A stretch of 64,000 nucleotides of DNA. Origin: Gracilariopsis chorda (lineage: Eukaryota; Rhodophyta; Florideophyceae; Gracilariales; Gracilariaceae). The notes below the pieces were generated by a model. That model saw only the letters and a program-made list of their open reading frames with translations. It ran no database searches and was not told the DNA's origin. The stretch spans positions 248,001 to 312,000 of the forward strand of contig NBIV01000008.1 in NCBI GenBank assembly GCA_003194525.1. The letters run 5' to 3'. Position 1 is the first letter of the stretch. Each line of letters starts with the position of its first letter. A program made the position numbers and the translations under genes. Positions 1-64,000 of this stretch are shown one piece after another.

Positions 1-908
1 GGCATACCAACGCGCTCAGGGGTCTCCTCAAATGGTCTACCCAATGCCGCTCCGGCGTTTCTGTAATTGGTTCGACCAGTCAGCTGAATCGGCCCACGTC
101 CCTTGTATCTCCGTCCATCTCCGGGATTTAGGTTGCCAAGTCTTCCCTGGTATGCGGATCCATCCGCCAACTCTTCGAAATACAGTAAACCGTTTGATTC
201 ATGACCCAGTTGCGCAACATATGCAGCTAGGCGATGACAAGTGGTGATCTCAGCGAAGTTGAGACTGTCAACAAAGTATGGGTACAAAGCACGGGCTCGG
301 GTGGATGACACATGGCGGAATAGTTGTGTGAACTGATTCAAAGATATTAAAGCTCCGCGCTGCACGTTTGGTGCTGGGAGAGTTTCTGCAACGCAGCATA
401 GAATACGTGAATTTCCTGGGCACAACCCGTTGAATGTACCACCGGTACACTTTGACCTGTCAATGCAGTGTCCACTCAGTCTATTATGTTCAGTTCGACA
501 AGTTGCCCTGCTATTCGAAATATCAGGGGCGTCCGGGAGAAAGCCGGATGTGGGTATAGCACTGGTAGTTGACGGAGGTGTGGTAGAACGAACGCAGCAC
601 TTCACATTAGTCGGTCCAGGACATAAGCCAGATAGGGTCGCAGCAGCACAACTAGCTCTCAGTTTGCACAGTCCATTGTTTTTGTCACAACCTGCACTCA
701 ACACTCCAGCAGGTGCCGGACAACAGCGAATGTTTGAGGCGCCGGGGCATAATCCGGCTATGGTTGACTGAGAGCAATGATATCTGTTCGTATCTAGGCA
801 AACGCCATCTGCTGCCCGGCAAACCTCCCATTCACCGGCTGCAGCTCTAGTTCTCACGAGCAAAACTATGAGAACGAAGACAGGGAATGTTTCACGGATC
901 ATGTTCAT
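1..908 (-). CDS. Secreted GH19 chitinase-like protein with three Cys-rich domains (3' end outside window)
   Basis: Reading leftward from the ATG at 906-908 the frame stays open to the window edge, giving 302 residues of an incomplete protein; a second ATG at 900-902 is an alternative start. Residues 1-25 look like a signal peptide (hydrophobic VFVLIVLL, then AAAG). Three similar Cys-rich units follow at about 30-63, 74-105 and 137-172, each with G-x-C, a Cys about five residues on, then GLCPG and a CC pair. From about residue 185 the sequence resembles glycoside hydrolase family 19: AYVAQLGHESNG supplies the first catalytic Glu, FEELADG lies where the second is expected, and RRYKGRGPIQLTGR is the family signature. 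It reads more like bacterial/phage-type GH19 than plant class I chitinase. Secretion and attack on chitin or a related beta-1,4 GlcNAc polymer are inferred. The C-terminal third of the catalytic domain is outside the window. Confidence 0.85.
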   Translation of the reverse strand, partial: MNMIRETFPVFVLIVLLVRTRAAAGEWEVCRAADGVCLDTNRYHCSQSTIAGLCPGASNIRCCPAPAGVLSAGCDKNNGLCKLRASCAAATLSGLCPGPTNVKCCVRSTTPPSTTSAIPTSGFLPDAPDISNSRATCRTEHNRLSGHCIDRSKCTGGTFNGLCPGNSRILCCVAETLPAPNVQRGALISLNQFTQLFRHVSSTRARALYPYFVDSLNFAEITTCHRLAAYVAQLGHESNGLLYFEELADGSAYQGRLGNLNPGDGRRYKGRGPIQLTGRTNYRNAGAALGRPFEETPERVGM

Positions 909-1744
909 GATTCAAGACGAAGCACAACTGATCTTGGAATGGTGTACCAACGGTACCAAAGGTAGTGCATGCAGGCAGAAACAGCTGGACTGGAACTCCC
1001 TGCAGTGAGCTGATAAGACAAGAGGCTGCTGCGCCCTTGTAAGGTACCGGCCCTCATGTCTGTGTTAGTTTTGGCGTTTGTCTTCATCGTTGCATATTGA
1101 CAACTCTTTCCCGATATAGAACTCCACTAGACAGGTCTTGTTGCCTCGACCATGACCTTGCATGAGTGATATACGTGGCATGCCCGCAGGTGGAGATGTT
1201 GCACTGGTGAGATAACTTTGAATCCCTTTAATTCAGGTGCACCAGGGGTACGGTTGGTGCCTACCTCTCGAGACATCGTGCCGCGGGGTAGATATGAGTG
1301 ACACAACGAGCATACAATAGCACCTCTCGATGGGAACGTTGTGAGTCTGGCACATTGAATGCAATTCCCAAACGCCTGAGTAAGGGTTATCTCTATACCG
1401 CTAGCGGTTGCTACCTTCGGTGGTCACGTTGCCGTTCTGCACAGAAGAGAAGAGCATAAACGAACATTTCAGTCTAAGGCACTCCCTCACTACGGAGTTC
1501 CGTGAAGAATAAGCATCCGTGGGCATTAGCGACTCTCAAGTCCAGTACGAGGATGAATAGTCTTCTTAAACACTAACATGCGTCCAATTTGATCTAGCAT
1601 TCAAGCAAGTATCTTCATAAACGGGTACATGTTACGAATGAAAGGCTAGTCCCACTTACACGGTAGCGATCTACCATCCACTTGGGATGGTAGATCAGGT
1701 GATGAGCTCGCCACGAAGTGCTAAAATTGCGAAAGGTGATTGTA
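909..1744. other. Intergenic, upstream of the GH19 gene
   Basis: I see no convincing gene. The stretch is the 5' flank of the leftward GH19 gene. At 944-964 it carries one occurrence of the recurring ACCAACGGTACCAAAGGT-type palindromic motif, and at 1668-1696 a perfect 12-bp hairpin with a 5-nt loop (arms GATCTACCATCC and GGATGGTAGATC). Confidence 0.6.
1668..1696. repeat. Perfect inverted repeat (12-bp stem, 5-nt loop)
   Basis: Arms at 1668-1679 and 1685-1696 are exact reverse complements separated by ACTTG. It stands alone in non-coding DNA about 60 bp from the repeat copy at 1745-2329. Function is unknown; it could be a terminal hairpin of that element or a chance palindrome. Confidence 0.6.
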
Positions 1745-2329
1745 CTCCCTCTCTTTTTACGAACACGCACACACTAATTCCTCAAACCGCGGGGGTTTGC
1801 TAAGAACCCCAGTATCCTACAATACTTACTCCTATACCGCAGCCTCGAACTACAGATCAGTAGCCGTGCTACACTCACTGGGCTACATATGATTCGAAGA
1901 AAGTATTAGGTCCCGTAGGTGTCTTCAACCGCTGAAGCGTTTCGTTTCCGACGATTATCGCCCTCTTCTCTGCTCCTTTTCATTCATCCTCTAGAGATTG
2001 TCGGTTAAGGAACACACCACGACAAGGCGCTTCGCATGTACCACGTTGGCCGCCATAGAAACCATTGACGACGTCCTTTCGCCCAATCCTCATATCATCG
2101 GCGAGATCAGACAAAAGAACCGGCCCGTAGCTTGCGCCATCATCCGACCCAAGCATAGTCTTCCGAGAAAACCCTGGAAAACCCCCGCCCAGAGGCTCCT
2201 TTAGAGCTCTTCCTCGAGGGAAAAATTCAGGGAAACGGCGGTTGGATCTTCTTCTGACAACAGGCTCGTGACCGACTGCGTACGTGCAGTTACACAGGGG
2301 CTTTTTCACGACTTTCCACCCAGGTCCGA
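1745..2329 (-). repeat. Dispersed repeat R1, copy 1 (inverted relative to copy 2 at 36 kb)
   Basis: The reverse complement of this stretch aligns by eye over its whole length with 35964-36545. Shared blocks include TAACTGCACGTACGCAGTCG, CCCTGAATTTTTCCCTCG, GGCGGCCAACGTGGTACATG and the CTTAGCAAACCCCCG block near the far end. In this copy one minus-strand frame (about 2309 to 1980) is open for over 100 codons and contains NCTYAVGH, FPEFFPRG, RIGRKDVVNGF and GGQRGTCEAPCRG. Much of this peptide is recoverable from copy 2 after a one-base shift, so the family may derive from a coding transposon segment. I do not recognise the protein. Confidence 0.8.
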
Positions 2330-2711
2330 GACCGGCAGCTCAATTATCGTATGATACCTGACAAATGCAGATTGAAGAGGAATTAATTGAGGACTAGCCC
2401 AACCTTTGTCCCCTTGCTCAGGTATCAGACTTATAACACATTTATTCACTGGGTAGAGACAGGCTAACTTTCTAGCCAAGTAGCTCTTACTGTCGGTATC
2501 GGGCTTAAGCACTGCCCTGGATCAACGCACAAGCGCAGACGACTTGAGCAACTAACCCTCTCCTTTCGCATCAAGAGGAGAATACGCCTCGTTTTGTAAC
2601 GATTCGGTCTATCAATACTGAGGGTGCCAAAAGGTAGGAAAGTAAGAAAGGGTTCAACGTACGAATGAACGATTTCCTTTCTTCTACGCTTATGTGCAAG
2701 AGGCCGCACCA

Positions 2712-2750
2712 CTCACTCTACATGATCCATTTGGTGGCATGTAGAGTGAG
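2712..2750. repeat. Perfect inverted repeat (13-bp stem, 13-nt loop)
   Basis: CTCACTCTACATG at 2712-2724 is the exact reverse complement of 2738-2750. It lies in gene-free DNA between repeats R1 and R2. It could be a small foldback element or a terminator-like hairpin; nothing in the flanks decides. Confidence 0.6.
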
Positions 2751-2837
2751 GGTTCAAGGGTTACCACTTAATCCTCTTAACCCTTACCAAACGGAGTCTA
2801 CATGGTGCTTTCCCGACGCATGTGTGTGTATGTGAAT

Positions 2838-3045
2838 ATGGGCACGTGCCTCTGATTCCTGGGCAACGCTATTAACTCTTTAGAAGTAGAAGGCTGATCA
2901 TCTATTCGGCGGCTAAGTTCCCCGAATAGACCCAATCGCATTTCCATTTGGCTTCTTCGTCCGGCGTAACTTTTAATATGTTTTGTATCCTTTTCGGAAG
3001 GTCGGCACCCTCGACGGGCGGAACTGCATGATGCCCTGAGCGACG
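2838..3045 (+). repeat. Dispersed repeat R2, copy a
   Basis: This segment aligns by eye with 3198-3415 in the same orientation, the two starts being about 360 bp apart. Shared anchors include GATTCC.GGGGCAACG, ATGTAGAAGGC.ATCATCTA, CTTTTCGGAAG and a GACGGGCGG/TGCATG.CCCTG-like end. A third partial copy is at 35205-35355. Minus-strand translation of copies a and b gives related peptides (LPRNQRHVP versus LPRNLRHCP), hinting at decayed coding DNA. No gene function is assigned. Confidence 0.7.
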
Positions 3046-3197
3046 TATGGGTGGAGCCTCCAATTAACTTACTTGTACGAGCTAGACGCTTCGCTGCCAT
3101 TTGTCCCAGAACACAAAATTTACCCATGCCCCTCCCAATCCCTTCACAGACTTGCAGTTGCTGACATCGATATGGATTAGATTGTGTTCGCCTGTTC

Positions 3198-3415
3198 ATG
3201 TGGGCAGTGTCTCAGATTCCGGGGCAACGGAATTGGCTTCTGGAATGTAGAAGGCAAATCATCTACTGACGGCGGAATTCCCATAGTAGATCCAGGCGCA
3301 TCTCTGTTTAGCGTCCTCGTCCGGCTTTTGCTCCACAATCTTTTGCAGCCTTTTCGGAAGTCGTCACATCTCGACTCGACAGATGGTACTGCGGTACTGC
3401 ATGTACCCTGGGCTG
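3198..3415 (+). repeat. Dispersed repeat R2, copy b
   Basis: Tandem partner of 2838-3045. It keeps the same internal inverted-repeat position: TCTACT...AGTAGA here against TCTATTCGG...CCGAATAGA in copy a, with one compensatory base-pair change. Otherwise it is diverged, with no intact gene. Confidence 0.7.
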
Positions 3416-4702
3416 GGCTCACCGGCACTCCTGGATGATCAGTCTCCACTCTCAGGTGATCCTTCACCGCAGCGGTATCTATCCGGCGCAAAGCTTTGCA
3501 AAGCATCGCCGTGATGGGCTACGATAACCTTGACGTCCGATTATTTTATCGGTTTATCGAAACGCTAGCAGTGCTGTTCTTTACTCAAAAGGGGGTAAGG
3601 TGCATCTGCTGGCTTTCTACGCTACGCGTGCCTTGAAACGGGAAACTGGCAACTTGCGTAGTTTCAATGATCTCATACATGTCGAGCCGACTGAACATCA
3701 GCGAGATGCTTCCAGTAATGGAGCGCTTTTCCAACCCTGCAAACATTCTGTGAGTTGGCATTTGGGTTCGCACTGTGCTGTTCGCATGTTAAAGGGTTAC
3801 CTGAAGGGTGATTAACGGACATCGCGGCAAAAGCGCGCATCTATTGTACCCTTCGTCTGTATTGCGCCAACTCTTCTCCGCTGGTTATGACCCGCAGGGA
3901 AAGGAGTCTGATACTGCGCAAGAAGGGTTTTCTTAAGGAGGAGATGTCTAACGACAACCTTCGTAATTTACGAACTTGTCAACCTTATTCTTGTTTATAG
4001 GGGTTCTTGTTTTTGTTAAGATGCCGCCGAGAGAGAATCGCGAGTCCATTTCGCTTCACTCCCCATCGGAGTGAAGACAGATACACCACGATGGTCGACT
4101 TGTGTGTAGACTACCCTTGTCAACCTTGTCTTAGCTTCTATCCGTTTCATACGATGATCAGAAAAGGGATGGTTTTTGGCGGCTCCGGTGAAAGAAGACC
4201 CAGTATGAGAACCCAGAAGGGATCGAAAACGAGGAAAGCTAGCGTCATAGATGGCTCCTCTGGACGGATTATCTCTATTCGACGCCCAGATACTGTACGA
4301 TCTGTCGCAACATCGACGGCTGTACTGTACTACTGGTAGAGGTTCACCCATTGCGAACCTTGAAACAAATCCTGTGAATGTGATTCGCCCGGGAATCATC
4401 ACTATCTTTTGAATCTTCGTATTTCCATATATTTTCAAGCCAAATCCCAAGTTCCACGTTTTTGACCCGTTCCTTTCGGTCAACCGCTCTTTGTGGAACG
4501 CAATTCGACCCCAAACAAGTTTCCGAGCAACGCACCCGCTCCCAGTCTACCCCTAGCACTCTACTAGTCTCCCGCAAAAGAATAAACCGAGTTCTATCGG
4601 AATTGCGGGTCAGAAAAGCGAAGTCTAGCCCACACGAAGTGCGAGACGCAAGGAAATAACAAGTGCGGACGTCCACAACACTGTTCAGGAACGAATCACG
4701 CG
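3416..4702. other. Gene-poor stretch before LC8
   Basis: Frames open for 100-155 codons occur on both strands between 4007 and 4680, but none has a recognisable motif or clear composition, and several would need non-ATG starts. I treat it as non-coding, containing the LC8 promoter in its right part. Confidence 0.45.
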
Positions 4703-5056
4703 ATGACTCTTGCTCCCGAAGCAGCTGGAACCGTTCGAAGCCAATCGAAAGAGGAACATTTTGCAGAACACAAGTTTGTGCCGGTTAAAAACCAGCCACG
4801 CGTCGTTATAAAGTCCGCGGATATGCCTGAGGATATGATACGAAAGGCTATTGAGTTGGCGCTAACAGCTCTTGATCGTTTCGAGCTGGAGCGCGACATG
4901 GCCAAGTTTCTGAAAAAGGAATTTGACACGCGCTACCAACCGTCCTGGCATTGCATTGTAGGTCGTCACTTTGGAAGCTACGTCACACACGAGAGCTCAG
5001 GATTCTTGTACTTCTACATCGAGAAGACGGCTGTGTTGTTGTTCCGAAGCGGATAA
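4703..5056 (+). CDS. DYNLL1: Dynein light chain LC8-type protein
   Basis: The 117-residue protein has a divergent N-terminal ~30 residues, then a full LC8 domain (89 residues is typical of the family). Landmarks are IKSADMPEDM, the helix IELALTALDRFELERDMA, KKEFDTRYQPSWHCIVGR, the FGSYVTHE strand and FYFYIEKTAVLLFRSG-like end. LC8 is a homodimeric hub that binds short TQT-type motifs in many partners and is best known as a subunit of dynein motors. Red algae have no flagella and are generally held to lack cytoplasmic dynein heavy chains, so here a dynein-independent hub role is likely (established knowledge plus inference). The ATG at 4703 starts the frame; the domain itself starts near codon 33, so the N-terminal extension could be shorter. 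No intron is visible. Confidence 0.95.
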   Translation: MTLAPEAAGTVRSQSKEEHFAEHKFVPVKNQPRVVIKSADMPEDMIRKAIELALTALDRFELERDMAKFLKKEFDTRYQPSWHCIVGRHFGSYVTHESSGFLYFYIEKTAVLLFRSG

Positions 5057-5245
5057 TTGTTTTCTTGTTCCTATCTTGTGCTACAATCTTTTCATGTATA
5101 TTAAAAACCCCGTCACCCACACCACCAGAGACGTTTATCGAAGCACTGGATTGTTGCTCAGTTCTTCCCGGACGATCGGGGTTAAGCCACCAACGCGAGC
5201 TAAGCTTAATTGCGCTTTGTGTCGACAATCGTGCTACAGTTGCCA

Positions 5246-5595
5246 ATGGATAGGCGTGTTACACTCGTTCCACGGTCTTGGACCTGCATTGTAAGTGTTG
5301 GGGGCGATATGAGAATTACCATAGACGTGCCTGTCTCCTACAAGAATAAAGTTCCCGCGCGATGTGAAGGTTTTATGGTGAGTACTGCTGTAGCACGTCT
5401 CCTCATCGCTCCACACTGGAGGCCAACATAGAGGCAGCACGGGCCAGTGCCAAGGCCGTTCGAGAGTTAGGGAGCACTGTAGCTTCTTTCGCGTACTTGC
5501 TTGTTCCTCTTTCCAATACTACTACAGGATGGTTGGTGACACTTCTATCGAAATCAGACGGCCCAGACGCAAGACGGGGCCATGAAAAAGCGTAG
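5246..5595 (+). CDS. Possible small two-exon gene, unknown product
   Basis: From the ATG at 5246 a frame runs 44 codons to ATG|GTGAGT at 5377/5378. A GT..AG segment 5378-5421 (44 nt) can be removed in phase, continuing 57 codons to TAG at 5593-5595; the downstream peptide includes EAARASAKAVRELGST. The donor is strong, but the intron would be shorter than the 80-100 nt introns elsewhere here, and no family is recognised. It may equally be non-coding. Confidence 0.25.
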
Positions 5596-6571
5596 ACGCG
5601 CAGGAAGTAGGCCTGAGTTCTTATTCGTTGTTAAGAAAAGGCATGAGTGCCCTGCGAAAGAAGCCTTCTCTTATCACTGTGCACGGCTCAGATTGTCGAA
5701 AAGTCACGCGATGCTGCACGTTGTTCGATACTCTCGTTTCACGTCGCAGAGATCGTTAACAACTCACACTTTACCAGAGGTACCTTTGGTACCAAAGGTA
5801 GTTGTGCACGATCGAATGGGCATCGAAAGCTCACGTCATAGGTGCGTGCAGGTCAAGTGTAGTGGGAGCAAAAAGGTGTGTTTTCTGAGCCTTTCTGAAT
5901 CGATTCAATAGAAATCCTCCCATCATCCATACACGTTTAAGCAATGACAAGTAGACAAGCGAAAGAAAATCAAAGGGCGCTGCTTGGTGGTTTACGTTAG
6001 TGACTTGCGGAATGAATTCAGGAAGAAGAAGTCAATGACACTGGGTTCAAAAGGCGTGAGTTTCTCTGTCACATACTGCCGGTAGTTCAGTCGAAACATG
6101 TTCGGTGTCAATGCGGCACTGGGTGCTTTGAAGAGCAATCTTTGGGAAGAAAGCGCAAGCACTTGGGAGCAATGATACCAAGGGCTATAGGTTACTGGAA
6201 TACTTGTGTCCACAACGTTGACGGCTCGCTAGGGCCACCTTAATTCAACGACGTTGGCTCGGGTATCTATCTACTGCCGAGAATGCCGCGGACGGAGGTG
6301 ACGTGCGCGGGTTACGAAAGGTACAGTACACGTGGTGAGAGCAAAGAGGCAGAGTACTGTAAGTCGCCCCGACTTACAGACGGACTGTACTCGGCAAGGA
6401 GCTGTTTCGTTTGGAATGTGGACGTCATAACGACAGCGCTCTCTCAGACCTGGCGCAGTTGCGTGCATATGGCAACCGCATCGCCCTACTCCCCACCCGT
6501 CTGCTACTTCATCATCGCGCGCTGTGCGCCTTCCGCACGCCGCTGCTTTATGCAGCCTTCGCAATTACGCC
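5596..6571. other. Intergenic, upstream of the formin gene
   Basis: 5779-5802 holds a palindromic ACCTTTGGTACCAAAGGT element. 6357-6379 is a 10-bp perfect hairpin (CTGTAAGTCG, CCC, CGACTTACAG) about 190 bp before the formin ATG. On the minus strand 6110-5995 there is a 35-codon frame from an internal ATG (MFRLNYRQYVTEKL...) that looks protein-like and could be a last exon, but I cannot build a gene around it. Confidence 0.5.
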
Positions 6572-9500
6572 ATGAAGGGCATCTTCCAGACCTTCTACAA
6601 GAAGCCCAAGGCCCACCGCAAGGTTGCCGAGCTCGTAGATGGCGTACTAATCGCCCTCTATGACCCTGACTCCTTCGAAGCCGATATGGGTGCAGCACTC
6701 CAGAAGATCTACAAGAAGTATGGAGAAACCAGGAAGGTTTTAGTCCTCGACGTCGGCGCCAACGACGGAGAGAAGTGGACCGAAGATATTCTGCCTGGCG
6801 TGCTTGCAACCACACCCGTTCACTTGGGGCCTTACTATCTTGTACCCTCCCTTTCTTCCATTTTCGAAGTTTGTGCAGACGCCCATGACTGGCTTTCAAA
6901 CGGTTTCAAATCGGGTTTGCAACACATCGTTCTCATCGTAGCCAGGAACCAGCTCTGCGAGGAGTACCGTCCCCTCACAATTATCGCACTCATTGCTTGT
7001 GCCTACATGGCCTATGTCTCACTAACGGAGAACGGCATCGCCGCCTTGGAGCACTTCAAGGAAATCGTCAAGGAGACTGGTATGTGCTCGGACCGCCAAG
7101 TGCAACAGGATATCCTCAATCCCAACTTATACCAGTATCTTCGTTACTTCACCATGCTGCGAATCAACAGGCGATTCCCGAATAACCGGCCCTTGCAAAT
7201 TGCCAAGATTCTTGTCCAGGGCTGGGTTCGCATTGATGACCAGCCGTGGAATCCCATAATCCGTATTTACCAAGCTGGCAGAAATAACGTCGCACACTGC
7301 ACTACTATAATGCAATCCACAGACGCTGGTAGCGAGGCTGCCATCGGCACTGGTTTCACTAACTTCGTACTCAATGATGAGATTATTGCAGGAGATGTAA
7401 TTATCGTGTTTGAGCATTGGGTTCCTTTGAGCGATGTCACAAAGCCGTTGTTCATCATTGCTCGCCATACTGGATTCCTCGAACCTCCCTATCATCGTGT
7501 ACCGCAGAAGGACCTCAAAGTCGCACCTGGTATCGCAAGCAAGCTGGAGTTGGATAAGGACCTGGGAGTTGACATGTTTTTCGAATCGGTCGATCCCCCG
7601 CAAGGAGTACGCAAAGACGATTTCTCTGAAGGTGCAATGATAAAGTACGCCGAAAAGTATGGAGATGCAAAGGCTGGGTTGATTGGGCATGTTGCAGACT
7701 TGTATGAAATTGTCGAAGAAATCGCTACAAACGCGCCGTCGGCTCCGCCTCCCACAATGCAGGCCATAGTCGAACCTACGTATGCGCAAGGCAACCGCAA
7801 TGTGGACTTTATGGATGAAATCCGGCAAAAGAATGCTGAGCGCGAAAAGAGAATACAAGAACAAGCCGCATTCGAAGGAAATGAATCCCAACGCAAAGCA
7901 AAGCTGCTCGAACAAGTATTTGGTTGTGAAGTTGGAGTCGAAGAAGTAGATGAATTCGTCGAAGTATTCATGCGATATAACGAGGCAACTAGTGAGCAAC
8001 ATGGGGATAAGGTTGATAGACAGAGAACAGCCGAAGAGCTACTGTCCAAAACGTTTACTGGACGTAGTCATTCAGCACACAGAGCTATGGAAGCTTCATC
8101 AGAAGAGGATGGATTTTCTGATATTGCAAAGTTCATCCATGAGGAGGAACTTGACGAAGAAGAGCTTGGTGATATCAGTCTCCTAAAAGACAAGCTCGCT
8201 CAGAAGAGAAGTTCAGATTCCGAGGACAGCGATCGCACTGAAGACAGTGAAGAAGATAGGGAAAATCGTGATGCGGATGTTCTACGGGAAGCCGTTCAGG
8301 TCCTTCTAAAAGGCGTGAAGAAGACAGGAAGAGCCGATCGTTTTCGAGCAGATGATGTTCTTAAGAACGCAGATTCTTTGAATAATGGAGATGTCAATGA
8401 GAACGAGATAATTTCGCAGATCACGGGCGCCCTTGCGGCCTTGGTTAATGAATCGCGCGCCCCGGAGAATGAAGGAAGCGGCCGAAAGTTCTTCTCTGCT
8501 CAAGAACTGGTGGACAAAGTGAAGGTAATGCGTCATGAGACTGACCCTTCAACCTCTGGCGAAGCCAGTGCCTCAGGCGTACCTCATCCTCCTCCTATCC
8601 CGGGTGCCTCCGTGGTCCATGAGCACGGAAAAGCGCCCACAGGCCCTCCTCTCCCACCAGGAATTGGTGGTGCTGCTCCATCCGGCGGAGCACCACCCCC
8701 GCCCCCGCCGCCCCCACCTCCACGTCGTCCGCTTACTCGCCCGTCAGGGGCCGCTGCACCACCCCCACCCCCACCTCCGCCTTCGCGGTCAAGACCTCCT
8801 TCCAGTTCATCTGGAGGCGCTGGACCTCCACCACCCCCACCTTTGCGGTCAAGACCTCCTTCCAGTCCATCTGGAGGTGCTGGACCACCACCCCCACCAC
8901 CTCCACCACCTCCACGTTCAAGAGTTCAGAGGCCTTCGCCTGGTGATGCGCCGCCGCCGCCACCCCCCCCTCCTCCTCCACCGGGATCTAAGAGTGCAAT
9001 TCCACCACCACCTCCTATTGGTGGTTCCAAGAAACAGGGAATTCCTCCTCTGCCGCCTCTGTTAGCTGGACTCAAGAAATCAAGTGGACCACCACCACCC
9101 CCACCACCTGTATCTGGTCTGAAGAAGGGTTCTGCCGCTCCTCTGCCACCCCCCATGCCTGGCCTAAGGAAACCTCGCGGTCCACCAAAAGCCCCACCTA
9201 AGGGGGGTCTCAAGACGCCTGCAGATTCAACCGCACCTAAGGCTCCGGTGCCTGGAAGTAGCACTCCAAAGTCGCAGGTCCAAAAACGAAACGACACCAA
9301 GCGTCTAAATTGGGCCACGATTTCGAATGTTAAAGTGAGCAAGACACTTTATGCTAAAGAAGAGTTCCAAAATATTGTGGCCTTGGATGAGGATACGGAG
9401 AAAGATCTGTTGGAGATATTCAGTAATCGACCACAACCAAGATTACAGAACGCTAATGAAGAACAGAAGACAGAGAAACAAGGCGGGTCGCATGCTGCCG

Positions 9501-10793
9501 GAATTCTAGAGCAGCGGAAGATGCAGAATACTCTTATTATGCTTCGAAAGTTTAAAGTTTCTCCCAAACAGATCACAGAGGCAGTGCGATCTCTGGACCC
9601 GTTGAGCACGCAATTGTCGCTTGATAATGTCAGCGCTTTGATATCGAACGCCTTCAAGCCAGAAGAATTGGAAATGGCTAAGAACTTTGCTGCTCCAGAG
9701 GAAGAAGTTGCCAAGCTGAACCCGGCGGAGTCCCTCGCCTATCACGTTGCAAGAGTTCCGCGATGGACCGCAAAGGTGAAGGCCATGATGACTATGCGCA
9801 CAGCAGAGGAAGTAGAAGATGAAATACGGGTGTCCCTAACAGATGTGATTTCGGCTTCTAAGGAGGTGCTGAATTCAGATCGTTTACAGAAGATCCTGGC
9901 AATGGTCCTCGCCATTGGGAACTTTCTAAACGCGGGTACTGCAAAAGGTTCTGCCCGTGGATTCAAGTTAGAGGCTCTAACCAAACTCAGTGAAATCAAG
10001 TCTCGCGAGAAAGGAACAAGTTTGCTGCACTATATTGCGGACCTTGCGGAACGTAAATCGCCAGACACCCTGCTGTTCGCGGAAGACATGCCCCATGTGG
10101 TGAAAGCTCGTCGCGTAGTAAAGGAAGATATCAAGAGAGAGCTCACGACGTTTCAGCGGGCCGTGGCTATGCTTGGAAAAGAGCTCACGGAGATCGTTAA
10201 AGAGGAGCAAGCGAAGGGTGGCGGTCAGAACGTATCTTTGCCAAGTACAACCGCCACCCCCTAAATCTTCAAGACGGTTATCGAACTTGTCAGACTCGCA
10301 ATCAACAGGAAGCGGGGATCCGTCCAAGGAGAATGGCGATTCAAAGAAACAACCAACTAACGACGTGGCTGATGGAAACGACACTGCGGGTGAAGGAAAC
10401 GATGAGAGTACCCAAGATTCTCGTAATCCCCTAGAAGTCGCGAAAGAGACCTATACTAAAGCTGAAGCTGCAATAGAAGATCTACTCAAACTGCAAGAAG
10501 AAATGCTGCGAACATTCATGGAGCTGGCTGTCTTGCTCGGTGAAGACTCAAAGTCAGTCAAGGTTGAAGACTTGTTCATGACTTTATGGACGTTTATGGA
10601 AGCCTTCGGACAAGCAGTGAAGGATAACAAGAAGAGAGCAGAGGAAAATGCCCGTAAAGAGAAAAGGGCAAAGCGTGAAGCCGAGGATCGAAAGTTAAGG
10701 GAGGAACATGAGAAGATTAAGCAAAGCGCGGCATCCAAAGTTGCTTCCGAGGATGGGAACGTTTCGATACCCACTGGGGTCAGAAGTGACTGA
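6572..10793 (+). CDS. Formin with PTEN-like N-terminus, FH1 and FH2 (apparent frame break near 10262)
   Basis: Formins nucleate and elongate actin filaments. From the ATG at 6572 (MKGIFQTFYKK), residues ~1-345 resemble the degenerate PTEN phosphatase plus C2 region of plant class II formins; where PTEN has its HCxxGxxR loop this protein has VARNQLCEEYR, so no phosphatase activity is expected. Acidic, low-complexity sequence follows. FH1, with many poly-proline runs for profilin, spans nt ~8580-9190. FH2 starts near 9290 (KRLNWATI) and includes GNFLNAG and GFKLEALTKL. The frame meets TAA at 10262-10264, but the next frame (+1) continues to 10793 with the expected FH2 tail helices (LLGEDSKSVKVEDLF) and a charged coiled coil. 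Either a 1-base indel in the C5 run 10257-10261 or a 70-nt GT..AG intron (10224-10293) reconciles the frames. A pseudogene is less likely given the otherwise clean 1,400 codons. Confidence 0.9.
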
Positions 10794-11286
10794 GATGTGT
10801 GAGTGTTTGTACGCAAGGAATGGGAAGTGTTTACAACTGTTGGCATCTGGTGATGCAAACAAGGTAACGGTTAGCATTATTCCCAGCACGCGCTTGCGCT
10901 TTACGAGTCGTCTTCGGTGGAGCTGTGAAACATAGAGCCTAGCTGACCGATCTGTACAATCATAGGGGTAGCTTAACATTGATGTATTGGTGTCGTCACA
11001 TGGGATCACAAAGAAGCTTCGATCTAGAAGAAGCATATTGCTGCGGTGAGCCTCGACGATCAATCACAACCTTAATATATTCAACTGACTGAATACCAAA
11101 TGCCTTTTAGATTTGTAGTTGCTCCAGGGAAGTGTTGCTTTAGAGATATGCTCGTATTGCTGCGATGGGCCCGGCGAGAGAAGCAATTGTGAAAGAAACA
11201 GTAGCCTTCGATGCATTCTAGTAGCAACATGGACTGTGTTGAAGTCAACTAGATGCACGGTGTGAAGGTTAGCTGGGACCATTTCG
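10794..11286. other. Convergent intergenic (formin / TEN1 3' ends)
   Basis: No gene is seen. It should contain both 3' UTRs. Confidence 0.5.
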
Positions 11287-11835
11287 CTAGAAGCTCTTGT
11301 CAAAGTCTTTCCTGACCTTGAGACATCTGTCATACAGATCCGGATCCACACCGGTCAATTCTCTGGCAATTCTGGCTCGTAGCAGTAACTGAGAGTGTTT
11401 GAGGAATAGAGATATACATATGTTAGAACAGCAAAACGAATATCGCGATATAAGAGTGTTGCTTGAGTGTCGACGCACTTCATTATCGAACCTTTCTAAT
11501 TCGCCTAAGAACATGAACAACTTTCCAATTTGATCGGAACCAAACACAGGCTCGCCGAGTTGCTCCGTGTGAACGGCTAGCTGTCTTGTTCGGTATTCAA
11601 TGAATATGAGCTTTCTTCTGTAGTCCAAGCTTTTGAGACTTTTGGAGCAGAAAGAAACATGTTAACAGCGGGTATGTATGGGGGGTTGCGGAAGTAGAGT
11701 GGAGTGGACAAACATAACGTACCGACCTATAACTCGCACTGCGCTGCCGTGACGATCGTCCGGCTTCCAGTCGTCCAGTTCTGATAACTGCATGAGCTTC
11801 CCGCTCTTGATGTCTGGCATGTTTGCGGCAGACAT
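11287..11835 (-). CDS. TEN1: TEN1-like CST complex subunit (three exons)
   Basis: TEN1 is the small OB-fold subunit of CST (CTC1/CDC13-STN1-TEN1), which caps telomeres and promotes C-strand fill-in in the nucleus. The hand-built model has exon 1 11835-11723, exon 2 11638-11479 and exon 3 11388-11287; introns are 84 nt (GTACGT..CAAAAG) and 90 nt (GTGCGT..CTCAG). The joined frame gives 124 residues, close to human TEN1. It follows the family order: SGKLMQLSEL, VRVIGRLKSLDYRRKLIFIE (G-R-L then beta strands), KLFMFLGELER, LLLRARIARELTGVDPDLY and a basic C-terminal helix. The phases (2 and 0) agree at both junctions. Exon 2 and the second intron happen to be open together, which could mislead a gene finder. 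Rheb lies upstream on the same strand. RNA evidence would settle the second donor. Confidence 0.82.
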
Positions 11836-12383
11836 TTTTAGAAGTAGCTGCGGATCTTGAAAAAGTGAAACGCGAGGGTAGGGTGCTGCCCGATGCAGCG
11901 CTGAGATAATAAGCGGCTATGGAAAGGGACAGACGGCACGGTTTTGCAATGACAGGAAGATATTTGCCGGTACAATTTAATGGGGCAAGGGTTGTAGACT
12001 CCCTCCCCCTCCCCTCGCTGCCGGCCCTCAGGGGAGAGCAGGAGTAGATCGAAATGATGCAGCTTGAGAAATAGCACGGCTGTACGATCTGCAGTCCGCA
12101 GGGAGCGAAGACAAAAAGGGAGACAAGCAGCAAGCGGGATCAGCTGGTCACGTTTTGAACGTGTAGGCCAAGGAATGGAGGTACTGAGGCAGGGGGTCAT
12201 GGCCGAGGGAACGTGCAAAAATGCATACCATGATAGCAGCCTGGATGTACTGCTATCCCATGAATAAAGAACCGAAGATACGCAATTAGTTTATTATACA
12301 AGAGGTCAGCAAGGCGTGCACAGAACTGAAGAAAGATACAGGAACAAACGGAGCGAAAGAGCAGAGACGAGCGGTGCGAGGGT
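11836..12383. other. Intergenic between Rheb 3' end and TEN1 5' end
   Basis: Both flanking genes are leftward, so this holds the Rheb 3' UTR and the TEN1 promoter. No further gene is recognised. Confidence 0.5.
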
Positions 12384-13151
12384 CTATTGTACAGAGCAAA
12401 AGTTGGGGCGATCAGACTCGGACTGAGTATGGCGCAATGAAGAGTGTATTTGCGGAACGGCCGGTTTATGCAAATCGAGCAAGTTTGCATTGATAATTCT
12501 GAGCATTCGCACAAACACCTCCCTGACATTTTCGGCGGTGTAGGCGGAGGTTTCGTAGTACGGAATGTCATTTTCGTCTGCAAACTGCTGGGCGGCTTGA
12601 CGACTTACTCGTCGCTTGTGAGCTACGTCAAGCTGGTTTCCAACGAGAATTCGGGGCAGTTCTTTGGTGCCCTTGCGATTGAGAACGATGAGCGTTTCGA
12701 GAAGCTTCTCATGCACTCTCTTGATAATGTAAAAGGAATTCTCGTTGACGAGGGAAAACATGAGAATGTAGCCATCGACACCGATGGTATACTGATGACC
12801 AAAGTCAGGAAACTCGTCCTGTCCGTCGGTGTCCACGATAGTGACCTCGTAGTTGGTTCCGTCCACGACTGTGGTCCACAAGAAAGCGTCCTCGCAGGTG
12901 GGCATGTACTCGGGCTCAAAACGGTTATACGCGCATTGAATAGCGACGGCGCTCTTCCCGACGGCGCGGGCGCCGAGCACAGCGATGCGCTTGCGCACGT
13001 AGAAGGGCGTCCGCGAGGGCGGCGGAAGGTAGCAGTTGAGGTCGTACGGGTCGCGCACGGGGGAGGCGCCACTCGCGGCGGACGGGGCGGAGGGGGAGGC
13101 AGAGGGGGAGGCGGAGGGGGAGTTGACGCGGTGGAGCTCGAGAGGGGGCAT
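12384..13151 (-). CDS. RHEB: Rheb-like small GTPase with CaaX box
   Basis: The 255-residue Ras-superfamily GTPase starts at the ATG at 13149-13151. Residues 1-~55 are a Pro/Ser/Ala-rich extension absent from classical Rheb (184 aa). G1 is GARAVGKS (60-67) with Arg at the Ras Gly12 position, a Rheb hallmark. Switch I reads MPTCEDAF, G3 DTDGQDEF, G4 GNQLD and G5 ETSA; FPDFGHQYTIGVDGYILMFS aligns with Rheb SIFPQTYSIDINGYILVYS. The C-terminus is CSVQ, a farnesylation-type CaaX box, so attachment to endomembranes and activation of TORC1 are expected (family knowledge). Oddities are Asp for Ala in DTAG and NQLD for NKxD. It is divergent with NAA15, and its 5' flank contains a 12-bp tandem repeat. 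The Rheb assignment over plain Ras rests on the Arg and the switch II block. Confidence 0.87.
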   Translation of the reverse strand: MPPLELHRVNSPSASPSASPSAPSAASGASPVRDPYDLNCYLPPPSRTPFYVRKRIAVLGARAVGKSAVAIQCAYNRFEPEYMPTCEDAFLWTTVVDGTNYEVTIVDTDGQDEFPDFGHQYTIGVDGYILMFSLVNENSFYIIKRVHEKLLETLIVLNRKGTKELPRILVGNQLDVAHKRRVSRQAAQQFADENDIPYYETSAYTAENVREVFVRMLRIINANLLDLHKPAVPQIHSSLRHTQSESDRPNFCSVQ

Positions 13152-13698
13152 TGGAGCGGCGCGCGCGACGGGACGGCTGTGGGGCGGCGGGGGCGTGCAA
13201 GTTGCGGACGGCAACTCGTTTGTCACGGCTGCGAACCGCCGCGCCGCTCCAAGCGAAAGCGCAGCCGAAAGCCCAAACGAAAGCCCAAACGAAAGCCCAA
13301 ACGAAAGCCCAAACGAAAGCCCAAACGAAAGCACACACGAATGGAAAGCGCCGCCACCGCACACCGTGGCGCGCACAGCTCATCACCGCCTCGCCGTCAT
13401 CATGCATTAGCATGCTCCAACAGTGCATCTCTCCGCGATGGAAACGTGGCAACGGGGCCACGTAGCCAGCGCGACAGTTGGATCAATTGCTGCGCCAATT
13501 GCTGCGCCAATTGCTGCGTTTCGGCATGCAGGAGCTGCTGTGAGCAAATCAACTCAACTGCGCGCCCGTCGTCGACGTGCTTTCCCCCCCCCCCCCCCCT
13601 CCTTCTCCCCCGTCCGCAATGCGAGCACCGCGCAACCGCCCCCCTTCGTCACAGCCCGTCCCTGTCCCCCGCTCAACTCCATCCCCCTCTCCTCCGAC
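13152..13698. promoter_or_regulatory. Divergent promoter region, Rheb (-) / NAA15 (+)
   Basis: This 547-bp region lies between two start codons. From the Rheb side it holds about 5.5 copies of a 12-bp unit AAACGAAAGCCC (~13265-13332), then three perfect 12-bp tandem copies of CAATTGCTGCGC (13484-13519; last base of the third differs), which with the base before them form CCAAT-like boxes. A run of 16 C lies at 13584-13599, 100 nt before the NAA15 ATG. Regulatory function is inferred from position and motif only. Confidence 0.55.
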
Positions 13699-16632
13699 AT
13701 GCCGCTCAAACAGGCGTCCCACCAGCTCCCTCCAAAGGAGCACAACCTCTTCAAGTCCGTAGTCCGCTTCTACGAGACCAAGCAACTCAAAAAGGCGCTC
13801 AAGTCCGCCGACGCCATCTTAAAGCGCTTTCCAGACCATGGCGAGACGCTTGCCATGAAGGGCCTCACCCTCAACGCCCTCGACAAGAAGACAGAGGCTA
13901 ATGAACTCGTTCGGAAGGGACTCCGCCTGCACATGACCTCCCATATCTGCTGGCATGTGTACGGATTGTTGTACAGATCCCAGCGCGACTATCGCGAGGC
14001 CGCCAAGGCCTACCTGCACGCACTCAAGTACGACAAGGACAACCAACAAATCCTTAGGGATCTCGCTTTGCTGCAGGTGCAGATCCGCGATTACGACGGC
14101 CTGGAGGAAACGCGTCGTCGTTTACTCACCGTTCGCCCCAATCAACGAAACAACTGGATCGGCTTCGCGCTCTCGTACCATCTGCTGGGAAACTACGCTA
14201 CAGCCGTTTCCATCCTCGACACCTACCAACAAACGCTCAGACAGTCCACCGAAAAAGAGGACCCCTACGAAGTGTCCGAGCTTCTGCTCTACAAGAACAT
14301 GATTCTAGAGGAGAGTGGACAGCATGACGCTGCGCTTTCTCATCTCGATCAAAACATTCATCGCATCGTTGACCGATTCGCCCTGCGTGAAACTCGCGCC
14401 AGGCTCCTGTTCGCTCTCGCCAAGTTTGAACTCGCAGCCGCAGAAATTCGAGCATTACTTGCCGTCAACCCTGACAACTACATCTACATCCGAGCCTTAC
14501 AAGCCTGTCAAATCCGCGCCACCTACCCTGATTCTTTTCCCAACGGTGTCGAACCCGCCGCAATCAACCCCTCCACCAAGCCTTACAATTTTGAGCGCGA
14601 CTTCGGTCTGGGAAAGGCCGCCACCGTTCAAGCCCGTACGTTCGGCCCTTTGCACCCGATTCAATCTGATGATCACGTTGACGTTGCGCTTCAGGTCTGT
14701 GATGAGCTCATCGACAAGTACAGTTACAGTCGCGCTGCGCTGCGCATCGCGCTTGATGTGCTACCGAGCGGCCATCACCCCCACTTCTTGCCACGGGTTG
14801 ACAGCTACGTGCGTCCGTTTCTGCGCAAAGGTATTCCCTCTTTGTTTTCAGACGTCAAGGCGCTCTATGGTGACAAGTCAAAGAGCGATGTGCTCGGAAC
14901 GCTGTTTCAAGCATATCGCTGTTCTTTGGAAAACAAAGAGAACGCGCGTCTTCCGCCTGTTACTCGAATCCCTGACCGCGATGCTGAGGGTTCTGATTGT
15001 GCTGATGAAGGTTGGCAAGAGGAGTCGCCATGCACTTTGCTGTGGGTTTTGCATTTCCTGGCTCAGCATTACGACCGATTAGGACAGCGCGAGCTTGCGC
15101 TTGAAACCATACAAGAGGCAATCGATCATACCCCGACCGCCATCGAGTGCTACCTTGTGAAGGCGCGTGTTCTCAAGCACTGTGGTGATCTGACTGGGGC
15201 GGTGGCTGTCGCGGATGAGGCGAGAAACATGGACCTGGCAGACCGTTATCTTAACACGAAATGCTCGAAATACGGGTTGCGCGCCGACCGAATCTCGGAG
15301 GCGGAGGCGTGGATCGGGCTTTTCACGAGGGACGGCGACTCGGGTGGGCCACAGGCGCTGTATGATATGCAGTGCATGTGGTTTGAACTGGGTGCGGCCG
15401 AGTCGCATCTGAGACAGGGCCAAATAGCACAGGCGCTCAAAAAGTTTGTGGCGGTTGATCGACATTTTGCTGATATGATTGAAGATCAGTTTGATTTTCA
15501 TTCGTACTGTTTGCGAAAGGTGACGCTGCGCGCTTATGTGAGCGTGCTGAGGTTTGAAGATGGAATTCGGTCGCACCCGTACTATGCGCGCACTGCGAGT
15601 GGGATCATTCGATGTTTGGTTCGGTTGTATGACATGCCGGAACGGGATCGACTTGTTTATGTCGGGGATCACGCGGATATTGTTGGATTTGCTGACATGA
15701 CGGATGCGGAACGTAAGAAAGCGATTTCAAAACGGAAGAAACAGGTGGCGAAGAAAATGCATCACGGATCTGGGGGCGGACGGGGACATGGGAAAGGATC
15801 GGGGAAGGGGTCGGGGAAAGGGTCTGGAAAGGGCAAGTGGCAGGGCGGGGGCAAAGGTAGTGGGAAATGGCAAGCGAATGGCGGGGTGCATGCGCAGGCG
15901 AAGGCGAATGAATCATCGGGAGGGCAGAACGGAGCAGACAGCAAGCAGAAGGGGAACGCGGGATGGATGGAGTGCGACAGTCGGGGGGTTGAGTATGTGA
16001 AGAGCTTGTTTGAAAAAAAGGCGAACGGGGAGTTTCTGCTGGAGGAGGCTGGAATGGTTTTGCGGGAGTGTGAGCGGCACCTGGGCGGGTTCATGGGGAC
16101 GCATAAACTGGCGCTTGAAGTGGGGCTGCGTCGCAAGAAGTACTTGCAGGCGCTGCGGGCTGTGCGGGCGGCTAGACGGTTGGACGCGGAGGACGGTGTG
16201 ACGGTGATGATGGCGCTGAAGCTGAGCGCTGCGGTGGATGAAGAAGGCGTATCGGAATCATTTTCGGAGGTGGTACGGCGTGTGTATGAGGCGGAGGGTG
16301 ACGTGCTTGGGGGTAAGTGTCGGGTGGAGTTTGTGGAGGAGTATGTGGAACGAAACGTGAAGCATGCGGAACGGCGGATATGGGGGCTGCGGGCTATGAT
16401 GTGGTTGGCGAGATGTGGGGAGGAAGGGGCTGGGAGTGTGGAGAAGAGATGTGAGGCTCTTGCGGTGGGTATTGCTCAGTGTGAGGGGGATGGGGTGGGG
16501 GAAGGGACACTGTCTGCGAAGGCATGCAAACGGATGTTGGAAGAAATGAAGGAGGAGGGGTATGGGGAAGAGGTTTTGTGTCGATTGCGCGAGAGTATGC
16601 GGAAGATACACGGTCGGGCGAGCTTTGTGTAG
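13699..16632 (+). CDS. NAA15: NatA auxiliary subunit NAA15 (NAA15/16 family)
   Basis: This is the TPR scaffold that anchors the catalytic Naa10 to ribosomes for N-terminal acetylation. It has 977 residues against about 866 in human NAA15. The start at 13699 is chosen because MPLKQASHQLPPKEHNLFKS matches the family N-terminus. Matching blocks follow in order: HGETLAMKGLTLN, WHVYGLLYRSQRDY, DKDNQQILRDL, RNNWIGFALSYHLL, SELLLYKN, CTLLWVLHFLAQHYDRLGQ, MQCMWFELGAAE and DDQFDFHSYC-like EDQFDFHSYC. The C-terminal third has a Gly/Lys/Ser-rich insertion (HGSGGGRGHGKGSGKG repeated, nt ~15760-15870) where animal proteins carry a Lys/Glu-rich segment. Third-position usage shifts within the gene, C-rich in the first half and G-rich in the last third. 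No intron. A run of 16 C precedes the ATG by 100 nt. Confidence 0.95.
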   Translation: MPLKQASHQLPPKEHNLFKSVVRFYETKQLKKALKSADAILKRFPDHGETLAMKGLTLNALDKKTEANELVRKGLRLHMTSHICWHVYGLLYRSQRDYREAAKAYLHALKYDKDNQQILRDLALLQVQIRDYDGLEETRRRLLTVRPNQRNNWIGFALSYHLLGNYATAVSILDTYQQTLRQSTEKEDPYEVSELLLYKNMILEESGQHDAALSHLDQNIHRIVDRFALRETRARLLFALAKFELAAAEIRALLAVNPDNYIYIRALQACQIRATYPDSFPNGVEPAAINPSTKPYNFERDFGLGKAATVQARTFGPLHPIQSDDHVDVALQVCDELIDKYSYSRAALRIALDVLPSGHHPHFLPRVDSYVRPFLRKGIPSLFSDVKALYGDKSKSDVLGTLFQAYRCSLENKENARLPPVTRIPDRDAEGSDCADEGWQEESPCTLLWVLHFLAQHYDRLGQRELALETIQEAIDHTPTAIECYLVKARVLKHCGDLTGAVAVADEARNMDLADRYLNTKCSKYGLRADRISEAEAWIGLFTRDGDSGGPQALYDMQCMWFELGAAESHLRQGQIAQALKKFVAVDRHFADMIEDQFDFHSYCLRKVTLRAYVSVLRFEDGIRSHPYYARTASGIIRCLVRLYDMPERDRLVYVGDHADIVGFADMTDAERKKAISKRKKQVAKKMHHGSGGGRGHGKGSGKGSGKGSGKGKWQGGGKGSGKWQANGGVHAQAKANESSGGQNGADSKQKGNAGWMECDSRGVEYVKSLFEKKANGEFLLEEAGMVLRECERHLGGFMGTHKLALEVGLRRKKYLQALRAVRAARRLDAEDGVTVMMALKLSAAVDEEGVSESFSEVVRRVYEAEGDVLGGKCRVEFVEEYVERNVKHAERRIWGLRAMMWLARCGEEGAGSVEKRCEALAVGIAQCEGDGVGEGTLSAKACKRMLEEMKEEGYGEEVLCRLRESMRKIHGRASFV

Positions 16633-17266
16633 GGGTTTTTTTTTGTTTTTTTTTTTTTTTTTTCCTTTGTTTTGTTTGTTTTTTGGTGTGTCGTTTTTTA
16701 TTTTTTTGTGCGAGTGGCGCGGATACTAAGGTTTGGTGCACTGAAGGGCAGTGTGGGTAGGGTTGGTGTGGTGCGTTTGGTAGAGTACATTGAAAGTTTA
16801 GGAACAGTAGTAGGGAGCGGCGGTACGAGCTGTTGGAAAGGCGGAACAACAAGTGGCATGGGAAGAGAATGCAACGGGTGTGAGCGGGCGCTGAATTTGG
16901 GCGGCGGCGGAGATGCGAGCGCTTGAGCGGCCGGCGTGCGCGCGGGTGTTGCTTGGCGCCGTCCGCGCGCACATCCGAAAACGGTTTTTGGGCGGTTTGT
17001 AAAGGTTTGGAGACGCGCGCGGCGCGCGCATAGTTGCGGCGCGCGGAGAGAGCGAGGGTGACGGCGACGCGCACGCTGTCGCGCACGGCGCGCCGCACGT
17101 GACAGCGCCAATCGAAAGCACGCGCCGGTGCCGTTTCCCTTCACAGCGCGCGCTCATTTAAGCGCGCCGCATAGCGCCGTCTGAGGCGCCGCCCTCCCCA
17201 CCCGCACCCCCCCCCCCCGCCGCGCCCCGTCGCAGTGTGTAGCGCATCCTCTCGCATCGTTTTGCT
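16633..17266. other. Intergenic: T-rich NAA15 3' flank and GC-rich GATA promoter
   Basis: 16637-16700 is a T-rich tract with runs up to 18 T just after the NAA15 stop. 16930-17160 is strongly GC/CGCG-rich. A run of 12 C at 17207-17218 sits 49 nt before the GATA gene ATG. Long open frames on the minus strand here reflect base composition. Confidence 0.5.
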
Positions 17267-17763
17267 ATGGCCGGCTACTTGCCAGCACCGTCGGCGTCTG
17301 CCTCGCCCATACCGCGCGTCTGTCAGAACTGCGGAACCACCGAGACGTCGCAATGGCGCTACGGTCCAAACAGTAAGCTATAAGCGCCACCACCGCCCGC
17401 GCGTCGAGAGTAAGGCGTCACCCCCTGAACACTGACCACAAAATGTGCGCAGATGATACGTTGCTGTGCAACGCGTGCGGCATTCGCTGGAAACGCAAGA
17501 ACCGGCGCCCGGACTCGGAGCGCGTGAAACCGGGCCCGAAACGAACGCTGGCGCCGCACGCCTGCGCAAATGCCCAGATGGATCTCAGCAAGCTGCTGTC
17601 GCCAATCGAGCACTCGCCGTCGTCGGTGCGGAAGCAGCGTTCGTGCATGGCCATCAGCGAGCTGCTCAACGATGATGTGCCTCGTTCTCCACCAGTGCCA
17701 AGGGCCTCTGCCACCTCGCCCAACAAGGTGCGGCCGCCCAAATGTGCGCGCCCGCCAAAGTGA
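17267..17763 (+). CDS. GATA-type zinc-finger protein (two exons)
   Basis: Exon 1 is 17267-17372 and exon 2 17453-17763, with an 80-nt intron (GTAAGC..GCGCAG) inside the finger. The 138-residue product has one finger, C19-x2-C22-x18-C41-x2-C44 (VCQNC ... LLCNACG), followed by a basic stretch WKRKNRRP. The 18-residue loop is the plant/fungal spacing. The Pro/Ser-rich C-terminus has no known domain. It is expected to bind GATA-type sites in the nucleus; target genes are unknown. The intron position within the codon for Asn35-36 preserves frame only with this splice. The ATG at 17267 is the first in frame and lies 49 nt after a poly-C run. Very short for a GATA factor, so it may act with partners. 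Confidence 0.9.
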
Positions 17764-20052
17764 CGCGCACTTGTGTGCCTGCTGTTGTGTTTGACGTAGT
17801 AGCTTTTCGCGCCTCCCCTTTGTGTGCCCCCCGCTCCGTGTGTATGTGTGTTGTTGCGCTGTGGCTCGTGGACGGCTTGGCTGCCCGCCAACGCGCCTGC
17901 GCTGCTTGAGCTGCGGGCTGCCTTGTCTTGTATTAAAACAAATCATGTAGCTTACTGTTTGTGAAGGCGGCGCTGTTACAGTAGATACACCAGCGTGTGC
18001 ATTGTGCGCGCACAGCGCGCCGCCAACTGCGTGGCGCGCCCCAACAGAAACTGGCCTGCGCCGCCGCCCCGAATCGCAAGCTGGCGAAGCGCAAAGCGGC
18101 GCGCGCGCCGCAATCGGTGGCGCAGCGCGCGAGCGCGCCCACGTGACGGCGCCGCGTGACGGCGCGCCACAGTGCGCGCGCGCACGCACGCGCTGCACGC
18201 CGCACAACGTGTGCGCGTGTTGGCCATCGCGCTTCGCTTGGGCGGCCGCATTGCGTAATGGCGGCGCGGCGCGCAGTGCGCCAGCTGCGCGCGTGTTGTT
18301 CGGCGCCGCCGTTAAAACGCAAACGCGCGCGCGCTGTACTGTCCCGCATTTGCGCCGCACGTGAGCTCGCGGCAGATCGCGCCGGTTTACAGCCGCGCGC
18401 CGCCCTTCTTGTGCGGGCAGCTCTACTTGACGAGTGGCTCGTTTGGTGCCGACAAAGGCGCCCCCGCAGCTCCCGCACCTTGAGCCGCTCGTGACAAGTC
18501 GTGGCGCCCAACAACTGTGTATGAGGGAGCAGCTGCAGCTCACAAGTATGCACAGCCTTGAGCGCGCGGAAGGCATTAAACGGTTACAGTTTGCGCGCGC
18601 GCGTCCGAAACGGCCGCTCCATGCGCAATCGCGCCGCACAAAGCATTGCCCAAACCTAACACACCAACCGTCGTCACGCCGCGCATGTGCGTGCCATACA
18701 GTCTGACGTAAGCCATCCAATAATTTTTACAGTTATTTTGTTGGGGCTTTCTCCCCCCCCCCACCTTCCATCACCACACGTGATCTGCGCTGTCCGATAG
18801 AGAGAGAGTAAGTAAATCAACTCTTCTCTGATTAACCTACGTTCAATCTGCCGTTGGTGGCATTGTTTTGAGCATCTTGTTTTTGGTTCACATTATCCGT
18901 ACGCATAATCAACGGTTACATGGCTGGCTGTGTACCCAACTTACCTGCCCGATCGCCTTCGCTTGCCAATACAGCTACTGTAGTATACCGGGTAACGCAT
19001 CACTGCGGCATCACAAAACCGCTCGTGTTTCAGATGCGCTCCCACTCTCAAGCTGTGAGCTCGCGCCCACTCGCGCCGCGCTCGAGCTCCGCACCCGCCC
19101 CCCCCCCCCCCCCGACTACATACTGTACACTACAGTACCCTATCGCTTCGCCGATACAGTAATTCAGCAACCAATGCTTGTGACATACCAACGGTACACT
19201 ATGCTAGCGGCTATGCGTTTATTAACTCCATGGCTGTGCTTGCTTCGCATTCCACGCCGCCCTAACTTGCTCCACTGAGCTGTGCCCCTTGCACCCCTGC
19301 ACCACAGCACAGCCACAAAAGCTGCATGCCACTCGTCTCTCGCTCTTCCTGCGCTCCCTTTCCTTTCTCGCACGTCCAATGCCGCATGGCTTGTCTCCGC
19401 CGCAACACGCTTGCTCCCGTTCACTCCGCTATAAAACCGCGCACATGCGCATACACCTGTGCCCGCAGATAGATCATTCATTCGCTTGCTTTCTCGCGTA
19501 GCAGCTGTTGATTCTGCCGCCTCGCCTCGCCTCGCTCTGCGCCGTTTTGGGCGTGCGTTTGACCGTTGCTCCATTTGCTTCCGCGTTGTTCTGTACGCAG
19601 TTGGTGACGAGCTGTTGCCCATTCGTCACACCAATGCACCAATCAGTCGCATGCGCCTGTTTACGCGTTGTAAATGATGTATCCTTCGGTAGACATATAT
19701 GTAAACCTCAGCCGCCTCTCACCACACTGTGCGGTCACGCTCTTCTCGTTCTACCGTTTTTTTGGGTCACAAGCCCCCCTTCGCTACTAATCTACGCCGC
19801 ACGCCACTGTTGCGTATGCGCTGTCTTCGACCAATCCATCACCCGAAACCGCGCCGATGGCAAACACGTGTGTAGTACACACGCGCTTCATTATTCGCCC
19901 GGTTACTAAACGCGTACCGACCTTTTCCACCTGCACTACGTGTATCCACCAACCCCCAATCTCGCCCGCAAACCACCACCTCCACCAAAACCTCACCGTC
20001 ACCCCCCTGTCACCTCACATCGCTCCCAAACAAACATACCGCACCACTAACA
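17764..20052. other. 2.3-kb intergenic before MetRS
   Basis: 17950-18650 is CGCG-rich with wide spurious open frames on the minus strand. C runs occur at ~18751-18760 and 19098-19111. 19184-19198 has an ACCAACGGTAC motif. A TATAAAA sequence is at 19431-19437, but no coding exon follows that I can identify. I found no tRNA-like cloverleaf. Confidence 0.45.
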
Positions 20053-21912
20053 ATGGATATCGCCTTCGCACCATGTCTGTCCCTTCGACTTCTTCGCACT
20101 CCACGTCCCGTTCACGCCTTGTTTCTCCGTCCTTCCCCGCTACCCCCGCTAACACGCCCCCTTAACACCCCTCCAACTCGCGCTTCACCGCGAGCATGTG
20201 CCCATCCACCCGCGCTCAACAACCAGAAACTCGTTGTTACAACCCCGCTTTTTTATGTCAATGCCGCCCCACACATGGGCTCCGCTTATCCTACCATTGC
20301 TGCAGACGCCCTTGCCCGCTTCTACCAAATGGCTCATGCGCGTGTTACTTTAGTCACCGGCACCGACGAGCACGGAGAGAAGATCGCCGCTGCGGCGGCG
20401 AAGGCGGCGAAGGCGGCGAAGGCTGCATCGGATCGGGCGAATGCTGCTGCAGAAAATCGCGCTCCGTATCAATCTTCGCATCACCCATCCACCCAGGCGT
20501 TTTGCGATTCCGTTGCCGAACAGTTTCAGCAACTCTGGGCCAAGCTCAACATTCGCCACCAGCGCTTTATTAGAACAACATCCCCGCATCATCACGCAGT
20601 CGTCCGTCAGTTTATGGAGCGCGTATGGCAGAACGGCGACATATACAAGAGTGAATACGAAGGTTTGTACTGCACAGGCTGTGAGGAATACAAAGATCTC
20701 AAAGAGTTGCTTCCAAGAAATCTGTGTCCAACCCACCAAAAGCCCTGCCTCAGCCGCAAGGAAGACAATTATTTCTTCGCCCTCTCAAAGTATCAAGAGC
20801 GTTTGGAGGCTTTTCTAGACGATAACCCCAATTTTGTTCAGCCTTCCGAGCGGAGAAACGAGGTGCTAGGATGGGTCAAGTCCGGGCTGCGTGATTTCAG
20901 CGTGTCTCGTGCTAACAATGACTGGGGAATTCTAGTACCTCGCGATGAAAGCCAAACCATTTATGTGTGGTTTGATGCGCTTGTTGGCTATTTGAGTGCC
21001 TTGCTTCAACATTCGCATCAGCCTTCCTTGGAACAGTTGGCGGACAGCGGATGGCCTGCCGATGTTCATATTATCGGAAAGGATATTCTCAGGTTTCATG
21101 CCGTTTACTGGCCCGCTATGCTTATGTCGGCCGGTTTGCCGTTGCCGAGAAGAGTTATTGGCCATGGATTTATCACTAAAGACGGTATGAAGATGGGAAA
21201 GAGTTTGGGAAATACTCTTGATCCTTGTCAGCTTGTCGACACTTACGGAGCCGATGCTGTGCGCTACTACTTTTTGAAGGCCGTTGACTTTGGAAAAGAC
21301 GGCGACTTTTCAGAGCAACGTTTTGTCGACGTTGTTAATGCCGACCTTGCAAACTCGCTGGGCAACCTGTTGAATCGATCGTTAAACCTGCTCAAGAAGA
21401 ACTGCGCGAGTACGTTACCCATTTCATCTGCCGAGCTCGGTCTGTCTGATGCAGATGACGATGAGAAAACGCTACGAGAAGCCGCTGATCGCGCGTATCA
21501 AAAGGCGTATGCGCAGTACGAAGCGCTTGACTTCAACGCCGCGTGCCACTCGCTTATTTCAATATGCTTCGAGGCAAACGCTTACATTGATCGCATCGCC
21601 CCGTGGACAAAGTTCAAATCGGAGCACGCTGAAGACGTTCAAATGGCGAGACGATGCATCGTCAATGTGTTGGAGGCGTCGCGTGTGGTCGCTGTCGGTT
21701 TAAGCCCGGTCGTTCCGGAAGTGGCCCAGAAGATATACGAGGCCCTTGGGCTTGGAGATGAAGTTGCTAACGGATTGACATGGGAGCATATGAAATGGGG
21801 ACGACTTACCGCTGGTATGTCGTTTGCGAAACCCAAGCCAGTATTTCCGCGTCTGGAACTTGTTTCTGTTACTCCTGCTGCTGCCACTGCAGAAGCTGCG
21901 GTTATTTCATAG
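20053..21912 (+). CDS. MARS2: Organellar methionyl-tRNA synthetase
   Basis: This class I aminoacyl-tRNA synthetase charges tRNA-Met. It has 619 residues; the first ~55 are Arg/Pro/Ser-rich without acidic residues (after Asp2), as in a mitochondrial and/or plastid transit peptide. The catalytic core starts at KLVVTTPLFYVNAAPHMGSAY, with HMGS (residue ~74) as the HIGH motif, and TGTDEHGEKI follows. KMGKS at ~380 is the KMSKS variant. A single zinc-knuckle-like region (YCTGCEEY...CPTHQKPC) is present. An alanine-rich insertion (AAAAAKAAKAAKA) follows the TDEHG block. The C-terminus ends after the anticodon-binding helical domain with no EMAP/GST extension, again typical of organellar enzymes. 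Whether one or both organelles are served cannot be told. The start is the first ATG of the frame. Confidence 0.93.
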   Translation: MDIAFAPCLSLRLLRTPRPVHALFLRPSPLPPLTRPLNTPPTRASPRACAHPPALNNQKLVVTTPLFYVNAAPHMGSAYPTIAADALARFYQMAHARVTLVTGTDEHGEKIAAAAAKAAKAAKAASDRANAAAENRAPYQSSHHPSTQAFCDSVAEQFQQLWAKLNIRHQRFIRTTSPHHHAVVRQFMERVWQNGDIYKSEYEGLYCTGCEEYKDLKELLPRNLCPTHQKPCLSRKEDNYFFALSKYQERLEAFLDDNPNFVQPSERRNEVLGWVKSGLRDFSVSRANNDWGILVPRDESQTIYVWFDALVGYLSALLQHSHQPSLEQLADSGWPADVHIIGKDILRFHAVYWPAMLMSAGLPLPRRVIGHGFITKDGMKMGKSLGNTLDPCQLVDTYGADAVRYYFLKAVDFGKDGDFSEQRFVDVVNADLANSLGNLLNRSLNLLKKNCASTLPISSAELGLSDADDDEKTLREAADRAYQKAYAQYEALDFNAACHSLISICFEANAYIDRIAPWTKFKSEHAEDVQMARRCIVNVLEASRVVAVGLSPVVPEVAQKIYEALGLGDEVANGLTWEHMKWGRLTAGMSFAKPKPVFPRLELVSVTPAAATAEAAVIS

Positions 21913-22077
21913 GAGAGACATACAAACGGTTTGTGATATAAACATCTACAGCAGACAAACTACACCAGTTTCATTTGCATCCCCGCAGCTTTTCTAGCTC
22001 CGGCTTCTGCAAACACTGCTTGGGAACAAAGTAGCCTCCTATGTTCTGTTCTTTACCACTGTCTTGACTGGGTCAAG

Positions 22078-24414
22078 CTATTCCCCAAAAGCCGCTTCTA
22101 TGGCCGCCCCGATTTCATCGGCAGTCAGTACGGAAACCATACCATCTGCCATTGGTGACCTACATTCACTTCCCCTGAGACTACTATTACGCGATGGAGA
22201 ATCCACTTTCCTCCGTTTTGCGCTCCCCGCCGCACCCGCTTGATTCTCGTACAACTGCGTAACGTTACGTTTTCTACAGCTTGACGCTGCTTTGGCAAAG
22301 TTGTTGTTGATCCATGACCTGTAGTCATTCGAGCTCTTGAATCTATCATCTTTGTCAAGCTGGTAGTCAAACTCGTCTTGTCTTTCAAAGCGCACCGCAG
22401 AGTCGTCAAGCCATGCCGGTGAAATGACGTACGCCGCCCCACTCTCCATAGCTTGCTTATATTTTCTCGTATTCCTACCTCGCGTTTCAGACGTCACCAA
22501 GTGGGTTGTGTGCCCGTTTTCGTATTCTAAAGAGCATTGAGCCCCGAGTCGCTTCGCAAGGCTCCAATACGGCGACGAATGAGGATCGACGCCCGTAGGG
22601 ATAACGCCTGTAAAACAGACGACGCACTCTTGAAGAACTTCTCTTCGCACGCTTGCTAGAATTCTCTTCACGTCCGCTGGTGGTCTAAACCGCTTTGCGG
22701 GCCCCTTGTTTACCGCTCCAGACTCTCTTTGAGCCTGGCTTGCTATTGAAAAGAATCTTGAGTGACATTCCTCTAGAACCTCAGCCAACTTTAGCAGGTG
22801 GTTACTGGCCTTGGGATCAGCGTCCTGTTTCCACCAAGAGTTAACCAGTTCACTAAACAAAGTTGATGAGCTATCTGCATTTTCGCACAACGTACGCGTT
22901 CCACTGGCATCAGGGATTGCGGATTCATTTGGAACAGGGGAATGCTCGTCTAGCAGCGAAGCTGGTGGTGTATCGTCTGCGGCTGTAGCATTTCCCGGGG
23001 TGGAGTGTTCTTTAGCTTGTTCCGCGAATCCGTTACCCCGCTTGCCGTCGAAGGTGCCATCCTCGGAGGAGCTATCCCCGGAGGGGCCATCCCCGGAGGA
23101 GCCATCCCCATCATGTACTCGTTCCTGTTGAGCACGGTCAGCACTCACACCATTAAAGGCATTAGTTTGCGGCTCTGAGGCGGGCGATTCGGCATCTGGC
23201 AAAGCAGTATCAGGGCTAGCAGATGCAGATGTAGGCGTACGAGTGTTGTCCTCCTCCGAGTCGATCCCCGAAGCAGCAAGGGTTCCGTTGGTGTACTCCG
23301 TGTTGTGGATAACATGGAGCGCATTTCCATTTATTGTACGAGGAGCCTCCTTCTCCGTGTCGTTTTCGTTAGGCTTCAGCAACGATTTCGAAGTGTCAGT
23401 AGTCCCCACGGCATTCGATTTAGTGCTGAGGCGACCGTTGGTAGCACTGACTCGATCATAAGCTTCATGAAGACCATCCCAGAAGTGATACGGGTCGGCG
23501 CGAATAAGATTTGGCATAAAAGACTGACCCGTAGAAGAAATCCAAACATCTTCCCTATCATCGACAATAAGCACCATAGAATCATCACATGGAAACAAGC
23601 GTTGAATACTTTTCTGATTCCAACGACCTTCTTCAAAATCTTCGCGACTGGTGATTCGACCGCCAAACAGCTTCTTGTGCGGATCGATAAGATTGGCGAT
23701 CTGATCGGCGTAAGGTCGAGTACCCATTGTGTAAATGTGTAACTCAAATTTGTTCGACAAGCGATGCAGAAACTCGAAGAGATGCGGACGAAGTTTAACA
23801 TGCATGAGTGGCGGGGCATTTGGGTGGATGACGGGTGCGAGTGCAAACGCTTTGACGGAGTGCAAATCGGCATCTGGCGGGAAATGATTTATGACTTGAG
23901 GGGCGCGCGGATCGTCTGTAGCGTGAACGAGGGTGTGGTCGAGGTCAAGGACAAGCGAGAGACGTTGCGAGTGTAGCAGATTACGCGCGTTGACGGAGGC
24001 TATGGACTCTGCTTCAGCTCTTGACACAGCAAGCTGATTGGAGTCGTAGGCAACCGGAATGCGTTCGACAGCGGTCTTTGTCTCTGCGAAATGCAAGGAC
24101 TGCGCGGTTTCACCGCAGATGGCGCATATGCCCTTGAAGACTACAGCGTGGGTACAAAACTCGATAAGGGCGAGGGCGGAGGCTGCGGGGTCTACTGTAG
24201 AACTTTGTTGAATGAATGTTTTGACTATCTTTCCGGAGCGGGGTGCAAACGCATACTCGACTGCGCCCGTGGAGAGCGACTTGAAAGTGGCTAGTCTCTG
24301 TTCGCGATGAACGGAGGCGCTGTTGTTGACTAGCCAGCGGTCCAACCGCCATTGCGCAGGCTGTTGTAAGACTCGCTCGGGAAGTTGTACATGTTCCTGT
24401 TTGTATCCGCGCAT
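22078..24414 (-). CDS. FCP1: FCP1-like RNA polymerase II CTD phosphatase
   Basis: It removes Ser phosphates from the RNA polymerase II C-terminal repeat to recycle the enzyme in the nucleus. The 778-residue model starts at the ATG at 24414; no ATG lies farther upstream in frame, although the frame stays open with a GTG at 24516. N-terminal GKIVKTFIQQ to HAVVFKGICAICGE is the usual lead-in. The catalytic FCP/SCP homology domain has DLDHTLVHAT (157-166; DxDx(T/V)), HIYTMGTRPYAD and VDDREDVW. A long acidic Ser/Asp/Glu-rich linker follows, then a BRCT domain (about 610-710: CVVCFTGVIPTG, THLVTSE, YVISPAWLDDS). Domain order matches yeast and human FCP1. It shares the CTD cycle with PCF11 at 54-57 kb. 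No intron or break seen. Confidence 0.93.
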   Translation of the reverse strand: MRGYKQEHVQLPERVLQQPAQWRLDRWLVNNSASVHREQRLATFKSLSTGAVEYAFAPRSGKIVKTFIQQSSTVDPAASALALIEFCTHAVVFKGICAICGETAQSLHFAETKTAVERIPVAYDSNQLAVSRAEAESIASVNARNLLHSQRLSLVLDLDHTLVHATDDPRAPQVINHFPPDADLHSVKAFALAPVIHPNAPPLMHVKLRPHLFEFLHRLSNKFELHIYTMGTRPYADQIANLIDPHKKLFGGRITSREDFEEGRWNQKSIQRLFPCDDSMVLIVDDREDVWISSTGQSFMPNLIRADPYHFWDGLHEAYDRVSATNGRLSTKSNAVGTTDTSKSLLKPNENDTEKEAPRTINGNALHVIHNTEYTNGTLAASGIDSEEDNTRTPTSASASPDTALPDAESPASEPQTNAFNGVSADRAQQERVHDGDGSSGDGPSGDSSSEDGTFDGKRGNGFAEQAKEHSTPGNATAADDTPPASLLDEHSPVPNESAIPDASGTRTLCENADSSSTLFSELVNSWWKQDADPKASNHLLKLAEVLEECHSRFFSIASQAQRESGAVNKGPAKRFRPPADVKRILASVRREVLQECVVCFTGVIPTGVDPHSSPYWSLAKRLGAQCSLEYENGHTTHLVTSETRGRNTRKYKQAMESGAAYVISPAWLDDSAVRFERQDEFDYQLDKDDRFKSSNDYRSWINNNFAKAASSCRKRNVTQLYENQAGAAGSAKRRKVDSPSRNSSLRGSECRSPMADGMVSVLTADEIGAAIEAAFGE

Positions 24415-25308
24415 GAACAACTGTTTGACGGGCGTGGGTATGGGGCGAGGCGGGGCAGGGAAGTTGGTGCTAGCGAAGCGCGGAGGCAGCGAGGTTTGCT
24501 TGGCGGAACTGGTCACGGACGGAGGATTTTGCGGAGGAAGAAGGCGCTTTGGGTAGGGAGAAGGGAGGGCGGAATGTGGAAGGCGTGAGAGACGGAAGTG
24601 GCGCCAGCGTTATCTTGTAGGGACGAGCGTCTGCACGCTTTGAAACGAAACGGGACGCGGTCGACCAGAGGACGGCGTGCAACGTTGCGTGGCGGCTCCA
24701 CGTGGACGGCTGTACAGTGTACAGTGCTGCACGTCCGGTGCTACACGTTCGGTGGAGGAAACGGCAAACGACCGTCCCTGACCAGCAATGCAATCGAAGC
24801 AACGAGATCACAGATCGGAGGCGGCTACCAAAGACAACCGTCGTGCACGAAGGTTAGAAAGGGAAGGTCGCTGACGACTGTGATCAGGGCCGTTCTAAAC
24901 TGGTGTTCTGGGGCGTACCAGCGTACTGACTTGCAGTGTTTTGACTACCGTTGTACCAAAGGTACAAAGGTAGCAACTACCAACGGTACCAACGGTACCA
25001 ACGGTATGCGAGGAACTACCTGTAGTAGTAGCTTAGAACTTACCATCTTCCTCCGAGGAAGGTGCTAGGTTCTAAGCTACTACTCCAACCTTGACCGGCC
25101 TTGACTCGTCACGAGCAAGGGCCGGCAGTCAGGTGGATTTATCTGAATTTCACCGAGTGCAGACCTTTGATACCAACTGCGACCGCCAAAGTTCAAACTT
25201 TAGTTTGCCATGTTCACGGACACCAGTTTTGTTTTCCAATGGCGTTCACGGCGGCACGTGCAAAAACGCTTTTGTGGGCTTTGGAATACCGGTTTCGACT
25301 GCCTTCTC
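24415..25308. other. Intergenic with short palindromic repeats
   Basis: 24946-25006 contains a cluster of CCGTTGTACC/ACCAACGGTA units, including three tandem ACCAACGGT copies. 25025-25083 is a foldback (see separate entry). No gene is recognised. Confidence 0.5.
25025..25083. repeat. Foldback: 15-bp perfect stem with nested hairpin
   Basis: GTAGTAGCTTAGAAC at 25025-25039 is the exact reverse complement of 25069-25083. The loop itself contains CTTCCTC/GAGGAAG, which pairs perfectly. It sits directly after the ACCAACGGTACC cluster. The shape suits a MITE-like foldback or a structured transcript; no target-site duplication is obvious. Confidence 0.6.
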
Positions 25309-27111
25309 TCATGAACGCTCCTCCCGACGAAGCCTACCAAAAACACGACGCATCATAGACCTCCCTTCCGTGCTGTTTGTACTTTCCCGATCCCATCTCC
25401 TTTCGTATAACGGCTTGTCGTGTTCAGAAATGCCGCAGTTAGTGCCCGACAGCAAATTCTTCATGTTATGCGCGATTTCCACAAGCGAAATAATTATGAC
25501 CGCGTCGGAAAGCTCTCTAAGCGCGTTCAACGTTTCTTGGTCCACGCTATCCCACAAACGTTTAACAGCTACCATTACCGTTACAAGAAGGGGAAGCAGT
25601 GAAATATGCTCGGCAGCAAGCAGAGCAAAATGCACATACGTAGACGTTTCAGCCCCATGCTCCAAGGCAATCTTCTTATGGTCTCCAACAATCGCGTTTC
25701 CTATGTGTAGTGGTGCTTCTCTCAACCATTCCCCTGAGTCTATGCGTCTGTTGACCGTGACTTTGAAGACCGTGCTGGCCGTGCTATCTTCGTTGACCAA
25801 GTCTTTTGCGATGGTGATGCCCAACTCTCTATATCGCTGCAGAAGAAGAAGAAGAACACACTGATCCTTCAATTCCTTTGATTGAGAATTGGGGAAGACG
25901 GATGTCAGATCAACATCTGAGTCAGACCGTTTGCTCCGATGCGGATATAATATTCTGCAGCCGTGTTTGATTACGTCCCAGCAGTGGAGGTTCACCAGTG
26001 AATCCGAAGTGTTTCCTTCGGGGGCTCTGAGAGTGTTGTAGTAAATTGTGAAGAACTCCGAACACCTTAACAGAAGTCGGGGTATTGAGTTTTCCTGTGA
26101 GCCTGATTCACTTCGGCCTTCTATGTCGGAATCCTCATTTGCGCGCATACCTAATATTCGAGGAATTCGAGAGCCCTGTGGTACCAGTTCCACCAGATTT
26201 GGCACAGCGCCTTCGAGTTGCTGCTTGAAGTAAGCTGTCCTGAAAACCAGCAAGCTTATAGCCGTCCCTGCTATGAGAAGCAGAGCCCAAACCATACAAA
26301 AAACCATAACTCCGACGCGTAGCGACATTTCTTCTCGGGCTGCATTAATGGCAATCGTAGTAGGCACAAGTTGAGAGCGCCACCACCAGCGTTGTCTCCA
26401 CCCCACAAGAACCAATGAGATGGCGGTGGTGAAGCATACGTAGAACAGTACCGCATATGAACTTAACGAAAATGGCTTTCCATGAATACTTGAAAACGGC
26501 AGCCAGTATACACGAGAAAGATACGCCTGACGTAGTAAGAAGAAAACGTCTATGAGAAGTTCGAGTATACCATACGCCAACAGACAAGCCGGTAGCCAGT
26601 TTAACCATTGAAGTCTGGTGCGGAAAGAAGCTTGAAGCTGAAGGAAAGTAGTGATTTCAGCAGTCAGGATTACAATCACCTCAAGCAGTTCAAGAAACAG
26701 CAAGATTCCCACCTTGACAAACGACATGCGACAAGGGTCGGCCGACTCCATGGTGAGCGTGCCCTGCATGCCGGCAAAGAGTATAGCGGAGAAGGACAAG
26801 ATAGTTTGCCAGGACAGTCCAGGTTGTTCGAGTGGGGCGGAGGAGGAGTTGCTGGCCAGGTCTTGTAAAGCGGTCAAATTGGCGTCCATGTTGGCGAACG
26901 TTTTGGAATCGGGAAAGAGAGGTGGCGAGTGAGCTGCACGAAGAAAGCTAAGGGCGCTAGCTAGCGTGCCAGCTGTGCACCGAGTAGTCTGAGCAAGGCT
27001 TGGTAGCTGGAGCAAGGTGTCTGACCTGCTCCAAGAACCATGGTGCGAACGATGATCGAGCTGCAGCGGCCCTAAAGCATATCCCATTTCATTTTGACTG
27101 GATATCTGCAT
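25309..27111 (-). CDS. Unknown multi-pass membrane protein (about five TM segments)
   Basis: I do not recognise this gene. The open frame encodes up to 600 residues from the ATG at 27109-27111; an internal ATG at 26889 (MDANLTALQDL) may be the true start, since the first 74 codons overlap the end of a tandem repeat. Hydrophobic segments occur at about residues 102-122, 132-154, 170-192, 215-238 and 265-290 of the long form, in the first half. The second half is mainly soluble, with Arg/Lys/Asp-rich and leucine-rich stretches, the motif LHCWDVIKHG, a further hydrophobic stretch near HISLLPLLVTVMVA and a basic tail (RRVFGRLRREERS). Topology suggests a membrane anchor with a cytosolic C-terminal domain. 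No enzymatic motif is visible. It might belong to a lineage-specific family. Confidence 0.65.
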   Translation of the reverse strand: MQISSQNEMGYALGPLQLDHRSHHGSWSRSDTLLQLPSLAQTTRCTAGTLASALSFLRAAHSPPLFPDSKTFANMDANLTALQDLASNSSSAPLEQPGLSWQTILSFSAILFAGMQGTLTMESADPCRMSFVKVGILLFLELLEVIVILTAEITTFLQLQASFRTRLQWLNWLPACLLAYGILELLIDVFFLLRQAYLSRVYWLPFSSIHGKPFSLSSYAVLFYVCFTTAISLVLVGWRQRWWWRSQLVPTTIAINAAREEMSLRVGVMVFCMVWALLLIAGTAISLLVFRTAYFKQQLEGAVPNLVELVPQGSRIPRILGMRANEDSDIEGRSESGSQENSIPRLLLRCSEFFTIYYNTLRAPEGNTSDSLVNLHCWDVIKHGCRILYPHRSKRSDSDVDLTSVFPNSQSKELKDQCVLLLLLQRYRELGITIAKDLVNEDSTASTVFKVTVNRRIDSGEWLREAPLHIGNAIVGDHKKIALEHGAETSTYVHFALLAAEHISLLPLLVTVMVAVKRLWDSVDQETLNALRELSDAVIIISLVEIAHNMKNLLSGTNCGISEHDKPLYERRWDRESTNSTEGRSMMRRVFGRLRREERS

Positions 27112-27350
27112 GCACGAGTCTCACGCCTCTCTCTGACCCGCGCCAAGAACCGAGGCGTGAACTATAAAAGAGCAGCGTTGGGCCAGAAGCATGCTCGATG
27201 TCAGTCTGACCAGACATATGCACGTACGAGTCTCAAGTCTCTGACCGGCGACAAGAGGAGAGGGGTGAGCGATGAGCCGAAGGAGCAGGCGTTGGGTGCG
27301 AAGAACGCATATTTTCAATCTGACTGGATGTTTGCATGCACGCGAGCCTC
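27020..27350. repeat. Three imperfect ~110-bp tandem repeats
   Basis: Units start at 27020, 27132 and 27240, each opening with TCTGACC followed by C-rich/G-rich sequence and (C/G)AAGA. Each closes with a block like GACTGGATATCTGCATGCACGAGTCTC. Units are about 112, 108 and 111 bp. The array overlaps the possible 5' end of the membrane-protein gene and contains ACTATAAAAG at 27160-27169. It may be a promoter-proximal minisatellite. Confidence 0.65.
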
Positions 27351-28011
27351 TGGTTGGCACAGTTGGCAAACTTGAAGTGGCCATTTACAACGCAAGAAAA
27401 AGATCTCGCTCTGGCGCGAACTGTTTTAACTCCCAGAGAAATATCTCAAAGGTATCTGTCGAAATACTCGTTTCTTTTGCTAACGATAACCCTTTCCGCA
27501 ACCAATAGAAACGCATCAACGCATTTAAGATGTATGTTGTTCCATCATACAACACCCATGCCCAACTGATCAAATGTTAAACCGTTTCTGTTTGTTTACT
27601 TCGAGACATATAACATATTGCAGAGCAAGTACAAAAAAAAGCGCTGACTCGGGACCAGAAAAGGGTATCTGCAGTTAACTAGCGTCCAAGAGAGTAGTAG
27701 GCATGTCCAACAAGATCGGATACACGCCGTACATGACAGGCACGTACAAACCATTCACAACTGATATTACACACGCGACTCAAGCGAAACAACTGCAAAG
27801 CAAGAAAAAAAAGTGCATATCGCATATACATGAGACGACGGGCGGGGGCGTGGGGAGGCCGTGGGGGAGGGGGGGGGGGGAAGAAAGCGTGCTATCCGCG
27901 CAACGTCATGAGTCAAACAAAACGGGTGAACGAGAACGAGAAAGTGAGACGGGCAAGTGACTGAGTGATGTTACGAAACGAGTAAGGAGTTGAGGTTGGA
28001 AGTTAAGTCGT
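27351..28011. other. Intergenic with long G run
   Basis: 27835-27890 is very G-rich, ending in a run of 12 G. No gene is recognised. It is the 3' flank of the PH-domain gene. Confidence 0.45.
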
Positions 28012-28608
28012 CTACTTGGCGGGAAAGTTGAATTGTTTGAAAATCATCGATGCGGGAGTTTCCTCGTACACTTGACCGTTAACGGCGAGAGGTTGTTGTC
28101 CGTCATAAGGGTCATCCGAAGCGGCTGAAGACTGTGCAAGTACGTTATTATTACTCGGTTGCGGTTTGACAACCTTAAAGTTCTTTCCAAGATCCGAGGC
28201 GCGTTTAGACGATCTGTTATTCTCTGGGTCGGGCATGTCGCAACTTTGCATGTTAATCAAGCGTGGGTCATGTGTTTGGTTTGAAGGTTGGTTGTTTTCT
28301 TTGCCGTTTGCGTGGGAAGAGGACGGGTTGGATAGATTTGCTTTTGCTTTTGATGCGGTGAGGGCGTCGTACCATAGGTCGCAGTCGTGTGAAGTGTCTG
28401 CGTAGAGTTCGAGTTTGTTTCCGTATAAATCTATGGTGATGCGGTTCTTCTTGGTGTTACAGGAGATGTGGGCGTCCTTGATGTTGACGCGCCAGGTGGG
28501 CGGTTCATTGGGCGTGTGATGGTTACTGAGAAAGGCGGCATCCAGTCGCATGTAGCGCTTTACACGACTGCCCATTCGCTTTCCTCTCTTCGCGAGAAAG
28601 CCTTCCAT
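28012..28608 (-). CDS. Small PH-domain protein
   Basis: The 198-residue protein begins at the ATG at 28606-28608 with MEGFLAKRGKRMGSRVKRYM, the first strands of a pleckstrin-homology domain. The domain runs to about residue 85, ending in the conserved C-terminal helix with its Trp (DCDLWYDALTAS). The basic KRGKRMGSRVKRY loop fits phosphoinositide binding. The rest is Asn/Ser/Pro-rich and disordered. Such a protein would be recruited to membranes as an adaptor; partners are unknown. The frame extends upstream without a better start, and a run of 12 C (sense) lies 79 nt before this ATG, as in several neighbours. No intron. Confidence 0.82.
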   Translation of the reverse strand: MEGFLAKRGKRMGSRVKRYMRLDAAFLSNHHTPNEPPTWRVNIKDAHISCNTKKNRITIDLYGNKLELYADTSHDCDLWYDALTASKAKANLSNPSSSHANGKENNQPSNQTHDPRLINMQSCDMPDPENNRSSKRASDLGKNFKVVKPQPSNNNVLAQSSAASDDPYDGQQPLAVNGQVYEETPASMIFKQFNFPAK

Positions 28609-28832
28609 GTCGGATGGAGAGAGCGGCAGAGATGTTCCAAGGAGGAGACGGTGTGTGTGTGTGTGTACGGAAGTATTCGACCGGTAGGGGGGGGGGGGTG
28701 GTATGTTGTTGGTGGTGTTTGTGTGTGCTAAACGGGTGCAACGGCGGTGCGACTGCATGCGGACGATTTCATGTCGGGACGGGGGAGCAGTTGTTTGACA
28801 CGAGATAGCTCAACACGTGGCAGTTTTCAAAA

Positions 28833-29570
28833 TCAGCGCAAACGAGCCGCACGCAGCAGAACGTGCAGCAGCTCACGGCGCCCAAGCTCACCGCCCATCG
28901 GCAGCTCCGCATGCACGCCGCTGAGCACGGCAACGCCGCTTCCAAACGGCGCCGCAACCACAGCGGCGGGACTCTCATTTGCCAACCCATGTCGACGCAA
29001 CACTGCTTCCTCATAGCGCGCCACCACCTGCTCGTCGTAATCCCCGTCGCGAGCAATGTCCCACGCCGGCGCACCGTTGCAGTACAGCGCTGCGGGAAAG
29101 CTGTTACCGTCGTAGCATACTTGAATGCGCTCCAATGTGGCGCCCGCCTCGCTGTTATAAGCAAAGTGCGGTCGGATGGCGCCGAATGCAGCCTGCGGGA
29201 AAAGTCGTAAAGGGCGCTCTTCCACGACGCGCAGCAGGCTGTCATGAGGTTCGAACACGCATTTGGAGCTTGCGAAATACGCCCCTGCGCAGGAGGCCAG
29301 GTAGGTGGCGCCTGCGGACACCAGCGAACGAATAAGCGAGATGGTTTGAGGCTTGATACGACGTTGAAAGCCGCTGTCGAACCCGCCGGGCATTAGCAGC
29401 GTTGTGCGCTGCGCGGATTGGCGCGTCAGATGGTGCGGGAGCTCGTCGGCGTTTGAGAGAGTTATTTGTTCATGCCGGTGGTGCGCCTCCTGGCTCAGCG
29501 CTTGAACCCAGCCTTGTACGCTCTCCTCACTGCTGCCTTCGTCGTTGTAGATGTAGACGTGCCTCGTCAT
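28833..29570 (-). CDS. Stand-alone BPL-N (biotin-protein-ligase N-terminal, GATase-like) protein
   Basis: The 245-residue product starts at the ATG at 29568-29570 (MTRHVYIYNDEG), matching the VYNGPGT-type start of the BPL-N domain that forms the N-terminal part of yeast Bpl1. The class I glutamine-amidotransferase-like fold is shown by TTLLMPGGFD, YLASCAGAYFAS (Cys nucleophile elbow), IRPHFAYNSEAG, ALYCNGAPAWD and a closing GSGVAVLSGVHAEL. There is no biotin ligase catalytic domain afterwards, so the substrate is unknown; it may be a small-molecule amidase or a partner of a separate biotin ligase. An upstream in-frame ATG at 29849 would add an Ala/Ser/Phe repeat encoded by an 18-bp minisatellite and would overlap the PFD2 start, so I reject it. 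Divergent with PFD2. Confidence 0.85.
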   Translation of the reverse strand: MTRHVYIYNDEGSSEESVQGWVQALSQEAHHRHEQITLSNADELPHHLTRQSAQRTTLLMPGGFDSGFQRRIKPQTISLIRSLVSAGATYLASCAGAYFASSKCVFEPHDSLLRVVEERPLRLFPQAAFGAIRPHFAYNSEAGATLERIQVCYDGNSFPAALYCNGAPAWDIARDGDYDEQVVARYEEAVLRRHGLANESPAAVVAAPFGSGVAVLSGVHAELPMGGELGRRELLHVLLRAARLR

Positions 29571-29847
29571 GCTGTGTACGGCTGCAGTCCGATCACAGAC
29601 GATCGCAGCGAGTGGATTATCATGCGCGCCATAGATCACGGCGGCAGTGAGCTCACCCAACGTACCAACTTGGCACTGCCAAGGGAACGCTGTATACGTG
29701 GCGTCGTGTCCACGCGTCGAGCCATTACGCCGCCCTCCCCAAAGCCGGCGCGCGCTCAGAGGGAACGCGCCGCTCGAAGCGAAAGCGACGCTCGAAGCGA
29801 AAGCGACGCTCGAAGCGAAAGCGACGCTTGAAGCGAAGCGCGGCGGC
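29571..29847. promoter_or_regulatory. Divergent promoter BPL-N (-) / PFD2 (+) with 18-bp tandem repeat
   Basis: This 277-bp region separates the two starts. 29771-29838 contains about 3.7 copies of CGCTCGAAGCGAAAGCGA, ending 9 nt before the PFD2 ATG. The CGAAAGC core resembles the 12-bp repeat in the Rheb/NAA15 promoter. Function is inferred from position. Confidence 0.45.
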
Positions 29848-30302
29848 ATGGCGCGCGAGTTGTCCGCCGAGCAGCAGAAGCAGCTCATGACGCAGTACCA
29901 ACAACTGCGCGAACAGATCGATCACAACTACTCCAGGATATCGCAGCTCACCACCGACCGCAACGAGCACGATCTGGTGCTCTCCCAGTTGCGCCGACTC
30001 GAGTCGCACCGTCGCTGTTGGCATCAGATCGGCGCCGTGCTCGCCGAGAAGAGCGTTGCTGATGTGCTTCCCGCACTCACCCACACCAGGGACAAGGTCC
30101 GTTTTTCCTTTCTCACACATGTGTAACGCCGCCAACCCGCGTCTGCCGTCTGACTCATTTCTTGTTGAGCTTTGTGCTGCTGTAGATGGCGCAATCTATT
30201 CAACAGCTCACTGACAACGTGGAGCAGCTTGAACGCTCCGCTGATCAACTGCAGAAAAAGTACTCCATTCGTCAGGTCGGTCCGTCCGCTTCGCGTTCCT
30301 AG
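29848..30302 (+). CDS. PFDN2: Prefoldin subunit 2 (two exons)
   Basis: A beta-type subunit of the hexameric prefoldin chaperone that delivers nascent actin and tubulin to CCT in the cytosol. Exon 1 is 29848-30096 and exon 2 30186-30302, with an 89-nt intron (AAG|GTCCGT..GCTGTAG). The 121-residue protein has N-terminal coiled coil LMTQYQQLREQIDHN, the beta-hairpin region ESHRRCWHQIGAVLAEKSVADVLPAL-like block typical of PFD2, and C-terminal coiled coil QQLTDNVEQLERSADQLQKKY. The last residues (SIRQVGPSASRS) read into possible intron sequence; splicing at CAG|GTCGGT to CCCCAAG (~30354) would give a different short tail. It is shorter than human PFDN2 (154 aa). Confidence 0.9.
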
Positions 30303-30955
30303 TGTTCCGTTTTCCTTGCGCCCACTCGTGTTATGCATCTCTCTCTTCCCCAAGGCCACCCACACCCTGCACAATTAAACCTTGCATCCAACCTCCTTCC
30401 CCGATTTATTTCAATGTTGTCCGCATCGCACGCCTACTCTCTAGCACTTTCTTGCTCTAACTTCTCCATTCCTTCCGTCTTGAGCAGTGAACAGCCCTGC
30501 TTCTCACCAACAACAATCGTTCCCTGCTTCACGCTTCACAACCGGATCTCTGTTTACGATCAAACCAAGATGGCATTGATGCACTCTACATCAACGTCTG
30601 TTCTGAGTCATATTTTTATCCCCTGCGCATCTTTTGCGTCCGAGTGAGACAGCCAACCTGCTGCACTCGCCTTTGTTCGCGGATGCACTGTCGTGAGCAC
30701 CTTTCTCGGACAAGTATACGAGTCTCTGGAGCACGCTTCGAGCACAGCACCCTACCACGCAAACGTAATGATGCATGCAACCCACACCATGGCGTGGTAT
30801 ACGTCAAAGTTGGGAATGGCGACTTGAATACATTCCGTCGGAAGCTCAACTATGTCTTAACACCATGACTTCCAGCAACACGCCGTGACTGTTAGTACTC
30901 TTCTTTATTCTCAAAATGAATACGTTTCAGTGCTCTGAAGTGATTGCTCTTTCGT
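30303..30955. other. Convergent intergenic (PFD2 / JmjC 3' ends)
   Basis: Pyrimidine-rich with no recognisable gene. Confidence 0.45.
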
Positions 30956-33220
30956 TCACCACCCTGGATCTCTTGTGCGACTGCGCGACAAGGCAGCCGC
31001 AACATTCATTCGTAAGATCAGTCCAGTACGTCGTGCTGGTGACTTCCAGGGCCGAAGGAACAATTTGTATCGCTTCAGTTCATCGGCCACACTGGTTTCA
31101 ATGCCTGCAACTCGTTCTAGCTCACCTAAGATGTCGATAAGTGTGACGGCGTCATGTCGCCGCATAATAATTGGACTGTGTCCTTTCCTGTCACAGACCG
31201 GCGCTTCTACACCATAATGTTTTGTACACCTGGCTTCCTCACTCACCTCACATGAGCCGCATACTTCAGCATAGAAATGAGAGGCATGACCACACAGCGA
31301 GCACGATACACCTGCGTTGTCACCGTATGCCAACCCAATCGAAACATGCTCAACAAGTTTGCGACAACTCGAAAACAATCTTACTTCAACGCCTTCCCGC
31401 TCAGCGTATGTCCGGATCTGTTCTTCCCCCTCGCGAATGATCCGCTCCAGTTCTTTCGCAACAATACCTGCATGCCCCCTCACGCAGGACGGAAGACTTC
31501 CGTTGGCATGAAGCGATATGACCTTCTCCAGCAATTAGCGCGCTTCGTGGTACACGAGGTACTCCCATGGAATGCACAACGGTGTGTACACACGTCGTGC
31601 GAAACTCATTGCCTCTCGCCCATGTGGGAACCACGCTGGATTCGCAAAGTTCACGGCCTCTGCTATGTTAAACCCACAGTTGAACCCGGCATGACACGCG
31701 CGCGGAGCAGTAACCACAAACGACCTAGGTTTGTGTACAACTCGATAAACCGGCACCCCATGTTTCACCAAATCTCGAGGATCAAACATGGTGGTCTTGT
31801 TCATCAGTAGTTGTTGTCCGCACGTATCGTCGTGGATAGGAGACGGCGAGAAAACGTTCTCGGAAGCGTATCGCTCGAAGTCGGCGGCATTTTCCGGCGG
31901 CACAGCATACCATACCTTCTCAGCGCTACCCTCGTGAAGGTAGGATATGGAATTCAAGGAGGCATCTTCAGTATGCCAACAGAAGCGCGTGAAGAGTTGG
32001 CCGACATAGTACATAGAGCGATTAATTCCGGGCATCTGCGGAAGAAGACGCAACAAAGTCTCTTGGTCGAAATTGCGAATATCGCGCTTCGGATCCGCAG
32101 ACTTCTTGGCAGTGGCTCCCTGAGAACCGTCTTGGCCCTTCACGTTTCGACTCCCACTGGACTCATTCTGCCGGACTGAGTTGTCGTTGGTGGTAACGTT
32201 CCCCTTTGACTTGACATGGTCTCGCTTGCTGCTCTTCCGCCTTTGGGTTAGTGACTTCGCTTGTTTGCTGTTCCCATACCACCCGGCGTACGGCATTTCT
32301 TTCGAATCAAGAGCTCCTTCAACCTCTACATCGACCCCATAATCTACGCTCAGAGGCTTGCCCGCTATTCCCTTCTTCAAAGCGTGCCAGAACACATCTT
32401 GCGCGCGATCGATATCCTTATACCAGTATTCACCTTCATCCCTCACGCGCATCTGCAGTTCCCCATCTGCACACAGCATGCCATACATTTGCTGCAGTGC
32501 TGCACGCATTCTTCGCTTGAATTCTTTGAGTGATATGGGAGTTTCGGAGTAGCTGAAAGTAATCGGCTTTGAAAGCTTCCCACTGCTATCTTGATGGTAA
32601 GCCCTAGGATTGAGCTGGTTCGCTTTACGCTTCCGATTCGCATTGCTTCGCTTCACAGACGGTGTGGTCACTTCTACCTCATTTTCTTTCTCACTATCTT
32701 CGACGACTGTCGCTTTCTCAGCTGCGTCTTGCGATCCCCGTGACGGAGATTATTAGAGGTTTTCGGCGGAGTTCAGCTTGGTGTTCAGGCGACAGAAGCG
32801 GTGGTCTGTTGTGGGGCGTAAAGTGAGGGCAGGCGGTTGTACGGTGCCGTTTGCTGGTGGTTTAGCGGGGTGAGAGGGAGGGTTAGTAGTTTTTGCGGTG
32901 GCTGGCGGTTGCTGAGGATGGGATAACGGTTCCGGATTGGCTTTGCATCTCGGCTGTCTTCGAATGGGCTGCGATTGGGTACTCGACTAGGACTTGATTG
33001 GTGTTAGGAACTGCGGATCTACAATGGGGGCTTTTGGGAGCAGTTGTCTGCGGACAAAGAAGCGAGAGGAGTTGACCATTCGCGAGGGAGGTGGATTCAA
33101 TTTGGGACGAGGGTCCATTCACACCGCTCCGCGTTGAATGGTCATGTCGGAGGCCTTCGTGATGAGCTCAACAAAAGCATTCATTTCTTCCACGGTGGCG
33201 CAGGACACCCTGGCTTCCAT
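30956..33220 (-). pseudogene. JmjN-JmjC-C5HC2 histone demethylase-like gene, interrupted by in-frame stops
   Basis: The product would be a KDM5/KDM4-type Fe(II)/2-oxoglutarate lysine demethylase of the nucleus. All parts lie in one frame. 33220-33122 encodes a JmjN-like segment (VSCATVEEMNAFVELI). 32671-31538 holds the JmjC core with FCWHTEDASL (Fe-binding His and Glu), SISYLHEGSAEKVWYAVPPE and ACHAGFNCGFNIAEAVNFA (distal His). 31534-30956 holds a C5HC2-type zinc finger (CSLCG, CGSC, CTKH). Stops fall at 33119-33121 (TGA), ~32990 (TAG), ~32750 (TAATAA) and 31535-31537 (TAA). The first three can be removed by introns (a good acceptor TTCTTTGTCCGCAG ends at 33048), but the TAA at 31535 sits in a conserved helix (VYHEAR*LLEKV), and intron removal would delete it. 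So either a one-base nonsense change or a truncated JmjC protein with a dead tail. I list it as a pseudogene, with moderate doubt. Confidence 0.75.
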
Positions 33221-33511
33221 AATGAGGGTCGAGAAATGTCGAAACAGGCAGTGATAGAAAAAAGATGGCGGAGAAGGGACATGGTCCCACGATAAGTTTC
33301 ACGCAAAGAATAGCGGGGGTATACGCAAAGGATACAGATGAGGCCAGTATACTTAGGAGAAGACTAGCAGTAGTGAGCCCAATGAATAAGTTGACAGGTG
33401 ACCAGTATTGTGAGGACCTGCTTCTTTCAACCCTTTGTGGTGAATCCGACAAAATATGTGGAAGAAATGCGAGCGGCGATTGTAAGCTGTATGATGATCC
33501 ACCTGACGTCT
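33221..33511. other. Short intergenic upstream of the JmjC gene
   Basis: Only weak open frames; nothing recognised. Confidence 0.4.
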
Positions 33512-33923
33512 CTATGTCCTGAACATCGACGTCGCCGTCACCGCCGTAGCTCCGGCCGCCGCCTTTACATTCCGAACGTATTCCACTGTCCGGGTTACTG
33601 TAGCTCTCACTTGTAACTTCACTGCTGTCCCCTCTGCTGCCGCCCGAAACATATCCTCATAGCCTTCCTTATAGCCCTTTATCCCCAGAACCTTGAGCAG
33701 GTACCCTTGGTAGTCACTCCATTGCCCCGCAACGTTTCTGACCACCTTTTCGGTTGACTCAAGAGCTGGTCGGCATCATGATACATGGCTAATGCAGCAT
33801 TTCATGCACTTCATGGTACCCAGAAATAGGGAAGCAATGGGACGTCGAGTCAGCCATTTTCGTTACCGCCAGCAAGCTAAACGTTGTATCTGCACGGCTC
33901 CTGAGCAGAACTCTCGTTGCCAT
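33512..33923 (-). CDS. Possible small two-exon gene, unknown product
   Basis: Exon 1 33923-33867 (MATRVLLRSRADTTF...) and exon 2 33757-33512 join across a 109-nt GT..AG segment (GTAACG..CTTGAG) in phase 0, giving 100 residues. The second exon reads like real protein: VAGQWSDYQGYLLKVLGIKG, then EDMFRAAAEGTAVKL and a C-terminal Ala/Thr-rich tail. The Arg-rich, acid-poor start could be a mitochondrial leader. No family is recognised, and the area around it is gene-poor and repeat-rich, so it may be a decayed fragment. Confidence 0.3.
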
Positions 33924-35204
33924 CGTGTCCAACGTCGTTCACCTCCCAGTAAGTTCTTGTAAAGGTAGGAGTCCAACCCGTTCAACTTAGCAGTGGCATT
34001 CTCACCTGCTGGCTTCGTCTACCTCGTCTACACCAGTGCTAGTGCAAGGCTACCACGCGGAAACATCTTTTTCTTCTTCTTCTTTACCGCGGGCCCTTGA
34101 TGCCTAACTACAACATAAGGGTAAAACATATTTGGTTACAGATATTTTTCTCTCCGCAGGAAACTAAGGAATTTCTGCGGCCACTGTGGAAACACCGGAT
34201 TCAGCCTCCAGAAGGTCTTGTTTGGGTTTGTCTATTATAACGAGCTGATTATGTAGACTTCCTCACTCGAGTTTGTGTAATCATGGCGAGCTAAGGCAAC
34301 TACTGAGTGAATTGATAAAGAAGGATTAATTCTCTACACCCATTCCACTTCGTGCGCCTCGATTTTGGATTGAGTATGCCAACGTAATATGCTGCTGTAT
34401 TGTGCTTCTTTCTGAGCTTATGTTAATGCGGCACAATTTGCAGAATCCAGGTACTTTTCGATATAGTACGGTTGCAGACGCTATATCTACAGACATGCGC
34501 AAATATTCATGTCTAAACAGACCTGTTGATCATACGGAGCCGCAATAGGTTTTCCTCATCCCACGACGTGCAATAAAATAATGCACAGGCCACCACCGCT
34601 AGTCACCTTCCCCATAACGACTTAGTCATAAGTAAGCTATATGGTTTTAACCAAGCCTTTGGCAAAGACTTCGGGTTCATCGAAAGCGTTGTCCAGAGTC
34701 AATAGGGTTGTTATTGCATAACTGAATACGCCGAAAATGTGAGGAGGAGCCCCTCTTAGCTATTTAAAACTGCCTGTTCGTTCGACAATGAATTGCCATT
34801 AGAAGACGAATACCGCTTCCATAAGCGGTGACCCATGCTAAGAACAATGCCAGCGAAGATACTATATGCGTATACGGACACAACCATTGAAGAACGATTT
34901 GAAGTAGCAAAAAGGCGTTCTTGGTCAACGTTTTAAGCAGAACATTGACCTATTTCAAAAACGGCACATGTGGCCAGCGACAACGGCAACAACGACCGAA
35001 CTTTGTAAGTCGGGAAGCGATCCTATCTGAATTTGTCTGCAAAGTTTGGACGAACGCAACTGGCGGATAAGGACCGTGAGAAGTCGAGGTTGCAGGTGCT
35101 GCTTTGCTCTCATCTCGAATAATAATGTCCAATTATTGTCATGCTCTCACAGTTGGGGGTCTTTCTTTCTATCTGCGCTAAGTGCCTAATTATGACTCCT
35201 ACGT
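33924..35204. other. Gene-poor, A/T-richer stretch
   Basis: No gene is recognised. Short hairpins occur (for example ACCGCTTCCATAAGCGGT near 34811). Confidence 0.45.
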
Positions 35205-35355
35205 TGGGCTTCGTCGGAGCCCCTCCGATGCTGATGCAAAGGCCAAAATTTCGGAAGCAGACTCGACGGCTTACCCTTGGTAATCCATTTGGCTATCCAT
35301 TAACGGAAGGCCGGCACACCTCGACGGGCGGAGTGCATGTGCCCTGCTCGCTGGC
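35205..35355 (+). repeat. Dispersed repeat R2, partial copy c
   Basis: 35305-35350 (CGGAAGGCCGGCAC..CTCGACGGGCGGAGTGCATG..CCCTG) matches the end of R2a at 2995-3041 in the same orientation; AATCCATTTGGCTATCC just before it matches less well. TCGGAG-CCC-CTCCGA lies where copies a and b have their internal inverted repeat. Confidence 0.6.
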
Positions 35356-35963
35356 GGTTCAGGTGCGGCTTAATTTGAAAAGAGCTGCAACCGAATGGCA
35401 CCACCATGTGTGGGATACGCTTTCCGCATCAGCTTTGCTCATATTGCAGGCAGTCTTGTGAGCGGTTCAATATCATGTCGCCGTGCACGCTGCATGTGGA
35501 TACGAGAGTTGTGGTGCTTTGACCGTTGCTTGAGATGTTTATTCCGATACGTTCGGTACAATCAGTGCTAAAGGTTTCCGCTGAGCGCCATGTGATGCGC
35601 TACGTGCACACCGACACGGAATGTGTGGAGGTGGGACAAGATCGGTGTGCATTTGTTTCTTAATGGTGAATTCGCATCCTATTTGAAACGCATGTCGCTA
35701 TGAGTGGCAACGAATGTGCGCAATTGACTGCAGATATGTAATACAAAGGTGCTTTGAGCCGCATCAGAGCTTGAGTATAATGTGTGATGTATCTCAGAAG
35801 TTCATTGCGCAAGTGGTGAAAGCTGTTCCAAGGAAAGCGTGTCACTACAGTATGACTGTTTTGCTCTACCCTTGTACGTATTGTGAGTCACTATTTGAGA
35901 CTAGTCTGACCCGGGAGGTCGTTAAACTCGCCCAAGCAACCGGTCAGCTTGCCAGTTGCCCTC

Positions 35964-36545
35964 GCGGACCTGGGTGAATAGTCTTGAAAAGTCACCCGCG
36001 TAACTGCACGTACGCAGTCGGTCACGGGCCCGCTACCGGAAGAAGATCCAGCCGCTGTTTCCCTGAATTTTTCCCTCGAAGGAAGAGCTCCAAAGGAGCC
36101 TCTGGACCGGGGTTTTTTCCAGGGTTTTCTCGGAGGATCTACACTTGGATCAGACGCCGCAGCAGGTTACGCGCCGGTTCTTACCCCCGATCTTGCCGCT
36201 GAAATGAGGATTGGGCGGAAAGGATGTCGTCAATGGTTTCTTGGCGGCCAACGTGGTACATGCGAATCGCCTTGTCGTGGTGTGCCCCTTACCCGAGGAC
36301 CTCTAGAGGTTGAATGAAATGGTGGAATGAAGAAGGCAACAGTCCTCGGAAACGAAACGATTCTGCGGTTGAACACGCCTAGACACCTAATGCATTCTTA
36401 GTATAGTAGTAACCCAGTGTGTGTAGCACGACTCCGGGTTGTAGCTAATAGCTATCGTACGAAGAACGCGTTATAGGTTGTAGGGGTCCTTAGCAAACCC
36501 CCGGGCTAACATAGAATTGATGTTACTCGTTCGTAAACAGAGAGA
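35964..36545 (+). repeat. Dispersed repeat R1, copy 2
   Basis: The reverse complement of 1745-2329 aligns along the whole length, from CGGACCTGGGTG near 35965 to TTCGTAAA.AGAGAGGGAG-like sequence near 36535. The coding-like frame of copy 1 is broken here by one extra A in CCTCGAAGGAAGAGC, but the peptide resumes in another frame (RIGRKGCRQWF, GGQRGTCESPCRG). It ends about 75 bp before the 3' end of the NB-ARC gene. Confidence 0.8.
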
Positions 36546-36618
36546 GAGAGAGACTAGTCATCAGAAACCAGTGTTAAATCGCGACAGCCACAACAGTCAC
36601 AAAACTAGACTACGCACT

Positions 36619-39600
36619 TCACCGCAACACATGGCCAAACGGTACGAAAGAGGTTGTATGTGCTTTGGCAAAGTACTTTTCTCCAACTTGAATGGCGAAT
36701 CTGTCTGTAGAGGCTAGGAGTTGCCCTTGGCCAGCAGCATTGCGGGCCGTAATCTGCATACCACAATGCGGAACCTCGTGTATCTCAAGCTGAGCAAGTC
36801 CGAAACGGTGCACGGTGTGGGCCCATGCGCTGTGGGTGGAATCGATGATGCACTCGGCGCGCGTCACGTCCCACAGTCGACCGTGGCCTGTGACATCGAT
36901 GGACAAAACACGCACTCCTTGCGCATCCGTTTGAACGTGTCTGACGCCTCTGTTGTGAATGATCGGATCGCCGATGGGTTGCGCAGTGTCCACATCCCAC
37001 AGGCGAACCGTGCGGTCGAGTGATCCGGACACAACTCGTTTGCCATCGGCGCTCCATGCCACGCACCACACCGAAGCCGTATGTCCGCGAAGCGATACGG
37101 CCGAACATGTGGTCACATCCCAAATACGAACCGTGTTGTCCTCTCCGCCGGACACAACTCGAGTCCAGTCGCGGCTCATAGCGCAACAGCATACGGTGTC
37201 AGTGTAGCCGCTGAGACGCTCAACGATGCGGCCACTGCCCGTATCGAACACAATCAGCTGCGGACCTCTCAGCAGCCCAACGACTGCTCGCGTGCCGTCA
37301 TTGCTCACCGCAACGCACTCAGCGCTCTCTCTCAGCGGTGCACCAACAGTTGCACCGCTGTCTGCGTCCCACACTCGCACAGTGCCGTCATATGACGCCG
37401 ACACAATCCGAGTGCCGTCTCCACTCAGCGCCACCAAGTTCACACTATCGGTGTGGCCCCGCAGAGGCTCCCCAATCACTTGTCCATTTTCAACGTTCAT
37501 CAAGCGAACACATCCATCATTCGACCCAAGTACAGCCCGCGTGCCACTGCCAACGTAAGCGAAACATTCAATGCTAATTGTGAAGCGTTCACTATCGTGC
37601 GACGTCTCCACATTTCTTTCAACGTCCCACACCCGCAATGTCCCATCATCTGATGTGGAAACAACCTCATTGCAGTCTGCACTTATTGCCACATGTTCTA
37701 CAGCTGCCGTGTGCTCTAACAGCGGTGCGCCGATCATCTCACCTTTTTCCGCGTCCCAGACACAAGCAGTGCAATCCCTCGATCCGGACACAGCCACTCT
37801 TCCGTCGCTGCTTATCGCAACACAACGCACCCAGTCCGAGTGGCCCATCATCTTTCGCACTGACCTCTCAGTGCTGTCAATGTCCCACACCACAACCTCA
37901 CCGTTGAACGAGCCCAACACTATTCTCCCTCCATCAGCGCTCACTGCAGCACACACCGCTTTAACGCGTCTGATCTCAGTAGCCACTGCCATCCATGTTC
38001 CACAACTGCCATCCCACACGTGAACACTGCCATTGTACAAAACGCACACGACCCGCCCACCGTCACAGCTCGCTGCAACACATTCCACTTGTCCTCCTTC
38101 GGCCAGTGCCTCAAGCGCAATACCCACACTATCACCGTGTTCAAAGCTTCGCACGGTAACGACGCCCTCTGATTCACCACATACAATCTTCGATCCGTCT
38201 CCAGTCATTGCCACACATTTCACATTCCTGCTGTCACCATTCAAAAGCGCACTCCACTGACCACTGCGACGCCTGTCAAGCTTGTATCCCGTGTGAATAT
38301 CCCAAAACCGTACCCTTCCGTCTCTGTACACGGTCATCACCTTCTTCATTCTCTTCAAAAACGTAGCACATGTACATTTGTGCTTCTGATTCAAAGCTTC
38401 ATACTCACTGCTTGAAAGAGAGGCACACACTGAGTCTTCAGAACCCTCATCTTCAGCAAGTGCGTACTCCATCCGCCTGCTGTACCTTTTGTCGTATTCA
38501 ATCACAGCAACTGTACTATAATCAAAGGAAGTCTGGACGACCCGAATCACATCTCCTCCGTGCCATAAACAAAGCACTCTGCCATTGATCACAACTGACT
38601 CCAAAGCCGCACCTCCCGCAGCGATTGCAAACCCGACGGTAGGCTTCAGCCAAGGTCGGGGCGCATGTTGTTCGATCTCACACGTAAATGTCCTTGTCCT
38701 CTCACAGTGCTGTGCATACCAAACAACACGCGCATACATTTGGTACCAAGCCTCATAGCTGTTCTGCGACACAGCATTACAGCTCATCCGAGCCGCACGA
38801 CGTACTATGTCCAAGTACTTCAGCAATTCCCTCCGTTCCACGCTCTTCTTCCTCGCCACTTCTTCTCCGATTCGCAAATCTTCTTCTACACTGTTGATAC
38901 CACCCCTCTGCAGCCGCATAACGATCCATTGTGCCCTTCCTAACAACCACAACAATTCCTCTGTTTCTCCTGCTTCTTGCAGAATTCGGCAAACGTTGTC
39001 TGCAATGTATCCGTCGTCTTCAACATTCCACCACGATCTGAACAAACACCACTCTTCGTCCTCTAATACCCAACCCTCTGCGTCATGTTCTTCTCCCAAT
39101 ATCTTCTTTTGATCTGTCACGTCTGTTTCCCGATTTGGGTGCTTCCTACTCCGCTTTGGAATAGGTAACAACCTTTTACGCGATTTAGTTGTTGAAGGAC
39201 CAGCTTCTGTTGCCATATCTTTTCTTTCCATACTGGTATTCATGCAGCGGTCTCTTCGCATGTAGTTGTCAGCAAGCGTCCTGAAACAAATCTTCACTTC
39301 ACAATTCTCTACTGCTTTGCGCATTGCGATGTCCAATATCAAGTCGTGCATCTGTATTTGAAACATGTTTCCACTTTCTCTCGTCATTCGTACCAGCGAT
39401 ACTTCATTGAATGCTTCCGCCACCTCTCGAGCCTCACGCAGGTCGCCTAAGTCCCAAAGATTCTGAAGCATTCTGCCGCAAACAGATTGCTGCTTCCGAA
39501 GCACGCAAAACGCCCGAAACATTTTCTCAAAAGCCTTCTTCTCAGATTTTTCCTTGGACTTCAACATATGAAGAGATCTATCCACAATCAAACTCAATGG

Positions 39601-40881
39601 GCCATAACCATAGACGCTCCCATTCCCGAGATTCTCTACTCTTGAGGTCAGGTCTTTGTAGTAGTAGCTCCATGCCTCTTGCTTGTTCACTTTCCGGTTT
39701 TTGCAGTACTCCCATACACTTGCACCTGCAATGCCAAGAGCAAGCGGAAGTCCTTGGCACAAGTCCAGAATACCATTGAAGGCTGTTCTGTTTCGGAAAC
39801 TCATTTGTTTAACGTCAGCAAACATCGTATTAAATCTGGCGTGCTTCCACAGCATAGAAATCGCCTGTGCTCCACGACAATCTCTTTCTTCAAACCGAAT
39901 CTCTTCATTAGCTCCTTGTGACATACGTTCCTGCCTGGTTGTATACACCAATAAGCTCTCGTCGGCCAGCATTGTGCGGAGACCCGTGAGAACATTCGTG
40001 TCAATTCCGTTCACCACCCATATGTCATCAACCAAAAGAAGACACTTGTGAGGCTTGAACCACTTAGTCGCCAAGAGTAATGCTTGCTCAAAATCCCTCA
40101 GACCTCGTATTCTTCCAGCGAGTCGCTCACCACCTGTTATTGCTGCAACCCGTGCGATTCCGTTGATAACGTCAGAAATATTCTTATCGTTTCCAAGTTG
40201 GATGTACAGAACTCCTCCGTGAAACATTGCCTTGATATCCGAGTCCTTCGCTAGCCCTCGCAAGGCACATGTTTTTCCCACGCCGCCCAAACCTGAAGCG
40301 ACGACTCCCAGCATGCCGCTTGTGCTCCCTTTCACTATTGCAGACTTCAATCTCCCCTCATAAGTGTCCTCAGAGTCATAGTTAAGGGTTAGTCTAGGTG
40401 GATTTGGGGGCACATTACTGAACGGCCGATAGGAATCCGCGGCGTCGACATCAGCGGTTATGCTTTGCCGGAGAGAAGGTATTACTGTACAGTGCAGATA
40501 AGTATGAAACGCTGTTAGATTCTTCTCACATTCTTTGAGGATGTTGGTCTTTCTCCGGACACGAACAAGAACGCCTCCTTTCTGTATGTCATGACTAAGA
40601 GATTCAAGTGTTTCACTATTTTGCTGCAGTCTCTGTTTCCAATCGCTCAGAGCACGCGATACGATATCATTGCATGTTGGTAATTCGTCTATACGGGAGT
40701 TCTCAAGTATTGCCGACTCTTGTAATGCGTTGTTGTTTCTCTCCTGTACTTGTTTTAGCCTCCCAGAAAGGTCCTTGGCCAGGTCTTTCCGTTCAAAATA
40801 TCGATTGACATATGTTTCAAGTCTGTCAATCAGTTCAAGCGGTCCGGTAATCGCACCCGCTACGTCAACCACCATGTTCAT
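36619..40881 (-). CDS. STAND NTPase: helical N-domain, NB-ARC, WD40 repeats (NLR-like)
   Basis: The 1,420-residue intronless gene starts at the ATG at 40879-40881 (a second ATG lies two codons on). Residues ~1-140 are helical and amphipathic, with LETYVNRYFERKDLAKDL and LESLSHDIQKGG, reminiscent of four-helix RPW8/HeLo-type signalling domains (inference). NB-ARC follows: Walker A GLGGVGKT (~197-204), Walker B CLLLVDDIW, VYTTRQ (RNBS-B-like), CQGLPLALGIAG (GLPL) and QMHDLILD (MHD). A linker region leads to about 12 WD40 repeats from ~residue 860 to the end (GHTDSVNLVALSGDG, TVRVWDAD and so on). NB-ARC/WD40 is the APAF-1-like layout and is found in many STAND proteins for immunity or cell death. 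Expected to oligomerise on ligand binding by the WD40 part; ligand unknown. Flanked by repeat R1. Confidence 0.93.
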   Translation of the reverse strand: MNMVVDVAGAITGPLELIDRLETYVNRYFERKDLAKDLSGRLKQVQERNNNALQESAILENSRIDELPTCNDIVSRALSDWKQRLQQNSETLESLSHDIQKGGVLVRVRRKTNILKECEKNLTAFHTYLHCTVIPSLRQSITADVDAADSYRPFSNVPPNPPRLTLNYDSEDTYEGRLKSAIVKGSTSGMLGVVASGLGGVGKTCALRGLAKDSDIKAMFHGGVLYIQLGNDKNISDVINGIARVAAITGGERLAGRIRGLRDFEQALLLATKWFKPHKCLLLVDDIWVVNGIDTNVLTGLRTMLADESLLVYTTRQERMSQGANEEIRFEERDCRGAQAISMLWKHARFNTMFADVKQMSFRNRTAFNGILDLCQGLPLALGIAGASVWEYCKNRKVNKQEAWSYYYKDLTSRVENLGNGSVYGYGPLSLIVDRSLHMLKSKEKSEKKAFEKMFRAFCVLRKQQSVCGRMLQNLWDLGDLREAREVAEAFNEVSLVRMTRESGNMFQIQMHDLILDIAMRKAVENCEVKICFRTLADNYMRRDRCMNTSMERKDMATEAGPSTTKSRKRLLPIPKRSRKHPNRETDVTDQKKILGEEHDAEGWVLEDEEWCLFRSWWNVEDDGYIADNVCRILQEAGETEELLWLLGRAQWIVMRLQRGGINSVEEDLRIGEEVARKKSVERRELLKYLDIVRRAARMSCNAVSQNSYEAWYQMYARVVWYAQHCERTRTFTCEIEQHAPRPWLKPTVGFAIAAGGAALESVVINGRVLCLWHGGDVIRVVQTSFDYSTVAVIEYDKRYSRRMEYALAEDEGSEDSVCASLSSSEYEALNQKHKCTCATFLKRMKKVMTVYRDGRVRFWDIHTGYKLDRRRSGQWSALLNGDSRNVKCVAMTGDGSKIVCGESEGVVTVRSFEHGDSVGIALEALAEGGQVECVAASCDGGRVVCVLYNGSVHVWDGSCGTWMAVATEIRRVKAVCAAVSADGGRIVLGSFNGEVVVWDIDSTERSVRKMMGHSDWVRCVAISSDGRVAVSGSRDCTACVWDAEKGEMIGAPLLEHTAAVEHVAISADCNEVVSTSDDGTLRVWDVERNVETSHDSERFTISIECFAYVGSGTRAVLGSNDGCVRLMNVENGQVIGEPLRGHTDSVNLVALSGDGTRIVSASYDGTVRVWDADSGATVGAPLRESAECVAVSNDGTRAVVGLLRGPQLIVFDTGSGRIVERLSGYTDTVCCCAMSRDWTRVVSGGEDNTVRIWDVTTCSAVSLRGHTASVWCVAWSADGKRVVSGSLDRTVRLWDVDTAQPIGDPIIHNRGVRHVQTDAQGVRVLSIDVTGHGRLWDVTRAECIIDSTHSAWAHTVHRFGLAQLEIHEVPHCGMQITARNAAGQGQLLASTDRFAIQVGEKYFAKAHTTSFVPFGHVLR

Positions 40882-42692
40882 GTTTCTGGAACGGTACACT
40901 TGGGTGTCTTCATGTGTGTAATGATACGGAATGTTCTACTTGCGAACCATCTCCCGCTGGTCTCGTCGTTGAAGGGATCACCAAAAAGAAAGTGAAGCGA
41001 ACAGCAAGATTGCGCCAGATGGGATGAAGGACGCGGACGTTGGTGTTGCAAGCGATTTTGAAACGACGCAACATGAAAGCTGATGTGAGCGCGGATAGTT
41101 ATTCGAGCCATGCTTCTCTTCAGTTCGACAGGTAGATAGGACTTTAGGGGCTAGCTAGACATGGGGGGCGCTCCTTGCATTGTGGACACAATGCATGGGA
41201 TGTGTAACTGCCGTTGTACCTTTGTAACTTCTTAACCTGACGTACGAAACCATGGGGGGTTAGCGGTCAGAAGGGCTGAACTTCAAGGATATTGAACACA
41301 TTCAAGACATTAAAAACTGTAAAATTTTGCACAGCTTTTGGTACCTCCCGCACCGATGGTAGACAAAGAAGGGCTTAACTTGAGACAAAGACAAAGCTTG
41401 GACTTATCGTCTCTTGAAACTTGTGTTCTGTTTTTGGCATAGTGGCACTGAATCTTGTCAGTATAAACCGCAACAGTGCAAACTATGGCAAAACTAACTT
41501 AGTAATTGCGGCAGTGTTAAGATAACGGACGTTCTTGCTTTCTTTAACGCAATGCAATGCCAAACGCGTTTGGTGCACGAATTGGAAAAAAAAGCGAACA
41601 GCTACACAATAAACGTTAACCAAAACTAAAACGCTTCTTTGCACCGCTCATCTACTATTCTTTCTTCTAAACGGAAGACGCAAAAGCTCTTACCCCTGAG
41701 TACTTCACATTCCAAGTTTGCAGCCACTTTATTGAAGCTACGAAGGGTACATTTTTGCCGATTTTGGCACTCCCAAAACCCAAAGCTCCTGCAATTGACA
41801 TCCTGATAGACATACTCTGTTTTCTGCCTTAATTTGGATCTGTACTAGAAGTCAAATTTTTACAAAACCAAAATTGGGCTAATTACAATAAAGAAAAACA
41901 GGTTTCTCTCATCTTCAGCCACCTTTTCGTCTCAACTTAAGCCCTGTCTCAAGTAAAGCCTTTCTCACCGCTAACCCTTTTAACTGCTTTTGTAGTAGTA
42001 CTGTAGTAGATCATCAATGATGTCCAAGCCGGAAAACGGGCTGCCCGCCGGAGTCTGTGTCTTGCGGTGGCAAGAGAGGAGGTGAATGGCATCTCGTCCT
42101 CAAGAGCCTGAAATCCTGCCCCACTCCCCGCAGAAACGCACACATCAAGATGTTTTATGGCACCTCAAAAAGGGCGATTTCACGACACGTGGCGAACAAC
42201 AAGTGCATCAAATGCTCCCATTGCCAAGAAGATCATCATCTAATGAGCGAGAAGCCATTCGCGTGTACTGCGCGTGCCCCGCTCTGGATCGTGTTATCCA
42301 CCCTTATTCGTGCATGGCGCTTCTCCGCAGTTGTGATCTCTATCTCACATAGACCTTTGTCCTGAAACTGGCCAGATTTGGGTACTCTCCTTCTGCTATT
42401 AGAAGCGGCATGTTATGGAATGGCCCTCCTTCCAAACGGATATCCTCATAGAATGGCGGTCTTTGCAGGCTGCGTTTTCATAAAGCAGTCTTGTGATATT
42501 GTCGTTTCATCTCTGCCATGTCACAAAGGTTCTCATTGTATCATCGCAGTTCGGTCTTCTTCAACCTGTATAAAACCCCACCATGGCCTGCTGCTTCTGT
42601 TCAAATCACACCACACATCTCGACAACAACGATTGCTACCCACAACCAACTTATTAAACCACTGAACTGCTACCTCATTAGCCTTTTTGAAT
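40882..42692. other. 1.8-kb intergenic between the NB-ARC and haloperoxidase-like genes
   Basis: 41211-41229 has a CCGTTGTACC motif. 41270-41960 is A/T-richer without genes. Two weak frames at 42057-42365 are unsupported. The last 130 bp hold the TATA box listed separately. Confidence 0.45.
42569..42575 (+). promoter_or_regulatory. TATA box of the haloperoxidase-like gene
   Basis: TATAAAA at 42569-42575, 118 bp before the ATG at 42693, in a sequence otherwise free of A/T runs. Position is consistent with a start site near 42600 and a short 5' UTR. Confidence 0.45.
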
Positions 42693-44237
42693 ATGGAACC
42701 GCGCTGCAAAGCAGTCATAGCAATCATAGCCACGGTCATTGCATTTTTGCCCCGAATTCGAGGACAGCAAGTATCAGATGTACGCATGCCGTCACTAGCC
42801 GACTTGCTCACAATCTCAACAAATCCTCCAAATGAGGCGCTCAACGCTTTCTTTCCTCCGTCCATCTTCAATGCCCAGACACCCTTAGCGATTCGGTATG
42901 CCCTACTTGGAGCAGTTGGTCAATATGAGATGTATGCAGCCTGTCATCCCGTCGCTCTTTCTTTCTTCGGTCAAAAGGATTCTATACCAAGTCAGTTCTG
43001 CACTAATCGTGACGATCGCGCTCTCATTCAGGCCCAGATATTCTTCCGTATAATGGAATCACAGTTTCCAATTGATGCGAAACCTGGTGAGACATTTTTC
43101 CTTAAGATCGGGTTGAACCCCTTCGATCGCTCAACCAATACGTCAACTCCAGTGGGTTGGGCAAATGTAATTGCGAGCCGGTTCCTCGATTACTTCAGCA
43201 AAGACGGCTGGAACTCGCTGGGAGACCGATCAAAGCGCCATTACCGTCAGCAATACCAAGACTTCACCAACTACGCTCCTGTCAACCCTGCGCACGTTCA
43301 GCCGCGGAACCTCCCGTTTCCTCTCCGCTGGCAGCCGCTTACGGGGCCTGTTGACAATCGAGGATTGTTCGGTAGCCAGTTGCACGTCGTTCCTCAGATT
43401 GGCGTGCGCGGAAAACCACTTGCTTTATCACGTCGTCAGTTTGAACAACGTCGCGCACCACCGTTATACAACACTCCGAACCGACGCAAGTTCCTCGGAC
43501 GGAAGGATCGCGCACTAGCAAACCGTCTCATCCGGAAGCTGTTTAAGCGATCTGCTAACGTGACCGAAGAAAAGGTTCTTGTCGGCTACTTTTGGGAAAA
43601 CAAGTTCTTCTCTCTCGGGCTGTTCGCCGGATTCTACCAAAATCTATTGGGACTTGGTGATGATATCATGATACCGTTGTTCCTAGCTGAGATGGTTGCT
43701 CAACACGATGCAACTTTGGTAGCGTGGAAGGAAAAGAGGCGTCATGACAATGTTCGTCCCGTCACACTTATCAGACGTTTGTTGAAGGGAAAGAAAGTTC
43801 GCGCATGGAAGGGGCTGGAGGAAGGTGTTGGGCTGGTAGATGCAGTGGAATGGGAACCTGTTGTTCCAATCCAGCCACATTCAGAATATCCTTCAGGATC
43901 GGCTGTTATCTGTACAGCATCTCTGGAAAACTTACAAATCTTCCTTGATGAACAGGTGATCAAGGGGAACGGCACAATCCCGCCTTTCGAGATGGATATT
44001 GTCCCAGGGATGGTGCCGAACAGCCCAGTTGAGAACACTATTAAGGTGGTCTTCAACACGTTGGAAGAAGCCGCACAAAGTTGTGGTGAGTCTAGACTTG
44101 ACTCTGGCGTTCATTTTGAGCCTTCCGTGCCAGCTGGAAATAGCTTGGGTAAGGGTCTTGGAAAGATAGCGTATGCTCATATAATGGACTTGGTGAACGG
44201 TAGGATTCCCGAAAACTGTGAACGCTGTGTTAGCTAA
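42693..44237 (+). CDS. Secreted vanadium-dependent haloperoxidase-like protein (PAP2 fold)
   Basis: The 514-residue intronless protein has a signal peptide (MEPRCKAVIAIIATVIAFLP, then RIRGQQ). The vanadate-binding signature of vanadium haloperoxidases is present: Lys and Arg in WKEKRRHDNVRP (~347-355), YPSGSA (~398-403) and SRLDSGVHF (Arg and the vanadium-ligating His, ~468-475). Fungal chloroperoxidase has YPSGHA at the second motif; here the acid-base His is Ser, a change also known from some bacterial vanadium iodoperoxidases (established knowledge, from memory). It would oxidise halides with hydrogen peroxide in the apoplast, with iodide the likeliest guess. Start at 42693 is the first ATG of the frame. 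A TATA box lies 118 bp upstream. It might instead be a non-halide PAP2-type phosphatase relative. Confidence 0.83.
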   Translation: MEPRCKAVIAIIATVIAFLPRIRGQQVSDVRMPSLADLLTISTNPPNEALNAFFPPSIFNAQTPLAIRYALLGAVGQYEMYAACHPVALSFFGQKDSIPSQFCTNRDDRALIQAQIFFRIMESQFPIDAKPGETFFLKIGLNPFDRSTNTSTPVGWANVIASRFLDYFSKDGWNSLGDRSKRHYRQQYQDFTNYAPVNPAHVQPRNLPFPLRWQPLTGPVDNRGLFGSQLHVVPQIGVRGKPLALSRRQFEQRRAPPLYNTPNRRKFLGRKDRALANRLIRKLFKRSANVTEEKVLVGYFWENKFFSLGLFAGFYQNLLGLGDDIMIPLFLAEMVAQHDATLVAWKEKRRHDNVRPVTLIRRLLKGKKVRAWKGLEEGVGLVDAVEWEPVVPIQPHSEYPSGSAVICTASLENLQIFLDEQVIKGNGTIPPFEMDIVPGMVPNSPVENTIKVVFNTLEEAAQSCGESRLDSGVHFEPSVPAGNSLGKGLGKIAYAHIMDLVNGRIPENCERCVS

Positions 44238-45150
44238 AACTGGGGTAGGCGGGGCTGCTTGCATTGGTATTCAAAGAGTTTCGCAATACAAGACACTTCA
44301 CTGACTCCTTCAAGGGTGCATTGTGAGGTTTTCAGAGCTCCCTTGTGAGGGGAATACCCTATAATAATAAAGAACAATCACATGCTATGGTCCGTTCTGA
44401 GCCCGCGGCTTGTTGTGTGAAGAGCAAGTGCGACTGCTATGTGTCTTTGACTCGGTTTCTGCGACAGTAGATACCTTAGGGGATGTGATTGGTACGCAGT
44501 CAAGCAAACGCAAGATGCAACGGAGTTTTGTATACGTGTGGTGTGAATACCCACTGTGACAAACAGTTAACTACTCCAACCAACGTAGATATTCAAGGAC
44601 AAGTATTTCGGTTTCTGTTTCTTGGCCAAAACCGAAACGCTATGTTCGCGCTTTTCTGTCGAATGGGACGATCGGTTGATGAAGGAGTGCTGTGTTTCTC
44701 TGACATGAAAGCGAAAAAGCATGAGCGGAAAGCTGCGGAGTAAAAGACATGAATCACAATTTGATCTGGGTCAGTGCTGCATTGTGATGCGGCCACCGTT
44801 ACGGCAATAGATGAACAAAAGAGTGAATGCATTGTACTGCCGTTGTATGGCGGTGTCCGAGATTAATTCGATTTGGCAAAACGGGAGTTTCTGGAGAGCT
44901 TTGAAGTCACAAGCGCGGCACGTCTCATTGCTGGGGAGTAGTAGAGCGAGAGGAAAGCAATGGAATGGATGTGAAGGGCTTGGAGCACGATTACTCTGCG
45001 AGATCATTACAAAACGCGGGATATACGCCGTGCATGAGATTCATGGCGATCGGCGCGATCCGCCAGCCAACGCGCGAGGCGTAGTACCAAAGACTGAAAA
45101 AGCGAATGCTGTATACGCGCATTTCATTTACATGAAGCTAATAGATTAGT
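44238..45150. other. Convergent intergenic (haloperoxidase / NDUFA8)
   Basis: A weak 112-codon frame at 44811-45149 (+) has no recognisable feature. Nothing else is seen. Confidence 0.4.
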
Positions 45151-45501
45151 TCATTCCCGAGGCGAAGGATCCTTCGGCGTGGCGGCAACCACCGAAGCAG
45201 AGCTGTTAGCCTTTTGGCGACATTCCGCAAAGGCACTCTCCTGTTTTCGGCATCGCTCGAACATATATTCCTGAGAGATTTGGTTGTCAAGGCAGGTAGC
45301 GTAGCTCTGAAAAGTCTTTTGGCAAGTGGCCATTGCGGATTTCAAAACGCCCAATGCGCAGCTTTGCACGGCTTCGCCCTTGTCCAAACAGGCGGCCGGG
45401 TCTTCATCGGCGTTCTTGCATTTCAGAAAGGCGCGATTCTCCGCGTCGCACGTGGCGCCTATCTCCTTGGCGGCTGCGTAAAGCACTGATGAAGTTGCCA
45501 T
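45151..45501 (-). CDS. NDUFA8: NADH dehydrogenase subunit NDUFA8 (CHCH protein)
   Basis: An accessory complex I subunit in the mitochondrial intermembrane space, imported and oxidised by the Mia40 pathway. The 116-residue protein has four CX9C motifs (CDAENRAFLKC, CLDKGEAVQSC, CQKTFQSYATC, CRKQESAFAEC), two CHCH pairs exactly as in human NDUFA8/PGIV; the start SSVLYAAAKEIGATCDAENR also aligns with that protein. The C-terminus is shorter (172 residues in human). There is no cleavable presequence, as expected. The ATG is at 45499-45501. It is divergent with CtpA over 585 bp. Confidence 0.9.
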   Translation of the reverse strand: MATSSVLYAAAKEIGATCDAENRAFLKCKNADEDPAACLDKGEAVQSCALGVLKSAMATCQKTFQSYATCLDNQISQEYMFERCRKQESAFAECRQKANSSASVVAATPKDPSPRE

Positions 45502-46086
45502 GGTGAAATCGCTGCTCCACCTTCGGTTGGCGATGTCGCGCTTCGGCTTGGGCTGCGTCTGCGACTACAGAGCTGCAAGCAACACTGCACCAGGCGCACG
45601 TGATCGAAACTGCGAGTTGTTGCCCACGTGTATTGTTGTTGTACGTGTCCCTATGCACACGCCGAAATGAACTATGAACTCATTGTTGTGTTTTTGCTGC
45701 CACACATCGCCAACAGGGTGCAAGGGTAGAGTACACTAGGTACATCTCCGGTGATCTCATTTCGCGTGTTTATCCGAACCTTACAATTGCATCACCTCCA
45801 GCCGGAGCTGAAGCGCTCAAGTCTTGTTACTGCGAAAGCGGCACGCTTTGTCTATCTGACGAGACATAACAATACGGACAAAAGCGCTCAGGACGAACAA
45901 GACACACGGAGTACGGTCGACCCTTGCACGTTTCAACACTTTGTTTTGGTTGTGCGCTTTGCGCCACTCCCGATTTGGCGTTCAACTCGTTTGTACATGA
46001 GATAGAATCAACTGTACCAACAAGCTGCAGCGCCGAAGAATACGCACCACCGCCTGACCTTGTGGGAAGAACTCGGTTGAAGTTTG
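45502..46086. promoter_or_regulatory. Divergent promoter region NDUFA8 (-) / CtpA (+)
   Basis: No coding frame with support. Both flanking genes would be transcribed outward from here. No specific motif is identified. Confidence 0.35.
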
Positions 46087-47762
46087 ATGCCGTCAGACAC
46101 GGTCTCGCGTTGCGATGCTGCCAAACGACGTATCCATGAACGAAGTGGACGCACAAGGCCATGTTCATGTGTCAGGCTTCCCTCCTTTCACATGCAGAAT
46201 CGCGCAGCTTTCCACGTCACGCCTACGGCGGTGACGTCCGTAAACCCATTCATCAAGTGCTGTGCAGCCAGCATAGCAACTCTAATAACTGTAATTTCGA
46301 ATCCTCAGGCGTCGTCCTCGTCGTGTTACTACGACGTACCTCCAAAAGGGGCAACGCCCAACACACAATCCGTGCGTCGGCCCCGACGCCCGAGTCGGTC
46401 GACACTCGCCCTAGTGTTTCCTCGGCGCGTCGAGACAAGCGTGAGCGACGCCGAAAAATCGCGCCGCAGGATTCTGCACGACGCGTTTGACATTGTGCGA
46501 GAGCGCTACGTAGACGAATCCGAGGTGAACTGGGCGCGAATGAAGCGCGTAATGGACAAGATTTCGCTGAGCAACGATCAAAAGTTGGAGTATGCTTTAG
46601 ACTGGCTGTTCACCCAATTTGAAGACCCTTTTACACGCTACTTGACACCGACGCAACTGGAAAGTATGAAGGAGGACATCGACGGCGAAATGTGCGGCGT
46701 GGGCATCATTTTCAGCGCGGAAGTGTCCGGATGGCGACGCGCCAGGCAAATTGTGGTGAAGCACGTGGTACGAGATTCGCCGGCGGCGGACGCAGGGTTG
46801 ATGAAGGGCGATACCATCACTGCGATTGACATGGACAAGGTTCGATGGATGAGCTTTGACGAAGCGACGGCTCGGCTACTCGGAACGGAAGGAAGAAAGG
46901 TAGTGATTTCATTTGTTCGGAATGGAGTGGAACTGAACGTTGTACTGACGCGGCGGCGCTTTCAAGTGCCGACTGTATCGGCGGAACGCATGAGCGTGGA
47001 CGGGGTTGGGGACATTGGGTACGTGCAGGTTCGTGAATTCGCAACGCACACGGCTTGTCAAATGCGGAAAGCGATCCGCGAAATGGATGGCAAGAAGCGC
47101 GTAGCGCTGTTTGTGCTGGACATGCGTGGAAACTCTGGCGGTTTGGTGGACAAGGCTGTGGAGGTTGCCAAGGTGTTCCTGCAACGCGAGCAAGTGGTGG
47201 TGCGGTTTATCGGGCGCGACGGGGCGCTGTCCACGGAGCGGTGCGGGTGGCGCGTGGTGCAACCGCGCGTTCGGGTGACGCGACGGCCGATTGTGATCTT
47301 GGTGGACGGGGAAACTGCGAGCGCCAGTGAACTTGTGACGGCGGCTTTACGCGACAATTGCCGCGCTGTGGTTGTGGGGAACAGTACGTTTGGCAAGGGG
47401 TCTGTTCAGGCGATTGTTCCGCTGTGCAACGGGGGGGGGTGGCAGTGACGGTTGCCAAGTATCGCACGCCGAGGGACGGCGAAATAGTGCGCGGCAAGGG
47501 ACTGCGACCGGATCTGTACCGCGTGCACCTGGGCGCTGGGGAAAGCGCGGTGGAGGAGATTTTCGGGAGGGGCGGATCTCGACGGATGAAATGGATTGTG
47601 GGCAAGCTTGAACGGTGCGCGTGCGGGGGGGGGGTGGGTGAGCATTGGAAGGGGGAAGGGGCGGGGGTGAGCGCGCCGTGCACACGACACGTACTGTATG
47701 TGTGTAGCGATGCGGTTTTGGTAGGAGCGGCTGCACGCGCGCTCTCAAGAGCGGCGGGCTAG
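46087..47762 (+). CDS. CTPA: Plastid C-terminal processing protease CtpA-like (frameshift in G run)
   Basis: CtpA removes the C-terminal extension of photosystem II protein D1 in the thylakoid lumen. From the ATG at 46087, the N-terminus has a basic leader and then a hydrophobic stretch (CCAASIATLITVI), consistent with a bipartite plastid/lumen signal. A PDZ domain follows (GVGIIFSAEV, DSPAADAGLMKGDTITAID). The Ser/Lys catalytic motifs are ETASASE and STFGKGSVQ. At 47411-47419 a run of nine G is followed in frame by TGG CAG TGA; one more G (or two fewer) restores VAVTVAKYRTPRDGEIVRGKG and a C-terminal domain to TAG at 47760-47762. So either the run length is wrong in the consensus or the gene is broken at its tail. 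Catalytic residues all lie upstream of the break. An internal ATG at 46192 is an alternative start. Confidence 0.88.
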
Positions 47763-48869
47763 CGGTAGACCGCTGCCTTTGGTAAGTGTTTTACCGTTGT
47801 AGCAATCGCTTTGGTACGTAAAGTGGGCGCTTGGCGGTACATTTTGGTTTGAATTTGCACGTGACGGAATGCTTGTTGCGCGCGCCGCGAACGGCGCCAA
47901 CGGATAAGGTTGCAACTTGCAACACAACTCGACAGAAAATATGTGCTCGCAGCAAATGTGCGTGTATGGCGAGGCAGCCGTGGCCACGCGCAATGCACGC
48001 CGAATGCATGCCAACCCGTCCGAGATGCGCAAGTAGCATATTGGCACCAACCAAATGGCGCCGCCTGCCGCGCTCACAAAGCAGCTGCTATTTTTGCGCG
48101 CCGTATGATACAGTACACGCGCCGGGGCGGAGACGCGCCGTTGCCGGCGGAGAGAGAGCTATCGCCAAGTGCCCGCCGGGCAACCGCGCACCGTCCAACA
48201 ACAACAACAACAATATCGTGAAGCGCATCCACGCAACTGCTTACACGGCGCCTCGCTGCGTAAGGCCCCCTCCGCCCAAAAAGTTGCTTTTTTGCGCGGG
48301 GCGCGTATTGAGCCGTTGTGCTCGCACGCAGCGACGGCGCGGCGCTCTTGCATGCGAGGTGCAAGCATGTGGGTCGTCTGTAGGCTGCGACGCAACCTAA
48401 GCGGCTTGCTCACAACTTACAGCAAGCACGACACCGCGCGCAATGCAGCTACAGGAGCGCTCTGACCACACTGCGCGCGAAAAGGGCGGCTGCGCACGCA
48501 AAGGGCGCACGTTTGTGACGAATGGAGATAACGATTTTACAAATGCTTATTGTTAGTAGCTAAAATGTTCCGAAAAGTGTTCATGTGGCCACACGGCGAA
48601 ACAGGGATTACAAACGGCGCCGAGAGCATAGATGCGAGAAAATCAAACGAGCAGACGGCAATCCGGCCAAGTCAAGTAAAACAGGAACAGCATCAGACAG
48701 CGAGCGAGTAGACAAGGGGAGACGCTGCGGTAATATATCAGGGATGATGGGACAGCGTTTGGATGATGAAGGATACGGGGGGGGGGGGGGGAGGGGAGAG
48801 GGGGTTGGTGACAGCATACTCGAAAAGCGCAGATAGAAGGGGGAGGGGAGAAGAGGAATCATCTACAAT
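47763..48869. other. Intergenic, GC-rich
   Basis: Several chance open frames, a run of G at 48778-48790, and no gene recognised. Confidence 0.45.
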
Positions 48870-49175
48870 TTAGTCCTTCTTCTCCGCAGTGGCGGCTTCG
48901 GCGGCGTGTTCAGCGGCTTCGGCGGCGTCGTCCTTGGCGCCGGTGACGGCGCCCTTGGCGGCTCCGGCGGTGTCGGTGACCTTCTCGGCAACCTTGGCGC
49001 CGGCGTCCACGGCGGCGTCCTTGCCCTTGGCGGCGGCGTCGGCGGTGGCGGAGGCGACGTTCTTGGTGGTGTCAACAGCCTTGTCGCCGACGTCCTTGGC
49101 GGTATCGGCCGTCTTCTCGGCGACGCCCTTGGCGGTGTCGGCGGTCTTGTTCATAGTAGACTTGACGCAACCCAT
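48870..49175 (-). CDS. LEA-like Ala/Lys-rich helical protein with acylation motif
   Basis: The 101-residue product starts at the ATG at 49173-49175 with MGCVKS, which fits N-myristoylation of Gly2 (MGxxxS) and palmitoylation of Cys3. The rest is an Ala/Lys/Asp/Thr-rich 11-residue-like repeat (TADTAKGVAEKTADTAKDV...) as in group 3 LEA proteins, apolipoprotein-like amphipathic helices protecting membranes and proteins during drying or freezing. It ends in AEKKD. Combination with an N-terminal acyl anchor suggests a peripheral membrane role (inference). A run of 18 C (sense) precedes the ATG by 46 nt. Its repetitive composition makes family assignment weaker than for globular proteins. It is divergent with the kinase. 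Confidence 0.8.
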   Translation of the reverse strand: MGCVKSTMNKTADTAKGVAEKTADTAKDVGDKAVDTTKNVASATADAAAKGKDAAVDAGAKVAEKVTDTAGAAKGAVTGAKDDAAEAAEHAAEAATAEKKD

Positions 49176-49729
49176 GGTGAAAGCGGAGTGTTAGCGTAGG
49201 GAAGAGTGGAAAATGAGAGCGGGGGGGGGGGGGGGGGGCTCGAACGGAGGTGGCGCTTCCGACATGGCACCTCTCCGCGCGCGGCGATGCGCCTTAAATG
49301 GAGCCGGGCGGGCGCGCCGCTTACAGCGCGTGCGGCGGCAGTTGCAAACGGACGCGCCTCCACGTGGCGGGAGCGCGCGCCGCCGATTGGGCGGCGGCAG
49401 ATTCGGCCGCCGCGCTGATGTGGAACGGCGCGCGCAAAGGCGCGGCGCCGACACGTGCGCGGCGCCAATTGGCCCGCGCCCCGCGCCAATTGGCCCGCGA
49501 CAGCTGGACGCGTGGCCAGCGTGGCGCGTGCGCCGTTGCTCGCCGCGCGGATGATGTCACCGCGCGTGGCGCCAGCCGTAAGCGCAGCCCCCGCACCAAT
49601 TCGCCCCACGTCACGCACAACCGCCCCGCAGCCATGTGCTCCCCCGCGCCAGCTCTTCTTATTGCGTCCCCCCCCCCCCCCGCTCCTCGCCCCCACCCCC
49701 CCCGTCCGCCACCGCACCACACACACCCC
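49176..49729. promoter_or_regulatory. Divergent promoter LEA-like (-) / kinase (+) with CCAATTGG boxes
   Basis: This 554-bp region has two identical copies of GCGCCAATTGGCCCGCG (49462-49478 and 49483-49499, 21 bp apart). CCAATTGG reads CCAAT on both strands, suiting an NF-Y-type factor at a divergent promoter. A 14-C run at 49668-49681 lies 49 nt before the kinase ATG and an 18-G run (C on the LEA sense strand) 46 nt before the LEA ATG. Confidence 0.55.
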
Positions 49730-51043
49730 ATGCCTTCTCAACCGACAGAATTGATACCCACCCCCGTCCGCGTGCGCGTCCGCGAAGACGGGGACCTCTT
49801 CTACCGCCGCGCCGCCCACCTACTCTCCATGTCACACTCCCACGTCGCCTTTGGCCGCCACAATCTCCCCCTCAACGCCCTCACCATCTGCCCTGGTCTC
49901 GGCATCCAAGACATCGTCCTCACCACCCCCACCACCGCCTTCTGCCTCCGCCCCGCCCACAAGTCCGATCCCGCCTGGCCCGTCCTCAAGAAGATGCTCC
50001 GTCTCGCAATCCTGTCCCCGCCCGGCTACCGATACGTTGACCACATCGGCAGCGGCTCCTTCGGCGTTGTCTACAAGGCCCACTCCACCCAACCGCCCTC
50101 AAACCACCTCTACGCCATCAAGCACATCAGCAGATCCCTCCTCACCCGCCAAAACGTCCCGCTGCAAGTGGCCCGCCGCGAGCTCAGAATCGTCACCGCA
50201 CTGCCCCATCACCAGAACGTCGTCCGCACGCACGCTGCCTTCGAGACCGCCAATTCAATGTTCATCGTCATGGAATTCGTTCCGGGCGGCACCTTGCTCG
50301 ATCTTGCCCGCAGGACTCCACAGTCCTTTCACTCCATCCGCGCCATCCTCAAACAGCTTCTCACCGCCCTGTCCCACCTCCACTCCAACCAAGTCATCCA
50401 CCGTGACTTCAAGATGGAAAACATCCTCATCAAACCCGCTCAACCTCACCCCGTTGTCAAGCTCTGCGACTTCGGCCTCTCCGTCAGTCACGACCCACAG
50501 AACCCGCTGCCCCACTTCACCTCCGTTGGCACCCGCTACGCACACGCCCCTGAGATGGTGCTCGCCGCTGAACAGGGTGTCAAACGCGCTCACTACGGCA
50601 CTGCCGTCGACGTCTGGGCTTGTGGAATTGCCCTCTTCTCGCTCCTGTACAATCGCATTCCGTGGCTCGACAGTCCGCAACAGCAGCGCCAAGATATGCG
50701 TGCCATGAGAAAGCTCTCCTCGCACTCTAAGCCCTCTATCCAGCTCATTCAGACCGTCGAGGAAAGACTCAACACCCCGCCGTTGCTGCACAGCTTGCTT
50801 TGCGGACTGTTGCAGCCCTCCCCGGAAAAGAGACTCACTGCCCGTGCCGCTTTGGAACATAGACTCTTTGACCATCACAATAACAAACATCTGGACGCCA
50901 GACGAGAAATTGAGCAGGACCTCATGCAGTCTCCTGTTTCTGTAAAGCAGCTATTCAGGCGCGTGGTTTCGCTTGTCAGGGCTGTTGAGCTATTGCGCAA
51001 TTCTGGCAACTCTGGCTATCCCCAGGGAATGTTCGTCTTGTAG
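49730..51043 (+). CDS. Serine/threonine protein kinase
   Basis: The 437-residue intronless kinase starts at the ATG at 49730; an upstream in-frame ATG at 49634 is rejected because it would translate the poly-C tract. Residues 1-95 (VRVREDGDLFYRR...) have no recognised domain. The kinase core runs from GSGSFGVVYKA (~106-116) through AIK, RRELRIV (helix C Glu), HRDFKMEN (~223-230), DFGLS (D247), GTRYAHAPEM (APE-type) and DVWACGIALFSLLYNRIPW to LTARAALEHRLF near residue 382. All catalytic residues are present, so it should be active. The family looks CAMK/SNF1-like in its layout, but I cannot place it; substrates are unknown. The 5' half is extremely C-rich at third positions. Confidence 0.9.
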   Translation: MPSQPTELIPTPVRVRVREDGDLFYRRAAHLLSMSHSHVAFGRHNLPLNALTICPGLGIQDIVLTTPTTAFCLRPAHKSDPAWPVLKKMLRLAILSPPGYRYVDHIGSGSFGVVYKAHSTQPPSNHLYAIKHISRSLLTRQNVPLQVARRELRIVTALPHHQNVVRTHAAFETANSMFIVMEFVPGGTLLDLARRTPQSFHSIRAILKQLLTALSHLHSNQVIHRDFKMENILIKPAQPHPVVKLCDFGLSVSHDPQNPLPHFTSVGTRYAHAPEMVLAAEQGVKRAHYGTAVDVWACGIALFSLLYNRIPWLDSPQQQRQDMRAMRKLSSHSKPSIQLIQTVEERLNTPPLLHSLLCGLLQPSPEKRLTARAALEHRLFDHHNNKHLDARREIEQDLMQSPVSVKQLFRRVVSLVRAVELLRNSGNSGYPQGMFVL

Positions 51044-51886
51044 AAGGAGCACTACCGCACTATCAGCCTACAAACTTCATCAAACTACGCGTTCTAAAAC
51101 CGTACACACCCATCTCATTCTCTTTGTCGAAGCGAGGTCTACTGCGCTCAAATTTTTGCAGCGTATTCCTCTCCGCGGGTTTGAAGCATGTCAACGCCTG
51201 CTACGTGCTTCATCCGTGCTATTGCAATCTCATGTTCAACAAACAACCCTCTCATGCCATTTGTGCCTTCCACAACGCACATCGCGCGTTCACACACTAT
51301 ACCACGTGTTTTGGGCGCCGTTTCCATTACTATAGTTTCAACTAACTCCACAACTGCCCGTTGTAACTGATGGTAACCCTTAGTATCAATGTACTGTTGC
51401 TGCAGAACAAAGATAGATTCAAACCATCATTCACGGGCAGCAACATGCAACTGTTCGTTATTCCCCACCCATAAACGTTCTGGTCCTTTCTGTATACGTG
51501 TGCCGCTTATTCTGATTCCCAATTTCCGCGATGCAGACCGCTCGAGAAACAATGCACGAGTCCCGTCCAAGATTGATAAACCAGAAGCAGAGCACAAGTG
51601 CACATCTGGTTCACAACTTTTCGTGTCTTGTTGCACCTTATACTCCAGCCATGACGCATACCTTCTTCCAAAAAACACTTGGTAAGCCCTTACCCTTGGT
51701 ACTCGCGCCTTGTTGCACGAGTAGGCATGCTCTTTGGTAGACGTAGAACCACAATAAAAAGCGTTGATCATGCTTGTACCCAACGTGATGCATAGGGTAT
51801 GTTATACTTCCACCTCTGTGACGTCCCGAGCATCCTGATTAGCGGCAGGGTCCACGTCGCTTAGAGTCATAGATTTCAACGCACAC
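51044..51886. other. Convergent intergenic (kinase / Vma12)
   Basis: No gene is recognised in either strand. Confidence 0.45.
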
Positions 51887-52519
51887 TTACGATGACGTTT
51901 TGACATTTTCCGATGACGGTTTGGCACGGTCGGCCATGCGTTGACGCTTTTTCACATGCTGGTCTACTGCTGTGTCAATTGTGTACATTCTTGTAAGAAC
52001 AAGTAATACTTCCACCGCCATGGCGATAATCATGGCCACAACACCGCCAATCAAACCTCCCGTCTGAGTTCCGGTGCTGTGCTTGAACAAGAAATATCCG
52101 GCCGTGAAGCACGTAGCCATCGTAACGATAACATTGACTCCAAGCGACATCTGAGGAGCGAACTTACTCATACGGGCCGCTTCGATTTCCACGTTAGAAG
52201 CGTCAGCTCGGGCAACGTCGCGAATAATTCGAGCATATTCCGCATCTTTCATTCGGGCTTGTAGACGCTCAACGCGCGCCTGTAGTTGGGGATTTCTCAC
52301 ATGAGGAATACGCTCTTTGCAAGCGTGGTCATGCGACAGATAAAGCTCTGTGGAAGAGAGAAGCGACGAAAGAGACGGCGCATTTCGTTGGCCTCGAATA
52401 GCGTTCACTAGAGCTCTGTGTGTTACTGTTTCAACATCTTTTGTCCTCTTCACAGCGTGGTCTGATTGAGCGACTTGAAGCACTTTCCTGATTCGCTCAT
52501 TGACGAGTGCGACCACCAT
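51887..52519 (-). CDS. VMA12: Vma12/TMEM199-like V-ATPase assembly factor
   Basis: In yeast, Vma12 with Vma22 and Vma21 assembles the V0 sector of the vacuolar proton pump in the ER. The 210-residue model starts at the ATG at 52519. LLSSTELYLSHDHA, RNPQLQARVERLQARMKDAEYARI and IRDVARAD match the LLEGSEIYLP / RNPELVARLEKIKIQ / NEEYKRITRNV block of human TMEM199. Two hydrophobic segments follow (about 140-160 and 165-190: VNVIVTMATCFTAGYFLF and GGLIGGVVAMIIAMAVEVLL), then a basic cytosolic tail (KKRQRMADRAK). The frame upstream to 52873 is open without homology, so I take this ATG. Divergent with the SPT subunit gene. Confidence 0.87.
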   Translation of the reverse strand: MVVALVNERIRKVLQVAQSDHAVKRTKDVETVTHRALVNAIRGQRNAPSLSSLLSSTELYLSHDHACKERIPHVRNPQLQARVERLQARMKDAEYARIIRDVARADASNVEIEAARMSKFAPQMSLGVNVIVTMATCFTAGYFLFKHSTGTQTGGLIGGVVAMIIAMAVEVLLVLTRMYTIDTAVDQHVKKRQRMADRAKPSSENVKTSS

Positions 52520-53019
52520 GGTTCGGATCTCGAAATATGAACTCCCCCGAATCTTGTGCTTGTTTGAACTGTAGAATCGCGGCAGTATCGTAGTGGGTCG
52601 GATAAAGAAGGACAAGCAAGACCCAGAAACTGGACGCTGCGCTTCCGCCAAATGGTGGAAAAATGACCATTGGGTGTCGCGCTTGCAGTCCAACAGTTGA
52701 AGCTTCCTAGCCAGCGATGTACACCTGCACAATGGCCAATTAAACTCTTGCACTTGGGGGCCAATCCCCAAGTATCGTTCCATGATGAGCACCCAACGAA
52801 CTCTCGTTCCCGCTCCGAGGGGCTTCTTCGATTGCACCGTTCGCAACCCCACGTAGATACTCTGCGATACCACAGTCGCAAGTTATTGGAAGCACATCCT
52901 ATCGTACGGCCGAGCAGCGTTGTTTGATTATCGTGAGAGAAGGCGCAGCGCAATCACATCTCACATTCTAACTTGGCCACCTAACAGCAACAGCTAAATC
53001 CCCGATTGATTTCATCCGT
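52520..53019. promoter_or_regulatory. Divergent promoter region Vma12 (-) / SPT small subunit (+)
   Basis: 500 bp between starts. No clear element is identified. Confidence 0.35.
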
Positions 53020-53398
53020 ATGACTCGACCAACCTCCTACACAGAATCAGCGACAGCTGATGAGGAATTCGAGGATGAAACTGTCGTGGTACAGCCGCCG
53101 CGCACCCGCTCTTTCAAAGAGTCGGTGAGTCTTTGGTACGTTCCGGGTCGAGTAGAGTAAGCAACCTATCTGATAACCTTTTTCATCCTGAATTCTCACA
53201 GATCTTCTCTCCTTGTGATTGCAAACTTGACAAAGGGTATACCGGTATAACCTCAGCACTGCTTTGTATATGTTGGAACCATGGGAAAGAGCGTTGTTCA
53301 ACATTGTAGTCATTTCAATTCTTGCATACACTGTTTACGGACTCTACTACTCTGCGCTTCATCCACTTTTCGAACGGATAGCCACGTCTTATATGTAA
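53020..53398 (+). CDS. Serine palmitoyltransferase small subunit (ssSPT-like), two exons
   Basis: These tiny ER proteins activate serine palmitoyltransferase, the first step in sphingolipid synthesis. Exon 1 is 53020-53135 and exon 2 53236-53398, with a 100-nt intron (CTTTG|GTACGT..ACAAAG). The 92-residue product has an acidic N-terminus (~35 residues), then SVSLWVYRYNLSTALYMLEPWERAL; the human ssSPTa has YYQYLLVTALYMLEPWERTV at this place. LEPWER (52-57) precedes one transmembrane helix (FNIVVISILAYTVYGLYY) and a short tail. The alternative donor GTGAGT ten bases earlier gives no in-frame product with either visible acceptor. The splice lies exactly where the homology needs it. Confidence 0.85.
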
Positions 53399-54382
53399 AA
53401 AGGAGTACTGGCATCGGAGAGTATAACAGCTTCATATGACATCCAGTCCATCATCTTTGTGTCAGCTTCAACATACACCAACCCAGATCTGAGAGTGTCA
53501 GCTCTCTGCTTTGTATTCAATACCGACCAGACAAGGCCGTACTTTACCTAAGGTTTCATTTACCCTCTACTCTAACACCTGAACAACGATCCGCAGGTAC
53601 AATCCGTCTTGCACTGACGGAGACTGGAAAGACTTGTAGCCGGAACCGTTGCCCTAAAGACAAAACGGGGCAAATTATGTTTAGGTGGTTCGAGCTCGAA
53701 CCCCGGACGAATCGGTCAGTGACGTTTCTGAACATTCATATAAGTACAGGTAAAGCGCATCTTCTTAGAGCTACTTGTTACCGCGGGTCAGTTTCAGTGA
53801 GTTGAGCTGTTAATTTACATCGCGTTGATTTCGCTGCTCTAATAGTCTTCAAGTTATTCGACGAGAATAAGATTCTCCGCTATACCTAGGGATCTTCAAA
53901 TATCCACCAAACTTCCTTCTTCAATTGCATGCAGGTGTTTTAACGATTGACACCTCTTGCGCCACAAATAGATGTATGGCTTCAGTCCTGTCAAACGCCA
54001 TGATTTTGCTTTCACACCACAAATAGCCTTTCAAGTCCATAGTATTCACTTGCCAAACTCAAGAATATTGCTGTTTCTCTTAGTTGCTGAACACGCTATG
54101 AAGAAATCCTAATAATGCCTCTGTTGTCATTCCCTAGAGTAAATGCCGTGCATCCGAGTGAAAAGAATTCTTCTCGAGTGTCGACGTTATCTCCGCCTTC
54201 ATCAAATCGTCGCCCTCTCCTTCAATCCTTGAACTATCGAATGTGAGAATGGGCCATACAAAAAGGCGCTCCTTGTCTCCAGCAAGCAGACATGGATATA
54301 TGTACAGTATTCACCTCCGAACCAGTGCTTCTTAAGTTGGTTAACACAATTGGAGTCGATGCCGTTAGACGGCATGCTCGTA
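53399..54382. other. Intergenic, convergent (SPT subunit / PCF11)
   Basis: ~1 kb without a recognisable gene. 53691-53706 is a perfect palindrome GGTTCGAGCTCGAACC, which resembles a T-loop but lacks a tRNA fold. Confidence 0.45.
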
Positions 54383-56833
54383 TCATGAGTTTCCCTTGGA
54401 GACGCTCTCTTTTTGACGCTTTGAAGGTCGCTCGGGAATCTCAACCCCTTTCAGTTCTGCGGAGCCTATCACCGTAGTTTCCATCACATTTTGGCCACTT
54501 GGCCATTCAGCTTCATTATCCATTCTCTTCCGTTTTTGACCAGAAGGTGGGGTAGATGTTACCTGTGTATTTCTATTGCCCTTCAGTTCCAAAGGCTCTT
54601 GTTTCGTATCCTCTGTCGTTGGATGTCCATCAGTCAAGTGTCCTTTCATATCTTTCTTGTCTGTCGCGCTCACAGAAGCCAAACTCATTCCTTCACCGTT
54701 GTTCGCTGTAGGATCAACGAACTCACCCCCTTGCTTTGCCAGCTCATGTTCCTTCTTCAGCATTCCAGTTTGGTATGAAGCATGACTTTCGGTGCTTCCT
54801 TTGTTCGAGGATTCGACTTGTGACGCAAAATTCGCAGTAGATCCCCGCGCTCCAGTTTCCTCAACTCGCAGCTTAGCCAGTTCTGTTTTGATGCCGTTTG
54901 TAGAGGGTACAGCTTCAGCTGCAGCAGAATTTGGTTTCGGCATTGGATCAGTCTTAACGTTGGTCGATGAGAAGCCTTGAGAATTGGTGATGATATTAGT
55001 TGAAGCAGGACTTGTATTTTCAATATCGGGCTTGATGCCGTCGTCCTCTTGCTGCTGAGGTATATCGTCAGACTCATCAGCGTTAAGGACGGCGTACTGC
55101 ATGCACTTTACGTGATACAGTTCATCATCGTCAGTTCTCGTACAATCACGCAGCATCCAGGCGTGTTTGTCGTCATCCCAAAAGGTTTCAAAAGCCTCGT
55201 GGCAAGCGGCGCAAATGTCATTATCAGACTTGGCTTCAACAACAGACACGGTTCTATCGTCGTTGTCGTCTTCTACATTTTTCTTATTTACAGAAGGGTT
55301 CGTTGGCTTAGCATTGGGATCAACCGTTCCCAAGAAGACATCCAGTGTGTCAAACCACCCACGTGACTGACCCCCAACAACCACCTGTTCCCTCGTTCCT
55401 CTCTTGCGGCGGTTCTGTCGGAATAGCCAATCGAGATGTTCCCGCAGTGCCTCCTTGGTAGCAAAGCGCATACCGTCACTCTTTGATAGGTACGGCAAGT
55501 CGGTATACAAAGATCGAACGCCAGCGTGATGAGACATATTCTTAAGGTTAGCAAACAATAATACGGGGGATGTAGGAGCCGCTGGGAAAGAAGGGGCAGC
55601 GGAATTGGGGAGTCGCGGAGCGGCTGGATGTCGCGTAAGTACTGCAGGGGAGGGCGGATCGGCAACACTGGCAGTAGGCATGGGGCGAGAGGACTGTGCT
55701 ACGGACTGCACTGTGTGAAGCAGCCCAGGGGGCATTGCGCGAAGCAGGTTGTTGAGAACATTGGATACAGTTGCGCGTGGGACTTGTGACGGTGGAGGCA
55801 CAGAGGAAGGGGCACTGGTGGAAGGTGTCGTGGGGGTGGGGGTGTTACGATGGCGAGGGGCAGAAGAAATATCGCGCAATTGGCGCTGGTAGCGCAGCAA
55901 AGCGTTTCGCTGAACAATTGGAGGGGTAGATTGGAGCTGTGAGGTAATCATGCTGTTGAGGGTAAAGAGTTGGTGATTGGATGGGAGTGCTCCCATGCTA
56001 GCGTTTCTAATTACCTGAGTCATCATCCTTTCCAACTGCACAAACTCCACGGGCGGGGGAGGCAAGACGGCTGGTCGAGCGGGAGCCGAGCGCAACGAAG
56101 AGCGCAACGGTAAGGCTCGGGCGGGAACAGGCGGCACTTGCGAGACGGGAATGGGGGCGGGGTGGATGGGTTGAGAGTGCAAGACGGGAATGGCCGGTTG
56201 CGGAGCGGCCTGAACGCGCGCATGCGGCGCGGGTGGGATCGGAACGCGCGGTGGTTGGGCGAAGTATGGCGGGGGCTGGTGCGGCGGGTGGTGCATGGCA
56301 GAGGGAGGCGGTGCGTGGGGATGCATCTGGCCATACGGGGTGGCATCAATTTGATTGGCTCGAGTAGTCATGGCGTTGACGAGTTCGAAGCCATAGATGT
56401 CCGGCCAGGTGCTGAGCATCCTTCGCAGCGACATACGAACGGTGGGTGGGGCGACGGCATAGGCGTCGGTAAATGTGTGGAAAAGATTCTCTGCGAAGCG
56501 GGAGAGATACCTTCGGCCGACGTTCTTGACGATGGAGTCCATGAGGTAGAGAAAGGGGAGTTTGATGGTGGGGGCGGCATTGAAAATGCGCTGCTCGATA
56601 ACGGAGCTGATGGCATCTGCGGCGCTGAGGTTGTCAGCAGCGATGGTGGTGAGTTGGTTGATGACCTGCTTGGAGTTCCAGGTGAGCTCATTGAGGAAGG
56701 CGTCGTACTCGAGAGCGGCCTCCTGGAAGGTGGGAGGGATGGAAGAGAGATCGAGCGGCGGGCGGATGGAAGGGGGTGGGGCGGATGGGGCGTGGGGGGG
56801 AGCGTTACTGACGTAGTTAGATTGATGGAACAT
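54383..56833 (-). CDS. PCF11: PCF11-like cleavage/polyadenylation factor
   Basis: PCF11 binds Ser2-phosphorylated RNA polymerase II CTD and links 3' processing to termination, in the CF IA/CFII complex. The 816-residue model starts at the ATG at 56833 (MFHQSNYVSN); an in-frame ATG at 57193 could add 120 residues lacking homology. The CTD-interacting domain (~35-170) shows FQEAALEYDAFLNELTWNSKQ, IKLPFLYLMDSIVKNVGRRY and LRRMLSTWPD. A long Pro-rich middle follows. The C-terminal part has the Pcf11 zinc-finger pair region: REHLDWLFRQNRRKRG, SRGWFDTLDVFLG and CAACHEAFETFWDDDKHAW ... YHVKCMQY. The tail is Lys/Glu-rich with a basic KRKRMDNE. No intron is visible. The 5' third is C-rich in sense. 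Confidence 0.9.
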   Translation of the reverse strand: MFHQSNYVSNAPPHAPSAPPPSIRPPLDLSSIPPTFQEAALEYDAFLNELTWNSKQVINQLTTIAADNLSAADAISSVIEQRIFNAAPTIKLPFLYLMDSIVKNVGRRYLSRFAENLFHTFTDAYAVAPPTVRMSLRRMLSTWPDIYGFELVNAMTTRANQIDATPYGQMHPHAPPPSAMHHPPHQPPPYFAQPPRVPIPPAPHARVQAAPQPAIPVLHSQPIHPAPIPVSQVPPVPARALPLRSSLRSAPARPAVLPPPPVEFVQLERMMTQVIRNASMGALPSNHQLFTLNSMITSQLQSTPPIVQRNALLRYQRQLRDISSAPRHRNTPTPTTPSTSAPSSVPPPSQVPRATVSNVLNNLLRAMPPGLLHTVQSVAQSSRPMPTASVADPPSPAVLTRHPAAPRLPNSAAPSFPAAPTSPVLLFANLKNMSHHAGVRSLYTDLPYLSKSDGMRFATKEALREHLDWLFRQNRRKRGTREQVVVGGQSRGWFDTLDVFLGTVDPNAKPTNPSVNKKNVEDDNDDRTVSVVEAKSDNDICAACHEAFETFWDDDKHAWMLRDCTRTDDDELYHVKCMQYAVLNADESDDIPQQQEDDGIKPDIENTSPASTNIITNSQGFSSTNVKTDPMPKPNSAAAEAVPSTNGIKTELAKLRVEETGARGSTANFASQVESSNKGSTESHASYQTGMLKKEHELAKQGGEFVDPTANNGEGMSLASVSATDKKDMKGHLTDGHPTTEDTKQEPLELKGNRNTQVTSTPPSGQKRKRMDNEAEWPSGQNVMETTVIGSAELKGVEIPERPSKRQKESVSKGNS

Positions 56834-58047
56834 TGCGGTGGTGGCGGGGAGGGGGGGAAGGGTAGGAAGGGGGAGAGGGGGAGGGTCGCGAAGTGTGAAT
56901 CGGTGGGTGGGGTGGAGGCGAGGGCGGCAGGCGAAAGGAAAGAGGAAGGGGCGGGGTGGGGGAGGACGAGCAACTTGTGGCGCTTTTGAAGCATTCGGAG
57001 GCGTGCTCAGCGCTGCATTCAGAGCCAACAGCTGTCCTTCGGCGATTGCCTGGCATCCGCGCCGCAATTCAACGCACCCAAAAAATTTGCACTTATGTTT
57101 CCTTTTGAGGGTACAAATGAGTTTTTTGCAGATTATGTTCACCTCTTGCAGTACATACTTCGCCGTTTCAAGTGCATCGCCCTCCTCCTCCATGTCGTCA
57201 TCTTCACTCTTGCTGAGAACGGCCCTCCGTGACGATTAACAATGGTGGGGGCCGTAAAGTATTCACGTCCATTCCACGTCGTAAATGCGACATAGATACC
57301 GCCCAGTTGTGCTCATGCACTTGACTTCTTAGTCTCTCCACACGACACTAATGCCTGCCACCAAATCATACGTTTGCCTCTCTGCTATCGCTCGGTTTGC
57401 TCCTGAAAACATGCGAAAGAATACGCATGTCCCACATTTGCCTTGTCAGCTGCGCCTGCATTACAAAATGTACTAACGCTATGCTTCATTGAGAGCACGC
57501 GTGAAGCCTGAAATTGGAGAAAGCTCCACCTCAGAACTGTCGACTTTGATGCTGATCTTCTGAAGAACATACCGCGCTACTACCAAAGCTCTTTAGCAGG
57601 CGGAAATTCCGCTCTTTGGTTAGTTCTCGAGGACTGTACTTCTAGAAGAAGTGCTCTGCTACAGCTGCAGCGGATGCGTTTGCACAGCATGCCCGAGTCG
57701 AAAGGTATTTTGGATGTAACTTTGTAGCTCGGATTTGCAATTCTTCTTAATGCCATTCAGAATTCTCATCCTCTTTTCTCTCCGCTGCTCTCCCCTATTC
57801 TATTTAGGTCGCAGACAGAAAACCCCATCTTCGATTCCGTGCATGGTAATCCCATAGTAACGGCTTTACACCTTATCTAACCTAAATCGCTACAAATTCT
57901 ACCGCTTCTCATATTCCGAAGAGTGCTCTAAAATGGCTACGTCACTGTTGTCACACGTAGCCAGCGCACACCTTAGCCGCCGCCGCCTAGTACACTTAAG
58001 CTCGAAGCCGACGACACCTCAGTAAACTTCGAGCCATCGGCTCCTTC
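56834..58047. other. Intergenic left of the copia element
   Basis: 56834-57193 is an open continuation of PCF11 that may be UTR or an extension. Beyond it, a 41-codon frame from 57351 (MPATKSYVCLSAIAR...) is unsupported. The left LTR abuts CCTTC at 58043-58047; the matching target-site duplicate would be outside the window. Confidence 0.4.
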
Positions 58048-58435
58048 TGTGAATGCGTGGCTGTAAGCTGTACATTCACGTGAGCTCCCACATGGGTGGA
58101 AGCTGCAGTACCAGCTAGAGTAATTTTATTTAGTCTAGCTAGTACACCGTCTCGGTCTCCACCCTTGAGGAACAAGATAGACAAGTAGAAGATTAGCAGT
58201 AAAGGACCATACGGTTGTCCGTATCCGGCTTCGTACAGAGGCTGTTGTCAGCTCTGGTCTTCTAAGTCTATCCTACTCTACCGCATCGCTCTATCGTAGC
58301 TACATCGAACTACAGGTTTCCGCATACCGCTTGTAGTTTACACCTACAGGAGTGCGCCTACCGCCATGCCAGCGCAAAGGGCCCGTCATCGGAGAAATCG
58401 TCAATCCGGATTTGGTTTCTTCGTAGTACTACCTC
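58048..58435 (+). repeat. 5' LTR (right boundary approximate)
   Basis: Begins TGTGAATG, homologous to 63871-64000. It has an internal imperfect inverted repeat GTACCAGCTAGA / TCTAGCTAGTAC around an A/T-rich loop at ~58107-58144. If the LTR ends ...CTCA at 58436 then TGGCGGGCAG would follow as a possible tRNA primer site, but I cannot match it to a tRNA. Confidence 0.75.
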
Positions 58436-60202
58436 ATGGCGGGCAGTTCTAACGACGCGCGTAACGCGCAACGTGACGCACTTCTCAAGCGTCTGGATAA
58501 TTTCAACTCTCGTGACTATGTGTCAAGTTCCGTCTCGGAACTGGCGAAGTACTTGTTGAATCTGTACCCAGCTGATGAGACGCACAACACCGAAATGGTA
58601 CAGGCAGACATCGAAGCAATTCTACCGGCACCGGTCGTCATATTCAGCCGAGAAACCTTCCGTCATGGTACATATGCAGTTGTACTACTTCACGACACTG
58701 CACGGTTTTTCAACGCATTCCCAATTCCACTGACCGTCTTGGAATCTCTCACTGCTACCGATCGGGCTAGTCGAACCATTATGGCATTTGTGTAGATTGC
58801 CTCCGCATATGGTTACGACAAAACGCAGACCCTCGAAATGGTCGAAGCCTACAGGAACATTCGTTTCTCGAATCCCTACTACGCCCAACCACCTGGATAC
58901 TATTCTCCTCTTCAACCTCCACCGTCTTTCCACGTGCAGAATCAGCACTCTCCGCATTCGGTTGCCCAAAATGAGACCACTGGGAACCAGAACGTAATTG
59001 ATTCAAGTGCACCGACCGCACAAGGAATCCACCAACGTACTCTTCCACCCTCAGGACACATGACCGCTTCGGTTTCCCCACAGTATCCGACTAGAGATAC
59101 ATAGAAAAAGGCTGCATCTATTGCGACCTACTTCAAGGATTCGAAGTTCACTGGTTCCAAGGAACAGTCCATTCGGTACACCCTTAGGGACTTCGAAGTT
59201 TGCGCTCACCAGTTCGAGCTTTCGCAAGAACAGCGCCAGAAGTTCTTAGTGAACATCTTTGGTGGACCCGCTCGGGACTTCTTCTTCGAGAACACCGCAC
59301 CGGATATGTCTTTTCAGGCAATGGTGAAGGTCATGCTCAACGAGTATGATAATGACGCTCGTCAACTCGCCGCACAGGCAGAGTTGGAACGCATCACCAT
59401 CGATCAGGTGATGAAGGACAAAGAACTGACCGACTCTGATTCAGGTTTGACCAAACTGGTTGACAAGATCAATGCCTCTACTCTTCAGGCTCCCCCACAA
59501 TTCCGTTCGGATGAGCACAAGAAACGGTTCCTGCGTAAGGCCGTTCTTACCCAATCTTGGGCAGAGACTCCTATATCGCAGATGACTACCGCTAGGTTCA
59601 CCTTTAATAGTTTTGTTACCACTCTTAGGGAACAAATCCAATTAGAGGAAGAAAAGAAGACCCTCTCTGGTGGTGCCTCATACTCCTCTACCGGTACATT
59701 CTACCAGAAATATGGTATACCTCCCAACCGTTACAAGGGCCGTTTTCGGACGCCTAACAAACGCCGCAACCCCATCGGGAAAGATGGCAAGCGTATGCAG
59801 TGCCATATATGTGGAAGCGAATACCACTTCGCCAAGGACCATCCAACTGGTTCGAGGTTCAACTGCATTTGGAATAATGTAGCTCAATCCCTCAAACAGG
59901 GAACACCAGCTATCCACGTCCTTTCAGAGGTCGTTAACGCCTTAGGGAAAGATGAAACTTCATCTGAATCCCATCCGGAACCACAAGAGACAACAGATTT
60001 GGAAACGTTCTACGCGATGACATCTACTGACCACTTGGATGAACCGAATACCTCAGAGGAAATTAATCTGACCAACCATATGGACGAAAGGGAATTCCAG
60101 ACGCATCTGTCTTCCACAACTTCTTCACCTCCTATGGTTAACATCGTGCCGAGGAAGCAGGTTCGCTTCAAGAACCGTTCGGATTTTCGTCAGGATGCCT
60201 AG
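58436..60202 (+). pseudogene. copia gag (in-frame stops)
   Basis: One frame (starting at the ATG at 58436) carries through to TAG at 60200-60202, broken by TAG at 58793-58795 and TAG at 59102-59104. The open parts contain a Pro/Tyr-rich linker, then a gag capsid-like helical region (YTLRDFEVCAHQFELSQEQR, FLVNIFGGPARDFF), and a zinc knuckle CHICGSEYHFAKDH in which the last Cys of CCHC is His. This unit would package RNA into virus-like particles. Because the two first stops are TAG in an otherwise uniform frame, readthrough can be imagined, but decay is simpler. Confidence 0.85.
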
Positions 60203-63200
60203 AAGGTGCGCTTGCTCCTAGACATCCAATTAAGGTGTCTGCCCACCGCAGCACCGTCCCCAGGCGCAAACGCTTCGAGCGTAACCGGCACAGGAAGGAA
60301 GTCGTAGACCTCACTCCTGTCTACAGTTCTTCGTTCACAAAACGGACTGAAAAGGGATTCCGTCCTGGCTTTTGCGTTGACATAGGCGCACCGCGCTCCG
60401 TTATCGGTATCACGGAAGCCCGTAGGATATATCACCGCATTGGGAAAAGGTTACGACTACTGCGATCCAATCGCAAGATCAGATTCGCGGACTCGGTATA
60501 TGACTCCTTGGGAAGAGAGATGATCCCTTTGGACACACCACCGGGGATACCCACCATACCGGTTTTGTTTGATGTGATATCAGCCGACGTTCCTGCCCTA
60601 ATGAAAATGGATGTGCTCGATCAACACAAGTTGACTCCCTGAACAGTCACCGATAGGCTAATCAAGCGGACCATAATGGATGATGGAGACAACTCCTTCG
60701 CCATGGACGATTGGCACATACCCCTAACGAGGTTTGATGGACATCTCTATGCCCAATACTCCGTTCCGGTTTTAACGATGTTCAGTACTCAGCAGTTAAC
60801 GAAGCTGCACCGACAGTTCTTCCATCCATCTTCGGAGAAACTGTACAACCTCTTAAGAAAAAACACGACCGGAAGACACCACCACGGAGACACAAAAGCA
60901 ACTCGAAGACATCAGTCGCTCTTGTGATCCCTGCCAAAGGATTCAGGCTGGACCAACTCGGTTTAAGGTTTCCATTGGTACCGAGAACATTCGGTTCAAT
61001 GAAGAATTCATCATTGACATCATGTACTTCGATGGTAAACCAGTTCTCCATATGGTGGATGCGCAGACACACTTCTCCGCGGCTCGGTTTTTGTCAGATG
61101 TATCAACAAAGTCCATCTGGAAGTGTGTCGTTCAGTGTTGGATACTGATATACACTGGCATACCGAACCATATAAAAATGGACCAAGGCTCCGCATTCGG
61201 GAACAATTTCATTTCCCTCGCCAAGGCCTCCAACATTGATGTTGTCCGCACGGGAATAGAAGCCCACTCGTCTATGGGTATTGTTGAACGCTACCACGAC
61301 CCACTGCGAAAGACCTTCAGGAAACTGAAGCTTGCTTCACCCAAAATGGACTCCGGCATGCTTCTCGCATTCTCATTTTATGCGATGAACAACACCTTAG
61401 GACCAGAAGGATTAGTGCCGTCCGTATTGGTATTTGGGGAATTTCCCTCACTCCGCACGATCGGCGAAGAATTACAGTCTAGAGCCACTCTGGACGAAAG
61501 GGCCAAACTGGCAAGCACCGCACGGAGGGAGATGGAGCAACATATGGCGAAGCTCCGCGTTCAACGCGCATTGCGTCATAATGTTCCGCCTTCGGCTAAT
61601 GTCACATACCAAGTTGGTGACAAAGTCCTCGTCTGGAGGGAGAAGCTAATTAAAAACCGTATCGGGGAATGGATCGGACCCTTTGAGGTGAATATCGTGG
61701 ATAACAACTCCAAATTGGTTTACTTACGCTTATCGCCCGACTCGGACTTAAGCTCCTTCAGCTTTGCACAGGTTAAACCATATGTATCCGCCTCAGAGGT
61801 AACGCACACTCACATGTGTGAGCTCCTTAATGGTTTCTTGAAATACCGTTCAGGCTCTGATGATGTCTACATGACTGAGATTATAAGTGCTGCCGACCCC
61901 CGCTCGAAAGATCCCCGGATGACGGAGGCAAAGAAGGCCGAACTCCGTGGACTTTTAGAACGAGGCACCTTTAAGGTCATTCTTAAGCAGGACATTCCAC
62001 CAGACGGTAATGCTTTACCTGGACGATTTGTTTTGGCAATCAAGTCTACCGAAGATGGTGAAGAAAAGTTCAAGGCCCGATATGTTATCGGAGGACACCG
62101 CGATCGGATGAAACACCTCATGGCGCACTACAACCAGACACTTCAGCCGCAAACCGTTCGGATTATACTTGCACTCTCAGCCCTCTTAGGTTACGATGTC
62201 TGGACTAATGACATTACGCAAGCGTACTTGCAGTCAATGGAACCGCTTTCACGCGATCTCTATATCGCCAACCCCGTTGAGGAATTCGAACTCGAGCCAC
62301 ACCAGTGTTTGCAGCTCCTGAAGCCCCTCTATGGTCTTTGTGAATCAGGTGACCTTTGGTTTGCCACTATGGACAAACATCACCGTTCGGACTTGGGGAT
62401 GAAAGCGCTACGCTCTGACCCCGCGCTCCACTATTTGATCCGCAACGGCATCCTTATAGTTGTATCAGGGTCATACGTCGATGACCTACTCCGCTCTGGG
62501 ACGAAAGACTTCCGCAGGATATGCAAGTTGACCAGCGAGAAGTTCGAGGCAAAGCCTGACTCAGAACTACCATGCACCTTTACAGGATTTCAAATTGAAC
62601 AAGACCGTTCCGGTAATGCATGCATATCGCAGCAGAAGTATGTCGAGAAACTGAAACCGTTATCGGTCAATTGCACCTTTGAGGACTTCGCTTCAATCCG
62701 CATGAAGCTTGCTTGGCTCGCTCATTCGCGTATAGACATTCTATACGAAATCTCACAGTTCACGCAAGTCACACGCGATCGCTTTGAGGCAGACCGCGAA
62801 AGGATCCTAAAGGAAGTGGACGAAACCATACAGGTATTGAAGAAGTACCCAGTATCGCTGTACTTTCCTAAATTGGACATCGACTCCCTACAGGTTCTTG
62901 GTGTATCAGATGCATCGTTCGCCACCAATGCGGACTTAACTTCTCAATTGGGCTACCTCTTGTTCCTTTCTGACCGCTCTGGAGCTGTGGTACCAATTGG
63001 TTTCAAGTCCTACAAGGCGCGCAGAGTCACCCGTTCGGCGTTTGCAGCAGAACTCATCGCCTTTGCGGACATGTTCGACATCGCCTACACTCTGTCTACC
63101 GAACTCGGACTTTTACTTAGTCGCTCACCGCTACCGGTTTCTCTCCTGACGGATTCGAAGTCGCTCTTCGACATTATCCACAAGGGGTCACGCACCGCAG

Positions 63201-63400
63201 AGAAGCGATTGATGATAGACATCGCTATCGCCCGTGAAGGATACCGCTTGGGACAGATCTCCGACATCGGTTTTATTCGCAGTGGCCAAAACTTGGCGGA
63301 CCACCTCACCAAAAGGACGGACAGGACACCACTTCGGACTGTTCTCCGTAAAGTTTACTGGCATGTGAAGCCAGTGCAGTTCATACTCCGTTCGGATTAG
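60142..63400 (+). pseudogene. copia pol: protease-integrase-RT-RNase H (stop and frameshift)
   Basis: The pol frame is open from 60142, -1 relative to gag. Protease reads CVDIGAPRSVIG (usual D-T/S-G changed to D-I-G). A TGA at 60640 interrupts it. The integrase zinc region (LHRQFFHPSS ... SCDPCQ) spans a +1 shift at the A6 run near 60860; the core has Asp, Asp and Glu in IDIMYFD, MDQGSAFGNN and GIVERYH. RT holds YVDDLL (SYVDDLLRSG). RNase H has VSDASFA, AAELIAFAD, LLTDSKSL and ADHLTK. The frame from 61022 to the stop at 63398-63400 is clean for 792 codons. Confidence 0.92.
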
Positions 63401-63870
63401 GAGCTGCTCTTCGCACAGATTTGGACTCGCACCTTCAAGGTTGGAATGTGTTCTACCAAGTTCTGATCTTACCTTCAGGTCTTGCAAAAGGAAATGTACT
63501 ACGACCGCACGGGGGAAAAATGAATCACCAAGAACGGAGGCGTACGGCACTGAATCCGGAAAGCCCCTCTTATCCAGCGTAGCCGGACCCCTCAATTCTG
63601 CGGTACCCGTGTATGGGCACCACAGCTAAGCACGTCCGCGCCCTCACGTATGTCGACGCAGGTCAGTTCTCACTGCCGACAGGGGTGCACCGCATGGTAT
63701 TTATACCCGACACGCCACGTGTCAGGTGATTCGGCTGGGACGCGGGTTCGAGTCTTGGTACCTGCCACCTCAGGAGGATGATAAACCGTTCTACCGCATC
63801 GGTTTGCCTCTTTTCTTTGTCTTGTTCATGACTACATCACCGTTTGGAGCTCCCATGAAAGTGGAGGGAG
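63401..63870 (+). other. Untranslated segment and polypurine tract of the copia element
   Basis: No frame. 63858-63870 is purine-only apart from one T and directly abuts the LTR, as required for plus-strand priming. GGGTTCGAGTC at 63743-63753 resembles a polymerase III B box. Confidence 0.6.
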
Positions 63871-64000
63871 TGTGAATGTGTGGCTGTAAGCTGTACTTTC
63901 ACGTGAGCTCCCACATGGGTGGAAGCTGCAGTACCAGCTAGAGTAATTTTATTTAGTCTAGCTAGTACACCGTCTCGGTCTCCACCCTTGAGGAACAAGA
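63871..64000 (+). repeat. 3' LTR (cut by window end)
   Basis: 130 bases identical to 58048-58177 except at two positions (C/T at the ninth base, A/T near base 27). The rest is beyond the window. Confidence 0.92.

Follow-up and report, generated by a model that had tools for sequence, protein, structure and literature searches.

The 64,000-nucleotide stretch of Gracilariopsis chorda DNA analysed here (the window; contig NBIV01000008.1, positions 248,001 to 312,000) carries an intronless open reading frame of 1,420 aa on its reverse strand, with the ATG at 40881 and the stop at 36619. An in-frame GTG also lies 18 nt upstream of this ATG. The ATG is preferred as the start because it is level with the start of most paralogs in the paralog alignment. 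The features of the locus, with the evidence for each in brackets, are as follows.

36619..40881, reverse strand: intronless open reading frame, 1,420 aa, comprising N-domain, NB-ARC, helical middle region and WD40 array (reading frame; start by paralog alignment)
40399..40881, reverse strand: N-terminal helical domain, residues 1-161, conserved across the family and without a convincing Pfam match (genome matches, Pfam scan)
39640..40350, reverse strand: NB-ARC core (PF00931 and motifs)
40270-40293, reverse strand: Walker A, GLGGVGKT, residues 197-204 (motif)
40018-40041, reverse strand: Walker B, LLLVDDIW, residues 281-288 (motif)
39934-39948, reverse strand: VYTTR, RNBS-B-like, residues 312-316 (motif)
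39739-39753, reverse strand: GLPL motif, GLPLA, residues 377-381 (motif)
39340..39351, reverse strand: MHD motif, MHDL, residues 511-514 (motif; HD in 22/22 aligned sequences)
38482..39249, reverse strand: linker and middle region, residues ~545-800 (alignment, Pfam scan)
36868..38250, reverse strand: WD40 array, residues ~878-1338, ~12 blades, with hypervariable register positions 16/17/19/35/37 (PF00400, repeat model, AF2)
41257..41977, no strand assigned: dispersed element of 721 bp with 27-nt terminal inverted repeats, context outside the gene (repeat analysis)

The NB-ARC profile PF00931 matches the window gene with 42 bits (E 2.2e-9, cut-off 23.5) and the WD40 profile PF00400 with an E of 5e-52. 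These matches confirm the NLR/STAND architecture proposed in a preliminary description of this DNA, and the Walker A, Walker B, RNBS-B-like, GLPL and MHD motifs named there were all located, in order, between residues 197 and 514. An NB-ARC module with Walker A/B, GLPL and MHD motifs followed by C-terminal superstructure-forming repeats places the protein among STAND/NB-ARC proteins of NLR type; its C-terminus is made of WD40 repeats and not of the LRR sensor of plant NBS-LRR proteins. A Pfam search over the middle region (38500-39345) gave no match at E 0.001. A repeat model built in this analysis recognises 10 blades in the array, and strands extend as far as residue ~1338 in a single-sequence AF2 model of residues 795-1345, which fits the roughly 12 WD40 repeats previously proposed. 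The WD40 part has a fold match to 2ymu, a highly repetitive propeller. For the NBD there are few PDB matches, all weak, ADR1 and ZAR1 among them. A single PADLOC match to the gene was driven by WD40.

The 721-bp element sits 376 bp from the ATG, on the upstream side. It has at least 43 matches in the genome (40 scored of 98 candidates), so that the gene does adjoin dispersed repeats, as had been noted.

The NB-ARC family and its N-terminal domain

A profile search located 54 NB-ARC places on 39 contigs of the 91-Mb genome, 33 of them with open frames of at least 900 aa. Some contigs carry 2-5 copies, and decayed copies also occur. For comparison 36 of the 54 places were fetched; the alignment comprised 22 long ORFs including the window gene, and trees were built from 18 and 14 of these. 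The closest paralog of the window gene among the 36 places has at most 58% NBD identity. The sequence varies between paralogs, in agreement with the multi-copy, varying family that had been expected and not with a single-copy housekeeping gene. In the pairs L027/L028 and L014/L015 the copies share 99.3-99.7% identity, over 7.8 and 5.5 kb respectively, and could represent alleles or duplicates made by the assembly. The flanks of L029 and L030 are unrelated, so this pair is a dispersed duplicate and not a pair of alleles. Retroposition of the duplicates was rejected: four copies were examined over the 260 nt downstream of the stop, and no poly(A) tail was present.

A helical N-domain of ~160 aa lies just upstream of 37 of the 54 NB-ARC places. 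This domain, not described before, is a candidate effector domain. With residues 1-181 as query, 55 matching places were found in the genome, of which 16 have no adjoining NB-ARC match. Solo N-domain partner genes were considered and rejected at the three places inspected (4 of the 16), which look like decayed receptors: the matches in C59 and C276 are followed by a P-loop in a truncated or shifted frame, and only a short remnant is left in C236.

For the N-domain, single-sequence AF2 predicts four helices in a model of very poor quality (pLDDT 47), so that a four-helix bundle is no more than plausible. A Pfam scan of 17 N-domain copies yielded nothing convincing among the best 25 of 56 families; these matches are scattered, mostly to helical or coiled-coil families, with a best E of 4e-4. 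The preliminary description had assigned the domain to the RPW8/HeLo type, but genome scans gave no match at E 10 for HeLo (PF14479), Rx_N of CC-NLRs (PF18052) or MLKL_N (PF22215), and one RPW8 match (PF05659, E 0.65) that lies on another contig and not at the N-domain. These scans were a loose first pass that may miss weak relatives. We regard a membrane-disrupting bundle of HeLo/RPW8/MLKL type as possible, though rather unlikely. Besides the predicted helices, a mildly hydrophobic N-terminus, weak similarity of the profile to the MLKL bundle (E 0.31) and to At5g66900, a protein of RPW8 type (E 0.84 over 34 residues), and ADR1 as the best PDB match of the NBD (E 8e-4 over 60 residues) would all be consistent with it. 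However, the MLKL match is lost with a narrower profile, and coiled-coil and other helical chains score higher in both profile lists.

Variable positions in the WD40 repeats

Near-identical repeats and differences in repeat number are present in the paralogs. Repeat counts were restricted to exact 43-residue repeats above 75 bits, giving 41 repeats from 7 paralogs; L015 and L028 were left out and L020 contributes only two repeats. In this set, positions 17, 19, 35 and 37, i.e. 4 of 43, hold 242 of the 420 within-gene amino-acid differences. The highest nonsynonymous diversity is found at positions 35, 17, 37 and 19, and pN/pS is 12.0 at these four compared to 0.79 elsewhere. Diversifying change was assessed by counting substitutions and not by codon models, and pN/pS could be inflated if gene conversion has homogenised synonymous sites. 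The WD40 arrays may also be misassembled in places. The expectation for the four positions came from PMC1805685 ahead of our own ranking and was recorded only afterwards. In the ranking between genes the four are closely followed by positions 8 and 12, largely because of differences fixed between genes. Within L018 and L027 position 37 is invariant and positions 28 and 9 are strongly variable, which we count against a receptor function.

The nearest WD40 relatives of the window gene, L029-L032, display the same pattern: 30/41 codons vary at the four positions compared to 47/326 elsewhere (p 1e-14), and pN/pS at these positions is 3.6-6.1 in all six pairs. Between L029 and L030 there are 5 nonsynonymous and 5 synonymous changes in the N-domain, NBD and middle region (719 codons), against 72.5 and 19.5 respectively in the WD40 part (541 codons), a nonsynonymous enrichment with p 3e-22 on rounded counts. 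For L029/L030 and L029/L032, the ratio of nonsynonymous to synonymous changes in WD40 does not depart significantly from that in the rest (p 0.06 and 0.10 respectively).

Between the window gene and L032, the four positions have a pN/pS of 1.8, again counted against a receptor function. Diversifying selection on the window gene itself is indicated only indirectly, because its array is not repeat-homogenised, its blades having diverged, and because no close paralog is among those fetched. Synonymous divergence from L032 is ~2.9 in the NBD, near saturation, and 0.48 in the WD40 part, and nucleotide identity climbs past residue ~600. This suggests that the window gene may be chimeric, with an exchanged sensor half. 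Chimeric origin stays a suggestion because AU tests on the NBD (p 0.18) and the N-domain (p 0.19) do not reject grouping of the window gene with L029-L032.

Probable receptor function and its alternatives

The window gene is likely to encode an intracellular non-self receptor of STAND (NLR) type, one member of a large family that is diversifying. The concentration of change on a few sensor residues, as in fungal self/non-self receptors, suggests a rapidly evolving recognition system. By analogy with the fungal proteins, the variable blade positions would lie on the surface, and the residues on either side of the conserved V and D in every blade may build the top face of the propeller. The NB-ARC/MHD module would be kept off by bound nucleotide. 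Binding to the top face of a changing protein ligand, supplied by a pathogen, by a parasite or by a partner cell of different genotype, would leave the NB-ARC free to exchange nucleotide and to oligomerise. It could also cluster the helical N-domain, which would signal a defence or death response. Three NB-ARC-WD40 genes of Pyropia are reported to rise 1.5-2.2-fold on infection (PMC6928737). The family bears on the question of whether red algae have fast-evolving intracellular recognition or general defences only, and the pattern pinpoints the residues to inspect in every blade of every paralog.

Parasitic red algae enter their hosts via cell fusion. An allorecognition function, in which the family would govern the fusion of genetically different red algae or the entry of such parasites, is an analogy that we judge unlikely. 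The association of hypervariable WD40 positions with near-identical repeats matches het-d/het-e, and GLTP proteins, the class of the Podospora HET-C ligand, occur at 3 places in the genome; fusion between individuals has also been reported for red algae (PMC10309991). However, GLTP genes are ordinary in eukaryotes, red-algal chimerism is reportedly, from the title of one paper, non-invasive and reversible, and the nucleotide-binding module is NB-ARC and not NACHT, which gave 0 matches at E 0.001 in the genome. It is doubtful, in its more specific form, that the family constitutes a red-algal somatic non-self system built like HET-D/HET-E, with exchanged near-identical WD40 repeats and four selected residues per blade, which would control the fusion of cells, coalescence or parasites that arrive by fusion and would have arisen independently on NB-ARC and an undescribed helical effector domain.

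Relaxed constraint, under which exposed blade positions tolerate change while copies expand and decay without a selected function, appears improbable. The four positions are probably exposed in the blades, decayed copies exist, and whole-array WD40 dN/dS is only 0.9-1.3 in the pairs tested (L029-L032, L014/L016, L018/L027), i.e. about 1 in several of them. Moreover, in the L032 pairs dN is higher in the N-domain (0.13-0.16) than in the WD40 part (0.07-0.08), and the sensor therefore does not change fastest in every case. For these last two reasons we raised the weight of relaxed constraint and lowered that of the receptor reading. However, relaxation alone cannot push replacement above synonymous change, as observed at the four positions both overall and in the six pairs, and GK[T/S] and HD are conserved in all 22 aligned long ORFs.

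A housekeeping cell-death switch, in which the protein would form the core of an APAF-1-like apoptosome and respond to a conserved ligand in the cytosol, is very improbable despite the shared NB-ARC and WD40 layout (APAF-1 chains match at E 1e-46, via WD40), given tens of varying copies, APAF1_C matches at only two other genome places (C395 and C247) and variation at blade positions 17/19/35/37, i.e. on the presumed ligand face.

Relation to known systems

The immune-type architecture that the preliminary description considered informative in a red alga is intact, but it is not new. Chondrus crispus has 61 NB genes, of which 58 are NB-WD40 and 23 of these 58 carry a TIR (Andolfo 2019, PMC7145615); several NB-ARC-WD40 genes are reported in Pyropia (PMC6928737), and Pyropia/Porphyra genes of this type also appear in PMC8307928. 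These share the architecture and the red-algal lineage with the present family, as well as, in Chondrus, the tens of copies. In contrast to Chondrus, the TIR model PF01582 matches only 3 places here, each beside an NB-ARC, and most NB-ARC places have the helical N-domain. The available portions of the three papers (PMC7145615, PMC6928737, PMC8307928) do not mention selection on WD40 positions. What is new here is the manner in which the WD40 sensor diversifies.

Plant CC/RPW8-type NLRs (ADR1, ZAR1) have in common with the window gene an NB-ARC with an MHD motif, but carry LRR instead of WD40, and the algal N-domain matches neither RPW8 nor Rx_N. APAF-1 also joins NB-ARC to WD40 propellers; unlike it, the algal family is multi-copy and diversifying, and the window gene has no APAF1_C match. 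Highly repetitive WD40 proteins with high internal identity are described in bacteria (Hu 2017, PMC5587647) and share repeat identity and the 2ymu fold match with the algal family, which differs in being eukaryotic and in having NB-ARC and a conserved helical N-domain. In brown algae, NB-ARC-TPR and LRR-ROCO candidate receptors are reported to diversify via exon shuffling (PMC11378527). They too are an algal expansion with diversified repeats, whereas the genes studied here are long and single-frame.

The Podospora HET-D/HET-E/HET-R (HNWD) proteins, of which HET-D and HET-E are reported to control heterokaryon formation, combine NACHT and a HET domain in a fungus, unlike the NB-ARC and helical domain of the red alga. 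Near-identical WD40 repeats and repeat-number differences are common to HNWD and the algal paralogs; this homogeneity is absent from the window gene itself. In het-d/het-e the same four WD40 positions are reported to be under diversifying selection (PMC1805685) and to lie on the interaction surface (PMC1805685, PMC12222747), and diversifying change at these positions was found, by counting, in the algal paralog family. If the same four positions set specificity in fungi and red algae, WD40 NLRs would represent a way of recognising non-self that has been adopted repeatedly beyond the LRR receptors.

Architecture of the window gene and its surroundings

The features considered in the window are the following.
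36619-40881, minus strand: NB-ARC-WD40 open reading frame (one frame, 1,420 aa)
41257-41977: 721-bp element with 27-nt terminal inverted repeats (GGGTTAGCGGT...)
42687-44237, plus strand: vanadium-chloroperoxidase-like gene (PF22778, DUF6851; profile match)
61022-63400, plus strand: retroelement ORF with RVT_2 (profile match), which we take to be Copia-type

The protein carries the NLR motif series claimed in the preliminary description: Walker A, Walker B, an RNBS-B-like TTR, GLPL and MHD follow one another between residues 197 and 514, and the NB-ARC model matches with 42 bits (cut-off 23.5). The best PDB match of the nucleotide-binding module is ADR1 (E 8e-4, 60 residues around the P-loop). 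Numerous WD40 models match the C-terminal part, where the best 25 of 52 families are all of WD40 or propeller type; it also matches APAF-1 chains with an E value of 1e-46. The single-sequence AF2 model of residues 795-1345 (pLDDT 70 overall, above 80 across much of the second half) has regular four-strand blades and finds WD40 propellers as its best structural matches. The highly repetitive protein 2ymu is aligned to it over 441 residues with an rmsd of 12.4 Å; the model therefore does not fix how two propellers sit relative to each other.

The N-terminal domain (about 160 aa) is helical by prediction, from a structure model too poor to name a fold. Few residues are invariant among 13 copies: after M1, only R31, L92, R107, V108, R110, P158, N160 and P161. 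Its proposed membership of the RPW8/HeLo family was not borne out, as the RPW8, HeLo, Rx_N and MLKL_N models did not detect it in profile searches of the genome; Pfam gave weak, scattered hits among the matches listed. A 17-copy profile weakly matched an MLKL bundle (E 0.31), which was outranked by several chains of coiled-coil or designed helical type. The 13-copy profile gave no MLKL bundle match and a weak one to At5g66900 (34 residues, E 0.84), presumably an RPW8-type NLR. RPW8/HeLo is a possible fold of this domain.

The 721-bp element has at least 43 matches genome-wide (65-100% identity), and in the paralog L030 the same terminus begins where the duplicated block ends on its 3′ side. 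The vanadium-chloroperoxidase-like gene is divergent from the NLR gene, at a distance of 1.8 kb.

A multi-copy family

The genome surveyed (91.3 Mb, 1,081 contigs) contains 54 NB-ARC places on 39 contigs, every one above the cut-off, which excludes a single-copy housekeeping gene. Open frames of at least 900 aa hold 33 of them. Five of the 54 lie on contig C153, with another three on C74 and three on C217. The first 181 residues of the window protein have matches at 55 genome places, and such a match lies directly upstream of 37 of the 54. Phycobilisome-linker places number seven, on seven contigs, including C153 and one contig of at least 547 kb, which fits a red alga having nuclear linker genes.

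In the genome profile search, a TIR domain adjoins NB-ARC at three other places.
Contig C152: 69584-69907
Paralog L026: 1464-2858
Paralog L033: 1544-3199

TIR_2 and NB-ARC share a single frame in both of those read, and the TIR-bearing places are a separate class within the family. NACHT had no genome match at E 0.001. APAF1_C matches two places, neither in the window gene; one is L024 (contig C395), a 1,617-aa NB-ARC protein from a more distant branch. The long copies L014/L015 and L027/L028, 99.3-99.7% identical and on different contigs, represent recent segmental duplications, haplotypes left uncollapsed or duplicates produced in assembly. Three GLTP-family places (C158:93797, C127:54027, C9:504888) belong to the same protein class as HET-C, a ligand recognised by fungal WD40 NLRs; a link to the receptors is not implied.

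Concentration of change in the WD40 array

Sequence was sampled from 36 of the 54 places. The block common to the paralogs L029 and L030 covers positions -379 to +4357, counted from the ATG, and their unrelated flanks mark them as dispersed duplicates. Between the two, nonsynonymous and synonymous changes number 5 and 5 in N-domain, nucleotide-binding module and middle region (719 codons), 72.5 and 19.5 in the WD40 part (541 codons), and 8 and 0 in the tail (75 codons). On rounded counts the WD40 part is enriched in both nonsynonymous (p 3e-22) and synonymous changes (p 1.5e-4); the synonymous excess means that the array was also exchanged or is older. Nonsynonymous enrichment recurs in L014/L016 (p 3.5e-6) and L018/L027 (p 4e-10), with synonymous p values of 0.015 and 0.07. 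N-domain dN exceeds WD40 dN in L029/L032 (0.16 vs 0.07) and L031/L032 (0.13 vs 0.08), and dS is likewise higher there. Over the entire array, dN/dS is 0.9-1.3 in close pairs, hence the signal sits at particular positions.

These were located in 41 exact 43-aa repeats of seven paralogs (L014, L016, L018, L019, L020, L021, L027), arrays that carry a misassembly risk, whose mean within-gene protein identity is 0.845-0.977. Nonsynonymous diversity is highest at positions 35, 17, 37 and 19, which take 242 of the 420 within-gene amino-acid differences (114 repeat pairs), or 293 with position 16. None of the 73 synonymous codon differences within genes falls at the four, and eight fall at position 16. 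By simple counting, pN is 0.316 at the four vs 0.021 elsewhere, with pS at 0.026, a value that gene conversion may depress, raising the ratio. The four occur in 30 combinations. They rank highest in L014/L016 and form, with position 16, the only five variable positions in L019/L020/L021; protein variation in L016, L019 and L021 is confined to these five. In L018/L027, positions 28 and 9 are strongly variable too, and 37 is invariant within either gene.

The window gene has diverged blades, and so have L029-L032, its closest relatives in the WD40 part. Among these relatives, position 35 varies in 10/10 registered blades, 19 in 10/11, 17 in 7/10 and 37 in 3/10. Together the four vary in 30/41 cases vs 47/326 elsewhere (p 1e-14), with 93 further columns, 16 of them variable, unplaceable in register. 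At the four positions pN/pS is 3.6-6.1 in all six pairs. Between the window gene and L032 the four differ in 30/39 cases vs 86/324 elsewhere (pN/pS 1.8 at the four).

Proposed working and comparison with known receptors

The likely working mode combines a nucleotide-held NB-ARC switch, a variable WD40 face that would act as sensor and a helical N-terminal domain that would act as effector. The domain architecture, its motifs, the number of copies and the way they vary are observed; ligand binding, switching, oligomerisation and an output are inferred. Pathogen recognition and allorecognition are both compatible with the data, the latter being possible because interindividual fusion is reported among red algae in the available part of PMC10309991.

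The red-algal NB-ARC-WD40 architecture is already known. The accessible portions of the reports describe 61 NB genes in Chondrus, 58 of them NB-WD40 and 23 of these with TIR (PMC7145615), Pyropia NB-ARC+WD40 genes, three of which rise 1.5-2.2-fold upon infection (PMC6928737), multicellular red algae with two NB-ARC families (PMC8307928), and red-algal NB-ARC/APAF1_C/WD40 proteins (PMC8891106). Neither hypervariable WD40 positions nor homogenised repeats were found described for red algae in the partial texts of the open-licence papers listed.

In Podospora het-d/het-e, the available text of PMC1805685 describes concerted repeat evolution and diversifying selection on codons 7, 9, 25 and 27; these flank the conserved codons 8 and 26 and lie on the interaction face, within its d-a loop and b-c turn. 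The red-algal positions flank V18 and D36, each invariant in the 41 repeats, and have the same spacing, at an offset of 10 by our own matching of the numberings. A 2025 paper on fungal WD40 names, in its accessible part, positions 10, 11, 12, 14, 30, 32 and 39 (PMC12222747); at an offset of 5, again our own matching, 11, 12, 14, 30 and 32 correspond to 16, 17, 19, 35 and 37. The red-algal module is NB-ARC, the fungal one NACHT, and the N-domain also differs. The red-algal receptors are therefore not members of the HET-D/HET-E family, which, by convergence or through an old shared scaffold, they resemble in their mode of sensor diversification.
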